NCBI RefSeq assembly: GCF_035621475.1
Contig: NZ_CP141799.1
Span: 1-64,000, forward strand
Direction: 5' to 3'
DNA length: 64,000 nucleotides
Source: Pseudomonas paeninsulae
GTDB lineage: Bacteria; Pseudomonadota; Gammaproteobacteria; Pseudomonadales; Pseudomonadaceae
The notes beneath the pieces were generated by a model. That model saw only the letters and a program-made list of their open reading frames with translations. It did not search any database and had not been told where the DNA came from. Position numbers and translations under genes: made by a program. This document shows, piece after piece, positions 1 to 64,000 of this stretch. The stretch's first letter is position 1, and the number at the start of each line of letters is the position of its first letter.

Positions 1-24
1 TATCTCACCAGAGCGGCCGTTACG

Positions 25-33
25 TGTGGATAA
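25..33 (-). promoter_or_regulatory. DnaA box upstream of dnaA
   Basis: TGTGGATAA reads TTATCCACA on the minus strand, a perfect consensus DnaA box. It lies 68 bases before dnaA. The main Pseudomonas origin is normally in the rpmH-dnaA interval, so this is probably the dnaA-proximal edge of oriC, the rest being outside the window; it may also mediate dnaA autoregulation. Confidence 0.6.
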
Positions 34-100
34 CTCGGTCTTCGGCAGCTACAATGGCGGCTGTTTTTTGCCTCGCCGCTTTCCTATTTAGGGGTTATCC

Positions 101-1555
101 GTGTCCGTTGAACTTTGGCAGCAGTGCGTAGAGCTTCTGCGCGATGAACTGCCTGCCCAGCAATTCAATACCTGGATCCGACCGCTGCAGGTTGAAGCCG
201 CAGGCGACGAGCTTCGCGTCTATGCACCGAATCGTTTTGTGCTTGATTGGGTCAATGAAAAGTACCTGACGCGGCTGCTGGAATTGCTCGCCGAACGCAC
301 CAATGGCATGGTGCCGGCACTGTCCTTATTAATAGGCAGCAAACGCAGCAGCGCTCCTCGCTTGGCTGCCACGCCTGCGCCAGTCGTGCCCAGCAGGCCA
401 GCGGCGCCGCCCAGGGCCGCCCCCGCGCTGTCAGAGCCCTCGCGTTCCAGTTTCGATCCGATGGCAGGGGCTGCCAGCCAGACCGCTCCTGCGCGCACTG
501 AGCGTACGGTACAAGTGGAAGGTGGCCTCAAGCACACCAGCTACCTGAACCGTACCTTCACCTTCGACAACTTCGTCGAGGGCAAGTCCAACCAGTTGGC
601 TCGCGCGGCGGCCTGGCAGGTGGCGGACAACCCCAAGCACGGTTACAACCCGCTGTTCCTCTATGGCGGTGTGGGCCTGGGCAAGACCCACTTGATGCAC
701 GCGGTGGGCAATCACCTGTTGCAGAAGAACCCCAATGCCAAGGTGGTGTACCTGCATTCCGAGCGCTTCGTTGCCGACATGGTCAAGGCGCTGCAGTTGA
801 ATGCGATCAACGAGTTCAAGCGTTTCTACCGTTCGGTGGATGCCTTGCTGATCGACGACATCCAGTTTTTCGCCAAGAAAGAACGCTCCCAGGAGGAGTT
901 CTTCCACACCTTCAACGCACTGCTCGAGGGCGGCCAACAGGTGATTCTGACCAGTGACCGCTACCCGAAGGAAATTGAAGGCCTTGAAGAGCGCCTGAAG
1001 TCGCGCTTCGGTTGGGGCCTGACGGTGGCGGTGGAACCGCCCGAGTTGGAAACCCGGGTGGCGATCCTGATGAAGAAGGCCGATCAGGCCAAAGTCGATC
1101 TGCCACACGACGCAGCGTTCTTCATCGCCCAACGCATCCGTTCCAACGTGCGTGAGCTGGAAGGCGCACTCAAGCGGGTGATTGCGCATTCGCACTTCAT
1201 GGGCCGTGACATCACCATCGAGTTGATTCGTGAATCGCTGAAGGATCTGTTGGCGCTGCAGGACAAGCTGGTCAGCATCGACAATATCCAGCGCACAGTC
1301 GCCGAGTACTACAAGATCAAGATCTCCGATCTGCTCTCGAAGCGCCGCTCGCGCTCGGTGGCGCGACCGCGACAAGTGGCGATGGCGCTGTCGAAGGAAT
1401 TGACCAATCACAGCCTGCCGGAGATCGGTGATGCCTTCGGCGGCCGCGATCACACCACGGTATTGCACGCTTGCCGTAAGATTGCTGAACTTAAGGAATC
1501 CGACGCGGACATCCGCGAGGATTACAAAAATCTGCTGCGTACGTTGACCACTTGA
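101..1555 (+). CDS. dnaA: Chromosomal replication initiator DnaA
   Basis: AAA+ initiator that binds DnaA boxes at oriC, melts the origin and loads the DnaB helicase. The start is GTG at 101, giving MSVELWQQC. Domain I occupies about residues 1-85, followed by a Pro/Ala-rich linker (about 90-150). The AAA+ core has Walker A GGVGLGKT at 189-196 and Walker B LLIDDIQF with D252/D253. The C-terminal DNA-binding signature GGRDHTTV is at 447-454. The length of 484 residues is slightly shorter than P. aeruginosa DnaA because of a shorter linker. It heads the dnaA-dnaN-recF-gyrB cluster, and the gap to dnaN is only 32 bases, too short to hold an origin. Confidence 0.98.
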
Positions 1556-1587
1556 TTACGCCACTCCACTAGGCAAGGGACTAGACC

Positions 1588-2691
1588 ATGCATTTCACTA
1601 TTCAACGCGAAGCCTTGTTGAAACCGCTGCAACTGGTCGCCGGCGTCGTGGAACGCCGCCAGACCTTGCCGGTTCTGTCCAATGTGCTGCTGGTGGTCGA
1701 AGGCCAGCAACTGTCGCTGACCGGTACCGATCTCGAAGTCGAGTTGGTGGGACGGGTAAGCCTGGATGAACCGGCAGAGCCCGGTGAAATCACCGTACCG
1801 GCGCGCAAGCTGATGGATATCTGCAAAAGCTTGCCAAATGATGCGCTGATCGACATCCGCGTCGACGATCAGAAGTTGCTGGTCAAGGCCGGACGTAGCC
1901 GTTTCTCCCTGTCGACCCTGCCGGCCAATGACTTCCCCACCGTCGAGGAAGGACCGGGTTCGTTGACCCTCAGCCTGAGCCAAAGCAGATTGCGCCGCCT
2001 GATCGAGCGCACCAGTTTTGCCATGGCGCAGCAAGACGTGCGCTATTACCTCAATGGCATGTTGCTGGAAGTTCAGACCGGTATTCTGCGCGCAGTCGCC
2101 ACCGATGGTCATCGCCTGGCCATGTGCTCGATGGCCGCCGAGATCGAACAAACCGAACGGCATCAGGTGATAGTGCCGCGCAAGGGTATTCTCGAGTTGG
2201 CGCGTCTGCTGACCGAGCAGGATGCCAACGTCAGCATCGTCCTCGGCCAACATCATATTCGGGCGACCACCGGTGAGTTCACCTTCACCTCCAAACTGGT
2301 CGACGGCAAGTTCCCGGATTACGAGCGTGTCCTGCCGCGCGGTGGCGACAAATTGGTGGTCGCCGATCGTCAGGGCCTGCGCGAAGCGTTCAGCCGCACG
2401 GCTATTCTCTCCAACGAAAAGTACCGCGGTATTCGTTTGCAATTGGCTAGCGGCCTGCTGAAAATTCAGGCCAACAATCCTGAGCAGGAAGAGGCCGAAG
2501 AAGAGATTGCCGTGGACTACAACGGCAATCAGTTGGAGATCGGTTTCAACGTCAGCTACCTGCTCGATGTCCTGGGTGTAATGACGACTGAACAAGTACG
2601 CCTGATTCTGTCCGACTCCAATAGCAGTGCTCTGGTGCAGGAGGCCGATAACGACGATTCCGCCTATGTCGTTATGCCCATGCGTCTGTAA
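1588..2691 (+). CDS. dnaN: DNA polymerase III beta sliding clamp
   Basis: Ring-shaped processivity clamp of DNA polymerase III, also a docking platform for mismatch-repair and translesion enzymes. The 367-residue protein starts MHFTIQREALLKPLQLVAGVVERRQ and ends VVMPMRL, the conserved clamp C-terminus that forms part of the protein-binding cleft. Length and order in the cluster are standard. The ATG follows an AGGCAAGGGA-like ribosome site. recF begins 7 bases after the stop, so the two are almost certainly co-transcribed. Confidence 0.98.
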   Translation: MHFTIQREALLKPLQLVAGVVERRQTLPVLSNVLLVVEGQQLSLTGTDLEVELVGRVSLDEPAEPGEITVPARKLMDICKSLPNDALIDIRVDDQKLLVKAGRSRFSLSTLPANDFPTVEEGPGSLTLSLSQSRLRRLIERTSFAMAQQDVRYYLNGMLLEVQTGILRAVATDGHRLAMCSMAAEIEQTERHQVIVPRKGILELARLLTEQDANVSIVLGQHHIRATTGEFTFTSKLVDGKFPDYERVLPRGGDKLVVADRQGLREAFSRTAILSNEKYRGIRLQLASGLLKIQANNPEQEEAEEEIAVDYNGNQLEIGFNVSYLLDVLGVMTTEQVRLILSDSNSSALVQEADNDDSAYVVMPMRL

Positions 2692-2698
2692 CTGCTAA

Positions 2699-3802
2699 AT
2701 GTCCCTCACCCGCGTCATGGTCACCGCGGTGCGCAATTTGCACCCGGTGACCCTCTCCCCTTCCCCGCGTATCAATATCCTTCACGGCGCCAATGGCAGC
2801 GGCAAAACCAGTTTGCTGGAAGCCGTATATCTGCTTGGTTTGGCCCGCTCATTTCGCAGCACACGACTACTGCCAATGATTCAGTACGAGCAACAGGCCT
2901 GTACTGTTTTCGGTGAAGTGCAACTGGCCGATGGCCGGCAAAGTAGTCTGGGTATTGCCCGTGATCGTCAGGGTGAGTTGCAGATTCGCATCGATGGGCA
3001 GAATGCGCGCAGTGCTGCCCAGTTGGCTGAAGCGCTGCCATTGCAATTGATCAATCCGGACAGTTTCCGCCTTCTCGAAGGCGCCCCCAAGGTTCGTCGG
3101 CAGTTTCTCGACTGGGGAGTGTTCCACGTGGAACCTCGCTTTATGCCGGCTTGGCAGCGCCTGCAGAAGGCCCTGCGGCAGCGGAACTCGTGGCTGCGGC
3201 ATGGTACACTTGACGCCGCTTCGCAGGCGGCCTGGGACCGTGAGCTATGCCTGGCCAGCGACGAGATCGATGGTTATCGACGAGCCTATATCAAGGCCTT
3301 GAAACCGGTGTTTGAGCGCACGCTAGGCGAGTTGCTCGAGCTGGAAGGATTGACCCTCAGTTATTACCGCGGCTGGGACAAGGAACGTGAACTGAACGAA
3401 GTGTTGGCCACTTCCCTGCTCCGCGATCAGCAAATAGGTCATACCCAGGCCGGCCCTCAGCGCGCGGATCTCAGATTACGTTTGGCAGCCCATAGTGCTG
3501 CGGAGATATTGTCGAGAGGTCAGCAAAAGTTGGTCATTTGTGCCCTGCGCATTGCTCAGGGCCATTTAGTAAATCAGGCCAAGCGCGGGCAGTGCGTTTA
3601 TCTGGTGGATGACTTGCCGTCAGAACTGGATAAGCAACATCGCCACGCCTTGTGCCGTTTGTTGGAAGACTTGCACTGCCAGGTGTTCATCACCTGTGTA
3701 GACCATGAATTGTTGAGGGAAGGCTGGCGCACGGATACGCCCGTTGCCATGTTCCACGTGGAACATGGCCGTATCACCCAGACCCACGACCACCGGGAGT
3801 GA
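2699..3802 (+). CDS. recF: DNA replication/repair ATPase RecF
   Basis: SMC-like ATPase that helps load RecA at single-strand gaps through RecFOR. The 367-residue protein has Walker [10 protein letters not shown] near residue 30, an ABC-type signature ILSRGQQKL near residue 265 and the Walker B region [12 protein letters not shown] near residue 300. It begins at the ATG 7 bases after dnaN and ends 3 bases before gyrB, so the genes look translationally linked. Two parS-like palindromes are embedded in its coding sequence (separate entries). Confidence 0.97.
3120..3135. other. parS-like centromere site 1 (in recF)
   Basis: TGTTCCACGTGGAACC matches the ParB-binding parS palindrome TGTTCCACGTGGAACA at 15 of 16 positions. 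It sits inside recF, about 3 kb from dnaA, where Pseudomonas chromosomes are known to cluster parS sites. ParB would nucleate here to organise and segregate the origin region together with ParA and SMC. Confidence 0.85.
3750..3765. other. parS centromere site 2 (in recF)
   Basis: TGTTCCACGTGGAACA is a perfect 16-bp parS palindrome. The symmetry extends 4 bases further on each side (3746-3769), making a 24-bp perfect palindrome. It lies in the 3' end of recF and encodes part of MFHVEHG. It is the second parS copy within 650 bases and is most likely a high-affinity ParB site. Confidence 0.92.
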
Positions 3803-6223
<2,421 letters not shown>

Positions 6224-6286
6224 TCGTTTTGTAAACGAGCACATTAAATGTCGCACTCGCGCAGAATAAGTGTCGCGACCTAAGCT

Positions 6287-6320
6287 AAAACCCCGGCCGA
6301 AAGCCGGGGTTTTTCTTTTT
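6287..6320 (+). terminator. Intrinsic terminator after gyrB
   Basis: Stem CCCCGGC (6291-6297) pairs with GCCGGGG (6303-6309), followed by a T-rich run up to 6320 and preceded by AAAA. It is a textbook rho-independent terminator ending the dnaA-gyrB transcription unit. Confidence 0.93.
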
Positions 6321-6810
6321 AGATCAGCCGGTTACGAGTAGCTTGAAAGCGATACTTGGGAGTGAGATGTAGCTACGCTCGGGCGCTGCCCGAGTGCTCG
6401 GAAATCTCGTCTTTGTGCGCACAGAAATGTACGGAATTGAGCGATGTGGATCCGGATGCCAATTTGGATCAATGAAAATAGCATCGCCCATCAGCCGTCT
6501 GAATCCGCTGATGGGCGAGGTAATGCAGCACGCTTTTGTGCCGTTGACCTTTGCCCTCGGCGGGGCGTAAAACACCTGGCAGTTATCTGGGGTGGCACGC
6601 TCGGTGGTTTCAAACCGGGCGATTAATGCAGACGAGGCGGCTCGCGCGGCAGTTCGCATAACGGCGCCTATGTTCAATAGCGCCCCTAGCTAGACCTTGG
6701 CGCGGTGGTAGGGCACCAGATACGGGGGCAATGGTTCAGCAATCCTGGCCGGTCGGCGTCGGTTGCCGCGCAGAGGATTCGGTTTGCAAAAAGTCGGCGG
6801 CCCTGCCATC
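6321..6810. other. Intergenic stretch with no convincing gene
   Basis: No gene is well supported here. A minus-strand open frame of 117 codons (6324-6677) has no motif I recognise and no visible ribosome site. A small stem CTCGGGC/GCCCGAG lies at 6378-6394. The stretch separates the conserved gyrB end from the accessory relBE/helicase segment, so it may be a junction of transferred DNA. Confidence 0.4.
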
Positions 6811-6830
6811 GTAATGACGAATGTCATTAC
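6811..6830. promoter_or_regulatory. Palindromic operator of relBE
   Basis: GTAATGAC, spacer GAAT, GTCATTAC: a perfect inverted repeat with 8-bp arms, ending 10 bases before the first possible antitoxin start codon. Antitoxins with a ribbon-helix-helix fold repress their own operon from such palindromes, so this is the likely RelB/RelBE operator. Confidence 0.75.
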
Positions 6831-6840
6831 AGTGAGGGCT

Positions 6841-7086
6841 ATGGCCATGGCTTCGATCAATATCCGTGTCGACGACGAGCTGAAAGCCCGCGCTTACCGC
6901 GAGCTGGAACGCCTCGGCGTGACCCCGTCCGAACTGATGCGCCAAGCCTTGCAGTATGTCGCCGAGCGCGGCCAGTTGCCCTTTCGCCCGGTACTGATGA
7001 CCGAGGAAGACGAGGTCTTGATCGCCACCGTGCGCGACCGCCTGGCCGCACCCCAGCGCGTGAAGGTGGCGCTGGATGACCTATAG
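6841..7086 (+). CDS. relB: RelB/DinJ-family antitoxin
   Basis: Ribbon-helix-helix antitoxin that should neutralise the toxin encoded next to it and repress the operon. Beginning MAMASINIRVDDELKARAY, its first 45 residues carry the RelB/DinJ pattern: a beta strand INIRVDD, then helices with LERLGVTPSELMRQAL. The C-terminal half would wrap the toxin. ATG at 6841 or 6847 is preferred over the longer upstream frame, because the palindromic operator ends just before and GAGGG lies upstream. The toxin start lies inside its last codons (11-base overlap), so synthesis is coupled. Confidence 0.88.
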   Translation: MAMASINIRVDDELKARAYRELERLGVTPSELMRQALQYVAERGQLPFRPVLMTEEDEVLIATVRDRLAAPQRVKVALDDL

Positions 7087-7363
7087 CCTGGAATTCGATG
7101 CGCGGGCACTGAAGGAATGGCACAAGCTGGGTGATATCGTTCGCCAGCAGCTGAAGAACAAGCTCGCGGAGATACTGCTCAACCCGCGCATTGAGGCTAA
7201 CCGTCTGCATACGCTGCCCGACTGTTACAAGATCAAGCTGCGCAGCAGTGGCTATCGGTTGGTGTACCAGGTGATCGACCATGAGGTGCTGGTGTTTGTG
7301 GTGGCGATTGATCGCCGTGAGCGTGAGCAGGCCTACCGCAAGGCTGCCGAACGTTTCAAATAA
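7076..7363 (+). CDS. relE: RelE/ParE-superfamily toxin
   Basis: Toxin of the type II pair with the preceding antitoxin; RelE proteins cleave mRNA in the ribosomal A site. The 95-residue protein shows the family pattern: YSLEFDARALKEWHKL at the start, NPRIEANRLHTLPDCYKIKLR in the middle and GYRLVYQV...VFVVAIDRRER at the end. These provide the basic and aromatic residues (R, K, Y, R) used by RelE nucleases. It overlaps the antitoxin gene by 11 bases. The exact activity (RelE mRNase against ParE gyrase poison) is inferred; the sequence looks more RelE-like. Confidence 0.88.
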   Translation: MTYSLEFDARALKEWHKLGDIVRQQLKNKLAEILLNPRIEANRLHTLPDCYKIKLRSSGYRLVYQVIDHEVLVFVVAIDRREREQAYRKAAERFK

Positions 7364-7416
7364 CTGCTTACGGGCCAACCGTTTGCTTATCTCTGACAGA
7401 GAGTGGCCTGGGTGCT

Positions 7417-9804
7417 ATGAGTGATACTGATCTGCTGGGGTATTTACAGGTCGAAAATGCCCGCTTGATCGCTCTGTTGCAATCGCATGGCATTGAGTGG
7501 CGTTTGCCTGCCGAGTCATCGCAAGCTGAACCGGCGAGCCCACCGCCACTGTTAAGTTCGAGTCTCGATACGGATGCCAAGCTGGCGCTGTTCAAGCGAT
7601 TGTTCCGGGGCCGAGCCGATGTGTATCCCATGCGCTGGGAAAGCAAGGCCGGTAAAGCAGGCTACTCGCCCGCTTGCGGCAATGAATGGCGACCGGGTGT
7701 GTGCGAGAAGCCACGGATCAAATGTGGGGACTGCTCGTACCGTCAGCTCATGCCGCTGACCGATCAGGTGCTCTATAAGCACCTGGCCGGCGAGATTGTC
7801 ATCGGCGTTTATCCCTTGCTGCCAGATGACAGCTGCTACTTTCTGGCGGTGGATTTTGACGAAGCCGATTGGCGCGCGGATGTCACGGCTTTCGCTCAGT
7901 CATGCCGTGAGTTGGGCGTGCCCGTGGCATTGGAAATATCCCGCTCAGGCAACGGTGCGCATGCCTGGGTTTTCTTTGAGCGCAATGTCCCCGCCTATGA
8001 GGCGCGCCTGCTTGGCGCAGCAATCATCAGCCATACCTGCGAGCGTACCCGGCAACTGACGTTGGGGTCATATGACCGGCTTTTCCCAAATCAGGACAGC
8101 ATGCCCAAAGGCGGCTTTGGCAACTTGATTGCCCTGCCCTTGCAGAAGCGAGCCCGCTCGCTTGGAGGCAGTGTTTTTGTCGATGAGACGCTGACGCCCT
8201 ATCCCGACCAGTGGGCATTTCTGGCCAGTATTCAGCCTATGCCTGTGCAGGACATTGCGCCGACAACCCTGCGGGCCACTGGCGCTCGCCATCCATTGGA
8301 TGTCACCGCAGTGGCGGATGACGATGAGCTGAAACCCTGGCATCGCACACCGGCAAAGACTCAGAAATTGGCGTGTGCGCTGCCCGCATCAGTGAACGTG
8401 ACCCTGGCCAACCAGATCTATTTCGACAAGTCGGAACTGCCCCAGCCATTGGTCAACAAGCTCATTCGGTTGGCGGCTTTTCAGAATCCGGAGTTTTACA
8501 AGGCACAGGCTATGCGCATGTCCGTGTGGAATACGGCGCGGATCATCGGTTGTGCCGAAAACTTTCCTCAGCATATTGCTGTGCCGCGTGGTTGCCTGGA
8601 TGACGTGCGGACGTTATTGCATGGCAACGGGATTGAGCTGCTGCTGCGCGATGAGCGCTTCGCAGGAGCGCCCATCGATGTCCGCTTTGCGGGCACGCTA
8701 CGCCCGGATCAAGAGGCTGCTCTCGAAGGCATGTTGGTGCACGACACCGGCGTCCTTTATGCGCCAACCGCTTTTGGAAAAACCGTCACGGCTGCCGCAT
8801 TGATTGCCCGGCGCGGTGTGAACACACTGGTGCTGGTGCATCGGACGGAGTTGCTTCAGCAGTGGAAGGAGCGGTTGCAGGCTTTTCTGGATGCAGACAA
8901 AACGACGGTCGGCAGCATCGGCGGTGGTAAGGCCAAGCCGACAGGTATCATCGATGTTGCCGTGATGCAGTCATTGTCGCGACAGGGCGACGTCAGTGAG
9001 CAGGTGAAAAACTACGGGCAAATCATCGTGGATGAATGTCACCACCTGTCAGCTTTTTCGTTCGAGGCCATCCTCAAGGCCGCTGGTGCTAAATATGTGT
9101 TGGGCCTGACCGCTACGCCAGTACGTCGTGATGGTCAGCAGCCGATCATCTTTATGCAGTGCGGGCCCATTCGACATACAGCGACCAGGCCCGAGAGTGC
9201 TCCAGCTGATCTGGTCGTGATGCCGCAGTGGCTGTCTCGACCGATAGTCATGCCTGAAGGGGCAGGCATCCAAGATGTCTTCTTGCAGGTGTGCAGCGAC
9301 ACGGAGCGAACAGCCAAGATTGTTGCTGAGGTCGGAGACGCTTTCGACCAGGGACGGAAGATCCTGGTGCTGACTGAGCGAACGGATCACCTCCGTGCCA
9401 TTGAGGAGCAGTTGGTTGGTCGGGTCGAGAATCTGTTCACCCTGCATGGGCGGCTGTCCAAGAAGCAACGCGTCATACTAATCGGCGGGCTGGAAGCGTT
9501 AGCACCTGATGCACCGCGGGTGATCTTGGCAACCGGGAAATTGGTTGGCGAGGGGTTTGATCACCCGGCACTGGATACCCTGGTTCTGGCTATGCCGGTT
9601 TCCTGGAAGGGCACTCTCCAGCAGTATGCGGGTCGCCTGCACCGGGAGCATGCGAGTAAGGCTGATGTGCGCATCATCGACTTAATCGATGCCGGACATC
9701 CTGCTTTGCTCCGTATGTGGAGCAAACGCCAAGCGGGTTACAAGGCTATGGGGTATCGATTTGCTGATTCGTCCAGCTCAATGGAGCTGCTGGGAAAGGA
9801 CTAA
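7417..9804 (+). CDS. Archaeo-eukaryotic primase-SF2 helicase fusion
   Basis: A 795-residue two-enzyme protein. The N-terminal half resembles the archaeo-eukaryotic primase domain associated with TOTE-type conflict systems. It has a Cys4 cluster (C87, C96, C103, C106), a catalytic D-x-D in FLAVDFDEADW (D146, D148) and the SGNGAHAWVFF histidine motif (H182). The C-terminal half is a superfamily 2 helicase with a Walker A variant TAFGKT (451-456), DECH box (539-542), GLTATP, and motif VI QQYAGRLHR. It lies just downstream of relBE in the insert between gyrB and plsC. A role in defence or in repair of invading or damaged DNA is inferred. No partner nuclease is adjacent. Confidence 0.8.
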   Translation: MSDTDLLGYLQVENARLIALLQSHGIEWRLPAESSQAEPASPPPLLSSSLDTDAKLALFKRLFRGRADVYPMRWESKAGKAGYSPACGNEWRPGVCEKPRIKCGDCSYRQLMPLTDQVLYKHLAGEIVIGVYPLLPDDSCYFLAVDFDEADWRADVTAFAQSCRELGVPVALEISRSGNGAHAWVFFERNVPAYEARLLGAAIISHTCERTRQLTLGSYDRLFPNQDSMPKGGFGNLIALPLQKRARSLGGSVFVDETLTPYPDQWAFLASIQPMPVQDIAPTTLRATGARHPLDVTAVADDDELKPWHRTPAKTQKLACALPASVNVTLANQIYFDKSELPQPLVNKLIRLAAFQNPEFYKAQAMRMSVWNTARIIGCAENFPQHIAVPRGCLDDVRTLLHGNGIELLLRDERFAGAPIDVRFAGTLRPDQEAALEGMLVHDTGVLYAPTAFGKTVTAAALIARRGVNTLVLVHRTELLQQWKERLQAFLDADKTTVGSIGGGKAKPTGIIDVAVMQSLSRQGDVSEQVKNYGQIIVDECHHLSAFSFEAILKAAGAKYVLGLTATPVRRDGQQPIIFMQCGPIRHTATRPESAPADLVVMPQWLSRPIVMPEGAGIQDVFLQVCSDTERTAKIVAEVGDAFDQGRKILVLTERTDHLRAIEEQLVGRVENLFTLHGRLSKKQRVILIGGLEALAPDAPRVILATGKLVGEGFDHPALDTLVLAMPVSWKGTLQQYAGRLHREHASKADVRIIDLIDAGHPALLRMWSKRQAGYKAMGYRFADSSSSMELLGKD

Positions 9805-9949
9805 CGAGTCCTAGCTTACGCACCAAGCTTTTCATCCGTAGCAGTTGGAAAAGGCGGCTGTTTCCAGCTGGGTGGATTCGCAGTAACGCCGTAGCAAGCC
9901 GTGATTAACCGGAGATGACTGACCTGCTAAAGATGGAGAGGCCAGAAAG

Positions 9950-10297
9950 CACTGAGGGGAGCCGATGGCTCCCCTCTAATAATTAATGCGTGCTTTGTTT
10001 TTCTTGTTTAGCGATCTGTTGTTGTTATTAGTGATCGGCAGCTTGTTCATCAGATCCCCAGGAGGAATCAAGGGCAAACGTATTTTTTTGGTTGCTGGTA
10101 CTGCCATTGTCACTAAGTGATCCAACCAGAGCGGGCTACCTCAAGGTAGTTTTATTCTTCTAAGCTTGGCTGCCGGTTCAGAGTCCCGGAAAAGCGTACC
10201 CTCTCCAAAAAAATCTGTTTGCTACTTCTCTGCGGTTTTGTTGTTGTTATGCCAGAGTCGAGATGTTTTTCTTTTTGCTATTTTTGTTGTTGTTCTG
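9950..10297 (-). ncRNA. Candidate CrcZ/CrcY-type regulatory RNA
   Basis: No protein gene fits here, but the minus strand reads like a CrcZ-family RNA. The predicted 5' end begins GCAGAACAACAACAAAAA. There are three long A/C tracts (near 10281-10294, 10235-10250 and 10017-10030) with the AACAACAA pattern bound by Hfq/Crc, plus weaker ones such as AACAAGAAAAACAAAG near 9996-10011. The length of about 345 nucleotides matches the family, and a perfect hairpin closes the 3' end. A consensus sigma-54 promoter and a CbrB-like inverted repeat lie upstream. CrcZ itself normally lies beside cbrB, so this would be an additional copy, like CrcY or CrcX. Its role would be to sequester Hfq/Crc and relieve catabolite repression. 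Confidence 0.75.
9954..9976. terminator. Perfect hairpin, likely shared terminator
   Basis: GAGGGGAGCC, loop GAT, GGCTCCCCTC: 10-bp perfect arms. On the plus strand it lies about 150 bases after the helicase gene; on the minus strand it is the 3' end of the candidate regulatory RNA. Neither side has a strong T run (TAATAATTAA on one side, AGTGCTTTCT on the other), so efficiency is uncertain. Confidence 0.55.
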
Positions 10298-10307
10298 CCA
10301 TTGATAT

Positions 10308-10323
10308 TGCACAGCTCGTGCCA
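10308..10323 (-). promoter_or_regulatory. Sigma-54 promoter of the candidate RNA
   Basis: Minus strand TGGCACG-AGCTG-TGCA matches the RpoN consensus TGGCACG-N4-TTGC, with GG and GC elements 12 bases apart as required for the -24/-12 positions. Transcription would start about 12 bases downstream, near 10297. RpoN promoters need an enhancer-binding activator; see the inverted repeat at 10418-10444. Confidence 0.85.
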
Positions 10324-10417
10324 GATTTAAAATATCCTTATAAATCAACATATTGGTAAATTATCGATTTATTTGCCAGGTAGCGTGTGGCTGATCTGTT
10401 TCCGTACCACTCAGTTA

Positions 10418-10444
10418 CGTTACCTGTGGATGGCGGTCGTAACA
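10418..10444. promoter_or_regulatory. CbrB-like activator site (inverted repeat)
   Basis: CGTTAC, 15 bases, GTAACA: an inverted repeat close to the TGTTAC-N15-GTAACA pattern I recall for CbrB sites (11 of 12 positions). It is centred about 134 bases upstream of the predicted RNA start, a typical enhancer distance for a sigma-54 promoter. A further GTTAC lies at 10414-10418. Confidence 0.6.
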
Positions 10445-11013
10445 CCGGACGCTCGGCCGCCAGTGTTGGGCGGTGTCACTCAGGGCGATTGATCGTCGGA
10501 CGAGCAATCGGTTGGGCTATAGCGGTGGTGTAGCCGAGCGAACAAACCGCCTGTAGGAACCTGCCGCCAGTCAGGCAATCCAACAGGTCAAGCAGGAGAA
10601 CCACGCCGCTGGAATCGCCTGGGTCAAGCCGATGATCCCCTCCCCCCCAAGTAATCTTTCGTACAGTGGCGTGTCCTGGCCGGAGACAGGATAAAAGACG
10701 TCGCCTACAGGAATGCGTGGGGTTGCAGCGAACGACAGGATAACGATGACCGCTGAGCGTGCTTATGACGCAGCCAACCTGGGGCTAAAGATGTTGGCCG
10801 TGGGTTCAACCGCCCAGATGAACCGGGCCATAGCCGCTGCTCGGAGTTGGGCCGTGGTTATGAGTCGCTAGGGCCTCACCGTGGCCAAGCAGGTAAGCGC
10901 CAATCCGCAAGCAGTCCATCAAACAATTACAACTACAAAGCACACCGCTTAAGTCGACCTGAGGGTTGATCCTGACCCGCAGCATCAGGCAAGGCGTTAG
11001 GCATGGGATTTCT
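10445..11013. other. Non-coding stretch, possibly decayed DNA
   Basis: Nothing is well supported. A short frame at 10746-10871 (41 codons, beginning MTAERAYDAANLGLKMLAV) has no recognisable family and could be a remnant. A C8 run occurs near 10642. The promoter of the following BCCT-like gene should lie in the last 100 bases. Confidence 0.35.
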
Positions 11014-12150
11014 ATGAATATTATTTTGTCCGGCGCGATTATCACGCTGTTGCTCATCACCCTGTTTGTCCTGATGCGCTGGGGTAATCAGCGCTGTCAT
11101 GGCTCTGAGCCTGTGGGGTTGTTGACCTTCATGGCCATCCTGTTTACCTCGGGCCTGGACATGGGCCTGATCATATTTCCGCTGACCGAGTTCCCGGTCT
11201 ACGCCAAGGATGCGGAATATCAATTCTCCAACCCATTGGCTGTTGAGTTTGGCTTCTGGGGCTTTCTGATTTGGGTGTTTTACTTCATCACCACCTTTTA
11301 CTTCTGTGTGATCGAGCCACGGGTGAAGTTCTTCGAACTGAAACCGGTGAAGATCATCAATAATTTGGTGATCATCTCGACCTGCGCCTTCACGGCTTAC
11401 CTGTTCCTGGTGAATATCGCCTGGTATGCACCGGAAGTTGGCGAAGCCTGGGGTTACCTAGTGGTCTTCCTGATTCTGTTGGCGGCGGTTTATTCGAGCA
11501 CCGACCTCAAGTACCTGAAGATCTTGAGCGTGGCCTCGACCTGGTTGTTCTTCGCCCTGATTGCCGGGATGTGGTGGCTGATGGATGCCGATGCAGGCTA
11601 TGTGGCCGAGGCGGCTTCGGCGATCGGCACCGGCTATTTCGCCGAGCTGCATGAATTTGTCCTGCCGCTGAGCGACTACCACGCCTTCTACCTGTTCTGG
11701 TGGTTTGCCTGGAGCGTGATGATTGGCCAGTTCGTGTCGCGCTTTGTCGGCGGCCTGAAGACCTATCAACTGCTGCTGGCACTGCTGATCATCCCGTCCA
11801 TTCCGTTGGCGATATGGTTTGCCGTGCTGTACTACTACTTCGCCAACGCCATTGAGATCACCCTGCTGTTGAAGCTGGCGATGGTCACGGTGGGGATTAT
11901 CTTCGTGATCAATTCGGTCGATTCGCTGGTGCGCTTGTACACCGACAATCTGGGGATCAAGGTCGAGAAACTGGGGCGGCCGAAGTTCATTTTGCTCAAC
12001 GTGAGTGTGCTAGCCGCCTTGGTCCTGCTGTTCAAATTCACCCCGTTCGAAATTCAGTCGGTAGGGCTGGTGGTTATTGCCCTGTATGCCGCGGCCATCG
12101 CGACCATCATGTGGCGGCATCGTCCGGCGTTGGCGTCGATCAATAGCTGA
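11014..12150 (+). CDS. Short BCCT-like membrane transporter
   Basis: Integral membrane protein of 378 residues with about 10 hydrophobic segments. FTSGLDMGLIIFPLTEFP near residue 45 resembles the Gly-rich GMGIGLMFWGVAEP motif of betaine/choline/carnitine transporters. HAFYLFWWFAWSVMIGQF near residue 225 resembles their signature tryptophan-rich segment. Typical BCCT carriers exceed 500 residues, so this is a divergent or compact member. The start at 11014 fits the first hydrophobic helix. A choline-type substrate is suggested by the family and by the choline-sulfate genes elsewhere in the window, but the two loci are 20 kb apart. Substrate unknown. Confidence 0.6.
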   Translation: MNIILSGAIITLLLITLFVLMRWGNQRCHGSEPVGLLTFMAILFTSGLDMGLIIFPLTEFPVYAKDAEYQFSNPLAVEFGFWGFLIWVFYFITTFYFCVIEPRVKFFELKPVKIINNLVIISTCAFTAYLFLVNIAWYAPEVGEAWGYLVVFLILLAAVYSSTDLKYLKILSVASTWLFFALIAGMWWLMDADAGYVAEAASAIGTGYFAELHEFVLPLSDYHAFYLFWWFAWSVMIGQFVSRFVGGLKTYQLLLALLIIPSIPLAIWFAVLYYYFANAIEITLLLKLAMVTVGIIFVINSVDSLVRLYTDNLGIKVEKLGRPKFILLNVSVLAALVLLFKFTPFEIQSVGLVVIALYAAAIATIMWRHRPALASINS

Positions 12151-12204
12151 AGAGTGGGCTGTTGGGGTATTAACAGAACGGTATATCGAGCTTCACTTCA
12201 GCCG

Positions 12205-12241
12205 AATAAAGCAGCCCTCGAGTACCTGGGGCTGTTTTATT
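12205..12241. terminator. Bidirectional intrinsic terminator
   Basis: CAGCCC (12212-12217) pairs with GGGCTG (12229-12234), flanked by AATAAAG and TTTTATT so that either strand ends in a T-rich tail. It closes the BCCT-like gene and faces the cdsA remnant. Confidence 0.8.
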
Positions 12242-12274
12242 CCTTGGGCTGTCCTGGCGGCCGACTCACCGACT

Positions 12275-12605
12275 CTAGGCCAGTGGCGGCATCCACCAGT
12301 AGCGTGCGAAGTGGAACAATATCGGGGCGGCGAAACACACCGAGTCCAGGCGGTCGAGCATGCCGCCATGGCCTTCGATCATATGGCTCCGATCCTTCAC
12401 CCCGCGATCACGTTTGATCGCCGACATCACCAGGCCACCGGCGAAACCGAGCAGGTTGACGGTCAGGGCCATCAGCGCCGCCTGCCAGAAGTTGAACGGG
12501 GTGATCCAGCCCAGCAGCGCGCCAACTACGCAAGCCAGGCTGACACCACCGGTAAAGCCTTCCACGGTCTTCGAGGGCGACAGGCGTGGGACGATATGTG
12601 TTTGC
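12275..12605 (-). pseudogene. 3' fragment of phosphatidate cytidylyltransferase
   Basis: Only the C-terminal part of a CdsA-type enzyme (CDP-diacylglycerol synthesis) remains. The frame RLSPSKTVEGF...GALLGWITPF...GLVMSAIKRDRGVKD contains the conserved KTVEG and the CdsA signature, ending at a normal stop at 12275. Upstream the frame breaks into unrelated sequence at about 12600, so the first two thirds are missing. A housekeeping cdsA must exist elsewhere. With the neighbouring remnant it marks an eroded phospholipid-biosynthesis operon. Confidence 0.85.
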
Positions 12606-12681
12606 CTAGCAGTTGCCGCACACGTATTGCAGCACGTCGTCTACTTCGCACATCGAGATGCCCCAACGTCGAGTGGGCAGA
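12606..12681 (-). other. Junction between two gene remnants
   Basis: A short frame MCEVDDVLQYVCGNC (12606-12653) ends in TAG between the two pseudogenes. I do not recognise it; it looks like the tail of a deleted gene from the same operon. Confidence 0.3.
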
Positions 12682-13063
12682 TCAGGCCGCTTCGGCCAGA
12701 CCTTGACGCACTCGGTGGTAGAGGGTGTCGAACAGTAGGGCGAACGGCAGATACAGGGCGCTGGCGGCGATCAGGTTGGAGAGTTCGTTGAGGTAGGCGA
12801 CGAGCTTCGACTGCTGGCCGAATTCACGGGCGAGTCATGCCGTCCAGGGCGTTGAGCGTCATGCGTAGCAGCATCCACAGCGGGATCAGGGCGAACAGCC
12901 AGGCGTGTTGATGGAAGGTCGGCAGAAGGCTGCCGAGCAGCAGCGCAATCATGGCCACTGTCAAAGTTACCTGATTGGCGCTCACGTTTCTGTCGTAGAG
13001 GTGCTTTACCCCAGGGCGCAGCAGGTTCTGGACGTGTGGTTTGAGTTGGTAAATGGAGCGCAA
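12682..13063 (-). pseudogene. Frameshifted CDP-alcohol phosphatidyltransferase remnant
   Basis: The first 77 residues (MRSIYQLKPHVQNLLRP ... LRMTLNALDGM) match the N-terminus of CDP-alcohol phosphatidyltransferases, including the start of the DGxxAR motif. An extra A near 12835 shifts the frame. Restoring it gives LAREFGQQSKLVAYLNELSN, completing the motif and continuing to SALYLPFALL. The frame then ends RQGLAEAA at 12682, far short of a full enzyme. So the gene is both frameshifted and truncated or joined to other DNA. Orientation matches the cdsA fragment downstream. Confidence 0.85.
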
Positions 13064-13320
13064 CGGCCTGAATTCCCTTCAGTGCACAGGAGGGCGAATA
13101 GCTTAGGCGCTTTGGGTGTCCGGTGACGGTGCGTAGTGCCGGATTAGCGCAACGGTTGAAAACTTATACCCAGCTGACGAGCTTTTCATACCTTGGATAA
13201 AAGTATTAATAATCAGCTAGTTATGCCGGATAAATGAAGCTATTCGATATTTTGTGCACAGCTTATCCACAATTTTAAAGAATGCGGCGGATTCTCAATG
13301 GTATTGAATCTGCTGGTTGG
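13064..13320. other. AT-rich spacer with a DnaA box
   Basis: No gene. It was probably the promoter region of the decayed phospholipid operon on the minus strand. The part from 13160 to 13290 is clearly AT-richer than the surroundings and contains a perfect DnaA box, TTATCCACA, at 13263-13271. Confidence 0.5.
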
Positions 13321-14094
13321 TTAGATGCTTTCGCGGGTGTCGCAAGCGGTACCTTCGGCGGCCAGGGCACCGATATCGCGCTGTGCCTGGCTGATCCAGG
13401 CGAAGGCGCGCTCGTTCAACGCGGCAATTGCCCGCGGGCCTGTGCCTTCGGCGTGCATGGCCGGGCCTATTACCACCTGAATGGTACCGGGGTTTTTGCC
13501 CCAGCCCTGCTTGGGCCAAAACTCGCCGGCGTTATGGGCGATGGGTAATACCGGCAGGTTGGCGTTGACCGCCAGGGAGGCGCCACCACGGGAGAATTTG
13601 CCGATCTGGCCGGTGGCAATCCGCGTGCCTTCCGGGAAGATCAGCACCCAGGCGCCCTGCTCCAGGCGCTCGTGGCCCTGTTTGGCCAGTTGCTTGAGGG
13701 CGGCTTTGGGATTGCTGCGGTCGATGGCGATGGGTTTGAGCATGGCCATGGCCCAGCCGAAGAACGGCACATAGAGCAACTCGCGCTTGATCACCTGGCT
13801 CAGGGGCTCGAACAGCGCCGAGAGGAAAAAGGTCTCCCAGGTGCTCTGGTGCTTGGCGAGGATTACGCAGGGCCGCTGCGGGATGTTCTCCAGGCCGGTG
13901 ACTTGGTAGCCAATACCCATCACCACCTTGGCCAGCCAGACGGCGCACCGGCACCAGGTCTGATTGACGAACCGGTAGCGCGCCCGAAACGGCAGGAAGG
14001 GCGCGACGAATACGCTGAGGATGCACCAGAAGCATGCGCTGGCAGACAGCAACAGGTAGAAAAGGAAGGTTCTGAGGGTCTGCAATATCGACAT
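13321..14094 (-). CDS. plsC: 1-acyl-sn-glycerol-3-phosphate acyltransferase
   Basis: Membrane acyltransferase converting lysophosphatidate to phosphatidate in phospholipid synthesis. The 257-residue protein has an N-terminal hydrophobic helix (residues 8-33), the catalytic HX4E motif KHQSTWE (H82, E87) and the substrate motif FPEGTR (153-158). The HX4E form replaces the commoner HX4D. It corresponds by position to PA0005 of P. aeruginosa. It follows gmhB by 26 bases on the same strand, so the two are probably co-transcribed. Confidence 0.93.
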   Translation of the reverse strand: MSILQTLRTFLFYLLLSASACFWCILSVFVAPFLPFRARYRFVNQTWCRCAVWLAKVVMGIGYQVTGLENIPQRPCVILAKHQSTWETFFLSALFEPLSQVIKRELLYVPFFGWAMAMLKPIAIDRSNPKAALKQLAKQGHERLEQGAWVLIFPEGTRIATGQIGKFSRGGASLAVNANLPVLPIAHNAGEFWPKQGWGKNPGTIQVVIGPAMHAEGTGPRAIAALNERAFAWISQAQRDIGALAAEGTACDTRESI

Positions 14095-14120
14095 GGGAGC
14101 GTTTACCGTCCTGCTTTCTT

Positions 14121-14651
14121 TCAGTGGATAAGTTGGCTGGCGACCGCCGCCAGATCATCAAATACCAGGGTTCCGGCAGGTAATGGCTGGGCCAGGGTCA
14201 GCAGGCCTTTACCGGTCTTGACCAATACCGGCTGACAATCGACGGCAAGCGCGGCTTTAAGGTCACCGCTGCTGTCGCCGACGAACCACACCCCGGCCAG
14301 GCTGACGCCGTAATGCGCGGCTATCTGCTGGAGCATACCGGGCTTTGGCTTGCGGCAGTCGCAGCCGTCATCGGGACCATGCGGGCAATGCACGATCAGT
14401 CCCAGCTCACCGCCCTGCTCGGCGACCAGTAGGCGCAAGTGCGCGTGCATCGCCTCGAGCGCGGTCTGGTCGTAATAGCCACGCGCCAGCCCGGACTGGT
14501 TGGTGGCAACCGTCACTGTCCAGCCGGCCTTGGACAAGCGAGCGATGGCGGCGACGGCTCCAGGCAGTGGAATCCACTCGTCGAGGTTTTTGATATAGGC
14601 GTCGGAGTCGTAATTGATCACGCCGTCACGGTCGAGAATCAGCAGTTTCAT
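14121..14651 (-). CDS. gmhB: D-glycero-D-manno-heptose-1,7-bisphosphate phosphatase
   Basis: HAD-family phosphatase removing the C7 phosphate in ADP-heptose synthesis for the lipopolysaccharide core. The catalytic DxD lies in LILDRDGVIN (D7, D9). A zinc-binding loop CPHGPDDGCDCRKPKPGM is typical of GmhB, and GVWFVGDSSGDLKAA carries the last HAD motif. The start at 14651 (MKLLILDRD) gives 176 residues, the family length; the longer upstream frame adds non-conserved residues. Confidence 0.94.
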   Translation of the reverse strand: MKLLILDRDGVINYDSDAYIKNLDEWIPLPGAVAAIARLSKAGWTVTVATNQSGLARGYYDQTALEAMHAHLRLLVAEQGGELGLIVHCPHGPDDGCDCRKPKPGMLQQIAAHYGVSLAGVWFVGDSSGDLKAALAVDCQPVLVKTGKGLLTLAQPLPAGTLVFDDLAAVASQLIH

Positions 14652-14760
14652 GGGGCGTCCGTAGCCGGGTTGCGGTGGTGGCCGCACCCCGGCGAAGGTG
14701 ATGATGGGTATCGCTATGCTCAACCTGCGCGGCCCGACCCATCCTACGATCAGGCAAGCG

Positions 14761-16815
14761 TCAGCTCAGCACCGAGATATCGGCCACGCCGAGGAACAGG
14801 CCGCGCAGCTTGGCCAGCAGGGCATAGCGGTTGGCCCGCACCGCCGGGTCTTCGGCGTTGACCAGCACCGACTCGAAGAAGGCGTCCACCGGCTCGCGCA
14901 GGCCAGCCAGTTGCGCCAGGGCGGCGCTGTACTGACGCGCCTCGGCCAGTGGCAGCACGGCTTGTTCTGCCTGCTGGATGGCGGCGTTGAGGGTGAACTC
15001 GCTCGGCGTATCGAAGTGGTGGGCCTGGATGCTCGCGGCGACCTGGCCCCCGGCCTTGCCCAGCAGATTCGACACGCGCTTGTTGGCGGCGGCCAGGGCG
15101 GCTGCTTCAGGCAGGGTGCGGAAGGCCTGCACGGCCTGCACGCGCTGGTCGAAGTCCAGCGGCGAGACCGGGTTGACCGCCCGCACGGCCTGATAGACGG
15201 CGACATCGACGCCTTCGTCTTCATAACGCGCGCGCAGGCGGTCGAAGATGAAGTCCAGCACCTGAGACGCCAGATCGCCGGCTTTGACCTTGCCCTCGAA
15301 CTGTTCGATGGCGAAGGCGATGGTGGCCGCCAGATCCAGATCCAGTTGTTTCTCGATCAGGATACGCAGCACGCCCAGGGCCGCTCGGCGTAGGGCATAG
15401 GGGTCCTTGCTACCGGTGGGCAGCATGCCGATGCCGAAGATGCCGACCAGGGTGTCGAGCTTGTCGGCCAGGGCCACCGCGGCGCCGGTCAGGGTGCTCG
15501 GTAATTCGGCGCCGGCACCGCGCGGCATGTATTGCTCGTTGAGCGCCAGGGCGACGTCTTCCGGCTCGCCGTCGTGCTTGGCGTAGTAATAGCCGGCGAT
15601 ACCCTGCATTTCCGGGAACTCGCCGACCATCTCGCTGGCCAGGTCGCACTTGCACAACAGGCCGGCGCGCGCGGCACGGCTGGTATCGCCGCCGACGCGC
15701 TGGGCGATGAAGCCGGCCAGGGCGGACACCCGCTTAGCCTTGTCATAGACCGAGCCAAGCTGGGCCTGGAACACCACGTTGGCCAGGCGCTGGTTGAGGG
15801 TCTCGAGCTTGTGCTTCTGGTCCTGCTTGAAGAAGAACTCGGCATCGGTCAGGCGTGGGCGCACCACCTTCTCGTTGCCGGAAATGATCTGCTGCGGATC
15901 CTTGCTTTCGATATTGGCCACGGTGATGAAGCGCGGCAGCAACTTGCCGTTGCCATCGAGCAGGCAGAAGTATTTCTGGTTGTCCTGCATGGTGATGATC
16001 AGCGCTTCCTGCGGCACCTCGAGGAAGCGCTCCTCGAAGGAGCAGACCAGCGGCACCGGCCATTCGACCAGGGCGCTGACTTCATCCAGCAGCGCGGGCG
16101 GCACTATCGCGGTGCCCTGCTGTTCACTAGCCAGTTGCTCGATGCGGGCGGCGATCTGCGCACGACGCTCGGCGAAATCGGCGATTACATAGGCGCTGCG
16201 CAGGTCCTCGGCGTAGTTGGCCGGCGCACTGATGCGCACTTCCTGATTGGCGTGGAAGCGGTGACCGCGCGAGACCCGACCGGAGGTCTGGGCGAGGATT
16301 TCGCAATCGATCACGTTGTCGCCGAACAACATCACCAGCCACTGGCTTGGACGGACGAATTCGGTTTTGCGTGCGCCCCAGCGCATGCGCTTGGGAATCG
16401 GCAGTTCGTTCAGCGAGGTTTCGACGATGCCCGGCAGCAGCCCGGCGGCAGCCTGGCCAGGGATGCGCTGGCTGAATCTCAGCTTCGGCCCGCTGCGGTC
16501 GATCTCGGCCAGGTCGACGCCACATTTCTTGGCGAAGCCCAGCGCCGCCTGAGTCGGTTTGCCCTCGGCGTCGAAGGCCGCTTGCAGGGGTGGCCCATCG
16601 AGGTTCTGGGTGCGATCGGCTTGTTGCGCTTCAAGCTGCTCGACCAGCACCGCGAGACGGCGCGGCGCGGCGTAGTAGCGCACCTTGCCATAGCTCAGTC
16701 CGGCGCTTTTCAGGCCTTTTTCGATACCGGCGAGGAAGGCTTGGCCCAAGGTGTTCAAGGATTTTGGCGGCAGCTCTTCGGTGCCCAGTTCTACCAGGAA
16801 ATCGTGCGCACTCAT
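14761..16815 (-). CDS. glyS: Glycyl-tRNA synthetase beta subunit
   Basis: Large subunit of the alpha2beta2 glycyl-tRNA synthetase, needed for tRNA recognition and charging. The 684-residue protein starts [20 protein letters not shown], the conserved beginning of GlyS. The HD-like and anticodon-binding regions follow, including [18 protein letters not shown] near residue 465. Its ATG overlaps the glyQ stop by 4 bases (ATGA), so the subunits are translationally coupled. Confidence 0.98.
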
Positions 16816-17759
16816 TCTGCTGCCTCCAGCTTGGCTAAAACTTCATCACGCAGGTCGGGGGCGGCGAGCGGGAAGCCGAGTTTGCGTCGCGCTTGCAGGT
16901 AGCTCTGCGCCACGGCGCGAGCCAGGGCGCGTACGCGCAGGATGTATTGCTGGCGCGCGGTTACCGAAATAGCGCGGCGGGCTTCCAGCAGGTTGAAGGT
17001 GTGCGAGGCCTTGAGCACCATCTCGTAAGTCGGTAGCGGCAGTTCCAGCTCGATCAGGCGATTGGCTTCCGACTCATAGAAATCGAACAGCTCGAACAGC
17101 TTCTCGACGTTGGCGTGCTCGAAGTTGTAGGTCGACTGTTCCACCTCGTTCTGGTGGAACACATCGCCATAGGTGACCTTGCCGAACTTGCCGTCGGTCC
17201 ACACCAGGTCGTAGACCGAGTCGACGCCCTGAATGTACATGGCCAGGCGTTCCAGGCCGTAGGTGATCTCGCCGGTCACCGGGTAGCACTCGATGCCGCC
17301 GACTTGCTGGAAGTAGGTGAACTGGGTGACTTCCATGCCGTTCAGCCAGATTTCCCAGCCCAGACCCCAGGCGCCGAGGGTCGGCGATTCCCAGTTGTCC
17401 TCGACGAAGCGGACGTCGTGGACCAGCGGATCGATGCCGATGGCCTGCAGCGAGCCGAGGTACAACTCCTGGAAGTTTTCCGGGTTGGGTTTGAGCACCA
17501 CCTGGAACTGGTAGTAATGCTGCAGGCGGTTGGGGTTCTCGCCATAGCGGCCGTCAGTCGGACGTCGCGAGGGCTGCACGTAGGCGGCGTTCCAGGTCTC
17601 TGGGCCGATGGCACGCAGGAACGTGGCAGTGTGGAAGGTGCCGGCGCCCACTTCCATATCGTAAGGCTGCAACACCACACAACCTTGCTCGGCCCAGTAC
17701 TGCTGCAGGGTGAGGATCAAGTCTTGGAAGGTGCGCACGGCAGGCGTAGTCTGGCTCAC
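16812..17759 (-). CDS. glyQ: Glycyl-tRNA synthetase alpha subunit
   Basis: Catalytic small subunit of glycyl-tRNA synthetase. It shows [38 protein letters not shown] and [19 protein letters not shown], all hallmark GlyQ segments. A GTG start at 17759 ([11 protein letters not shown]) gives 315 residues, the usual length; the longer frame upstream lacks conservation. First gene of the glyQ-glyS unit, divergent from tag. Confidence 0.98.
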
Positions 17760-17842
17760 GGAAAATTCACCTGTTGGGGCTGCGACAGAAAGGGCGGGAG
17801 TATACCCCAATCGACGCGGCCTCCACCGCCCTGGAAGGCCCT

Positions 17843-18397
17843 ATGCCGCGTTGCTTCTGGTGTACCGACGACCCGCTCTACCAGGCCTATCACGATCAGG
17901 AATGGGGCGTGCCGCAGCGCGATCCCCAAGCCCTGTTCGAGTTATTGCTGCTGGAGGGCTTTCAGGCCGGCTTGTCCTGGATAACCGTGCTGAAGAAGCG
18001 CGAACGCTACCGTGAGGTGCTGTTCGGCTTCGACGTGCAGCGTTTAGCCGCTATGAGCGATGAGTATCTGGAAAGCCTGATGCAAGACCCCGGCATCATT
18101 CGCAACCGCTTGAAACTCAAGGCCGCGCGGCAGAACGCCCAGGCCTGGCTGCGGCTGGAGGATCCGCTGGCGCTGCTCTGGTCGTTCGTCGGCGGTCAGC
18201 CGAAGCTCAATCACTTCAGCCAGCGCAGCCAGGTGCCGGCCATCACCGTGCAGGCCGAAGCCATGAGCAAGGCGTTGAAGAAGGCCGGCTTCACCTTCGT
18301 CGGCCCGACCATCTGCTACGCCTATATGCAGGCCACGGGGATGGTCATGGACCACACCACCGATTGTGACCGCTATGCCGCGCTGTGCCGTGCCTAG
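17843..18397 (+). CDS. tag: DNA-3-methyladenine glycosylase I
   Basis: Base-excision repair enzyme removing 3-methyladenine from alkylated DNA. The 184-residue protein begins MPRCFWCTDDPLYQAYHDQEWG, containing the zinc-binding Cys and His of the Tag family. LEGFQAGLSWITVLKKR supplies the helix-hairpin-helix region, and GFTFVGPTICYAYMQATG and DHTTDC the C-terminal zinc ligands. The ATG at 17843 is chosen because homology starts there. Divergent from glyQ, sharing a promoter region of about 80 bases. Confidence 0.95.
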   Translation: MPRCFWCTDDPLYQAYHDQEWGVPQRDPQALFELLLLEGFQAGLSWITVLKKRERYREVLFGFDVQRLAAMSDEYLESLMQDPGIIRNRLKLKAARQNAQAWLRLEDPLALLWSFVGGQPKLNHFSQRSQVPAITVQAEAMSKALKKAGFTFVGPTICYAYMQATGMVMDHTTDCDRYAALCRA

Positions 18398-18415
18398 CGG
18401 AGATGGTGTGATCCC

Positions 18416-18475
18416 GTAGGGCGGGTGCAACCCGCCTGGATCATCCGCGAGACTGGCGGGTTGCACCCGCCCTAC
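18416..18475. repeat. Large perfect inverted repeat (REP-like)
   Basis: Two perfectly complementary 21-bp arms (18416-18436 and 18455-18475, starting GTAGGGCGGGTGCAACCCGC) surround an 18-base loop, and each arm also folds on itself (GCGGGTGCAACCCGC). It looks like a paired REP element of the type scattered between Pseudomonas genes. It lies between tag and the acyltransferase gene and could act as a 3' stem for tag mRNA. Confidence 0.9.
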
Positions 18476-18559
18476 GTCCCAACCCAAACCACGCGGCACG
18501 CCCGCAACCGGCTCAGCCGGTTACAATGCCGGCTTTTACCCAACTGCCTGGAGTCATAC

Positions 18560-19447
18560 GTGGAAGCATTCAAAGGCCGCCTGGTGGTCGGCTTTCTCCG
18601 TCTGTTCGCCCTGCTGCCCTGGCGCGCCGTTCAGGCGGTGGGCAATGTCATTGGCTGGCTGATGTGGAAGCTGCCGAACAGCTCGCGCGAGGTGGTGCGG
18701 ATCAACCTGGCCAAGTGCTTCCCTGAGCTGGGCGAGGCCGAGCGTGAGCGCCTGGTCGGTCAGAGCCTCAAGGACATCGGCAAGACATTCACCGAAAGCG
18801 CCTGCGCCTGGATCTGGCCGGCACAGAAGTCCATCGGCCTGATCCGTGAGGTCGAGGGTCTGGAAGTCCTCGAGCAAGCCCTGGCCAGCGGCAAGGGCGT
18901 GGTCGGCATCACCAGTCACCTGGGCAACTGGGAAGTGCTCAATCACTTCTATTGTGACCAGTGCAAGCCGATCATCTTCTACCGGCCGCCCAAGCTCAAG
19001 GCGGTCGACGAGTTGCTGCGCAAGCAGCGGGTCCAACTGGGCAACCGGGTGGCCCCTTCGACCCGCGAAGGTATCCTCAGCGTCATCAAGGAAGTGCGCA
19101 AAGGCGGCGCCGTGGGCATTCCCGCCGACCCTGAGCCGAGTCTCTCCGCGGGCGTGTTCGTGCCCTTTCTGGCAACCCAGGCGCTGACCAGCAAGTTCGT
19201 GGCCGGCATGCTGGTCGGTGGCAAGGCCCGCGGTGTGTTCCTGCATGCCTTGCGCCTGGCCGATGGTTCCGGCTTCAAGGTGATCCTCGAGGCTGCGCCA
19301 GCGGAGATGTACAGCGAAGATGTGGAAGTCGCGGTGGCAGCCATGAGCGCGGTCATCGAGAAATACGTGCGGGCCTACCCGAGCCAGTACATGTGGAGCA
19401 TGAAACGCTTCAAGAAGCGCCCGCCAGGCGAGAAGAAGTGGTATTGA
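18560..19447 (+). CDS. Lipid A biosynthesis acyltransferase, HtrB/LpxL type
   Basis: Inner-membrane enzyme adding a secondary acyl chain to lipid A. The 295-residue protein has an N-terminal membrane helix (GFLRLFALLPWRAVQAVGNVIGWL), the catalytic HX4E-type motif in SHLGNWEVLNHF and the LpxL/HtrB segment GIPADPEPSLSAGVFVPF. The GTG at 18560 (MEAFKGRLVVGFLRLF) is preferred because homology to PA0011 begins there; the frame stays open upstream into the REP element. The position matches one of the two htrB paralogues of P. aeruginosa. Confidence 0.9.
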   Translation: MEAFKGRLVVGFLRLFALLPWRAVQAVGNVIGWLMWKLPNSSREVVRINLAKCFPELGEAERERLVGQSLKDIGKTFTESACAWIWPAQKSIGLIREVEGLEVLEQALASGKGVVGITSHLGNWEVLNHFYCDQCKPIIFYRPPKLKAVDELLRKQRVQLGNRVAPSTREGILSVIKEVRKGGAVGIPADPEPSLSAGVFVPFLATQALTSKFVAGMLVGGKARGVFLHALRLADGSGFKVILEAAPAEMYSEDVEVAVAAMSAVIEKYVRAYPSQYMWSMKRFKKRPPGEKKWY

Positions 19448-19546
19448 ACCGAGGCGCCCAATCGGCAGCTTTTCAGCATTAGCGCTCGGTTTTTCCAGGA
19501 TTTTGCGCTATTAATCGCACCTCACCTGCTTCGGACGGTCACCTCT

Positions 19547-19810
19547 ATGCCCAGTCAGCGCCAGCATCCACGTACCTCGATGAAGTGCCGGATCAAGATC
19601 TGCCACCCGAGTTTCGGTGAAGTGGTGGCGCAGACCCGCGACCTCTCCGATGGCGGCGTCTACGTCAAACACCCGGATCTGCTGGCCCTGCCCCAAGGCA
19701 CGATAGTCACGGGTCAGGTGCAGGATCTGCCGATCGAGGCGCCGGTGCTGCAGATGGAAGTGATGCGGATGGACGCCGAGGGTATCGGCCTGCGCTTCAT
19801 CGAGCGCTGA
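19547..19810 (+). CDS. PilZ-domain protein
   Basis: Small cytoplasmic protein of 87 residues consisting of a single PilZ domain, which typically binds cyclic di-GMP. The RxxxR-like motif is QRQHPR at residues 4-9 and the D/NxSxxG motif is DLSDGG near residue 32, so both nucleotide-binding elements are present. It corresponds to PA0012. It lies in a separate unit from the preceding acyltransferase. Confidence 0.92.
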   Translation: MPSQRQHPRTSMKCRIKICHPSFGEVVAQTRDLSDGGVYVKHPDLLALPQGTIVTGQVQDLPIEAPVLQMEVMRMDAEGIGLRFIER

Positions 19811-19895
19811 CCAGCCGTCCGCGGCGCACAATAAAACTTATCTCCGCGGTCAAGAAAACGCTAGAATGCCGCGCGGTGAATATTCATCCGCCGCC

Positions 19896-19933
19896 GCAAT
19901 GGGTTCCCTAACCCCATCTCATTGAAAAAGGAC
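19896..19933 (+). promoter_or_regulatory. preQ1-I-like riboswitch before yhhQ
   Basis: ATGGG (19899-19903), the loop TTCCCTAAC, and CCCAT (19913-19917) form the stem-loop. A short tail ending TTGAAAAAGGA follows, with its A-rich part overlapping the Shine-Dalgarno AAGGA (19928-19932). This layout closely matches the minimal preQ1-I aptamer, in which the A-rich tail forms a pseudoknot with the loop and hides the ribosome site. The downstream gene is a queuosine-precursor transporter, the classic target. Confidence 0.78.
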
Positions 19934-19938
19934 ATGTC

Positions 19939-20598
19939 ATGCCCACGGTCTCTGCGACGATCTGGCGCCCGGCTCTGGCCGGCCTGATCGCGTTTCACAT
20001 GCTTATCATCATTGCCAGCAACTACCTGGTGCAGCTGCCCATGACCCTGTTCGGTTGGCAGACCACCTGGGGCGCGTTCAGCTTTCCGTTCATCTTCCTG
20101 GCGACCGACCTCACCGTACGCCTGCTCGGCAAAGGCCCGGCGCGGCAAGTGATCGCGCGGGTCATGCTGCCCGCCTTGGTCGCGTCCTATGCGGTGTCCG
20201 TGCTGTTCCACAACGGCAGTTTCGCCGGGGTTAGCGCGTTGCTGGCATTCAACCTATTCGTCGCCCGCATCGCCCTGGCCAGCTTCCTCGCCTATGTCCT
20301 CGGGCAACTGCTGGATATCCAGGTATTCGACCGTATGCGCAGCTTGCGTCAATGGTGGGTGGCCCCGGCCGCCTCGACGGTGCTGGGCAACCTGTTGGAT
20401 ACCTTCGCCTTCTTCTCCATCGCCTTCTGGCAAAGCAGTGACCCGTTCATGGCCGAGCACTGGGTCGAGATCGCTGCGGTGGATTACGCAATCAAACTGA
20501 CGGTCAGCCTGCTGCTCTTCGTGCCGCTCTACGGCATGCTGCTCAACGCCATCGCCCGGGCTGTGCCCAAGCGCGAGGCGTTGTGTTCCCGCGATTGA
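19939..20598 (+). CDS. yhhQ: Queuosine precursor transporter YhhQ
   Basis: Inner-membrane importer of 7-deazaguanine precursors (preQ0/preQ1) used for queuosine modification of tRNA. The 219-residue protein has about six membrane helices. It contains SFPFIFLATDLTVRLLGK near residue 47 and GNLLDTFAFFSIAFW near residue 150, which are conserved in this family (formerly DUF165/COG1738). A preQ1-I-like riboswitch overlaps its ribosome-binding site, which supports the substrate and predicts repression when preQ1 is abundant. Confidence 0.92.
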   Translation: MPTVSATIWRPALAGLIAFHMLIIIASNYLVQLPMTLFGWQTTWGAFSFPFIFLATDLTVRLLGKGPARQVIARVMLPALVASYAVSVLFHNGSFAGVSALLAFNLFVARIALASFLAYVLGQLLDIQVFDRMRSLRQWWVAPAASTVLGNLLDTFAFFSIAFWQSSDPFMAEHWVEIAAVDYAIKLTVSLLLFVPLYGMLLNAIARAVPKREALCSRD

Positions 20599-20662
20599 CG
20601 AGCAATCCCGTTAGCTAGTGGCTTATACGGTTAGTGGCTGAGCTCAAATGCTTCGGCTTGAG

Positions 20663-20986
20663 CTACTCGGGGCGCTCTTGGTGTTTATCCAGCTTGCGCA
20701 GGAATACCGTCATTTCCTTTTCCGCCTGCTTGTCGCCGTGATCGCGCGCGGCTTGCAGGCCCCGCTCCCATGCCTGGCGGGCCGCCAGCGGTTGGTCGGC
20801 GGCCAGCAGCGCCTTGCCCAGCAACTTCCAGGCGGCCGAATACTTGGAGTCGAATTCGACGCAGCGCTGCAGGTGTTCGGCGGCGCGCGCCGGCTCGCCG
20901 GCATCCAGATAGCCCTTGCCCAGACCGAAGCGCAGCAGGGCGTTGTCCACGCCTTTGGCCAGCATTTTTTCCAGGGATTCGAGCAT
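20663..20986 (-). CDS. Tetratricopeptide-repeat protein
   Basis: Cytoplasmic 107-residue protein with about two and a half TPR units: ALLRFGLGKGYLDAGEPARAAEHLQRCVEF, then YSAAWKLLGKALLAADQPLAARQAWERGLQAA. No signal peptide is evident. It corresponds to PA0015; the partner is unknown. It lies upstream of trkA in reverse orientation terms (trkA reads toward it), with a gap of about 90 bases. Confidence 0.85.
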   Translation of the reverse strand: MLESLEKMLAKGVDNALLRFGLGKGYLDAGEPARAAEHLQRCVEFDSKYSAAWKLLGKALLAADQPLAARQAWERGLQAARDHGDKQAEKEMTVFLRKLDKHQERPE

Positions 20987-21078
20987 AAAACCTCCGAGTA
21001 GGAGCGGGGGGAACGCCTAGTTCCTTGCCCGCGAAGCTCTTGCGTTGCCCGGCTAGCGGGAATGGCCCGCTCCTATGC

Positions 21079-22452
21079 TCAGAAAAACGTCAGGCCGACC
21101 TGGAACAAGCGCTCGGCATCGCGGATGTACTTCTTGTCCACCAGGAACAGGATCACGTGGTCGCCGGATTCGATCACCGTGGCGTCGTGGGCGATCAGCA
21201 CTTCCTCGGCGCGAATGATCGCCCCGATGGTGGTGCCCGGCGGTAGCGGGATGTCCTTGATCGCGCGGCCGACCACCTTGCTCGACTTGGCGTCGCCGTG
21301 GGCGATGGCCTCGATGGCTTCGGCGGCGCCGCGGCGTAACGAGTGCACGCTGACGATATCGCCACGGCGCACGTGGGTCAGCAGGGTGCCGATGGTGGCC
21401 AGCTGCGGGCTGATGGCGATGTCGATCTCGCCGCCCTGGACCAGGTCGACGTAGGCTGGGTTGTTGATCAGGGTCATCACCTTGCGCGCGCCGAGACGCT
21501 TGGCCAGCAACGACGACATGATGTTGGCCTCGTCGTCGTTGGTCAGGGCGAGGAAGATGTCGGCGTCGCTGATGTTCTCCTCGACCAGCAGATCCTTGTC
21601 CGAGGCGCTGCCTTGCAGGACCACGGTGCTGTCGAGATTTTCCGAGAGATAGCGGCAGCGCGCCGGGTTCATCTCGATGATCTTCACCTGGTAGCGGCTC
21701 TCGATCGCCTCGGCCAGACGTTCGCCGATATGCCCGCCGCCGGCAATCACCACCTTCTTGTAGCTGACTTCCATGCGGCGCATTTCGCTCATCACCGCGC
21801 GGATATGGCCCTTGGCGGCGATGAAGAACACCTCGTCATCGGCCTCGATCACGGTGTCGCCCTGGGGAATGATCGGCCGGTTGCGGCGGAAGATCGCGGC
21901 CACCCGGGTGTCGACATTGGGCATATGCTCGCGCAACTGACGCAGTTGCTGGCCGACCAGCGGGCCGCCGTAATAGGCGCGCACGGCTACCAGCTGGGCC
22001 TTACCTTCCGCGAAGTCGATCACCTGCAGCGAGCCGGGGTATTCGATCAGGCGCTTGATGTAGTTGGTCACCACCTGTTCCGGGCTGATCAGCACGTCGA
22101 CCGGAATCGCTTCGTTGTTGAACAGGCCGGAGCGGGTCAGGTAGGCAGCCTCGCGCACCCGGGCAATCTTGGTCGGGGTGTGGAACAGGGTGTAGGCCAC
22201 CTGGCAGGCGATCATGTTGACTTCGTCGCTGTTGGTCACCGCGATCAGCATGTCGGCATCGTCCGCGCCGGCCTGGCGCAGCACCGTGGGGAAGGAGCCG
22301 CGGCCCTGTACGGTGCGAATATCCAGACGGTCGCTGAGCTGGCGCAGGCGATCACCGTCGGTGTCGACCACGGTGATGTCGTTGGCCTCGCTGGCCAGGT
22401 GTTCCGCCAGGGTGCCGCCGACTTGGCCAGCGCCGAGAATGATGATTTTCAA
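21079..22452 (-). CDS. trkA: Trk potassium transporter regulatory subunit TrkA
   Basis: Peripheral NAD-binding subunit that gates the TrkH/TrkG potassium channel. The 457-residue protein has two RCK modules. Each starts with a Rossmann fold: [19 protein letters not shown] at the N-terminus and [19 protein letters not shown] near residue 233. Each is followed by a TrkA-C domain. It is preceded by rsmB on the same strand with a gap of 116 bases. Confidence 0.97.
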
Positions 22453-22568
22453 GCGATCACTCCTGTTGGGTGGGCTGGGCTGCGTTCAGCTCGAGTCCAC
22501 CAACTCCAGTTATACGGGCGTTGCGCTGGGCTCAAGCCTGCGCGGCGCGGCCCAGCCGACGAATCTGT

Positions 22569-23873
22569 TCAGCATGCGGCGATCTTGCTCAGCTTGGCAT
22601 AGTAGAAACCATCGTGACCGTCGATTTGTGGCAATAACTGGCGACCATGAGTCGGTTTGAGACCGAAGTCGGCGTTTATCTCCAGCTCACGTGCGCTTGG
22701 GGTACGGGCGAGAAAGGCGGCGATGTTGTCACTGTTTTCCATGGGCAGCACCGAGCAGGTGGCATACAACAGGATGCCGCCGACTTGCAGAGTCGGCCAC
22801 AGGGCGTCCAGCAACTCGCCCTGCAACTGGGCCAGCGCGGGAATATCCGAGGGCTGGCGGGTCAGCTTGATGTCCGGATGGCGGCGAATCACCCCGGTGG
22901 CGGAGCACGGCGCGTCGAGCAGAATCCGCTGGAACGGCTGGCCATCCCACCAGGCCGCGGTATCACGCCCATCGGCGGCGATTAGCTCGGCGTCAAGGTT
23001 GAGGCGCTTGAGGTTTTCGCGCACCCGCACCAGGCGCTTTGCTTCCAGGTCCACTGCGACCACGCCGGCCAGTGCGGGTTCGGCTTCGAGCAGGTGACAG
23101 GTCTTGCCGCCCGGTGCGCAGCAGGCATCCAGCACCCGTTGGCCGGGGGCCAGGTCGAGCAGCTCGGCGGCCAGTTGCGCGGCTTCGTCCTGCACACTGA
23201 GGAGGCCTGCGGCGAAGCCCGGCAAGCTGGTGACATCGCATGCTTGGAGCAAACGGATGCCGTCGCGGCTGAACGTGCAGGGTTCGGCGGCGAATCCGCT
23301 TTGGCGCAGTTCAGCCAGGTAGTCATCGCGGCTGACCAAACGGCGATTGACCCGCAGGATCAGCGGCGGATGGGCGTTGTTGGCCGCGCAGATGGCTTGC
23401 CATTGTTCGGGCCACTGGGCTTTCAGGGCTTTCTGCAACCAGCGTGGGTGGGCGCTATGCAGCACCGGATCGCGGTCCAGGCTGGCAATAATGCTTTCGC
23501 TTTCGCGCTGGGCGTTGCGCAGCACGGCATTGAGCAGGCCCTTGAGCGAAGGCTTCTTCAGCTTGTCGATACAGGCCACGGTCTCGCCGATGGCGGCGTG
23601 GGCGGGAATACGGGTGTAGAACAGTTGATACAGCCCGATCAGCAGCAGTGCCTCGACATCACGGTCGACCGCTTTGAAGGGTTTTTGCAGCAGCTTTTCG
23701 GCGATCAACGCCAGGCGTGGTTGCCAGCGTGCAGTACCGAACGCCAGATCCTGGGCCAGGCCGCGGTCGCGCTGCTCAACCTTGTCCAGCAGCGGCGGCA
23801 GGCTGCTGCCCAGCGAGGCTTTGCCATTGAGTACGACAGCCAGGGCGCGGGCGGCGGCGAGACGAGGGTTCAT
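22569..23873 (-). CDS. rsmB: 16S rRNA (cytosine-967) methyltransferase RsmB
   Basis: SAM-dependent methyltransferase making m5C967 in 16S rRNA. The 434-residue protein has an N-terminal NusB-like RNA-binding domain ([17 protein letters not shown] to about residue 140). The catalytic domain follows with [16 protein letters not shown], the SAM site [15 protein letters not shown] and the catalytic Cys in [12 protein letters not shown]. Its start overlaps the fmt stop by 4 bases, the conserved fmt-rsmB arrangement. Confidence 0.97.
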
Positions 23874-24814
23874 ACGCCGAGCACCAGGTCGACGGCAAAC
23901 TGCTCGCGGCGACTGTTGTACAGGTCACTGAAATTAAGTGCCTTGCCGCCCGGTAGTTGCAGGCGGGTCAAGCGCAGTGCGCCTTGGCCACAGGCAACCA
24001 TCAGGCCCTGCTTGTCGGCCGACAGTATGCTGCCGGGTGCACCACTGCCCTCGCCCAACTCAGCCGCATGCACCTTCAGCGCTTCGCCACTCAGCGTGCT
24101 GTGGCAGATCGGCCAGGGGTGGAAGGCCCGCACCAGCCGCTCCAGTTCCAGCGCCGGGCGCGTCCAGTCCAGGCGTGCTTCATCCTTGTTCAGCTTGTGC
24201 GCGTAGGTGGCCAGGCTGTCGTCCTGCACTTCGCCAACCAGGCTGCTACTGGCCAGGCCGCCGATCGCTTCGATCACCGCCTGCGGGCCAAGACCGGCCA
24301 GACGGTCGTGCAGGCTGCCGCCAGTGTCGTCGGCAGCAATCGGCGTGCTGACTTTCAGCAGCATCGGTCCGGTGTCCAGGCCTGCTTCCATCTGCATCAC
24401 GGTGACGCCTGATTCACTGTCGCCGGCTTCGATGGCGCGCTGGATCGGTGCGGCGCCGCGCCAGCGCGGCAGCAGCGAGGCGTGGCTGTTGATGCAGCCC
24501 AGACGCGGGATATCCAGCACCACCTGCGGCAGGATCAGGCCGTAGGCCACGACCACCAGCAGGTCTGGCGCGAGGGCTGCCAGCTCAGCCTGGGCTACCG
24601 GGTCGCGCAGGGTTTGCGGTTGATAGACCGGAACTCCATGCTGCAGTGCGAGCTGCTTGACCGGGCTGGCGGTGAGCTTCTGTCCACGGCCGGCCGGCCG
24701 ATCCGGCTGGCTATACACCGCGATGATCTGGTGCGGGCTATCGAGCAGAGCCTTGAGGTGTTCGGCGGCGAACTCCGGGGTGCCGGCAAAGACGATACGC
24801 AAAGACTCGGACAT
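23870..24814 (-). CDS. fmt: Methionyl-tRNA formyltransferase
   Basis: Formylates initiator Met-tRNA using 10-formyltetrahydrofolate. The 314-residue protein starts [20 protein letters not shown] and carries [19 protein letters not shown], with the catalytic Asn/His/Asp region in [11 protein letters not shown] and [17 protein letters not shown]. It lies in the def-fmt-rsmB-trkA order on the minus strand. A strong hairpin sits between def and fmt, so it probably also has its own promoter or depends on read-through. Confidence 0.97.
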
Positions 24815-24830
24815 GGATTCTCGCTAATCA

Positions 24831-24869
24831 CTACTGAAAAAGAAGAAGGCTTGCCGCGGCAAGCCTTCT
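24831..24869 (-). terminator. Strong hairpin after def
   Basis: A 26-base perfect palindrome (24844-24869, arms 12 bp such as AGAAGGCTTGCC). It is followed on the minus strand by TCTTTTTC, as expected for an intrinsic terminator or attenuator between def and fmt. Confidence 0.75.
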
Positions 24870-24882
24870 ATCAAGGTGTGGC

Positions 24883-25389
24883 TCAAGCCTGCTGGCGATG
24901 TTGCTTTTCCAGCTTCTTCTTGATGCGGTCGCGTTTGAGGTTGGACAGGTAATCGACGAACAGCTTGCCGTTGAGGTGGTCGCACTCGTGCTGGATGCAC
25001 ACCGCGAGCAGGCCTTCGGCGACCAGTTCGAAGGGCTGGCCATCGCGGTCCAGGGCCTTGATCTTGATCTTATTCGGTCTGTCGACGTTTTCGTAGAAGC
25101 CGGGCACCGACAGGCAACCTTCCTGATATTGGTCGACTTCGTCGGTGAGGGTCTCGAACTCGGGGTTGATGAACACCCGGGGTTCGCTTCGGTCTTCCGA
25201 CAGATCCATCACTACCAGGCGCTTGTGCACGTTGACCTGGGTCGCGGCCAGGCCGATGCCCGGGGCTTCGTACATGGTTTCAAACATGTCGTCGATCAGT
25301 TGACGCAAGGCGTCGTTGACCATGTCCACCGGCTTGGCGATGGTGCGCAAGCGTGGATCGGGAAATTCGAGGATGTTTAAGATAGCCAT
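24883..25389 (-). CDS. def: Peptide deformylase
   Basis: Metalloenzyme removing the N-formyl group from nascent proteins. All three motifs are present in the 168-residue protein: GIGLAATQ (44-51, motif 1), EGCLSVPG (90-97, metal-binding Cys) and QHECDHLNG (motif 3, H134 and H138 metal ligands, E135 catalytic). Length is normal. It pairs functionally with fmt downstream and is divergent from the LysM gene. Confidence 0.98.
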
Positions 25390-25541
25390 ATGCGTTTGTG
25401 ATGCACTTGTGGAATAAAGTCAAAATCCGCTGCTAAGATGATGAGCAGCATTGAAAAACGGCTTCACGCCGCAGTACTACTGGGTTTAGTCGCGGCGCTA
25501 GGGCGCTCTACGTGAAGACACATAATAAAGGGATTCACCGC

Positions 25542-26567
25542 ATGAGGAAATCACTACTCGCCCTGCTATTGCTTGCCGCTAGCGGCTTGGCCCAGGCCGA
25601 AGTGCATCTCAAGGACGGTCACCCAGACCGTTATACCGTGGTCAAGGGCGATACCCTCTGGGATATTTCCGGGCGGTTTCTCAGTGAGCCGTGGAAATGG
25701 CCGGAAATCTGGCATGCCAACCCGCAAGTGGCAAACCCCCACCTGATCTATCCCGGCGATCAGCTCAGCCTGGTCTATGTCGATGGTCAACCACGTCTGA
25801 TGCTCAGCCGTGGTGAGTCGCGTGGCACCATCAAGCTGTCGCCGCAGATCCGCAGCACGCCGATGGCCGAAGCCATTCCGACTATTCCGTTGGGGGCGAT
25901 CAACAGCTTTCTGCTGAGTAACCGCATCGTTGATACCCCGGAAGAATTCCAGGGAGCGCCCTATATCGTCGCCGGCAACGCCGAGCGTGTGGTCAGCGGC
26001 GCCGGGGATCGCGTCTACGCACGTGGGTCCTTTGACGAAGCGGCGCCGGTGTATGGCATCTTCCGCCAGGGCAAAACCTATATCGATCCGGATACCCAGG
26101 AGTTTCTCGGGATCAACGCCGATGACATCGGTGGCGGTGAGATCGTTGCTGAGGAAGGCGATATCGGCACCATGAACCTGACTCGCACGACCCAGGAAGT
26201 ACGCCTTGGCGATCGTCTGTTCGCCACCGAAGAGCGGGCGATCACCTCGACCTTCATGCCTAGCGAACCGAGCAGCGAAATCAAGGGGTTGATTCTCGAC
26301 GTTCCGCGCGGCGTGACCCAGATCGGTCAGTTCGACGTGGTTACCCTGAACAAGGGGACGCGTGATGGCCTGACCGAGGGTAACGTGCTGGCGGTGTACA
26401 AGACCGGCGAAACCGTACGCGATCGGATCACGGGCGATGCGGTGAAGATCCCTGATGAGCGGGCCGGTCTGTTGATGGTGTTCCGCACCTATGAAAAGCT
26501 CAGTTATGGCCTGATCCTTGGCGCCACTCGTCAGCTTGCAGTGATGGACAAGGTGCGTAACCCGTAA
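25542..26567 (+). CDS. Secreted LysM peptidoglycan-binding protein
   Basis: The protein (341 residues from the ATG at 25542) has a clear signal peptide, MRKSLLALLLLAASGLAQA. A LysM domain follows, with RYTVVKGDTLWDISGRFL and NPHLIYPGDQLSLVY (about residues 30-80). The remainder is a beta-rich region without catalytic motifs. It would act in the periplasm on or near peptidoglycan. The ATG at 25542 was chosen over one 30 bases upstream because the signal peptide then starts cleanly with MRK. Corresponds to PA0020. Confidence 0.9.
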   Translation: MRKSLLALLLLAASGLAQAEVHLKDGHPDRYTVVKGDTLWDISGRFLSEPWKWPEIWHANPQVANPHLIYPGDQLSLVYVDGQPRLMLSRGESRGTIKLSPQIRSTPMAEAIPTIPLGAINSFLLSNRIVDTPEEFQGAPYIVAGNAERVVSGAGDRVYARGSFDEAAPVYGIFRQGKTYIDPDTQEFLGINADDIGGGEIVAEEGDIGTMNLTRTTQEVRLGDRLFATEERAITSTFMPSEPSSEIKGLILDVPRGVTQIGQFDVVTLNKGTRDGLTEGNVLAVYKTGETVRDRITGDAVKIPDERAGLLMVFRTYEKLSYGLILGATRQLAVMDKVRNP

Positions 26568-26675
26568 CACTTCAACGCCAGCCGTGCGCTTGCGCGGTTG
26601 GCGTTTCTGCTTCCTCGCTACCTGCCGCCCACAACCCTCAAGGTTACCGGGCGCACCCGATCAAGGATGATCGCC

Positions 26676-27788
26676 ATGGCGCAATGCCCCAGCCACTGCA
26701 TTTCCCCTGCCGAACTCGAAGCCCGCCTGCGTCTGCACAGCCTGCCGGAGCTTGGGCCGCGGCGTTTTCGCAAATTGCTCAGCGCTTTTGATAGTGCCTC
26801 CGCGGCCCTCAGTGCGCCAGCCAGCGCCTGGCGTTCGCTGGGTTTGCCGGCCGCCTGCGCGGAGCCTCGACGCAGCAGCGAGGTGCGTGAGCACGCCGCT
26901 GCTGCCCTGGCCTGGCTGGACGCTGACCAGCATCATCTGTTGATGTGGGATGACCCGACTTACCCGGGCTTGCTCGCCGAACTCGGCGATGCACCGCCTT
27001 TGCTCTATGTGGCTGGCGATCCGGGGTTGCTCGAGCAGCCGCAACTGGCCATGGTCGGCAGTCGCCGCGCCTCACGGCCCGGACTGGATACCGCGCACAG
27101 CTTCGCCCGCAGCCTGGCCGCCGGTGGCTTCGTGATCACCAGCGGCCTGGCGCTGGGCATCGACGGCGCTGCCCATCAAGGTGCACTGGATGTGGCAGGC
27201 AAAACCATCGCGGTACTCGGCACCGGTTTGCAGCGCCTGTATCCGGCGCGGCACCGGCAGTTGGCCGCGGACATCGTCGAGCATGGTGGCGCGTTGGTGT
27301 CGGAGTTGCCACTGGATTGCCCGCCGCATGCGAGCAATTTCCCTCGGCGCAACCGCATCATCAGTGGCCTGTCCCTCGGCGTGCTGGTGGTCGAGGCCAG
27401 CCCGTCCAGCGGCTCGCTGATCACCGCGCGGCTGGCGGCCGAGCAAGGCCGCGAGGTCTATGCCATTCCCGGTTCGATCCACCATCCGGGTGCGCGCGGT
27501 TGTCATCAGTTGATCCGCGATGGCGCCGTGCTGGTGGAAAGCATTGAGCATATTCTCGAAGCGCTGCGCGGCTGGCAGCTGCAGCCGCCGTTGGCGAACC
27601 AGACGAGGCCGGCCCAGCGCTTCGAGCACCCGCTGCTCGACTTGTTGCATGCGGCGCCACACAGCAGTGAGGCCCTGGCAGCGGTCAGCGGTTGGCCGTT
27701 GTCGCAGGTGTTGGCGGCCCTCACCGAGCTGGAGCTGGACGGCCATATAGCCTGCGAAGCTGGGCGCTGGGTGGGCCGCGTCCGCTAG
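26676..27788 (+). CDS. dprA: DNA processing protein DprA
   Basis: Protects incoming single-stranded DNA and loads RecA during natural transformation. From the ATG at 26676 it has 370 residues: an N-terminal helix-hairpin-helix/SAM-like region (ELEARLRLHSLPELGPRRFRKLL), then the DprA Rossmann fold with MVGSRRASRPGLD and ITSGLALGIDGAAHQGAL. A C-terminal winged-helix region (residues 310-370) ends it. The start is set by AAGGA at 26663-26667, 8 bases upstream. Followed by tsaC after 149 bases. Confidence 0.93.
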   Translation: MAQCPSHCISPAELEARLRLHSLPELGPRRFRKLLSAFDSASAALSAPASAWRSLGLPAACAEPRRSSEVREHAAAALAWLDADQHHLLMWDDPTYPGLLAELGDAPPLLYVAGDPGLLEQPQLAMVGSRRASRPGLDTAHSFARSLAAGGFVITSGLALGIDGAAHQGALDVAGKTIAVLGTGLQRLYPARHRQLAADIVEHGGALVSELPLDCPPHASNFPRRNRIISGLSLGVLVVEASPSSGSLITARLAAEQGREVYAIPGSIHHPGARGCHQLIRDGAVLVESIEHILEALRGWQLQPPLANQTRPAQRFEHPLLDLLHAAPHSSEALAAVSGWPLSQVLAALTELELDGHIACEAGRWVGRVR

Positions 27789-27937
27789 CTTGGATACACT
27801 GCGCGGGATTCCTTTAGGCTATGTACTCGTTAGCAGTTGTAAGTCGATTCTGTAAGGTGGGCCGGGTAAAGGCCACCTTACGTTTTGCCATCAACACATA
27901 ATTAGTACAGAGCATTCCTTTAGCGGGAGAGTGGTGA

Positions 27938-28495
27938 ATGGGCAGCAGTTGGCAGGTACAGCAGGCCGCGCGCGTGGTGCGTCAGGGCGGAATCATCGCT
28001 TACCCGACCGAGGCGGTATGGGGGCTGGGCTGCGACCCGTGGAACGAAATTGCGGTGGAGCGGCTCCTGGCGCTGAAAGAGCGGCCGATGAACAAGGGCC
28101 TGATCCTGGTGGCGGACTGCATTGAGCAGTTCGATTTTCTTCTCGACGATCTGCCGGAGATCTGGCAAGACCGCCTGGCCAGCACCTGGCCGGGCCCCAA
28201 TACCTGGCTGGTGCCGCATCAGCAGCGCCTGCCCGAGTGGATCACCGGTGAGCACAGCAGCGTCGCTTTACGCGTCAGCGATCACTCGCTGGTGCGCGAA
28301 CTCTGCGCCCTCACCGGCCCGCTGGTATCGACCTCGGCCAACCCGGCTGGACGTCCGGCGGCACGCACGCGCCTGCGGGTCGAGCAGTACTTTCCGCGGC
28401 AACTGGACAAGGTGCTCGGCGGCGCCCTGGGCGGGCGCAAGAACCCCAGCCTGATTCGCGACCTGATTACCGGCGATGTGATCAGGCCATCCTGA
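27938..28495 (+). CDS. tsaC: Threonylcarbamoyl-AMP synthase TsaC
   Basis: Makes threonylcarbamoyl-AMP for the t6A37 modification of ANN-decoding tRNAs. The 185-residue YrdC-fold protein carries [33 protein letters not shown] (the KR/K binding motif region) and [11 protein letters not shown], all diagnostic. The single-domain length is that of TsaC rather than the longer TsaC2/Sua5. Confidence 0.95.
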
Positions 28496-28509
28496 TGCTT
28501 TCGGCTTTC

Positions 28510-28618
28510 GGGTGGGTTAGCGGCTCATTGTCACGAAATCGATAGGTTGTGCGCTATGTGAGCGCCGCGTAACCCACCAGCTCAGGCGCCGCAGATGGCC
28601 ATGGTGGGTTACGGCGCG
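28510..28618. repeat. GTGGGTTA inverted-repeat element
   Basis: Three copies of a GGTGGGTTA/TAACCCACC motif (28510-28524, 28564-28578, 28602-28616) alternate in orientation. The last two form an imperfect hairpin of about 18-bp arms (28562-28618). It is the same family as the element at 30785-30946 and is probably a non-coding intergenic repeat. Confidence 0.7.
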
Positions 28619-28668
28619 CAGTTATTGGACTGTGCGTGCGAAACCGGTTGGCGCGCCTTACCCCCTCA

Positions 28669-29646
28669 CTACGGCAGCAGAATGGTCGAACCGGTGGTCT
28701 GCCGAGCGCTCAGGGCGGCCTGCGCGGTGGCGGCGTCCTTGAGTGCATAGCGGTTGCTGATATCGACCTTGAGCCGTCCGTTTTCGATCATCTTGAACAG
28801 CTCGTCGGCCATCATTTGCAGGCGCTCGGGGGTGTCGGCGTAGCCAGCCAGGGTCGGCCGGGTGACGAACAGCGAACCCTTCTGCGCGAGGATGCCCAGG
28901 TTGACTCCGCTCACCGCACCCGAGGCATTGCCAAAGCTGACCAGCAGGCCGCGCGGGGCGACGCAGTCCAGCGAGGTTTCCCAGGTGTCCTTGCCGACGC
29001 CGTCATACACCACCGGGCATTTCTTGCCGTCGGTCAGCGCCAGCACGCGCTGGACTACGTCCTCGCGGCTGTAGTCGATGGTCGCCCAGGCGCCCTGCTC
29101 CATGGCCCGCGCGGCTTTCTCGGCCGAGCTGACGGTGCCGATCAGTTGCACCCCCAGGGCTTTGGCCCACTGGCAGGCGAAGGAGCCGACGCCACCGGCG
29201 GCGGCATGGAACAGGATGGTTTCGCCGCCCTGCAGTGGAAATACCTGGCGCAGCAGGTACTGCACGGTCAGGCCCTTGAGCATCACCGCCGCGGCCTGCT
29301 CGAAGCTGATGGCGTCTGGCAGTTTTACCAGCTTGCCGACCGGCAGCACGTGCAGTTCGCTGTAGGCACCCAGCGGACCGGTGGCATAGGCCACGCGGTC
29401 GCCGACCTGGAACTGGCTGACCTGCGCGCCGACTGCCTCGACGATGCCGGCGCCTTCGGTGCCCAGACCTGACGGCAGGGCCGGTGGCGGATACAGGCCG
29501 CTGCGGAAGTAGGTGTCGATGAAGTTCAGGCCGATCGCCTGGTTCTGCACGCGGACCTCGTAGGGGCCGGGAGAAGCAGGCTGGTAGTCGCGGTACTCGA
29601 GGACTTCGGGGCCGCCGTGGCTGCTGAATTGAATACGCTTGGCCAT
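28669..29646 (-). CDS. qor: NADPH:quinone oxidoreductase (MDR/zinc-free)
   Basis: Soluble NADPH-dependent quinone reductase of the medium-chain dehydrogenase family. The 325-residue protein starts MAKRIQFSSHGGPEVLEYRD. It has GLNFIDTYFRSGLYPP, the Rossmann segment LFHAAAGGVGSFACQWAKALG near residue 145, and VSFGNASGAVSG near 235. Zinc-ligand cysteines are absent, as expected for Qor. Convergent with tsaC and divergent from hemF. Confidence 0.93.
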   Translation of the reverse strand: MAKRIQFSSHGGPEVLEYRDYQPASPGPYEVRVQNQAIGLNFIDTYFRSGLYPPPALPSGLGTEGAGIVEAVGAQVSQFQVGDRVAYATGPLGAYSELHVLPVGKLVKLPDAISFEQAAAVMLKGLTVQYLLRQVFPLQGGETILFHAAAGGVGSFACQWAKALGVQLIGTVSSAEKAARAMEQGAWATIDYSREDVVQRVLALTDGKKCPVVYDGVGKDTWETSLDCVAPRGLLVSFGNASGAVSGVNLGILAQKGSLFVTRPTLAGYADTPERLQMMADELFKMIENGRLKVDISNRYALKDAATAQAALSARQTTGSTILLP

Positions 29647-29698
29647 ACAAGGCTCCTTGCTGCAGGGGTTCGATCAAACCGCCGATGATGGCGGCTGA

Positions 29699-30751
<1,053 letters not shown>

Positions 30752-30784
30752 AAATACGCGGATCTTGGTCTGTAGCAGCCAGTG

Positions 30785-30946
30785 TGTAGGATGGGTTAGC
30801 CGCTACGAAAAGACCGAACAAGGCCGCGGTTTGGGTACGGCGTAACCCATCATTGCGTTGTGCCTGCCAATGCAATGTTGGGTTACGCGGCGGCCTCAAT
30901 CGTGGTTCTTCTAGACAAGTGAGTGCGCCGCTAACCCAACCTACGC
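30785..30946. repeat. Nested GTAGG-TGGGTTA inverted repeat
   Basis: An outer pair (GTAGGATGGGTTAGC near 30786-30800 against GCTAACCCAACCTACGC at 30930-30946) encloses an inner hairpin. The inner arms (30840-30860 and 30868-30888) match at 19 of 21 positions. It lies between hemF and aroE. Similar motifs occur at 28510-28618 and 57652-57712. Confidence 0.8.
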
Positions 30947-30975
30947 GGGGACTCTGCAACTTCAAAGGATTTCCC

Positions 30976-31794
30976 ATGGACCGCTACGGCGTTTTCGGCA
31001 ACCCCATCGGCCACAGCAAGTCGCCGCTGATTCATCGCCTGTTCGCCGCACAGACCGGCGAGCAGCTGAGCTACGAGACGTTGCTCGCACCCTTGGACGA
31101 CTTCGGCGGTTTCGCCCGGCGCTTCTTCGCCCTGGGCAAGGGCGCTAACGTCACCGTGCCGTTCAAGGAACAGGCCTTCCAGCTGGCCGACAGCCTGAGT
31201 GCTCGGGCCCGCCGTGCTGGTGCGGTGAATACCTTGAAGAAGCTGGATGACGGCAGCCTGCTCGGCGACAACACCGACGGCGCCGGGCTGGTGCGTGACC
31301 TGACCGTGAACGCCGGCTTCGCCCTGCGCGGCAAACGCATCCTCCTGCTGGGTGCCGGCGGGGCCGTGCGTGGCGTGCTCGAACCCTTCCTGGCCGAGCA
31401 GCCGGCGACTCTGGTGATCGCCAACCGCACGGTGCAGAAGGCCGAACAGCTGGCCCGCGAGTTCGCCGACCTGGGGCCGGTGGTGGCCAGCGGCTTCGAC
31501 TGGATCGACGCACCAGTCGACCTGATCATCAACGGCACCTCGGCCAGCCTGACCGGCGAGCTACCACCGATTGCCGCGAGCCTGATCGAGCCGGGTCATA
31601 CGCTGTGCTACGACATGATGTACGGCAAAGAGCCCACCGCGTTCAACCGCTGGGCCGCCGAGCAGGGCGCGGCGCGCACCCTGGATGGCCTGGGCATGTT
31701 GGTTGAGCAAGCCGCCGAAGCGTTCTTCCTCTGGCGCGGTGTGCGCCCGGACAGCGCGCCGGTGTTGGCCGAGTTGCGTCGTCAGCTGGCCTGA
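30976..31794 (+). CDS. aroE: Shikimate dehydrogenase
   Basis: NADPH-dependent reduction of 3-dehydroshikimate to shikimate in aromatic amino acid synthesis. From the ATG at 30976 the 272-residue protein starts [20 protein letters not shown]. It has the catalytic Lys in [12 protein letters not shown] and the Asp in DNTDGAGL, and the Rossmann motif [12 protein letters not shown] near 127. AAAGGA lies 8 bases upstream of the start. Convergent with the SulP gene. Confidence 0.97.
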
Positions 31795-31803
31795 CGCTTC
31801 ACC

Positions 31804-31848
31804 CATCCACCATGAAGCTTGCGAGGTGGATGAAAAAACGTCATCCAC
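31804..31848. repeat. Small inverted repeats between convergent genes
   Basis: CATCCACC (31804-31811) pairs with GGTGGATG (31825-31832), which can alternatively pair with the following TCATCCAC (31840-31847) around an A-rich loop. It is probably an intergenic repeat or terminator region for aroE and the SulP gene, though no clear T tail is present. Confidence 0.45.
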
Positions 31849-31851
31849 GTT

Positions 31852-33420
31852 TCAATCCTCGAACTGCACCGGGCACTGCTTGGCGCCTTCCAGCTTATGA
31901 ATTTCCTCGATCACCTGCGGTCGGGCGCGGCGCAGGATCAGGCTGCGGTCTTGCGCCAGCAGGCGGCGTGCTTCCTGGTGAAGCATTTCCACCCCGGCGT
32001 AATCGATGAAGTTGACGTGGTGGGCATCGATGATCACCCGCTCGCCTTTGCTGCGCTGGATGATCTGTTGCAGGTAGTGGCAGGCACCGAAAAAGATCGA
32101 GCCTTCCACGCGCAACAGTTCCTCCTCGCCCTCCTTCCAGAACTTCACCCGCGGCTGCGAGGTGCGCTTGAGGTAGAAGAATAGCGATGCCAGCACCCCG
32201 GCATAGATCGCGGTTTGCAGCTCCATCAGCAGGGTCGCGAGCAGGGTCAGCAGCATCACCAGGAACTCCGAGCGGCTGACCCGGAATAGTGCGCGTACCC
32301 CGGCGATATCCACCAGACCCCAGCAGATCAGCAGGATGCTCGCGGCCATGCTCGGCAGCGGGATATGCGCGATCAGGGCGGCGCAAAACAGGGCAAACAA
32401 CGCCACCAGCAATGCGGAAAACACCCCGGCCAGGGGCGAGCGTGCTCCGGCCTGCAGGTTCAGTGCCGAGCGGGTGAAGGAGCCGGCCGAGAGTGACGCG
32501 GAGAACCAGGGGCCGATCAGGTTGGACAGACCCTGGGCACGGACTTCCTGGTTGGCGTCGAGAAACTGCTGGGATTTGCTGGCCAGGGCGCGGGCAATCG
32601 ACAGGCTGGTGACCAGGCCGAGCATGCCGCAGGCCACTGCCGCGGGCAGCAGCTTGAGAATGTTCGACAGCTCGAAGGTCAGTGGGCGGAACGGCGGCAG
32701 TTGGCCGTCGAAGGCACTGACCAGGGCGATGCCGCTGAGCTGGGCCGGCCACGCCAGCACGGCCAGGCTGCCGGCGACTATGCCAAACAGCAGGGCCGGC
32801 ATGCGTGGCCAGAGTTTTCTCACCAGTAGGCTGACGCCCAGGGTGAATAGGGCCAGGGCCAGGGAGCGCCAGTCGGTTTCCAGCAAGTGCTCGCCGAGGC
32901 TGAGCAGGGTCGCCAGTGCCGTGGCCTGGCTGGGCATGCTGATGCCGAGCAGGTTGGGCAACTGACCGAGGACGATCACAGTCGCGGCGCCGAGGGTGAA
33001 GCCGAGCACCACCGAGTGCGAGACGAAATTGACCAGGGCGCCGAAGCGCAGCATACCGAGCAGCCACTGGAACAGCCCAGCGAGAAAGGTCAGCAACAGG
33101 ATCAGCGCAATAAAGTCGTCGCTGCCAGGCGTCGCCAGTGGGCTGACGCTGGTGAACAAGACGATGGAGATCGCTGCGGTCGGCCCGCAGATCAGGTGCC
33201 AGGACGAGCCCCATAGGCAGGCGATGATCACCGGCACTATGGCCGCATACAGGCCGTACTCCGCGGGTAGGCCGGCGATCAAGGCATAGGCGATGGATTG
33301 CGGCAGGGCCAGGATGGCGCCGCTCAGACCCACCAGCAAATCATTGCCGAGGCTGCGTCGACTGGTGTTGGGCAGCCATCTGAGGAAAGGCAGTAGCGTT
33401 TGACGGTTGGGTCGCTGCAT
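31852..33420 (-). CDS. SulP-family anion transporter with STAS domain
   Basis: Inner-membrane carrier of 522 residues. The membrane part (to about residue 400) carries the SulP signature ALPQSIAYALIAGLPAEYGLYAAIVP near residue 40 and a following GPTAAISIV. A cytoplasmic STAS domain (about 415-522) contains VIIDAHHVNFIDYAGVEML. SulP proteins move sulfate, bicarbonate or related anions. Here the neighbours are an orphan choline-type binding protein and choline sulfatase, so transport of sulfate or choline-O-sulfate is inferred. Corresponds to PA0029. Confidence 0.9.
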   Translation of the reverse strand: MQRPNRQTLLPFLRWLPNTSRRSLGNDLLVGLSGAILALPQSIAYALIAGLPAEYGLYAAIVPVIIACLWGSSWHLICGPTAAISIVLFTSVSPLATPGSDDFIALILLLTFLAGLFQWLLGMLRFGALVNFVSHSVVLGFTLGAATVIVLGQLPNLLGISMPSQATALATLLSLGEHLLETDWRSLALALFTLGVSLLVRKLWPRMPALLFGIVAGSLAVLAWPAQLSGIALVSAFDGQLPPFRPLTFELSNILKLLPAAVACGMLGLVTSLSIARALASKSQQFLDANQEVRAQGLSNLIGPWFSASLSAGSFTRSALNLQAGARSPLAGVFSALLVALFALFCAALIAHIPLPSMAASILLICWGLVDIAGVRALFRVSRSEFLVMLLTLLATLLMELQTAIYAGVLASLFFYLKRTSQPRVKFWKEGEEELLRVEGSIFFGACHYLQQIIQRSKGERVIIDAHHVNFIDYAGVEMLHQEARRLLAQDRSLILRRARPQVIEEIHKLEGAKQCPVQFED

Positions 33421-33538
33421 GGGGGCGTCTAGTTATGGGCTGGAGGCGGGCTGCCCCGTCGATCACAAGTCCCGGCTGATCCGGGGCGGCCAGCGTAGGA
33501 AGAACCTGGGTTCACCCTACGCAATCCAGCCTGACGAT

Positions 33539-34465
33539 TCAAAGCTTAGCTTTGACCGCCGCCATCGCGTCGCCGCCATCGCGGGTGGTGACACCTTGGA
33601 GCCAGCTGTCGAGCACCGCCGGGTTGGCCTTGAACCAAGCCTTGACCGCCTCGGTGTTGCTCGCCTGCTTGCTCAGCACCTGGTTCATGATGCTGTTCTC
33701 CATGTCTTGAGTGAAGCTCAAGTTGCTCAGCAGCTTACTGACGTTCGGGCATTGCGCCGCATAGTCCTTGCGGGCCAGGGTGTTGACGCTGCCGCTTTCG
33801 CCAAAATACTTTTCGCCGCCCTTGAGGTACTTGATGTCGTAGTTGACGTTCATCGGGTGCGGGGTCCAACCAAGGAACACCACGAACTGGTCGCGTTTCA
33901 CCGCGCGCCCGACTTGCACCAGCATTGCCTGTTCACTGGATTCCACCAGTTTCCAGTCACCCAGGCCGAACTCGTCGACTTCGATCATCTTGCGGATCGA
34001 CTCGTTGGCCGGCGAGCCCGAGGCGATGCCGTAGAGCTTGTTGTTGAACTTGTCGGCGAACTTGTCGAGGTCAGCAAAGGTCTTCACGCCAGCCTCATAG
34101 GCGTAGGTCGGCACTGCCAGGGTGTATTCGGTGCCGCTGAGGTTCTGCGCCAGCTTGGCCACCTCACCGCTGCTGACAAACTTGTCGTAGTTGCTCTGTT
34201 GCGCCGGCATCCAGTTGCCGAGGAAGGCATCGACCTGGCCCTTCTGCAGGCCGGCGAAGATGATCGGCACGGCCAGGATCTGGGTTTGGGCCTTGTAGCC
34301 CAGGCCATCGAGCAGGAAGCTGGCGATGCCGTTGGTCACCGCGATGTCGCTCCAGCCCGGATCGCCGAGTTTCACCGTGGCGCATTGGGCGTCTTCGGCC
34401 TGGGCTGGCAAGGTGCCGGCGGCCATCAGCAGGCTCGCGGCACATAGGGTGCTGATCTTTTTCAT
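33539..34465 (-). CDS. Choline-type ABC transporter binding protein
   Basis: Periplasmic solute-binding protein of the glycine betaine/choline (OpuAC/ChoX) family. From the ATG at 34465 (308 residues) it has signal peptide MKKISTLCAASLLMAAGTLPAQA. Tryptophan/tyrosine segments that could form an aromatic box for a quaternary ammonium group follow: GDPGWSD, LGNWMPAQ, YAYEAGV and FLGWTPHPMN. No permease or ATPase gene is adjacent, so it must use a core transporter encoded elsewhere. It is next to choline sulfatase, suggesting choline or choline-O-sulfate as ligand. Confidence 0.88.
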   Translation of the reverse strand: MKKISTLCAASLLMAAGTLPAQAEDAQCATVKLGDPGWSDIAVTNGIASFLLDGLGYKAQTQILAVPIIFAGLQKGQVDAFLGNWMPAQQSNYDKFVSSGEVAKLAQNLSGTEYTLAVPTYAYEAGVKTFADLDKFADKFNNKLYGIASGSPANESIRKMIEVDEFGLGDWKLVESSEQAMLVQVGRAVKRDQFVVFLGWTPHPMNVNYDIKYLKGGEKYFGESGSVNTLARKDYAAQCPNVSKLLSNLSFTQDMENSIMNQVLSKQASNTEAVKAWFKANPAVLDSWLQGVTTRDGGDAMAAVKAKL

Positions 34466-34518
34466 GGGGCATCTCCACTTATTTATAGTTGTAGTCGCAC
34501 GCATGTCGGTTGTCGCGC

Positions 34519-36027
34519 TCATACCTGGGGGTAGCGGGCACGCCGCTCCAGATCATCGAGATCGATGTGGTTGCGCATGTATTGCTGGCTGGCATCGACC
34601 ATGGGTTGATGGTCCCAGCTCTTCAGCTTGCCCTTGGTCAGTGACTCGGCGACGAAACGTCGACGCCGCTGGCTGGCGAGAGTGGCCTGATGGATCGTGG
34701 GCATGTCCCAGCGCTGGCGTGCGTCCTCGAGGAACTCGGCGAGCAGACCCTGGTGATCGGGCGACTGGGCCAGGTTTTCCAGCTCTTTCGGGTCATTGGC
34801 CACGTTGAACAACAGCAACGGGTCCACTTCAGAGTAGATAAACTTCCAATCGCCGCGGCGGATCATCATCAGCGGGCTGTTGGTGCCTTCGCCCATGTAC
34901 TCGCCGAGCACTTCGTCATGCCCGCCGCTGCCTTGCAAGTGGGGCAGCAAGGAACGGCCATCGAGTGGCAGGCTGTGGTCCAGCGAGCCGCCGGCCAGCT
35001 CAACCAGGGTTGGCAGCAGGTCGGCGGTGGACATCGACTGGCTGACCCGGTGCGCGGCAAATTGGCTCGGTGCATGGACCACGAAGGGCACCCGTGCGGC
35101 CATCTCGAACCAGTGCATCTTGTACCAGAGGCCGCGCTCGCCAAGCATGTCGCCGTGGTCGCCGGAGAACACGATGATGGTGTCGTCGGCCAGGCCACAG
35201 TCACCCAGGGTTTTCAGCAGCTTGCCGATATTCGCGTCGATATAACTGCAGGCACCGAAATAGGCGCGCCGCGCGTCCCTGATCTTCTCCTCGGGCAGGT
35301 CCTTGCCCCACAGGTCGATGACCTTGAGGATGCGCTGCGAGTGCGGGTCGAGGTCCTGCTGGTCGATGTTGACCCCCGGCAACGGGATGTCCTCGTCGCG
35401 GTACAGGCTCCAGAACTCTTCCGGGATGCAGTAGGGGTCGTGCGGGTGAGTCATCGACACGGTCAGGCAGAACGGCTGCTCGGCGTTCTCGCGCACATGG
35501 TTGTAGAGGTACTGCTGGGCCTTGAACACCACCTCTTCATCGAAATCCAGCTGGTTGGTGCGCACGGTGGGGCCGGCTTGCAATACCGAGGACATGTTGT
35601 GGTACCAGCTCAGACGCTCTTCGGGTGCGTCCCAGTTCACCGCCCAGCCGTAGTCGGCCGGGTAAATGTCGCTGGTCAGGCGCTCTTCGTAGCCATGTAG
35701 CTGGTCCGGGCCACAGAAGTGCATCTTGCCGGACAGCGCCGTGTGATAACCGAGGTTGCGCAGGTAGTGGGCATAGGTCGGCACGTCGCCGGGGAAATCG
35801 GCGGCGTTGTCGTAGGCGCCGATCTTGCTCGGCAGCTGGCCGCTGACCAGGGTGAAGCGCGACGGTGCACAGAGCGGGCTGTTGCAATAGGCTGAATCGA
35901 AAACCACGCCCGTTTCGGCCAGGCGCACCAGGTTGGGCATCTTGATCGGCGAGGCCGGATCATGGATCGGCAGGAGCGGCGCGGCCATCTGGTCGGCCAT
36001 GATGAAGAGGATATTCGGGCGTTTCAT
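34519..36027 (-). CDS. betC: Choline-sulfatase
   Basis: Hydrolyses choline-O-sulfate to choline and sulfate. The 502-residue protein starts MKRPNILFIMADQ, with metal-binding aspartates near the N-terminus. It has the sulfatase motif CAPSR with Cys53, the residue converted to formylglycine, and VFSGDHGDMLGERGLWYKM with later metal ligands. The start at 36027 (MKRPN) is chosen by homology; a frame 15 bases longer adds MEIPA. It is divergent from its probable LysR regulator, and the SulP and binding-protein genes follow downstream on the same strand. Confidence 0.95.
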   Translation of the reverse strand: MKRPNILFIMADQMAAPLLPIHDPASPIKMPNLVRLAETGVVFDSAYCNSPLCAPSRFTLVSGQLPSKIGAYDNAADFPGDVPTYAHYLRNLGYHTALSGKMHFCGPDQLHGYEERLTSDIYPADYGWAVNWDAPEERLSWYHNMSSVLQAGPTVRTNQLDFDEEVVFKAQQYLYNHVRENAEQPFCLTVSMTHPHDPYCIPEEFWSLYRDEDIPLPGVNIDQQDLDPHSQRILKVIDLWGKDLPEEKIRDARRAYFGACSYIDANIGKLLKTLGDCGLADDTIIVFSGDHGDMLGERGLWYKMHWFEMAARVPFVVHAPSQFAAHRVSQSMSTADLLPTLVELAGGSLDHSLPLDGRSLLPHLQGSGGHDEVLGEYMGEGTNSPLMMIRRGDWKFIYSEVDPLLLFNVANDPKELENLAQSPDHQGLLAEFLEDARQRWDMPTIHQATLASQRRRRFVAESLTKGKLKSWDHQPMVDASQQYMRNHIDLDDLERRARYPQV

Positions 36028-36138
36028 GGCGGGTATTTCCATATTAAATATTTATGCGAAATTGCTGCTTGCGATAATCTACTCGGCAATAAATCGGGTA
36101 AACCCGCTTGAAACACATGACTCGGATAACTACAGCTT

Positions 36139-37059
36139 ATGTTTGAGAGTATTGAGGGCGTGTCTCTGGACGTGTTGCGGGTGTTCGAGTCCGCCGCCCG
36201 CCATCTGAGTTTCACTGCGGCGGCGAGCGAGCTGGGCAGCAGCCAGCCGGCGATCAGCCAGCAGATCAAGCGTCTGGAGCAGCAGCTGGCGACCCGTCTG
36301 TTTGATCGGGTCTATCGCGGCATCGTCCTTACCGAGGGCGGTGAGTTGTTGCTGCGCTATGTGCGGAGCGGCCTGGAGTCGCTCGACGCCGGCCTGATGG
36401 CAGTCACCGCCCGGCAGCAGCACGAGGTCTTGCAGGTGGCCACCGATTTCGCCTTCGCCGCCTATTGGCTGATGCCGCGCCTGCCGCGTTTTCATCAGAT
36501 CCACCCCGAGGTGGACGTCAGCCTGATCAGCAGTGCGCGTGACCTGGGGACCCTACCTTCGGATATCGACGTCGCCATCGCCTTCGGCGACGGTCGTTTC
36601 AAACATGGCGAGGCCCATCTGTTGTTTCACGAGGAGGTGTTTCCGGTGTGCAGTCCGCAATTGCTCAAGGGGCGGAGCTTGCCTCTGGCGCCGACGGCAC
36701 TGGCCGAGCTACCCCTGCTGCACCTGCGGCCGGAGATTCGTTCGCGCTGGTTCGACTGGAACGGCCTGTTCCGTGAGTTCGACATCGCCGATACGCCGAG
36801 CCTGGGTATGTTGCGTTTCGACAACTACACCCTGCTGATCCAGGCGGCGATTGCCGGCCAGGGCGTGGCCATCGGCTGGCGCCATCTGGTCGACGAATTG
36901 CTGGCCCAGGACCTGCTCTGCCGGGTCTGTGTCGGCGAGGTTCGTTCCGAGTTCGGCTACTACGTGGTGCTGCCCGAGCGCAAACGTCGCCAGCGCCTGA
37001 CTCAGCAGTTCGTCGACTGGCTCAAGCTGGAACTGACACGGGAAGCCCCGCCGGTCTGA
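36139..37059 (+). CDS. LysR regulator of choline-sulfate genes
   Basis: LysR-type transcription factor, 306 residues. The N-terminal winged helix-turn-helix SLDVLRVFESAARHLSFTAAASELGSSQPAISQQIKRLE (about residues 10-50) is typical. The C-terminal effector domain has YWLMPRLPRFHQIHPEVDVSLISS. It is divergent from betC with 111 bases between, the usual layout for a LysR factor activating its neighbour, and corresponds to PA0032. The effector is probably choline or choline-O-sulfate (inference). Confidence 0.9.
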   Translation: MFESIEGVSLDVLRVFESAARHLSFTAAASELGSSQPAISQQIKRLEQQLATRLFDRVYRGIVLTEGGELLLRYVRSGLESLDAGLMAVTARQQHEVLQVATDFAFAAYWLMPRLPRFHQIHPEVDVSLISSARDLGTLPSDIDVAIAFGDGRFKHGEAHLLFHEEVFPVCSPQLLKGRSLPLAPTALAELPLLHLRPEIRSRWFDWNGLFREFDIADTPSLGMLRFDNYTLLIQAAIAGQGVAIGWRHLVDELLAQDLLCRVCVGEVRSEFGYYVVLPERKRRQRLTQQFVDWLKLELTREAPPV

Positions 37060-37180
37060 GAGGTTCCGCCGAACGGGCGCAATGCCGTGCTGCAGACGCC
37101 CTACACTGCAAGAGTGATAGCCGAGTTGCGTATACTGGCGCGGCCAGAATCCGCTGACCTGGCACTTCCCCACCCAACCA

Positions 37181-38104
37181 GTGAATGCTCCTGTGAAAAT
37201 CCGTCATTCGATAGTCAGTCTGCTGCTGATCTGCAGCAGCCTTGTAGTTGCCTCGAACAGCCTGGCCGCCGCCAAGACCCCGACCCAGCAGCTTGCTGCC
37301 GGCAGTGCTCTATTGGTCGACCTGAAGACCAACCAGGTGCTCTATTCCAGCAATCCTGACATGGTCGTACCGATCGCCTCGGTGACCAAGCTGATGACCG
37401 CCATGGTCGCGCTGGATGCCAAGTTGCCGCTGGACCAGCAATTGCCGATCGTGATCCGCGACACCGCAGAGATGCGCGGCGTGTTCTCGCGGGTGCGAGT
37501 GGGCAGCGAGGTCAGTCGTCGCGACATGCTCCTGCTGGCCATGATGTCGTCGGAAAACCGTGCGGCGGCCAGCCTGGCGCACCATTATCCGGGTGGTCAT
37601 GTGGCCTTTATCGCGGCGATGAATGCCAAGGCCCGGGCCTTGGGTATGAGCCGCAGCCACTTCGTCGAGCCAACCGGGTTGTCGCAGCACAACGTCTCCA
37701 CCGCCAACGACCTGGTGCTGCTGCTCAAGGCCACTCAGCAGTACCCGCTGATCAGCGAGCTGAGCACTACCCGGGAAAAAACCGTGGCCTTTCATAAACC
37801 CAACTACACCCTGGGCTTTCGCAACACCAACGCCCTGGTGCGCAAGGACAACTGGAGCGTGCAGGTGACCAAGACCGGCTTCACCAATGCGGCGGGTCAT
37901 TGTTTGGTCATGCGCACGCAGATGGCCGGCAAATCGGTGGCTTTCGTGGTGCTGGACGCCTTCGGCAAATACACCCACATGGCCGACGCCAACCGCCTGA
38001 AGCGCTGGCTGGAAACCGGCAAGGTCACTCCGGTGCCAGCCGCAGCGATCAGCTACCGCCAGCAGAAGATGGCGCAACGGCAGCTGCAGGCGGCGCAGCC
38101 CTAA
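37181..38104 (+). CDS. pbpG: D-alanyl-D-alanine endopeptidase (PBP7)
   Basis: Periplasmic penicillin-binding protein cutting DD-crosslinks in peptidoglycan. The 307-residue protein has a signal peptide (to about residue 31, SNSLAAAK) and all three active-site motifs: SVTK (S67, K70), SEN (124-126) and KTG (231-233). The small size without a C-terminal anchor fits PBP7 rather than PBP5. Start at 37181 ([10 protein letters not shown]); an internal GTG at 37193 is an alternative. A clear terminator follows. Confidence 0.93.
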
Positions 38105-38170
38105 TCTGCGTGTGAGTGCGGAGGCGAGGTCATTCTTGCGAGCGCGTCGGCATGGCGCTCCAGCGCACAG

Positions 38171-38206
38171 CAAAGCCGCTGTTCCTGACCGGAGCAGCGG
38201 CTTTTT
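38171..38206 (+). terminator. Intrinsic terminator after pbpG
   Basis: AAGCCGCT (38173-38180) pairs with AGCGGCTT (38195-38202), followed by TTTT; the CAAA before the stem gives a weak tail on the other strand too. It separates pbpG from the convergent NTF2-like gene. Confidence 0.85.
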
Positions 38207-38220
38207 CATGGACGGGACTG

Positions 38221-38697
38221 TTACAGGTCCAGCTCGCTCAATCCGGGGTGATCATCCGGGCGCCGGCCTTGCGGCCAATGGAACTTGCGCTCGGCGGCGC
38301 TGATTGGCAGGTCGTTGATGCTGGCATGGCGCACGCGCATCAGGCCCTGCTCGTCGAATTCCCAATTTTCGTTGCCGTAGGCGCGGAACCAGTTGCCGTC
38401 GGCATCGTGCCATTCGTAGGCGAAACGCACGGCAATGCGGTTGCCGTCATGGGCCCAGAGCTCCTTGATCAGGCGATACTCCAGCTCGCGTTGCCATTTG
38501 CGTTCGAGGAAGACCTGGATCTCGGCCCGGCCCTGGGGGAACTCGGCGCGGTTGCGCCAGCGGCTGTCGAGGGTATAGGCCAGGGCGACCCGCTGTGGAT
38601 CACGGCTGTTCCAGCCGTCTTCGGCCATGCGCACTTTTTGTATCGCCGTTTCGCGGCTAAAGGGCGGCAAGGGTGGACGGGCTTCGGCGTTGCTCAT
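38221..38697 (-). CDS. NTF2-like protein (DUF1348)
   Basis: Soluble 158-residue protein of the nuclear-transport-factor-2 fold. Residues [36 protein letters not shown] and [20 protein letters not shown] match the DUF1348 pattern. The fold forms a cone-shaped pocket; substrate and reaction are unknown. It lies 29 bases downstream of the flavin/iron-sulfur fusion gene on the same strand, so it may be in the same operon as it and the glutathione transferase. Confidence 0.85.
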
Positions 38698-38726
38698 GGG
38701 GTTGCCTCGCAGTAGTCAGCGGTGGA

Positions 38727-40802
38727 TTAAAGCTCCAGCACCAGGCCGCTTGAGCCCTCGCTGGGGTGCGCCGGAATGGCGCAGCAGATCAGCACTTCAC
38801 CGCTCGGCGGTAACTCGGCCGGCGGAATCGGGTAATGCACCTGGCCACTGACCAGGCGGGTGCTACAGGTGCCGCAGGAACCGCCCCGGCAACTGAATTC
38901 CGGGTTCAGGCCACGACTCTCGGCCAGTTCCAGCAGGCTGCCGCTTTCGGGCGTCCAGCGCGCCTGCTTGGCCGACTGGGCAAACAGCACTGGCACCGGT
39001 GCCGTGGCCGCCATGGTCTGTTCGAGCAAGGCTGGGCCTGAATCGGGCTGGCGGCGCAGGGTCGAGGGCCCGAAGGTTTCCGCGTGAATGCGCGCGTCAG
39101 CGATGCGCAGCGCGCGCAGGCTGTCATACAAATCCTGAGTGAAACTGCTCGGTCCACATAGGTAGAAATCGAAGTCATCGAAGGGCAGTAGCGCCTTCAG
39201 CAGATGGATGTCGATGCGTCCCGCCCGCTCGAAGTCCTCGCCTGCGCGGGCATGCGCCTCCGGCTGGCTGAGCAGGCGCAGCACGCTCAGCGCCTCACCC
39301 GCTTGGCGGGTCAGTTCCGCCAACTCATCCTTGAACGGTAGCTGAGCGAGGGTGCGCGCGCTCTGCACGAAGAAGGTCCGGCGGGTACGGCGGGTGCGTT
39401 GGCCTTGGTAGACCACCTCGCGCAGCATCGACAGCAGGGGCGTCACTCCGACGCCGGCGGCCAGCAACACCAGCGGTCGTCGCTCGTCGGCAGCGACGAC
39501 GAAACTGCCTTGCGGCGCCCGCGTCTCGAGCAGGTCGCCCACCGTGACGTGCTCATGCAGGTAGCTGGACACCGCGCCTTCGCGTTTGACGCTGATCCGC
39601 CAGTGGCCATCCGAAGGCGCGCTGGACAGGCTGTAGGTGCGGATCAGCAATGTCGAGGTGCCCGGCAGTTGCAGGCGGATGGGCAGGTGCTGGCCGGCCT
39701 GAAACAGAGGCAAGCCGGCGCCATCGCCGGGCTCAAGATAGAACGAGCGGATGTTCGCGCTTTCCTCCTCGATGCGCGTCACCCGCAGGTTGCGCCAGGT
39801 GTGGCGCAGCGCTTCGGCCTGCAGGCGTGCCTGGGCTTGGGGCCAGGAGCCGGTCATCAGGCTGTTTGGCGAAAAGCCCTGAAAAGCCCAGCGCAGCGCC
39901 AACGCCGCCGGCCGCCGTACCAGCTGGGTGACGTGCAGCCGCCAGAGCCGTTCGGCGCCCTGAAAGGCCGCCACCTCGGGGCCGTCGAAGACGATCTCGC
40001 TACGACCGCTGAGTTGCAGCAGATCACCGTTGCTGACGTCGATAAACAGCAGGCCGGCGCGCGGGTTGAGCAGCAGGTTACCCAGAGTGTTGAAGTGCAG
40101 ATTACCGGCGAAATCCGGAATGCTCAGGCAGTCGCCCTCGACTTGGACGAAGCCGGTTTGGCCGCCGCGATGCGAGACATCCACCGAGCGCCGCGCGGGA
40201 TCACCGTCCGGGTCGATATAGCTGGCGACGAAGCAGGTATCGGCGCCGCGAATCAGCTCGCGAGCGGCCTCGTCCAGCGCATCGAGCCGCTGCAGCTGGA
40301 GGCCTTGCTGTGGCCCTGGCTCGCGGACAAAGTGCGCTTCGCGTTGCTGGATGTATTGCGGGCAGTTGCCGAAAGCCTGCTCCACCCTCACACCGAAGCC
40401 AGTCGCGGAAGAGCCCGTGACATGGCCGTTGACCCGGTTGCGCCGGCGGCTGTGCAGCTCTATGCCGAGCAGGCCGACCGCCGCGCCGTCGGCCAGGTTG
40501 GCCGCCGCCGGGTCGTTGGCGTCTGGCCTGCCATCCACTTGCAGCAAGCGTGGCTCGGGGGCATGGGCAAAGCCTGGCAGGCCTTCGAGGATGCTGGCCC
40601 AGGGGTTACCCGCGGCATCCACCGAGCCGAGCAGGAGAAAGGGCAGTTGGCGGTAGAAATCGCGGTGCTGCTCGGGCAGGTGATCGCGGATCACCTTGCG
40701 CCCGAACGCCTCCATGCGCTCGGCCACGCCGACGCGTTGCTGCAGGATCTGTTCCCCGGCATGCCAGGGCGAGGGCGCGGTTTCGGGAGGGTGAGGAACC
40801 AT
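38727..40802 (-). CDS. PNPOx-FNR-2Fe2S ferredoxin fusion protein
   Basis: A 691-residue three-module redox protein. The first part (about 45-290) resembles the pyridoxamine-phosphate-oxidase-like FMN split barrel, with FYRQLPFLLLGSVDAAGNPW and GADTCFVASYIDPDGDPARR. The middle (about 335-560) is a ferredoxin-NADP reductase module with RTYSLSSAP for flavin and LLAAGVGVTPLLSML and FYLCGPSSF for NAD(P). The last is a plant-type 2Fe-2S domain with C638, C643, C646 and C673 or C674. It would carry electrons from NAD(P)H to an unknown acceptor. It follows a glutathione transferase gene by 67 bases. Confidence 0.88.
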   Translation of the reverse strand: MVPHPPETAPSPWHAGEQILQQRVGVAERMEAFGRKVIRDHLPEQHRDFYRQLPFLLLGSVDAAGNPWASILEGLPGFAHAPEPRLLQVDGRPDANDPAAANLADGAAVGLLGIELHSRRRNRVNGHVTGSSATGFGVRVEQAFGNCPQYIQQREAHFVREPGPQQGLQLQRLDALDEAARELIRGADTCFVASYIDPDGDPARRSVDVSHRGGQTGFVQVEGDCLSIPDFAGNLHFNTLGNLLLNPRAGLLFIDVSNGDLLQLSGRSEIVFDGPEVAAFQGAERLWRLHVTQLVRRPAALALRWAFQGFSPNSLMTGSWPQAQARLQAEALRHTWRNLRVTRIEEESANIRSFYLEPGDGAGLPLFQAGQHLPIRLQLPGTSTLLIRTYSLSSAPSDGHWRISVKREGAVSSYLHEHVTVGDLLETRAPQGSFVVAADERRPLVLLAAGVGVTPLLSMLREVVYQGQRTRRTRRTFFVQSARTLAQLPFKDELAELTRQAGEALSVLRLLSQPEAHARAGEDFERAGRIDIHLLKALLPFDDFDFYLCGPSSFTQDLYDSLRALRIADARIHAETFGPSTLRRQPDSGPALLEQTMAATAPVPVLFAQSAKQARWTPESGSLLELAESRGLNPEFSCRGGSCGTCSTRLVSGQVHYPIPPAELPPSGEVLICCAIPAHPSEGSSGLVLEL

Positions 40803-40869
40803 CGCGGCGACTCCAGAACAATTCAGGCGACAGTGCGCCGGCCACCGTGCGGGTGACCGGCACTGCGAG

Positions 40870-41496
40870 TCAGGCTTGCAGGCCGGCGGCCGTGCGCGGC
40901 ATCGCTACGAAGTGCGGCAGCGCTTCGATGCGGGCCAGCCAGGCGCGCAGATTCGGGTAGTCGACCAGCGCCACGTTGCCTTCCGGCGCGTGGGCGATAT
41001 AGCTGTAGCTGGCGACGTCGGCGATGCTCGGCTGCTCGCCGACCAGGTACTGTCGACCGCTCAATTCGGCCTCGATCACCTTGAGCAGGGCGTGGGCGTT
41101 GGCGATCACTTCTTCGGCGTTGTAGGGCGCGCCGAACACGGTGATCAGCCGTGCGCGGGCCGGTCCCGCAGCGAGCGGCCCGGCGGCAATCGATAGCCAA
41201 CGCTGCACGGCGGCGGCACCGGCGGCATCGCTCGGCAACCAGCGGCCTTCGCCGTATTTCTGCGCCAGGTACAGCAGAATGGCATTTGAGTCGGCCAGCA
41301 CGGTGCCGTTGTCGTCGATGACCGGCACCTGGCCGAAGGGGTTCATCGCCAGGAATTCCGGATGTTTGTGCGCGCCCTTGGTCAGATCGACCAGCACGAA
41401 CTCGCTCGGCAGGCCGAGCAGCGACAGCATCAGCTCGACCCGGTGGGAGTGACCGGACAGGGGGAAACCAAAGAGTTTGATGGCATTCTGGGACAT
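40870..41496 (-). CDS. Glutathione S-transferase
   Basis: Cytosolic glutathione transferase of 208 residues. The N-terminal thioredoxin-like domain ([22 protein letters not shown]) includes the cis-proline segment FGQVPVIDD and the glutathione contact [14 protein letters not shown]. The helical C-terminal domain has [15 protein letters not shown]. The catalytic residue is likely Ser14 (LSGHSHR). Probably co-transcribed with the downstream fusion reductase, which suggests a detoxification operon, though the substrate is unknown. Confidence 0.93.
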
Positions 41497-41741
41497 GGGA
41501 GGCTCCGCAAGGTAGTTGAGTGGATCGCTCAGCGGCGGGCGCTAATAGCAGCGGCCGCGCCGATGCAAGTGATGATCCACCCTCGATGGAAGTTGCAGAA
41601 TCACCAGAAATGACAATCCACTGTTTCAGTTTGCGCAATAACGCCTGAGGCGACTGTAAGCCTATTCGGCCTTGCGTCGCGGGCTGTGCGGCACGCACCT
41701 GGAGCCGATCAGGGACGACCTGCGGCAATCCGTAGAGGTCG

Positions 41742-42647
41742 TCAGCTTGGCGTGAGCGCGGGGTGTTCGCGTAATTTAGCTGCCGCAAAGTCGACGAAGC
41801 TGCGCACCCGCGCAGCGGCCCTACGGCCTTCACGGTAGACCAGGTGGACTGGCTGGCTGGGCAGTTCGAAGGCCGTCAGTACCGTTCGGAGTTGGCCCGT
41901 TTGTAGTTGCGCATGAACCTGATAGCTCGTGCAGCGGGTCAGGCCGGCACCCCGGCAGGCCGCCGCAATTGCCGCCTGACTAGTGGCGCAGCTGAGGCGC
42001 GGACGCAGGCTCACCGTCAGTGCCTGGCCATTGTGCTGGAAGCGCCACTCCGGCAAACGCGTATCGGCACTCGAGTGAATGATCTGCTGGGCATGCAAGC
42101 CCTGCGGCGTCTCCGGTTCGCCCTGCGCGGCCAGATACGCCGGGCTGGCGCAGACCACCCGGCGGATACTGCCAATCTTGCGCGCGTACAGCGACGAGTC
42201 CGCCAGCTCGCCGACCTGGATCGCGACATCCACCCCTTCCTCGTGCAGGTTGGGCACGTGGTCCAGGTACTGGCCGAGAATCTGCACCTCGGGGTAGGCA
42301 TCCAGGTAGTCGAGCAGGATCGGCGTCAGCACCTGCTGACCAAACAGCAGCGGCATGGCCAGCGTCAGCCGACCGCGCGGTTGCCGGTGCAGGCCGCTGG
42401 CCGACTCGTCCGCCTCCGCCAGCTCGTGCAGGATGCGCTGGCAGTCGAGGGCGAAGCGCTGGCCAGCCTCGGTCAGCTCTACGCCACGGGTGCTGCGGCT
42501 CAGCAACGCGGTGCCGAGACGCTGCTCCAGGGAGGCAATGGCGCGGGTCAACGTGGGCGCGGACATGTTCAGGCGCCGCGCCGCAGCGGCCAGGCTGAGG
42601 TCTTCGGCCACGGCCTGAAATGCGCGCATCTGTTGATAGCGGTCCAT
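41742..42647 (-). CDS. LysR-family regulator (tandem copy 1)
   Basis: LysR-type regulator of 301 residues. The helix-turn-helix MDRYQQMRAFQAVAEDLSLAAAARRLNMSAPTLTRAIASLE opens the protein and a periplasmic-binding-like effector domain follows. It is clearly paralogous to the next gene upstream, which ends 6 bases before this start. The pair therefore looks like an internal duplication transcribed together. The target may be the gst/fusion operon downstream on the same strand; not shown by sequence. Confidence 0.9.
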   Translation of the reverse strand: MDRYQQMRAFQAVAEDLSLAAAARRLNMSAPTLTRAIASLEQRLGTALLSRSTRGVELTEAGQRFALDCQRILHELAEADESASGLHRQPRGRLTLAMPLLFGQQVLTPILLDYLDAYPEVQILGQYLDHVPNLHEEGVDVAIQVGELADSSLYARKIGSIRRVVCASPAYLAAQGEPETPQGLHAQQIIHSSADTRLPEWRFQHNGQALTVSLRPRLSCATSQAAIAAACRGAGLTRCTSYQVHAQLQTGQLRTVLTAFELPSQPVHLVYREGRRAAARVRSFVDFAAAKLREHPALTPS

Positions 42648-42653
42648 CGTCGG

Positions 42654-43568
42654 TCAGCTATCCGTCGGTGGATTGAGCGCCGCGTCGCCGCTCAGGCGCT
42701 CGACGCAATAATCGACAAAGCTGCGCACCTTGGCGGGCACCCGGCGGCCGCCCTGATAGACCACGTGGATCGGCAGCGGCGGCGGCTCGAAGCGTTCCAG
42801 CAGCAGCTCCAGTTCGCCGGCGGCCACTTGCGCGGCCACCTGATAGGAGAGCACCCGGGTCAGGCCCCAGCCCAGTTGCGCGGCATTGATCGCGGCCTGG
42901 TTGGCGCTGACCACCAGGCGCGGTTCTGGGCGGATGCTCAACGGCCCTTCGGGTGTGTTGAACTGCCAATCGGTGAGCAAGCTGCTGCTGGCGGCAAGGA
43001 CGATGCGTGCGGCGTGCAGCTCGCGCGGGTGCGCTGGCCGGCCGCGCCGTTGCAGATAGGCCGGGGCCGCGCAGACCACCTGACGCACCGTGCCGACCGG
43101 CACGGCGTGCAAGCCGCTGTCCGGCAGGTTGCCGATGCGCACGGCGACATCGATGCCTTCGTCGACCATGCTCGCCACGCGGTCGAGCAGCAGGGCCTTG
43201 ATCGTCACCGCCGGGTGCTGCTCGAGGTAATCGACCATCAGCGGGGTGACGAATAGTTCGCCGAACAGTACCGGGGCGGTCAGCGTCAGCAGACCACGAG
43301 CGATGGCATGGCTGCCGACCGCCGATTCCTCGGCCTCTTGCAGCTCGACGAGAATCCGCCGGCAGTCTTCCACATAACGCTGGCCCGCTTCGGTCAGGTG
43401 CACGCTGCGCGTGGTGCGCGCCAGCAGCAGGGTGCCGATGCGCTCTTCGAGGGCCGCCACCGCGCGGGTCACGCTGGGCGGCGACAGGTGTAAACGGCGG
43501 GCGGCAGCGGCAAAACCCTGTTCCTCGGCGACGGCGAGAAACACCTGCATTTCCTGAAACCTGTCCAC
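42654..43568 (-). CDS. LysR-family regulator (tandem copy 2)
   Basis: LysR-type regulator of 304 residues beginning MDRFQEMQVFLAVAEEQGFAAAARRLHLSPPSVTRAVAALE. The same landmarks as its neighbour are present (LTEAGQRYVEDCRRIL, VTPLMVDYLEQHPAV, VCAAPAYL, RVLSYQVAAQVAAGELELLL). It is the first gene of the pair, with only 6 bases to copy 1. Effector unknown. Confidence 0.9.
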   Translation of the reverse strand: MDRFQEMQVFLAVAEEQGFAAAARRLHLSPPSVTRAVAALEERIGTLLLARTTRSVHLTEAGQRYVEDCRRILVELQEAEESAVGSHAIARGLLTLTAPVLFGELFVTPLMVDYLEQHPAVTIKALLLDRVASMVDEGIDVAVRIGNLPDSGLHAVPVGTVRQVVCAAPAYLQRRGRPAHPRELHAARIVLAASSSLLTDWQFNTPEGPLSIRPEPRLVVSANQAAINAAQLGWGLTRVLSYQVAAQVAAGELELLLERFEPPPLPIHVVYQGGRRVPAKVRSFVDYCVERLSGDAALNPPTDS

Positions 43569-43692
43569 TCGCGCGTCTCCTGCTGGCTGGTCATTCCATT
43601 ATGGGCAACAGTGCTGGGGTTTTGACCGTGGTTATTCAGCATATCTGCCAATCAAGCTGGGGTTGATTGGCGCCTGCAGGATCTGCACACAC

Positions 43693-43735
43693 AAAAAAGC
43701 CGCTATGCCGGTGTGGCAGTAGCGGCTTCTTTCTT
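43693..43735 (-). terminator. Intrinsic terminator after trpA
   Basis: On the minus strand AAGCCGCTA, a loop, and TAGCGGCTT (43697-43728) are followed by TTTTTGTG, ending the trpBA transcript. The plus side also carries T-rich sequence, so it may work for both directions. Confidence 0.88.
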
Positions 43736-43747
43736 GGCGCGCGAGGG

Positions 43748-44557
43748 TTACAGGCGAGCGTTGCGCACCCCGTCGGCCAGGTCGCGGCACAGGCTCAGCA
43801 CGCCCTGTACGGCCTGCTCGCTGTCCTCGGCATGGGCGATCTGATCGATCAGCGCCGAGCCGACGACCACGCCGTCGGCCAGGCGGGCGATGGTCGCCGC
43901 GTGTTCCGGGGTGCGGATGCCGAAGCCGATGCTGATCGGCAGGTCGGTATGCCGGCGCAGGCGAGCAACGGCCTGTTCGACGTGTTCCAGGGTCGCTGCC
44001 CCGGCACCAGTGACGCCCGCCACCGAGACGTAGTAAACGAAGCCGGAGCTGCCGTTAAGCACCTTGGGCAGGCGCGCATCGTCGGTGGTCGGGGTGGTCA
44101 GGCGGATGAAGTCCAGGCCCGCAACTTGCGCCGGGTCGCACAGGTCGGCGTTATGTTCCGGCGGCAGGTCGACCACGATCAGGCCGTCGACCCCCGATTT
44201 CACGGCTTCGGCGATAAAGCGCTCGACCCCGTAATGATGGATCGGGTTGAAGTAGCCCATCAGCACCAGCGGCGTGTTTTGCTCGCCCTCGCGAAACTCA
44301 CGAACCATCTGCAGGGTATTGGCCAGGTTCTGACCACCGTCCAGAGCGCGGATATTCGCCAGTTGGATCGCGGGGCCATCGGCCATGGGATCGGTAAAGG
44401 GCATGCCCAGTTCGATCACGTCGGCACCGGCAGCCGGCAGGCCCTTGAGGATCGCCAGGGAGGCGGCGTAGTTCGGGTCGCCGGCGGTGACGAAGGTCAC
44501 CAGGGCGGCGCGGTTCTGTTGTTTCAGTTCGGCAAAGCGCGTCTGTAGGCGGCTCAT
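43748..44557 (-). CDS. trpA: Tryptophan synthase alpha chain
   Basis: Cleaves indole-3-glycerol phosphate to indole, which is channelled to TrpB. The 269-residue TIM barrel has [36 protein letters not shown] with the catalytic Glu/Asp region, [14 protein letters not shown] and [13 protein letters not shown]. The ATG at 44557 ([14 protein letters not shown]) overlaps the trpB stop by 4 bases, coupling the two subunits. Confidence 0.98.
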
Positions 44558-45765
44558 GCTTGGTTCTCCAGTTCGCCCATGTGGTGCATCACGGTCTGCA
44601 TGTCCTTGTCGCCGCGCCCGGACAGGTTGACCACCATCAGGTGCTCCTTGGGTAGCGTCGGCGCGCGTTTGAATACTTCGGCCAGGGCATGGGCACTTTC
44701 CAGGGCTGGGATGATGCCTTCCAGGCGGCAGCACTTGTGGAAGGCGTCGAGGGCTTCGTCGTCAGTCACCGAGGTGTATTCGACGCGGCCGACTTCATGC
44801 AACCAGGCGTGTTCCGGGCCGATGCCGGGGTAATCCAGGCCGGCGGAGATCGAGTGGGCGTCGATGATCTGGCCGTCGTCGTCCTGGAGCAGAAAGGTGC
44901 GGTTGCCGTGCAGCACGCCCGGTACGCCGCCGTTGAGGCTGGCAGCATGCTTGCCGGTTTCGATGCCGTAACCGGCCGCTTCGACGCCGATGATTTGTAT
45001 GCCCTTGTCGTCGAGGAAGGGGTGGAACAGGCCGATGGCGTTGGAGCCGCCGCCGATGCAGGCGACCAGGCTGTCGGGTAGACGGCCTTCCTGGGCGAGA
45101 ATCTGATCGCGGGTTTCAGTGCCGATCACCGCCTGGAAGTCGCGCACCATTGCCGGATACGGGTGCGGGCCGGCCACGGTGCCGATCATGTAGAAGGTGT
45201 TGTCGACGTTGGTTACCCAGTCGCGTAGCGCTTCGTTCATCGCGTCCTTCAGGGTGCCGGTGCCGGCGACGACTGGAATGACGGTGGCGCCGAGCAGCTT
45301 CATGCGGAACACGTTGGCCTGCTGGCGATCGATGTCGGTGGTGCCCATGAAGATCACGCATTCCAGACCGAAGCGCGCGGCCACGGTGGCGGTAGCCACG
45401 CCGTGCATGCCGGCGCCGGTCTCGGCGATGATGCGTTGCTTGCCCATGCGCCGGGCCAGCAGAGCCTGGCCGATGCAGTTGTTAATCTTGTGCGCGCCGG
45501 TGTGATTGAGCTCTTCGCGCTTGAGGTAGATCTTCGCCCCGCCGCAATGCTCGGTCAGGCGCTCGGCGAAATACAGCGGGCTCGGCCGGCCGACGTAGTC
45601 GCGCTGGAAGTAGGCCAGTTCCTTGGCAAACTCGGGGTCGAGCTTGGCCTTCTCGTATTCGGCGGCCAGCTCGTGGATCAGCGGCATCAGGGTTTCGGCG
45701 ACGTATTGGCCGCCGAACGAGCCAAACAGGCCGTTGGCATCGGGGCCGCTGCGGAAAGAAGTCAT
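44554..45765 (-). CDS. trpB: Tryptophan synthase beta chain
   Basis: PLP enzyme joining indole and serine to make tryptophan. The 403-residue protein starts [26 protein letters not shown]. The PLP lysine lies in the motif [11 protein letters not shown], and [11 protein letters not shown] holds the phosphate. The ATG at 45765 follows AGGAG. Divergent from trpI, whose product activates this operon in Pseudomonas when indoleglycerol phosphate accumulates. Confidence 0.98.
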
Positions 45766-45887
45766 GGCGTTCTCCTGGGAGTGTTGGGCGTCTGGGAGCG
45801 GGACGCGGCGGTCCTGCGGTTCCTGCGACAATGGCCACAGGATAAGACTGTGTGGCCCAGGACAAAAGCGATAAGATTGGCGCAACC

Positions 45888-45904
45888 TGTCAGGAAAACT
45901 CACA
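45888..45904. promoter_or_regulatory. Probable TrpI-binding site
   Basis: TGTCAG-N5-CTCACA is an imperfect inverted repeat in the trpB-trpI interval; on the minus strand it reads TGTGAG-N5-CTGACA. It resembles the TrpI site I known from Pseudomonas and ends one base before the trpI start codon, allowing autorepression as well as trpBA activation. Confidence 0.65.
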
Positions 45905-45905
45905 G

Positions 45906-46793
45906 ATGAGTCAAGCGCTCCCCCCCCTCAATGCCCTGCGTGCGTTCGAGGCTGCCGCCCGCCTGCAAAGCGTCAGTCAGGCAGCCGAGCAGCTGCATGT
46001 CACCCATGGCGCGGTCAGTCGGCAGATTCGGGCACTGGAAGAGCACCTCGGCGTGGCCTTGTTCGCCAAGGACGGGCGTGGCCTTAAACTCACAGATGCC
46101 GGGTTGCGCCTGCGCGATGTCAGCAGCGAGGCGTTCGAGCGGGTGCGGGCGGTCTGCAGCGAGTTGCAGCAGGGCCAGGCCGAGGCGCCATTCGTGTTGG
46201 CCTGCCCGGGCAGCCTGCTGGCGCGCTGGTTCATTCCGCGCCTGGATCGACTCAATCGCGAACTGCCGGAGTTGCGCCTGCAGCTCTCGGCCAGCGAGGG
46301 TGAGCTGGACCCGCGGCGTGTCGGGGTCGACGCCACCCTGTGGTTCGCCGAGCCGCCCTGGCCGGCGGACATGCAGGTGTTCGAGCTGGCGGTCGAGCAC
46401 ATCGGACCGGTCTTGAGTCCGCGCTATGGGCGCTTCGCCGCCCTGCATCAGGCGCCAGCGGCGGTGCTGCTGGGCGAACCCTTATTGCACACCAGTTCGC
46501 GTCCGCAAGCCTGGCCAAGTTGGGCGGCGAGCAATGGCCTCGATACTGGTGCGCTCAGGCTGGGCCAGGGTTTCGAGCATCTCTACTACCTGCTGGAGGC
46601 CGCCGCGGCTGGCCTGGGCGTGGCCATCGCCCCGCAACAGTTGGTCGCCGACGATCTGGCAGCCGGGCGTTTGGTCGCGCCCTGGGGCTTCGTCGCAACC
46701 CCGGCCCGGCTGGCCTTGTGGGTGCCCGCGCGACGCCTGGATAAGCGCGCGCAGCGCTTGGCCGAGTGGCTGCGCGGCGAGCTGGACGGCTGA
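45906..46793 (+). CDS. trpI: LysR regulator TrpI
   Basis: LysR-type activator of trpBA responding to indoleglycerol phosphate. The 295-residue protein begins [45 protein letters not shown], the GcvA/TrpI-like helix-turn-helix; a Pseudomonas TrpI identity is supported by its divergent position beside trpB. The ATG at 45906 is chosen over a longer frame because LysR homology starts here. Confidence 0.95.
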
Positions 46794-46898
46794 ACCGCGT
46801 CTGACTATCGCGTTTAGTTTGGCGGGATATACCAAATACATGTCACAAAAGTCGGCGTGCTCGACTAGCGTTTACTTATCCACAGTGGAGAAAACGCC

Positions 46899-47114
46899 AT
46901 GTCTGATCACCACACCTACAAGAAGATCGAGGTCGTCGGTTCGTCGAAAAACAGCATCGATGAAGCGATCAATAATGCTCTGCAAGAGTGCTCCAAGTCC
47001 GTGCGCAACCTCGACTGGTTCGAAGTCTTGGAAACCCGCGGGCATATCGAAAATGGCAAGGTCGGTCACTATCAGGTGACCCTCAAGGTTGGTTTCCGCC
47101 TCAGCGAGAGCTGA
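46899..47114 (+). CDS. Dodecin flavin-binding protein
   Basis: Small 71-residue protein of the dodecin family, which assembles into a dodecameric shell storing flavins. HTYKKIEVVGSSKNSIDEAINNAL and LDWFEVLETRGHIENGKVGHYQVTLKVGFRL match the family, including the tryptophan (W40) that stacks on the flavin. Corresponds to a conserved gene just after trpI in P. aeruginosa. Confidence 0.93.
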   Translation: MSDHHTYKKIEVVGSSKNSIDEAINNALQECSKSVRNLDWFEVLETRGHIENGKVGHYQVTLKVGFRLSES

Positions 47115-47360
47115 GCGGTGGTGAAAAATCTCCCGCCTACTGCGACCGTCTCCGCAAGTGGGTAGCCCGATTGCAGCCGGCTTGCCGAATCATGCTACGC
47201 AGCCGCTGTTGCCTGCTTGTTTACCATTCAATGGCTATGGCACTGAAAAGTGCCTGCTGGTCGTTCGTCCCTGCAATCCGTAGAGTAAGCCCTACTCTTT
47301 CGCTGGGTTATTGGCGCAGGTATGCGCCGATAACTCCATGCAAGCAAACAGGCGGGGCCG

Positions 47361-48362
47361 ATGAGCGCGTTAGCACAGACCAAGATTTCCACCCTCGATC
47401 TCGCACCGATCCGCGATGACGGCGGGCCCGAGCAGGCGCTGCACAACTCCCTGGCGCTGGCCCGGCATGTCGAGCGCCTCGGCTTCACCCGCTTCTGGGT
47501 CGCCGAGCACCACAACATGGACGGTATCGCCAGTTCGGCAACCGCGGTGCTGCTGGGCTACCTGGCTGCGGGTACTTCGACCCTGCGTGTCGGCTCCGGC
47601 GGGGTGATGTTACCCAACCACGCGCCTTTGGTGATCGCCGAGCAGTTCGGCACCCTCGCCACCCTGTACCCAGGGCGCATCGACCTGGGCCTGGGGCGTG
47701 CGCCAGGCGCCGACCAATTCACCGCCCATGCCCTGCGCCGCGAGCGCTCCGGTAGTGCCGACGACTTCCCCCGTGATGTCGAGGAGTTGCAGGCTTACCT
47801 GGGCCCGCGCACGCCGCAGCAACGGGTCATCGCCATGCCGGGCACGGGCACCAATGTACCGATCTGGCTGCTCGGCTCCAGCCTGTTCAGCGCCCAGTTG
47901 GCGGGTGAGAAAGGTCTGCCCTACGCCTTCGCCTCGCACTTCGCGCCGCGCTACATGCATGAGGCGATTCGGGTCTACCGCAACCACTTCAAACCCTCGG
48001 CGGTACTCGACCAGCCCTACGTGATGCTCGGTGTGCCGTTGATCGCGGCAGACAGCGATGAGCAAGCAGACTACCTGGCAACCTCGGCCTACCAGCGCAT
48101 TCTCGCCCTGATCCGTGGCCATAGCCTGGTGCAGAAGCCGCCGGTCAAGAGCATGCAGGGTCTGTGGCTGCCCCACGAAAAAGAGGCCGTGGCCAGCTTC
48201 TTTGGCATGGCGGTGGTCGGGGGCCCGGAAATAGTCCGCGCGCGCCTGGAGGTGCTGCTGGAGCAAACCGGGGCCGACGAGCTGATCTTCACCTGCGACC
48301 TCTACGATTTCGCCGACCGCCTGCGCGCCTTCGAGATTCTTGCCCAGGTGCGTGCCGGCTAA
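47361..48362 (+). CDS. Luciferase-like FMN-dependent monooxygenase
   Basis: Cytoplasmic 333-residue TIM-barrel oxidoreductase of the bacterial luciferase family (YhbW-like group). [62 protein letters not shown] and [29 protein letters not shown] are its landmarks. It would use reduced FMN supplied by another enzyme; substrate unknown. The 246 bases before it contain no gene. Confidence 0.9.
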
Positions 48363-48429
48363 ATCACCGCGAACTTGTCGCGCCTATAGCTCTCTGAACT
48401 CTGTAGCCCTTATGCAATGGAGAGTTCAG

Positions 48430-48855
48430 ATGAAAAAGACAGCATCGGCCCACTGGCAAGGCGGCATCAAAGACGGCAAAGGCACTATTTCCACCCAGAG
48501 CGGTGTGCTGACGAAAAGCCCCTACGGTTTCAATACGCGCTTCGAAGATCAGCCGGGCACCAACCCCGAAGAGCTGATCGGCGCGGCCCATGCCGGTTGT
48601 TTTTCCATGGCCCTGTCCAAGGAATTGGGTGACGCCGGGATGACCGCCGCAAGCATCGAGACCAAGGCTGAAGTGACGCTGGACAAGGTCGACGGCGGCT
48701 TCGCCATAACCGCCGTGCACCTGAGCCTGCGCGCGAAGATTCCGGGTGCGGACCGGGCGGCCTTTGAGCAGGCGGTGGAAGCCGCCAAGAATGGTTGCCC
48801 GGTATCCAAGGTGCTGAATGCCGAGATCACCCTGGAAGCCGTGCTCGACAGCTGA
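48430..48855 (+). CDS. OsmC-family peroxidase
   Basis: Thiol-dependent organic hydroperoxide reductase, 141 residues. The two reactive cysteines are in AAHAGCFSMALSKEL (about C59) and GCPVSKVLNAEI (about C125), and NPEELIGAAHAGC is the OsmC signature. The ATG at 48430 is preceded by GGAG. The gene lies 67 bases after the flavin monooxygenase and may be co-transcribed. Confidence 0.94.
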   Translation: MKKTASAHWQGGIKDGKGTISTQSGVLTKSPYGFNTRFEDQPGTNPEELIGAAHAGCFSMALSKELGDAGMTAASIETKAEVTLDKVDGGFAITAVHLSLRAKIPGADRAAFEQAVEAAKNGCPVSKVLNAEITLEAVLDS

Positions 48856-48882
48856 TCGGTATTGGCAGAGCGCCGCTACCCG

Positions 48883-49296
48883 TTAGAACATTCCGCAGCG
48901 CAGCACCTTGGCGCGCGCCAGCACATTACGTTGCTCGTCGTAGAGCCAGGCCTGGGCGCTCATCGCCAGCGTCCTGGCTTCGATCCGGTAGTGCTGGCCG
49001 GCGGCGAAGTCGTCGTAACGCACGCGGATCTCACAGGTGCGCTGAATCGGCTCGGCCATCAGATTGCCACCGCCCTGCACTTCGAAGTGAAAGCGTGCGA
49101 TCAGTTCGTGGGCGCCAGGGGTGATCTGGAAGTAACGGCCGTCGTTGAGGCGCTTGCCGTCGAGTTTCTCGGCCATCAACAGGTCGCTGGCGCTGGTGTA
49201 CAGATCGACCCAGGCCATACCAGGGTCGCGCGGTGGCAATGGCGAGGCGCAAGCGCTGAGAAGCAACGCGCTGACGATCAGGGCTAGGTAACGCAT
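48883..49296 (-). CDS. Predicted lipoprotein, unknown function
   Basis: Envelope lipoprotein of 137 residues. The signal peptide MRYLALIVSALLLSAC ends in a lipobox (LLSAC), with lipidation expected at Cys16. The remainder (YFQITPGAHELIARFHFEV, CEIRVRYDDFAAGQHYRIEAR) looks like a compact beta-sandwich. I do not recognise a specific function. Convergent with osmC and divergent from the metallopeptidase-like lipoprotein gene. Confidence 0.75.
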   Translation of the reverse strand: MRYLALIVSALLLSACASPLPPRDPGMAWVDLYTSASDLLMAEKLDGKRLNDGRYFQITPGAHELIARFHFEVQGGGNLMAEPIQRTCEIRVRYDDFAAGQHYRIEARTLAMSAQAWLYDEQRNVLARAKVLRCGMF

Positions 49297-49377
49297 GGAC
49301 GTCTCCGAAATTGACGCTATGCAATCAGCTTACGCCGATAGTGCGGAAAGTAGCTGCAATGCGCTAGTTTGCTGGGC

Positions 49378-50451
49378 ATGACCTATCGCACTGCTCATGC
49401 TTTTATCGACTCCCTCTGCCGGCACTGGGTTCCGCTGCTGGCGGCGCTGCTGTTGCTCGGTGGTTGCACTACCCTGGATTACTACAGCCACCTGGCGCGG
49501 GGTCAGCTGCAGTTGCTGCAGGCGAGCACGCCGGTCGCTGCCTTGCTGCGTGACCCGCAGGTCGACCCCGGCCTGCAGCAACGCCTGATCCTGACTCAGC
49601 AGGCGCGCGACTTCGCCAGTGCGCGGCTGGGCCTGCCGGATAACCGCAGCTATCGCCTGTATGCCGATATCCAGCGGCCTTTCGTGGTGTGGAACCTGTT
49701 CGCCACGGCGGAGTTTTCCGTCAAGCCCGAGCTGCACTGCTTTCCCGTCGCCGGCTGCGTCGCCTATCGCGGCTACTACAGCCAGGGCCGCGGCCGTGGC
49801 GCGGCGGCGCTGTTCAAGCAGCGCGGTTTGGACACCTACCTGGCTGGGGTCGAGGCCTATTCCACCCTGGGCTGGTTCGACGACCCGATTCTCAACACCA
49901 TGCTGCGCTGGAACGATGAACGCCTGGTGGCGGTGATCTTCCACGAACTGGCCCACCAGCAACTGTATGTGGCCGACGACACCGCGTTCAACGAATCCTT
50001 CGCCACCTTCGTCGAGCGCGAAGGTCTGCGTCAGTGGCAACAGGCGCAGGGCCTCCCGGCTACCGACCGGGACGAAACCTGGCAGCGCGAACAGTTCAGT
50101 GCGCTGGTGCTGGCTAGCCGTGCGCGCCTGGAGCAGCTGTATGCCAGCGACCTGGCGGTGGATGCCATGCGTGCGGCCAAGCAGGCCGAATTCGAGCGTC
50201 TGCGCCAGGAGTACCAGGCCCTGCGTGAGCGCGAGTGGGGCGGTCGTGGCCGCTACGACGCCTGGGTCGCGGCGCCGCTGAACAATGCCAAGTTGCTGCC
50301 GTTCGGCCTCTACGACAAGTGGGTACCGGCGTTCGCCGCCGTGTTCGCCAAGGTCGGCGGTGATTGGCCACGCTTCTACCAACGAGTCGCCGCCCTGGGC
50401 AAACTGTCCGAGGCCGAGCGGAGTCAGGCCTTGGCTGCGCTATCTGAGTAA
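49378..50451 (+). CDS. Putative aminopeptidase lipoprotein (DUF2265)
   Basis: A 357-residue protein with an N-terminal signal and lipobox (LLLLGGC, Cys25). A zinc-metallopeptidase motif HELAHQ (HExxH) follows, with a downstream Glu in NESFATFVEREGL that could be the third ligand. The pattern is that of the DUF2265 predicted aminopeptidases. It should act at an inner face of the envelope. The ATG at 49378 is chosen; an upstream TTG would add three residues. Confidence 0.85.
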   Translation: MTYRTAHAFIDSLCRHWVPLLAALLLLGGCTTLDYYSHLARGQLQLLQASTPVAALLRDPQVDPGLQQRLILTQQARDFASARLGLPDNRSYRLYADIQRPFVVWNLFATAEFSVKPELHCFPVAGCVAYRGYYSQGRGRGAAALFKQRGLDTYLAGVEAYSTLGWFDDPILNTMLRWNDERLVAVIFHELAHQQLYVADDTAFNESFATFVEREGLRQWQQAQGLPATDRDETWQREQFSALVLASRARLEQLYASDLAVDAMRAAKQAEFERLRQEYQALREREWGGRGRYDAWVAAPLNNAKLLPFGLYDKWVPAFAAVFAKVGGDWPRFYQRVAALGKLSEAERSQALAALSE

Positions 50452-50624
50452 TTGCACTGATTTGACCACCCATTTGCATTCAACCTGACCAGTCGCTTGC
50501 ATTGGATCTGCCCAGTCAGCCCCATATCCCGACTGAGCGAAACCGACCCGAAGCTGCCAGTGGGCACTGACAGAAATCGGCAAGAACGGGTCTACCACTG
50601 ATCAATTAAATAGCGCATCAACCT

Positions 50625-50652
50625 GGGCGGCCGCGGAAACTGAGTGCAACAC
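50625..50652 (+). repeat. IS30 left inverted repeat
   Basis: Begins GGGCGGCCGCGGAAA and ends with the core CTGAGTGCAACAC (50640-50652). Aligned with the right end it matches at about 23 of 28 positions, two of them supplied by the target site. Confidence 0.8.
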
Positions 50653-50679
50653 CTGACCTTTCCGGTAAGGTGCGGCCCA

Positions 50680-51708
50680 ATGGAATATCACGAACTCAGC
50701 ATTGAAGAGCGCGCCACGATTCAAGTGGGTCGGTTGCATGGCATGAGCCAGCAAGCAATTGCCCAAGCACTTGGTCGCAACCGCTCCACGATCAGTCGTG
50801 AACTGCGACGTAACACCGGCTCCAACGGCATCTATCACGCACCTACGGCCCAGGGGCATATGCGTCAACGTCGAGAGGCGTGTCGCCCGCAAAAGAAGCT
50901 AGTGCCGGGCAGCGAACTGCTTGAGTTGGTGGTGGAGTTGCTGCGAAAAAACTTCTCTCCCGAACAGATTGCCGGCAAGCTGCGCAGCATGGATATTCCC
51001 AGTTTTGAAGATGCTTACGTTTGCCGCGAGACGATCTACAGCGCGGTCTATGCCCTGCCTGTGGGCGAGCTGCGCAAGGAGCTGATCCAGTGCCTGCGCC
51101 AGGGCAAGAGTACGCGTAGGCCGCGTGCAGGGGGCGTTGATCGGCGCAACCAGATCCCGGAGATGGTGAGCATCCATCTGCGTCCGCCAGAGATTGAAGA
51201 CCGCTTGATGCCGGGGCACTGGGAAGGTGATCTGATCAAAGGCAAGGCCAACGCCTCTGCTGTGGGCACGCTGAACGAGCGCAGTAGCAATTACCTGATG
51301 CTGATCAAGATGAACGATGCAACGGCAACTTCGGCGGTTGAGGGTTTCAGTGCGGCCCTCAACCGGATGCCGCTGGCTGTGCGCAAGAGCATGACCTACG
51401 ACCAGGGCAGGGAAATGACCCGGCATGCTGAGATCACCCAGAAAACAGGGGTGGCAATCTACTTCTGCGACCCGCACAGCCCCTGGCAGCGCGGCAGCAA
51501 CGAGAACATCAATGGCCTGATTCGCCAGTATCTGCCCAAGGGCACGGACTTGTCTGTATGTAGCCAGGAACAGCTGGATGCCATCGCTTATGAGTTGAAC
51601 ATTCGTCCACGTAAGCGCTTCAACTGGAAGTGCCCAATTGAGGTGATGTCAGAGATGATGGAAAAAGCGATGACGATGCAACATGATGCGCCCGCTTCAA
51701 TTCAATAA
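50680..51708 (+). CDS. IS30-family transposase
   Basis: DDE transposase of 342 residues. The N-terminal helix-turn-helix MEYHELSIEERATIQVGRLHGMSQQAIAQALGRNRSTISREL binds the ends. The catalytic triad is D184 (HWEGDLIKG), D241 (TYDQG) and E275 (RGSNENINGLIRQY), with 33 residues between the last two as in the DD(33)E pattern of IS30. The frame is full length and uninterrupted, so the element may be active. The ATG at 50680 is chosen over a GTG inside the inverted repeat. Confidence 0.95.
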   Translation: MEYHELSIEERATIQVGRLHGMSQQAIAQALGRNRSTISRELRRNTGSNGIYHAPTAQGHMRQRREACRPQKKLVPGSELLELVVELLRKNFSPEQIAGKLRSMDIPSFEDAYVCRETIYSAVYALPVGELRKELIQCLRQGKSTRRPRAGGVDRRNQIPEMVSIHLRPPEIEDRLMPGHWEGDLIKGKANASAVGTLNERSSNYLMLIKMNDATATSAVEGFSAALNRMPLAVRKSMTYDQGREMTRHAEITQKTGVAIYFCDPHSPWQRGSNENINGLIRQYLPKGTDLSVCSQEQLDAIAYELNIRPRKRFNWKCPIEVMSEMMEKAMTMQHDAPASIQ

Positions 51709-51710
51709 CC

Positions 51711-51736
51711 GTGTTGCACTCAGCTCCTGCAACCGC
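51711..51736 (-). repeat. IS30 right inverted repeat
   Basis: Read on the minus strand from 51736 it starts GCGGTTGCAGGAG and continues into the core CTGAGTGCAACAC (51723-51711). The core overlaps the new stop codon of azoR. Confidence 0.8.
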
Positions 51737-52346
51737 CCTGTGTTTGTGCATCGGTATATGAATCGAGCCGTAACTCTTTGCTCATGGTCGTGTGGTTCAT
51801 TTTGACTGTCGTCACATCCGTCACCCCGAGCATTTGCAGGATCGCTTTTAAATAGGGCTGCTGGAAATCCATGTGCTCATACATTTCACCCTTGCCGAAG
51901 CCGTAGCCTCCTTGCACTAGAAGCAGGTAAGCCTTTTTATTTTTCAGCAGACCGATATACGGGCTACCCGGTGTACCAGGCGCCAACGAGGTGGTGATAC
52001 CCATGCGGATAACCTGGTCAATATAGGCTTTGAGCGTGCTCGGTACAGACAGATTGTGCATCGGGCTACCGAGCACAATCACATCAGCCCCTTGCAACTC
52101 TTTGACCAGCACATCGCTGAAGGCTATGGCCTGCTGATCCTCGGCGCCGCGCGCCTGTTCCGGGGTAAACGCAGCCTTGACCCAGTGTTGGTTGACGTGA
52201 GGAATATCGGTATTGCCCAACTCACGGAAGACGAAAGTATCCTCCGGGTTGTGCCGTTTCCACAGCCCAACAAATCGCTCAGTTAACATCCGGCTATATG
52301 AGTCGCTTGGGTTGGGGCTGGCGTTTATGACCAAAACAGTTTTCAT
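51720..52346 (-). CDS. azoR: AzoR-type NAD(P)H flavin reductase, 3' end disrupted
   Basis: FMN-dependent NADH:azo/quinone reductase of the flavodoxin fold, 208 residues as it stands. VLVINASPNPSDSYSRMLTERF is the FMN phosphate loop, VIVLGSPMHNLSVPSTLKAYIDQVIR the flavin-binding segment and LLVQGGYGFG a later loop. The last residues GGCRS come from IS30. Across the element the original ending reads TQVDALFN and a stop, so about six native residues are replaced by five foreign ones; the enzyme may still work. Third gene of the tlpA-like, dsbD-like, azoR operon, 15 bases after dsbD. Confidence 0.88.
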   Translation of the reverse strand: MKTVLVINASPNPSDSYSRMLTERFVGLWKRHNPEDTFVFRELGNTDIPHVNQHWVKAAFTPEQARGAEDQQAIAFSDVLVKELQGADVIVLGSPMHNLSVPSTLKAYIDQVIRMGITTSLAPGTPGSPYIGLLKNKKAYLLLVQGGYGFGKGEMYEHMDFQQPYLKAILQMLGVTDVTTVKMNHTTMSKELRLDSYTDAQTQGGCRS

Positions 52347-52361
52347 CGAAGCTCCTTGTAC

Positions 52362-54395
52362 TTAATTCGCTAGCTGCTCGATCAATACCGTTGGCGTAAG
52401 TACCTGCGGCAATATCCTTGGTTCGCTTTCGCCCGGTTGGTACCAGAGATACAGCGGCACACCCGAGCGATCGTACTGTTCAAGAAACGCCGTAATGTTC
52501 GCGTCACCATTGGTCCAGTCGCCGCGCATCACCGCCACTCCAGCTTCGGCAAATGCCGCATGGGTTGTATCGCGGTCAATCGCCACCTGCTCATTGACCT
52601 TGCAGGTCACACACCAGTCAGCAGTGAAGTAGAGGAAGATCTGCTTGCCTTCCTCGCGCAAGCGTCCCAGCCGAGCCTCATCAAAAACTATTGCATCAGT
52701 TTTTTGTGCAGCAAGCGCGGGCTTTTGTCCTAGCTGGGTGAGCCCAAGGCCAAATGCCAACACGGCGGCCAGAACCGCTGGCAACCAGGCAGCCTTCTTG
52801 AATACACGCTGGCGCAAGCCGGTAGCCCACAAGCCAAAAGCCAGCAGCATGGCGCAACCGGTCACTGCAACTAGGGCACTCGCGGTGACTTGCTGGCTGA
52901 GTACCCAGAGCAAGGCGAGGGCGGTCAAAAACATCGGCACCGCCAGTACGTTGCGCAGCATCTGCATCCACGGCCCGGGTTTGGGCAGGCGGCGCTGCAA
53001 CGCAGGAACGAACCCCAGCAGTAGAAAGGGTAAAGCGATACCCAAACCCAGCCCGGCAAACACCAGCAGTGCGGCGGCGGTTGGCAGGACCAGCGCCGCG
53101 CCCAGTGCAGCTGCCATAAACGGGCCGGTACAGGGCGTTGCGACAAACGCTGCCAATGCACCCGTCCAGAACGCACCCGCTGTGCCCTCACGTGCAGCCA
53201 ACCCCGAGCCGGCATTTAACGAGGACAACTCGAATAACCCGGAGAGGTTGAAGGCTATCGCGCTGGTAAGCAGCAGCAATACGAGGATCACCCGTTGGTC
53301 TTGCAACTGAAACGCCCAGCCCACTTGAGCACCACCCGCGCGTAAAGCCAGTAGCACGCCGCCGAGTAGCAGGCACACGAGAATAACGCCCAGCGAATAG
53401 GCAATCGCCTCGCCACGTGCATTCGCCGCATTGCTGCCGGAGCGTGCAATGCTCAACGCCTTCAGGCTGAGGATCGGGAATACGCACGGCATCAGGTTGA
53501 GCAACAAGCCACCCACTATCGCCCCGGCCAGCGCGAGCATCGTCAGCGTCAGCGTGCTTTCGCTGTTGCTTTGCGCTGCGCCGACAACGGCCTCGACATC
53601 AAGGCCCAAGCCATTGCCCAGTGACAAGGTGCCGGTAAACGCATCGATGGGTTGCTTGCCCGCCTGCGTCTCGACAACCAGGACATCACCGTCGCGCTCG
53701 AAATGCTGCTCTGCTGCATTTTCAAGGGCATCTTTGGTCGCCGAATACAGGTGGGGCTGGTCGATCTGCATGGCAGCCGGAAACGGGACCAGTAAACGAA
53801 AAATACCGTTCTCAACCGTAAAGCTGGTTTGCGAGCCAAGCGGCCGAGGCAATGCCTGGCGCCATTGGGCAAACTGCTTTTGCAGCGCCGCATCAGCTTC
53901 GCCATCACCCACCGTCAGCGTGATATGCAAAGTGGCGCGTTCTGGTACGCAGGCATCGTAGCGACAGGCCAGATACTGCATATTCAGCCGAATGGGCAAG
54001 GCAGTGCCTGCAGGCAAACCGGCAGGAATGTTCAACGGCACCAGCAGCGCATAGGGCTGCCCGTAAACATGGTTCATCAAGCCATCGGCCAACAGGCTTT
54101 GCGGCACGGGATAGGACACATCGCCCACACTCAAGCCATCCGGCAGCTGCCAGGTCAGCTTGGCCGCCAGTCCGGCATCGCCGGGCTCTTTCCAATAGCC
54201 ATGCCATTCACCTTGCGGCTGCATATAAATGGCCAGCGTGGTGCTGCTGCCAGCGTCCGGCGTCCGGCTTTCGACAACCAGTGACGAGGCGATCAACACC
54301 TCATCCATGCCGGGCATCGCGGGTTCTGCTACGGACACCGTCGTGCAACACAGGCAAAGCGTTAGCAATAGGGATTTGATCGGGGAGAGTGACAA
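52362..54395 (-). CDS. DsbD/ScsB-type thiol-disulfide electron carrier
   Basis: Inner-membrane protein (677 residues) passing electrons from cytoplasmic thioredoxin to periplasmic acceptors. It has a signal peptide, then an N-terminal periplasmic domain with cysteines in YLACRYDACVP. The membrane core has the paired cysteines NLMPCVFP and ATPCTGPF, about eight helices. A C-terminal thioredoxin-like domain carries WCVTC in YFTADWCVTCK. The architecture is nearer to ScsB than to classical DsbD. The predicted start is TTG at 54395, uncertain. An intrinsic hairpin sits between it and the upstream thioredoxin-like gene. Confidence 0.9.
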   Translation of the reverse strand: MSLSPIKSLLLTLCLCCTTVSVAEPAMPGMDEVLIASSLVVESRTPDAGSSTTLAIYMQPQGEWHGYWKEPGDAGLAAKLTWQLPDGLSVGDVSYPVPQSLLADGLMNHVYGQPYALLVPLNIPAGLPAGTALPIRLNMQYLACRYDACVPERATLHITLTVGDGEADAALQKQFAQWRQALPRPLGSQTSFTVENGIFRLLVPFPAAMQIDQPHLYSATKDALENAAEQHFERDGDVLVVETQAGKQPIDAFTGTLSLGNGLGLDVEAVVGAAQSNSESTLTLTMLALAGAIVGGLLLNLMPCVFPILSLKALSIARSGSNAANARGEAIAYSLGVILVCLLLGGVLLALRAGGAQVGWAFQLQDQRVILVLLLLTSAIAFNLSGLFELSSLNAGSGLAAREGTAGAFWTGALAAFVATPCTGPFMAAALGAALVLPTAAALLVFAGLGLGIALPFLLLGFVPALQRRLPKPGPWMQMLRNVLAVPMFLTALALLWVLSQQVTASALVAVTGCAMLLAFGLWATGLRQRVFKKAAWLPAVLAAVLAFGLGLTQLGQKPALAAQKTDAIVFDEARLGRLREEGKQIFLYFTADWCVTCKVNEQVAIDRDTTHAAFAEAGVAVMRGDWTNGDANITAFLEQYDRSGVPLYLWYQPGESEPRILPQVLTPTVLIEQLAN

Positions 54396-54414
54396 GGCGA
54401 ACTCGGGCTTTAGT

Positions 54415-54455
54415 TAGAAAAACAGCAAACGGGCTGACGCGCTCACGTCAGCCCG
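54415..54455 (-). terminator. Terminator or attenuator between tlpA-like and dsbD
   Basis: CGGGCTGACG (54430-54439) pairs perfectly with CGTCAGCCCG (54446-54455); on the minus strand it is followed by TTTGCTGTTTTTC. It would reduce read-through from the thioredoxin-like gene into dsbD and azoR. Confidence 0.8.
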
Positions 54456-54469
54456 GCTCTCGATTACCT

Positions 54470-55525
54470 TTAGCGCAGCGCTTGCACAGCTTCTTGCAGC
54501 TGCGTGTCTCGCGGGCCTACAACCTTGCTCACCCGCCCTTTGGCGTCGATCAGCACCACGCTCGGAATCTCACGAATGGCAAAAGTGCGAAACAGTGCAT
54601 CGTTGGCATCGAGCACAAGGGGCAGTTTGGTTTGCGTGGTCTTCTGATAATCCAGCAGGTCTTCTTCGGTTGCCCACAAACCGGACGATATACCCAGCCA
54701 TTCCACATCGTTCTGGCCGAGCAGGGTCTCAACACTTTCGCGGACTCGCAGACAGTCTTTCGAGGTTTTTGGGCGGCTCTCTTCCAGGTAGGACTCGCAC
54801 CAGGGCGCAAAGAACACCAGCCCCTGGGCCTTGCCCGCTGCTGATTGGCCAAGGTCAATTTTTGCACCATCATTGCTCGTCACTTGCAGGCCAGTGACCT
54901 GCTCACCGACAGCAAACACAGGCGCTGCATCGGCTGTTTCTACGGTGGGTTGCACCGGTTGTTCCGCATCAGAGGTCAGCACTTTCTGCAGTGCGTCATG
55001 CAGTGCCTGATCATCCAGATGGCCGACATAACTGATGCGACCGCTGCGGTCGATCAATACATGCTGAGGCGTAACACGCAGATTGAGGTCGGCCGCCAAA
55101 CTGCCGTCATCAATCACGATGGGCATGGTCAGCCCCAGTTCCTTGCGATAAGCCATCACCGCATCGCGGTCATCGCTGAAGCCGGTGTTCACGGCGATGA
55201 CGTCAATCTGCTCGCCCAGCGTCTGCTGGATTTTTTCAAAGCCCGGCATCTGCTGCCGACAAGGCACGCACCAGGTCGCCCAGAACTTCAAATACACCGG
55301 CTTTTTACCGTACAGCTTCGGCAGATCGATTTCTTCACCATCAATGGTCTTGAGCACCGCAACAGGACCGGGCTTGCCGATCAGCGACGCTCCGGCAGCT
55401 TGCGCCCGGCGGGCACCTTCGGCGTCGTAGCTGCTATCCGCCTGGGCAAACTGAAAAACACTGGTGAGCACAAGCAGTGCCGCCAAATGCTTGTAGGGTT
55501 TGGACAAAATTGATAGTCGCACCAT
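54470..55525 (-). CDS. Double TlpA/thioredoxin-like periplasmic protein
   Basis: Secreted 351-residue protein with two thioredoxin-like domains in tandem. After a signal peptide (to about residue 30, QFAQA) the first domain (about 45-190) carries an intact WCVPC active site in FWATWCVPCRQQMP. The second (about 205-351) has WCESY in place of WCxxC, with a distant Cys in TSKDC, so it is probably not a conventional oxidoreductase. It would receive electrons from the DsbD-like membrane protein encoded next. Divergent from the MocR regulator across an operator-like inverted repeat. Confidence 0.88.
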   Translation of the reverse strand: MVRLSILSKPYKHLAALLVLTSVFQFAQADSSYDAEGARRAQAAGASLIGKPGPVAVLKTIDGEEIDLPKLYGKKPVYLKFWATWCVPCRQQMPGFEKIQQTLGEQIDVIAVNTGFSDDRDAVMAYRKELGLTMPIVIDDGSLAADLNLRVTPQHVLIDRSGRISYVGHLDDQALHDALQKVLTSDAEQPVQPTVETADAAPVFAVGEQVTGLQVTSNDGAKIDLGQSAAGKAQGLVFFAPWCESYLEESRPKTSKDCLRVRESVETLLGQNDVEWLGISSGLWATEEDLLDYQKTTQTKLPLVLDANDALFRTFAIREIPSVVLIDAKGRVSKVVGPRDTQLQEAVQALR

Positions 55526-55607
55526 GAACTCCTTGAAGCCGTCGTTGAAAAATTACCCCGCGATGGATCGCCACAGATCAACCGAACCTGCTGCCCTGCA
55601 TCGAACC

Positions 55608-55641
55608 GATGATGATTAACGGGGTGATGTTTATCATCATC
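55608..55641. promoter_or_regulatory. Inverted repeat between MocR gene and redox operon
   Basis: GATGATGATTAA (55608-55619) faces TTTATCATCATC (55630-55641), 11 of 12 positions complementary, with a 10-base spacer. It sits midway between the divergent genes and is the best candidate operator for the MocR-type regulator. Confidence 0.65.
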
Positions 55642-55700
55642 CATCGATAAAGGTGCAGTATAAAGACCCAAGAATTACTCATTACGCTAGACCATTAGCC

Positions 55701-57110
55701 ATGCATAACTTACATATCGAACTTGACCGGCACGCCGGCGTACCGGTTGCCGAGCAAATAAGCACAGCGATTGGCACAGCCATTCGCTGTGGTCGCCTCT
55801 ATTCCGGTGCGCGCCTGCCATCCTGGCGCGATCTCAGCGCTCAACTGGGCGTCGCACGCGGCACCGTGCGGGTTGCCTACGAACGTCTGATTGATGAGCA
55901 ACTCATCGTTTCGCAAGGCGCCGCCGGTACGTATGTGGCGCACCAGTTGCCTGCGGGTAGTCATGCCGATACCAGCGACCTGCGCAGCCCGCTGCCGGAG
56001 TTCTTTATCCAGCCGTTCAGTCAGCCGCCGTTGATGTTTCAGATGGGTGTGCCAGCGCAGGATGTGTTTCCTGGCAAACTCTGGGGCCGGTTAACTTCCG
56101 CAGCCGCACGTCAGACGGCCATCGGCGGTTCGGTCAGTTATCCGGACCCGCGTGGCGAACTGGTACTGCGCACCGAGATTGCGGCTTATTTGTCCGTCGC
56201 GCGCGGTTTGAGCTGCTCGCCTGCGCAAGTGATCATCACCAACGGCTACACGGGTGCCTTAGGCTTGATCATTCATGCACTTGGCCTGAAAAATAACAGC
56301 GCCTGGGTTGAAGAGCCGGGTTATCCACTGACCCGCACAGCCTTGTGCATGGCCGGCCTCAATCCCATCGCCGTGAATGTCGATGAACAAGGGCTTTGCG
56401 TCAGCGACGGTATTGCTCAAGCCCCGAATGCCGCGTTGGCTGTGGTGACTGCCGGCCAGCAAGCACCACTGGGCATGACCTTATCGCTAGTGCGCCGGCA
56501 TCAACTGCTCGATTGGGCGGCGCGCAATGCCAGCTGGATTGTTGAAGATGACTATTTGAGCGAGCTGCAATTGTCCGGGCGGGCAGCGCCCGCGCTGGCG
56601 TCACTTGATCGCTATGGGCGAGTGATTCACATCGGCACCTTCAGTAAAACGGTTAGTCCAGCCTTGCGCATGGGCTTCATAGTGGTGCCCTTAGAACACA
56701 CCAATCACTTTGCCGACGTTGCCGCCGCACTGGCCCCGGCATCCTCCGTCGTCACCCAGTTAGCGCTGGCCGAGTTTATGCGCAAGGGTCATTACCTGCG
56801 GCACTTGCGGCGCATGAAACGCACCTATCGCAGCCGCCTTGATGCGCTGCGTCAAGCACTGCAGCTCTCCAACGTCACCGACGCAATGGCCGGGCTGGCA
56901 CTGCTGTTGCGCCTGCCAGACAACGTCGACGACGCGGCAATTGTTGCTCAAGCAGCCGCGTTCAACCTTGCGCCAATGCCACTCTCAACGTGGTATGCCA
57001 AACCGCACGCGAGTCAATCGGGGCTATTACTCGGCGTAACAAACCTGCCCGAGAGTGAGCTGGACAGCTACTGCGAGCAGCTAAGGCTGCTGATTGAACG
57101 AACTATTTGA
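55701..57110 (+). CDS. MocR/PdxR-type GntR-aminotransferase regulator
   Basis: Transcription factor of 469 residues fusing a GntR winged helix to an aminotransferase-like domain. The DNA-binding part (to about residue 75) has GARLPSWRDLSAQLGVARGTVRVAYERL. The PLP fold begins near 125, with VIITNGYTGALGLIIHALGL, ASWIVEDDYLSEL and the PLP lysine K316 in GTFSKTVSPALRMGF. PLP or an aldimine is the likely ligand. It is divergent from the thioredoxin/DsbD/AzoR operon with 175 bases between and is its probable regulator. Confidence 0.9.
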   Translation: MHNLHIELDRHAGVPVAEQISTAIGTAIRCGRLYSGARLPSWRDLSAQLGVARGTVRVAYERLIDEQLIVSQGAAGTYVAHQLPAGSHADTSDLRSPLPEFFIQPFSQPPLMFQMGVPAQDVFPGKLWGRLTSAAARQTAIGGSVSYPDPRGELVLRTEIAAYLSVARGLSCSPAQVIITNGYTGALGLIIHALGLKNNSAWVEEPGYPLTRTALCMAGLNPIAVNVDEQGLCVSDGIAQAPNAALAVVTAGQQAPLGMTLSLVRRHQLLDWAARNASWIVEDDYLSELQLSGRAAPALASLDRYGRVIHIGTFSKTVSPALRMGFIVVPLEHTNHFADVAAALAPASSVVTQLALAEFMRKGHYLRHLRRMKRTYRSRLDALRQALQLSNVTDAMAGLALLLRLPDNVDDAAIVAQAAAFNLAPMPLSTWYAKPHASQSGLLLGVTNLPESELDSYCEQLRLLIERTI

Positions 57111-57417
57111 TGATCCAACTAGCTAGGCTGGAGGGCATAGACATGCAGAGTTCAAAGCCAACTCTTGGTTGATTCCTCCTGCAACGACAGGCCGCTCCTG
57201 GCCGGTTTTTGCCTGTCGCGACCGACTGGCTTGGGCAGTTTCAAGCAGTCGAGAATGGGCGTACTGGACAAGTCCGGTGTAAACAACGGGTCAAGAGCTA
57301 TGCAAATAGCGGGTCAAGTGAGCTGCAATTTCGCGCTATCTTCCGGCGCCTAGAACTTGCGTACCCGGGCCCCAGTCCAATACCTGTAATGTCTGTTCAC
57401 GCAAAAGGAGCGATGCC
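57111..57417. other. Intergenic stretch, no gene seen
   Basis: No coding sequence, hairpin or motif that I can support. It ends with AAAGGAG (57402-57411 area) as the ribosome site of the DUF1161 gene. It marks the far edge of the redox/MocR segment. Confidence 0.4.
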
Positions 57418-57648
57418 ATGAACAAATTCCCCCTGGCCATGCTGCTTGGTCTGTTTAGCTGCGCGACCCTGGCGGCGCCCAAGCCCTGCGAGGAACTGAA
57501 GCAGGAAATCGAAGTAAAGATCCAGGCCGCTGGCGTTTCCAGCTACACCCTGGAGATCGTGGACAACGACGAGGTGCAGGATCAGAACATGGTGGTCGGC
57601 AGCTGCGACGGTGGCACCCGGAAGATCATCTACCAGAAGAACGGCTGA
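57418..57648 (+). CDS. DUF1161 periplasmic protein
   Basis: Small exported protein of 76 residues. The signal peptide MNKFPLAMLLGLFSCATLAA precedes the mature segment PKPCEELKQEIEVKIQAAGVSSYTLEIVD...VVGSCDGGTRKIIY, the DUF1161 pattern with two conserved cysteines (in KPCEEL and GSCDGG) likely to be disulfide-bonded. Function unknown. A strong AAAGGAG ribosome site precedes the ATG. Confidence 0.85.
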   Translation: MNKFPLAMLLGLFSCATLAAPKPCEELKQEIEVKIQAAGVSSYTLEIVDNDEVQDQNMVVGSCDGGTRKIIYQKNG

Positions 57649-57651
57649 CTG

Positions 57652-57712
57652 TAGGCTGGGTTGAGCGGAGCGATACCGATGCTGCCCATACGATGGGTTA
57701 CGCCGCTACGTG
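57652..57712. repeat. Partial TGGGTTA-type repeat
   Basis: GTAGGCTGGGTTGAGCGGAG and GATGGGTTACGCCGC resemble the repeat family at 28510-28618 and 30785-30946, lying just after the DUF1161 gene. Confidence 0.5.
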
Positions 57713-57751
57713 CCTGACTTATCCGCGCTATGCGCCGGCCCCTGCCGGGTT

Positions 57752-58414
57752 TCAGTCGATAAAGGCCTGGTGCAACTCGGCCAGGCTGGCGAAATGATAG
57801 GTCGGGGCCTCGGCCAGCAACTCCTCGCGGCTGCCGAAACCATAGCCAACAGCTGCCGCATCCAGGCCATTGCGCCGCGCACCAATCAGGTCGTGCTTGC
57901 GGTCGCCGATCATCAGCGTCCTGTCCTTGGGTAGCTGCTCCTGCGCCAGCAGATGGGCAAGCAGCTCGACCTTGTCGGTGCGCGTGCCGTCCAATTCGCT
58001 GCCGTAGATCACCTCGAAGTGCCGGGAGAAGTCGAAGTGGCGGGCAATCTCCACGGCAAATACCGCCGGCTTGCTGGTGGCGATATACAGGGTGCGCTGC
58101 TGCGTCAGCAACAGCTCAAGCAGGTCGCCCACGCCATCGAACAGGCGATTCTCATACAGTCCGACGTCGCGAAACCGCTCACGGTAGTGATGCACCGCCT
58201 GCCAGGCCGTCGCCTCGTCGAAGGCATAGGTCTGCATGAAACACTGCAACAACGGCGGCCCGATAAAGTGCTCCAGCGCCTGCAGGTCAGGCTCGTCGAT
58301 GCCCAGCTGCGCCAGCGCATGCTGCACCGAACGGGTAATCCCTTCACGCGGGTCGGTCAGGGTGCCGTCGAGGTCGAAGAGGATGTTCTGGTAATGCATG
58401 CTGTCCTGCTTCAT
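57752..58414 (-). CDS. HAD phosphatase, Gph-like
   Basis: Haloacid-dehalogenase-family phosphatase of 220 residues, similar to phosphoglycolate phosphatase. Catalytic DxD in NILFDLDGTLTDPREGI, motif II in LYIATSKP, and motif III/IV in TLMIGDRKHDLIGARRNGL. Its start overlaps the stop of the preceding gene (TGATG), so the two are coupled. An internal ATG (MHYQ, 58399) is an alternative. The substrate is not determined by these motifs. Confidence 0.88.
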   Translation of the reverse strand: MKQDSMHYQNILFDLDGTLTDPREGITRSVQHALAQLGIDEPDLQALEHFIGPPLLQCFMQTYAFDEATAWQAVHHYRERFRDVGLYENRLFDGVGDLLELLLTQQRTLYIATSKPAVFAVEIARHFDFSRHFEVIYGSELDGTRTDKVELLAHLLAQEQLPKDRTLMIGDRKHDLIGARRNGLDAAAVGYGFGSREELLAEAPTYHFASLAELHQAFID

Positions 58415-58956
58415 CAGCTGGCATAGCCTTCCATCAGGTGCTGATCCTTCAGGCGCACGTAGTTGTCGGCGCTGTAGCGGAAGTAGCTGCGTTCCTTCTC
58501 GGTCAGCGCGCGGGCTTTTTTCGCCGGGCTGCCGACGTACAGGTAGCCGCTCTCCAGGTGGCTGCCGGGGGTGACCAGGCTGCCGGCGCCGAGCACCACT
58601 TCCGCGTCGATCACCACGCCATCCATGATGATGCTACCCATGCCGATCAGCACCCGGTCGGCGATGTTGCAGCCGTGCAGGGTGACGTTGTGGCCGATGG
58701 TCACATCGTCACCGATATTCAGCGGGTAGCCGCGCGGGTTGAAGGGCCCTGCGTGGGTGATGTGCAGCACGCAGCCGTCCTGAATGCTGGTGCGCTCGCC
58801 GATGCGGATGCTGTGCATGTCGCCACGGATCACCACCAGCGGCCAGATCGAACTGTCGGCGCCGATTTCTACATCGCCGATCACCACGGCGGAAGTATCG
58901 ACAAAGGCCCGCTCGCCGAGCAGCGGAGTGAACTGTTGGTATGTACGTATCGACAC
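58414..58956 (-). CDS. Gamma-carbonic-anhydrase-like protein (YrdA/PaaY)
   Basis: Left-handed beta-helix hexapeptide-repeat protein, 180 residues. Repeats of the form VVIGDVEIGADSSIWPLVVIRGD run through about residues 20-140. The three zinc histidines lie in CVLHITHAG and IGHNVTLHG. The family resembles gamma carbonic anhydrases, though many members have unknown activity. It is the first gene of the pair with the HAD phosphatase and is divergent from prlC. Confidence 0.9.
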   Translation of the reverse strand: MSIRTYQQFTPLLGERAFVDTSAVVIGDVEIGADSSIWPLVVIRGDMHSIRIGERTSIQDGCVLHITHAGPFNPRGYPLNIGDDVTIGHNVTLHGCNIADRVLIGMGSIIMDGVVIDAEVVLGAGSLVTPGSHLESGYLYVGSPAKKARALTEKERSYFRYSADNYVRLKDQHLMEGYAS

Positions 58957-59080
58957 GATAGAAACCTCTTAGGCTGCGGTGAGCTGTGATTGTAATTATG
59001 ATGACGGGCATATGTGCCGAGTCCACCCTGCCAAGCGCAGGCTCATGGCTTCAAACCCATTTCGTTACAGGTGCCCTATC

Positions 59081-61129
59081 GTGACCGCCAACAACCCGCT
59101 GCTGCAAGCCTTCGACCTGCCACCCTATTCCGTCATCCGCCCGGAGCATGTCGAGCCGGCGGTGGATACGCTCCTCGCCGAGAACCGTGCCGCCATTACC
59201 GAACTGCTCAAGCAACAGTCTGGCACACCGAGCTGGAGTGGGCTGGTGCTGGCGCTCGACGAATTGAATGATCGCCTCGGCCGCGCCTGGAGCCCGGTCA
59301 GCCATCTCAATGCGGTGTGCAATAACGCCGAGCTGCGTGCGGCCTATGAGGCCAGCCTGCCCAAGCTGTCCGAGTACTCGACCGAGTTGGGTCATAACCG
59401 CGTGCTGTACGAGGCCTATCAGGCCTTGGCCGCGAGCCCCGAGGCGGCCACGTTCGACGTCGCCCAGCAGACCATCCTCGAGCACAGCCTGCGTGACTTC
59501 CACCTGTCCGGCATCGACCTGCCGGAGCTCGAGAAGCAGCGTTTCGGCGCCATTCAGAGCAAGCTCTCCGAGCTGGGCAGCCGCTTCTCCAACCAGCTGC
59601 TGGATGCCACCCAGGCCTGGAGCAAGCAGGTCAGCAGCGAGGCTGCGCTGGCCGGCCTGACCGATTCGGCCAAGGCGCAGATGCAGCAAGCGGCCGAGGC
59701 CAAGGGCCTGGACGGCTGGCTGATCAGCCTGGAATTCCCCAGCTATTTCGCGGTGATGACCTACGCCGATGATCGCGCCCTGCGCGAAGAGGTGTATGCC
59801 GCTTACTGCACCCGCGCCTCCGATCAGGGGCCGAATGCCGGCCAGCACGATAACAGCCCGGTGATGTTGGAAATCCTCGCCTTGCGCCAGGAACTGGCCA
59901 AGTTGCTCGGTTTTGCCAGCTACGCCGAGCTGAGCCTGGCGAGCAAGATGGCCGAGTCCACCGACCAGGTGCTGCACTTCCTGCGTGACCTGGCGGTACG
60001 CAGCAAGCCGTTCGCCGCCCAGGATCTGGCCGAGCTGCAAGCCTTCGCCGCCGAGCAAGGCTGCAGCGACCTGCAAAGCTGGGATGTCGGCTACTACAGC
60101 GAGAAGCTGCGCGAGCAGCGCTACAGCATTTCCCAGGAAATCCTCCGCGCCTATTTCCCCATCGACAAGGTGCTGAGCGGCCTGTTCGCCATCGTCGAGA
60201 AGCTCTACGGCATCCAGATCGAGGAACTGTCCGGTTTCGACGCCTGGCACCCGGATGTCCGCCTGTTCGAGATCAAGGAGCACGGCGAGCATGTCGGGCG
60301 CTTTTTCTTCGACCTCTACGCCCGCGCCAACAAGCGCGGCGGCGCCTGGATGGACGGCGCCCGCGACAAGCGTCGTGACGCCGCTGGCCGGCTGATCAGC
60401 CCGGTGGCCAACCTGGTGTGCAATTTCACTCCGGCGGTGGGCGATAAGCCGGCGCTGCTGAGCCATGACGAAGTCACCACCCTGTTCCACGAGTTCGGCC
60501 ATGGCCTGCACCACCTGCTGACCCGCGTCGAGCATGCCGGCGCTTCGGGGATCAACGGCGTGGCCTGGGACGCGGTCGAGCTGCCGAGCCAGTTCATGGA
60601 GAACTGGTGCTGGGAGCCCGAAGGCCTGGCGCTGATTTCCGGCCACTACCAAACCGGCGACGCCCTGCCGCAGAACCTGTTGGACAAGATGCTGGCGGCG
60701 AAGAACTTCCAGTCCGGGTTGATGATGGTGCGTCAGCTGGAGTTCAGCCTGTTCGACTTCGAACTGCATGCGACCCACGGTGACGGCCGCGATGTGCTGG
60801 AGGTGCTCGAAAGCATCCGCGCCGAAGTCTCGGTGCTGCGTCCGCCGGCCTACAACCGCTTCCCCAACAGCTTCGCGCACATCTTTGCCGGTGGTTACGC
60901 CGCCGGTTATTACAGCTACAAATGGGCTGAAGTGCTCTCGGCGGATGCCTTCTCGCGCTTCGAGGAAGAAGGCGTGTTCAACAGCGACACCGGTCGCGCC
61001 TTCCGCGAGGCGATCCTCGCCCGTGGCGGCTCGCAGGAACCGATGCTGTTGTTCGTCGACTTCCGCGGCCGCGAGCCGCGCATCGATGCCCTGTTGCGCC
61101 ATCTGGGCCTGAGTCAGGAGGCCGCATGA
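59081..61129 (+). CDS. prlC: Oligopeptidase A
   Basis: Cytoplasmic M3-family zinc peptidase degrading oligopeptides and cleaved signal peptides. From the GTG at 59081 (MTANNPLLQAFDLPPYSVI) it has 682 residues. The zinc motif HEFGH is at 470-474 in TTLFHEFGHGLHHLL, and the third ligand Glu lies in VELPSQFMENW. The start is chosen by homology; the frame is open for another 34 codons upstream. Its stop overlaps the yheV-like start (ATGA). Confidence 0.96.
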   Translation: MTANNPLLQAFDLPPYSVIRPEHVEPAVDTLLAENRAAITELLKQQSGTPSWSGLVLALDELNDRLGRAWSPVSHLNAVCNNAELRAAYEASLPKLSEYSTELGHNRVLYEAYQALAASPEAATFDVAQQTILEHSLRDFHLSGIDLPELEKQRFGAIQSKLSELGSRFSNQLLDATQAWSKQVSSEAALAGLTDSAKAQMQQAAEAKGLDGWLISLEFPSYFAVMTYADDRALREEVYAAYCTRASDQGPNAGQHDNSPVMLEILALRQELAKLLGFASYAELSLASKMAESTDQVLHFLRDLAVRSKPFAAQDLAELQAFAAEQGCSDLQSWDVGYYSEKLREQRYSISQEILRAYFPIDKVLSGLFAIVEKLYGIQIEELSGFDAWHPDVRLFEIKEHGEHVGRFFFDLYARANKRGGAWMDGARDKRRDAAGRLISPVANLVCNFTPAVGDKPALLSHDEVTTLFHEFGHGLHHLLTRVEHAGASGINGVAWDAVELPSQFMENWCWEPEGLALISGHYQTGDALPQNLLDKMLAAKNFQSGLMMVRQLEFSLFDFELHATHGDGRDVLEVLESIRAEVSVLRPPAYNRFPNSFAHIFAGGYAAGYYSYKWAEVLSADAFSRFEEEGVFNSDTGRAFREAILARGGSQEPMLLFVDFRGREPRIDALLRHLGLSQEAA

Positions 61130-61410
61130 GCGACGTACCCAAGGTGACCAAGAAGCGCTTTATCGCCGGCGCCGTGTGCCCGGCCTGCAGCGAGATGGAC
61201 AAGATCCAGATGTGGGACGAAGACGGCGTGCCGCACCGCGAATGCGTGGCCTGCGGCTACGCCGACACCCTGGATGCGCGCGGCAACTCGGTGCCCAAGG
61301 AGCTGCCGACCCGGGTCAATATCAGCGCGCTGAAACCCAAGGTGGCCAATCCCAAGGTGCAGGCGGTGCAGTTCTTTCCCAATCCCAAGTTGAAGAAGCC
61401 CAAGGAGTAA
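61126..61410 (+). CDS. YheV-family zinc-ribbon protein
   Basis: Small 94-residue protein with a Cys4 zinc ribbon: VCPACSEMDKI (C18, C21) and ECVACGYADTL (C40, C43). The C-terminal part is lysine-rich. It belongs to the YheV/DUF2387 group, conserved after prlC in gammaproteobacteria. Function unknown; RNA or nucleic-acid binding is possible. Overlaps prlC by 4 bases. Confidence 0.9.
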   Translation: MSDVPKVTKKRFIAGAVCPACSEMDKIQMWDEDGVPHRECVACGYADTLDARGNSVPKELPTRVNISALKPKVANPKVQAVQFFPNPKLKKPKE

Positions 61411-61706
61411 ACCCGCGCGGGCTACACGGTTGAGTAGCCGGATAAGCCCCGGCGCGGTTTGCCCGGTGTTGGATTGGTAGCTGACGCGCAGCGTTATGGG
61501 CTGCGTTCCCACGCTGGAGCGTGGGAACGATGAAAGGCTTATGCCGGCTAGCGTGGTGACCTGGACAATCCGAGGAAGGCTGTCGCGGTTTGCGCGGGTG
61601 CTTATCCACGATGCCGCAGGCCTTGCACATGGCCATAGGGTTTACGGCCTGGGGTGGGGATGCTGCCGGCAGGCGACGGCTGGCACTTGGTGACAAGCTA
61701 GAATAG
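61411..61706. other. Intergenic stretch with a repeat
   Basis: No gene. Holds one REP-like palindrome (separate entry) and, near its end, the promoter region of the SOS-controlled radical SAM gene. Confidence 0.6.
61504..61529. repeat. CGTTCCCACGCT palindrome (REP-like)
   Basis: CGTTCCCACGCT and AGCGTGGGAACG are perfectly complementary 12-base arms around GG. This GTGGGAACG-type palindrome is a frequent intergenic repeat in Pseudomonas genomes as I recall. Confidence 0.8.
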
Positions 61707-61722
61707 CTGTATTTATATACAG
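61707..61722. promoter_or_regulatory. LexA (SOS) box before the radical SAM gene
   Basis: CTGTATTTATATACAG is a full CTGT-N8-ACAG LexA box, differing from the CTGTATATATATACAG consensus at a single position. It ends 20 bases before the start codon of the next gene, where LexA would block transcription. The P. aeruginosa orthologue PA0069 is, as I recall, part of the LexA regulon. Confidence 0.92.
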
Positions 61723-61742
61723 TATTCTGCCGGAGTCGCCCC

Positions 61743-62804
61743 ATGTCCATTTTCTTGCCAACCCGCGGTCGTGGTGCCGCCAGCAACCCGCATAACCGCT
61801 TCGCGCCGACCCGTTCGGTGGCCGAAGACGACGGCTGGTTTCAGGACGAGACGCCGCCGTCGCGAGCCACCGAAGTGCGCAGCGAGATCGCCAAGAGCGT
61901 CATCACCCGCAACAACTCGCCGGATGTCGGTTTCGACCGTTCGGTAAACCCCTATCGTGGCTGCGAACACGGCTGCATTTACTGCTTCGCCCGGCCCAGC
62001 CACGCCTATTGGGATATGTCGCCAGGCATCGATTTCGAGACCCGGCTGATCGCCAAGACCAACCTGGCTAGCCGTCTCGAGGAAGAGTTGCAGAAGCCCG
62101 GCTATGTGCCACAGCCAATCGCCCTGGGCATCAATACCGATGCCTACCAACCGATCGAGCGCGAGCAGCGCCTGACCCGCCAGGCCCTGGAAATTCTCCT
62201 GCGCTACAAGCATCCGCTGCACATCATCACCAAGGGCTCGCTGATCCTGCGCGACCTCGACCTGCTCAGTGAGCTGGCCAGTCAGCGCCTGGTCAGCGTG
62301 GCCTTCAGCCTGACCACCCTCGACGACGAACTGAAACGCATCATGGAACCGCGCGCCGCCTCGCCAGGGGCACGCTTGCGCGCCATGCGCACGCTGCACG
62401 AGGCCGGTGTGCCGGTCAGCGTGATCTGTGCGCCGATGATTCCGATGATCAACGACATGGAGCTGGAGCGCCTGCTCGAGGCCGCCCGCGATGCCGGCGC
62501 TGGCTCGGCCAGCTATGTGCTGCTGCGCCTGCCGCTGGAAATCGCCGAGCTGTTCGAGCAATGGCTACAGGCGCACTTTCCCGAGCGCGCCGTGCATGTG
62601 ATGAGCCTGATTCGCCAGTCGCGCGGCGGCAAGAACTACGACAGCCGCTTCGGTAGTCGCATGCGCGGCGAAGGCCCGTTCGCCGAACTGCTGGCCCAGC
62701 GCTTTCGCCTGGCCAGTCGCAAACTGGGTCTGGATCGCCGTGACACCCAGGGTCTGGATTGCTCGCAATTCTGCCCGCCGGGTGCGCAGCTGAGCCTGCT
62801 CTGA
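61743..62804 (+). CDS. PA0069-family radical SAM protein
   Basis: Radical SAM enzyme of 353 residues. The 4Fe-4S motif CX3CX2C is CEHGCIYC near residue 75. NPYRGCEHGCIYCFARPSH and GINTDAYQPIEREQ are typical of the spore-photoproduct-lyase-like PA0069 group. A C-terminal pair of cysteines (DCSQFC) is also conserved. The reaction is unknown; control by a LexA box and the SPL-like core suggest a role in DNA-damage response. Confidence 0.93.
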   Translation: MSIFLPTRGRGAASNPHNRFAPTRSVAEDDGWFQDETPPSRATEVRSEIAKSVITRNNSPDVGFDRSVNPYRGCEHGCIYCFARPSHAYWDMSPGIDFETRLIAKTNLASRLEEELQKPGYVPQPIALGINTDAYQPIEREQRLTRQALEILLRYKHPLHIITKGSLILRDLDLLSELASQRLVSVAFSLTTLDDELKRIMEPRAASPGARLRAMRTLHEAGVPVSVICAPMIPMINDMELERLLEAARDAGAGSASYVLLRLPLEIAELFEQWLQAHFPERAVHVMSLIRQSRGGKNYDSRFGSRMRGEGPFAELLAQRFRLASRKLGLDRRDTQGLDCSQFCPPGAQLSLL

Positions 62805-62965
62805 GCAAGCGCTGCTGCGGTTTGCTGATGACGGTGGAAACTTGGCCGCATGGCTGCGTTTGCGGTCTGCTCGGTGGCTGGCGTTGGTTGCTTTTTTGCG
62901 CTTGATGAGCGCCGATGATGTGTTAAAACTTGAGTACTCAACGCGCTCACTGACGACGCAAGTAT

Positions 62966-63871
62966 ATGACCCGCACATCCCGTGTACCCGACCCCTCCTT
63001 CGAGTTGATGGATGATCACGAAGGCCACTCGCTGATCTATCGTCAGCATGGTTTTCCCTGTCCGTTGGTGCGCTGGCATTTCCACAAGGAGTACGAGCTA
63101 CACCTGATCGTCGCCAGCTCCGGCAAGGTGTTTATCGGCGATTACATCGGCAATTTTTCCCCCGATAGCCTGTTCCTCACCGGGCCCAACCTGCCGCACA
63201 ACTGGATCAGCCAGATCGAGGAGGGCGAGGTGCTGGACCAGCGCGACATGCTGGTGAACTTCACCGACGAGGTGCTCGACCGCGGCACCGCGGTATTTGC
63301 CGAGTTGAAGGGGCTGGCGCCGTTGCTGGAGCATGCCCAGTTCGGTATCGAGTTCCGCGACCCACGCTGCATCCGCGAGGCCAGGGGCCTGATGCAGAAG
63401 ATCGCCGACTCTCAGGGCATCGCCCGCCTCGGGCATTTCTTCATCCTCCTGGAGCTGCTGGCCGCCAGCGAGGACTACCAGCTGCTCTCCGGCAGTGTCG
63501 CCGCGCAACTGGCCGACGAGCATCACGTCGAGCGCATCAACCGTGCGGTGGACTACATCTTTCAGCGCTACGCCCAGGAGCTGAGCCAGGACGAGGTCGC
63601 GCATTACCTGGGCATGACCCCGACCTACTTCTCGCGTTTCTTCAAACAGGCCACCGGGCGAGGCTTCGTCGAGTTCGTCAACCGGTTGCGGGTGAGCAAG
63701 TCCTGCGAGTTGCTGAGCAAGAGCGAGATGCCGGTGACCGAGATCTGTTTCGAGTCCGGATTCAGCAACATTTCCAACTTCAATCGACGCTTCCTGCAGT
63801 TGAAAGGGGTGACGCCGTCCGACTACCGCAAGCTGGTGGTTCAGCGCTTGACCGAGCAAAACCTGTACTGA
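62966..63871 (+). CDS. AraC-family regulator, possibly MtlR
   Basis: Transcription factor of 301 residues with an N-terminal cupin-like sensor domain (RWHFHKEYELHLIVASSGKVF). A C-terminal AraC double helix-turn-helix (about 190-295) contains HYLGMTPTYFSRFFKQATGRGF and EICFESGFSNISNFNRRFLQLKGVTPSDYRK. The opening SRVPDPSFELMDDHEGHSLIYRQHGFP resembles the Pseudomonas mannitol regulator MtlR as I remember it. Its target operon would lie beyond the window, so the name is not assigned. Confidence 0.85.
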   Translation: MTRTSRVPDPSFELMDDHEGHSLIYRQHGFPCPLVRWHFHKEYELHLIVASSGKVFIGDYIGNFSPDSLFLTGPNLPHNWISQIEEGEVLDQRDMLVNFTDEVLDRGTAVFAELKGLAPLLEHAQFGIEFRDPRCIREARGLMQKIADSQGIARLGHFFILLELLAASEDYQLLSGSVAAQLADEHHVERINRAVDYIFQRYAQELSQDEVAHYLGMTPTYFSRFFKQATGRGFVEFVNRLRVSKSCELLSKSEMPVTEICFESGFSNISNFNRRFLQLKGVTPSDYRKLVVQRLTEQNLY

Positions 63872-64000
63872 TTCGGTCAGTCGCTTGCGCGGCTATCCCC
63901 TCTAGAGGCCTAGGCTCACTGGTGTTGAGTCTTGTGGTGGTGTTTGCGTTCGCTTTTAAGAGTGCAAAAAAGTATTAGTTATAGTGCAGTCGAGGCGTTG
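63872..64000. other. Window edge, no gene seen
   Basis: The last 129 bases contain no gene start. The AT-rich end (63955-63990) may hold the promoter of the next operon. Confidence 0.4.

Follow-up and report, generated by a model that had tools for sequence, protein, structure and literature searches.

A gyrB-linked branch of the CrcZ RNA family in Pseudomonas, and candidate CbrB-driven decoy RNAs in other families of the order

A gene-free stretch near gyrB in the window, by which we mean the whole 64-kb piece of Pseudomonas paeninsulae DNA that was analysed, raises the question of whether it encodes a CrcZ-like regulatory RNA in addition to the standard one, and whether this would be a new location for such an RNA. 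A preliminary description had proposed an RNA of CrcZ/CrcY type here, and comparison with the Rfam CrcZ model bears this out: a scan of the whole window at Rfam gathering cut-offs returns a single match, to RF01675, with E = 9.8e-68 and a score well above the gathering cut-off of 95 bits (Table 1). The elements of that description are all found where it placed them, on the minus strand. Its inverted repeat CGTTAC-N15-GTAACA, which is a plus-strand reading, corresponds to TGTTAC at 10444-10439 followed after 15 nt by GTAACG at 10423-10418, its RpoN promoter is present as CTGGCACGAGCTGTGC and its perfect hairpin is also there, while its RNA start near 10297 agrees with both the promoter spacing and the start of the Rfam model at 10296. 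It had counted three long A/C tracts; A/C tracts are indeed present, but the number of AAN tracts we find is six. To the elements already noted we add a third CbrB-type subsite (R2) and an IHF-like site.

Table 1 Features of the gyrB-linked RNA locus in the window
Feature	Position	Strand	Basis or remark
CrcZ-family small RNA, gyrB-linked branch	9929..10296	minus	Rfam RF01675, 247.6 bits, full model 1-398
CbrB-type subsite F1, TGTTAC	10439..10444	minus	perfect match to the F subsite in the available part of PMC6296734
CbrB-type subsite R1, GTAACG	10418..10423	minus	5/6 match, 21 bp from F1
CbrB-type subsite R2, GAAACA	10397..10402	minus	5/6 match, 21 bp from R1
IHF-like site CAATATGTTGATT	10343..10355	minus	sequence match
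Sigma-54 promoter CTGGCACGAGCTGTGC (GG-N10-GC)	10309..10324	minus	sequence match
First three AAN tracts, candidate Hfq distal-face sites	10238..10294	minus	RNA positions 3, 21, 49
Fourth AAN tract, AAGAATAA	10152..10159	minus	RNA position 138
Last two AAN tracts	9995..10029	minus	RNA positions 268, 289
Perfect 10-bp hairpin GAGGGGAGCC-ATC-GGCTCCCCTC near the RNA 3′ end	9954..9976	minus	sequence; helix 5 of the alignment

The sequence of the window RNA thus contains the several AAN (CA-rich) tracts for Hfq that are expected of the family; dinucleotide shuffles average 0.95 such tracts, and six were reached in none of 1000. The hairpin is probably a terminator or a 3′ stabiliser. In an alignment of 26 RNAs its helix is paired in 99.1% of the cells, with two of its nine pairs changed on both sides, but no long T run follows it in the window sequence, so that the 3′ end given here for the RNA is provisional.

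According to the available part of PMC6296734, CbrB sites comprise one forward subsite (TGTTAC) and two reverse subsites (GTAACA) with centres 20-25 bp apart, accompanied by IHF and a GG-N10-GC sigma-54 promoter. The same arrangement of CbrB subsites, IHF-like site and sigma-54 promoter lies upstream of the window RNA, in the form of sequence matches. The IHF-like site was recognised by its likeness to the IHF consensus. A composite CbrB/sigma-54 pattern (TGTTAC, 12-18 nt, GTAAC, 80-110 nt, TGGCAY-N6-TGC) has exactly three matches in the 5,351,178-base genome, each followed after 12-13 nt by a CrcZ-family RNA; a reversed control pattern has none there. The composite promoter pattern is specific enough to find CrcZ-like RNA candidates from sequence alone.

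The three CrcZ-family genes of this genome score 353 bits (beside cbrAB), 248 bits (the gyrB-linked copy) and 214 bits (G000:C1:256120-256486, corresponding to L034:6121-6487). The first of these is the standard crcZ, which the preliminary description had left to be looked for and which is found next to cbrAB. The additional copy that it suspected is therefore present beyond crcZ, yet the genome holds another unusual copy as well, in the neighbourhood of a BCCT transporter, a LysR gene and a DddD-like CoA-transferase with two domains. DddD acts in DMSP cleavage. A firmer name than DddD-like was considered for the transferase and dropped, as no NCBIfam model scores above its cut-off for this neighbour and its PDB matches are generic class III CoA-transferases; among the best 120 of 1994 homologues, the nearer ones are named only CoA transferase, and one that is 53% identical is named DddD. 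An RNA related to this third copy is found near the transferase, the BCCT transporter or both in four other genomes. The genome also encodes CbrAB, Hfq and Crc, the last with 4jg3, a catabolite repression control protein, as its best PDB match (E 1.5e-161).

All 59 genus genomes searched, including the present one, carry one to three CrcZ-family copies each, 118 in total. Among the 42 copies that were read in context, including that of the window, gyrB surroundings were seen for the window copy and for one other, in P. marincola; the gyrB address differs from the shared addresses observed in this set, namely cbrB and what we take to be the CrcY locus and the CrcX locus. A 2013 survey of Crc RNAs by Filiatrault et al. 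is said to have distinguished three subfamilies. At the CrcY locus of one genome, two CrcZ-family RNAs stand in tandem (L051:5464-6372). The gyrB-linked copies were gathered from a DNA search of 398 genus genomes (392 with some match), from fetched stretches and from a pattern scan of named genomes, by which part of the loci were found and which gave 22 stretches, a CrcZ-family RNA being present in 15. In 12 genomes of 11 species a copy lies at the gyrB-acyltransferase locus, a figure that represents a search yield and no census: P. paeninsulae (the window), CC6-YY-74 (same species label), P. tumuqii, P. borbori, sp1636, a MAG, G069, P. benzenivorans, P. taeanensis, G260, P. marincola and P. 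guineae. The location that the preliminary description had called new is thus unusual, but it is not peculiar to one genome. On 11 of the 12 stretches gyrB itself is seen; the P. borbori contig ends before it, leaving the acyltransferase side only, and the stretches of sp1636 and P. guineae show the gyrB side alone. Each of the 13 genomes tested among the carriers of a gyrB- or DddD-linked copy also has a CrcZ-family copy next to a cbrB homologue (P. guineae lay outside this test). In P. borbori, two weaker CrcZ pieces at a contig end probably belong to the same locus.

The distance from gyrB to the RNA ranges from 222 to 6395 bp, and the presence of a ParE-like toxin, a TOTE-type primase-helicase and other genes around the RNA varies. 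In the window, a ParE-like toxin gene (by Pfam) and an ORF upstream of it occupy 6763-7363 and lie between gyrB and the RNA in some relatives but not in others, and a TOTE-type archaeo-eukaryotic primase plus helicase protein is encoded at 7417-9804; the latter is nearly full length in P. borbori and fragmentary in P. tumuqii and G260, and several relatives have no match to it. On the other side of the RNA, 10966-12150 encodes a protein of 394 residues that is membrane-like by eye, is kept near the RNA in several relatives and has a partial BCCT match below the cut-off. Regulation of this adjacent BCCT-like gene by the RNA was considered and dropped, as the sequence before the gene's start makes no clear case for it. 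Phage and plasmid records searched with the locus gave no match, and so there is no sign of a mobile carrier in those records. In CC6-YY-74 (L125:7655-9760), two copies (98%) of a 227-bp stretch with the CbrB sites of the RNA flank ORFs that are transposase-like by eye, and the second set of upstream sites lacks an RNA.

Within the 12 gyrB-linked loci, TGGCAY-N6-TGC is found in every case (in 10 if a pyrimidine is required before TGGCA), as is the IHF-like site (strict at 11 loci, relaxed at one), and each of the 12 RNAs has 5-6 AAN tracts. For the alignment of 26 chosen RNAs, the structure of which came partly from the alignment's own fold, pairing in the named helices amounts to 96.7% of cells compared to at most 57% in slid controls, and ten base pairs changed on both sides compared to 4.4 in shuffles, which retain the relatedness of the RNAs. 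Further pair types showed no excess over the shuffles, 77 of 500 of which reached the observed value.

In a tree of 65 RNAs over 399 columns, rooted at the midpoint, the 12 gyrB-linked RNAs group together (94/82), and so do five RNAs of the third-locus type (100/96), four of which have the DddD-like transferase at their loci and the fifth (G185) only the BCCT transporter. The two groups form one branch (100/98), which adjoins CrcY/CrcX (97/91 for the larger group) and stands apart from cbrB-linked crcZ. The RNAs of the CrcY, CrcX and crcZ loci do not form a single clade in any of the three cases, and two rows, Z_L036 and GYR_L037, have long end branches. The gyrB-linked RNA is a real, lineage-conserved branch of the known CrcZ family, and its gyrB address is new. 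It resembles CrcZ (RF01675, beside cbrB) in its sequence/structure model, its AAN tracts and its CbrB/sigma-54 promoter, but it differs from CrcZ proper in lying beside gyrB, in its shorter 5′ part and in falling outside the crcZ branch. CrcY (P. putida, A. vinelandii) and CrcX (P. syringae) constitute the nearest group in the tree and have the T-rich/A-rich core helix in common with it, whereas the window RNA has other neighbours, sits beside rather than inside their branch, in the company of the DddD-linked RNAs, and has a promoter triple nearer to the crcZ type than to that of CrcY. The RNAs RsmX/Y/Z and CsrB have a different protein partner and a different binding motif. Like the window RNA in its proposed role, they are multi-site sponge RNAs under two-component control (for RsmX/Y/Z, see the available part of PMC8871633). 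The tree also contains a further CrcZ-family branch (100/100) at other addresses (L073, L076, L077, L088 and L094), the hosts of which are P. linyingensis, Pseudomonas sp. A-1 and a Stutzerimonas record. With the gyrB- and DddD-linked copies, the RNAs governing how strongly pseudomonads exert catabolite repression gain two addresses and a distinct branch, so that models counting only CrcZ, CrcY and CrcX would be incomplete for the lineage.

At the level of sequence, family membership, promoter anatomy, conservation and the presence of cbrAB, hfq and crc are established, and the window RNA is very probably a functional decoy RNA of the Crc family. By analogy with the family mechanism, as described in the available parts of PMC4063720, PMC6296734 and PMC8871633, we infer that it is transcribed, induced through CbrB and sigma-54, and bound by Hfq/Crc, with the physiological role of a sponge for these proteins. 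When good carbon sources are exhausted, phosphorylated CbrB would bind the three upstream subsites, and IHF would bend the DNA, helping CbrB to activate the sigma-54 polymerase at 10324-10309. The resulting RNA of ~370 nt would present six AAN tracts, any of which the distal face of Hfq might bind, and could titrate Hfq, together with Crc, off mRNAs, so that catabolite repression is relieved. In its own lineage it would provide a further dose of RNA beside crcZ, a role held by CrcY in other pseudomonads.

This last point leads to the question of whether the gyrB-linked RNA is simply the lineage's CrcY, that is, one ancestral second copy whose address differs by lineage (CrcY locus, CrcX locus, gyrB or DddD-like gene), and no extra regulator. 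We consider this a serious contender, with somewhat less than an even chance of being right. The grouping of gyrB- and DddD-linked RNAs with CrcY/CrcX, apart from crcZ, in the midpoint-rooted tree speaks for it, as does the finding that nine of the ten other gyrB-copy genomes searched have no CrcZ-family gene beyond the cbrB-linked one. However, the genome of the window and its conspecific CC6-YY-74 both hold a DddD-linked copy besides the gyrB-linked one, and copies have therefore been added at least once. As regards the gyrB copy itself, the present comparison fits a moved CrcY and a separate duplication equally.

One could also speculate that the RNA belongs to the family and would nevertheless have a partly separate task, for instance as a differently timed sponge, which on the sequence features at hand we regard as rather unlikely. 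The F1-R1-R2 triple, with at most three mismatches, is found in 11 of the 12 gyrB-linked promoters (P. guineae fails) and 15 of 15 crcZ promoters, compared to 4 of 19 at the CrcY locus, and the closure of the long helix (alignment columns 108:274) is A-U in 16 of 17 gyrB/DddD-linked RNAs and unpaired in 8 of 9 others. The base of this closure is, however, shared by 4 of 20 CrcY-locus RNAs and by 5 of 7 classed as 'other', and it is contained in a pattern through which some of the loci were themselves found. That the copy is instead a redundant or decaying duplicate of little effect, kept by chance, would agree with its Rfam score being below that of the cbrB-linked copy, but seems very improbable given that the RNA is retained throughout the 12 genomes despite rearranged neighbouring DNA, with promoter and AAN tracts preserved. 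A functional Crc-family decoy thus remains our preferred reading of the window RNA.

The composite site is not restricted to the genus. Among 95 relatives, it is present in all 59 genus genomes and in 10 of 36 from other families, and in the order as a whole in 39 of 145 genomes; 34 of the 140 genomes outside the family have it, and these belong to 20 of 46 other families in the sample. Beyond the order, a single genome among 182 carries a composite site, which lacks tracts, and the reversed control pattern matched no genome in the own-genome, relatives, order and outside-order scans. The 34 genomes outside the family hold 39 sites, of which 34 were read: a cbrB homologue (49-65% identity; 16 families) precedes 30 of them, and at least two AAN tracts follow within 300 nt at 33, the first of these tracts beginning 12-16 nt past the promoter in 24. 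Measured against 200 shuffles per site, the tract count was equalled by at most 10 shuffles at 27 of the 34 sites and by 11 to 21 at the other 7. Two genus sites that do not coincide with CrcZ matches (L189, L190) have no AAN tracts. Among the loci outside the family that an Rfam scan covered, none reached the CrcZ cut-off, and there were several weak matches, the best at 54.7 against 95 bits. Halioglobus and Pseudohaliea are among the matches listed for one CbrB homologue (best 120 of 5710), with a Halioglobus pacificus protein at 69% identity to the CbrB homologue of G400. Outside the family, the top Crc homologues of 19 of 20 genomes have 28-46% identity and are inseparable from exonuclease III relatives, and we therefore refrain from claiming Crc for these genomes.

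The window RNA probably belongs to a far broader class. On this likely reading, decoy RNAs with AAN tracts and a CbrB/sigma-54 drive would follow cbrB homologues in 16 or more other families (with the site in 20) while staying below the Rfam CrcZ cut-off; the CbrAB-decoy circuit would be widespread, and perhaps ancestral, in the order rather than an invention of Pseudomonadaceae, and Pseudomonas would tune its dose through copies at lineage-specific addresses, such as gyrB and the DddD-like gene. The available part of a 2022 review (PMC8871633) calls CbrAB unique to Pseudomonadaceae, so that the CbrB-decoy arrangement is seen here where that text puts none. Because the arrangement occurs outside this family, the origin of CbrB-decoy regulation and the minimal RNA become directly testable. 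A literature search on CrcZ, CrcY and CbrAB, with subscription papers outside its coverage, gave no recognised report of these RNAs among the matches listed. A metatranscriptome of a deep-ocean community includes cbrA and cbrB transcripts, CrcZ being unmentioned in the available part of the paper (PMC5073097), and these transcripts fit a wider spread of CbrAB. Three genomes outside the family have composite sites in tandem, and the RNA candidates at L186-L188 and L191-L218 (longer stretches L179-L185) are in some cases ~100 nt by appearance and in some cases tandem.
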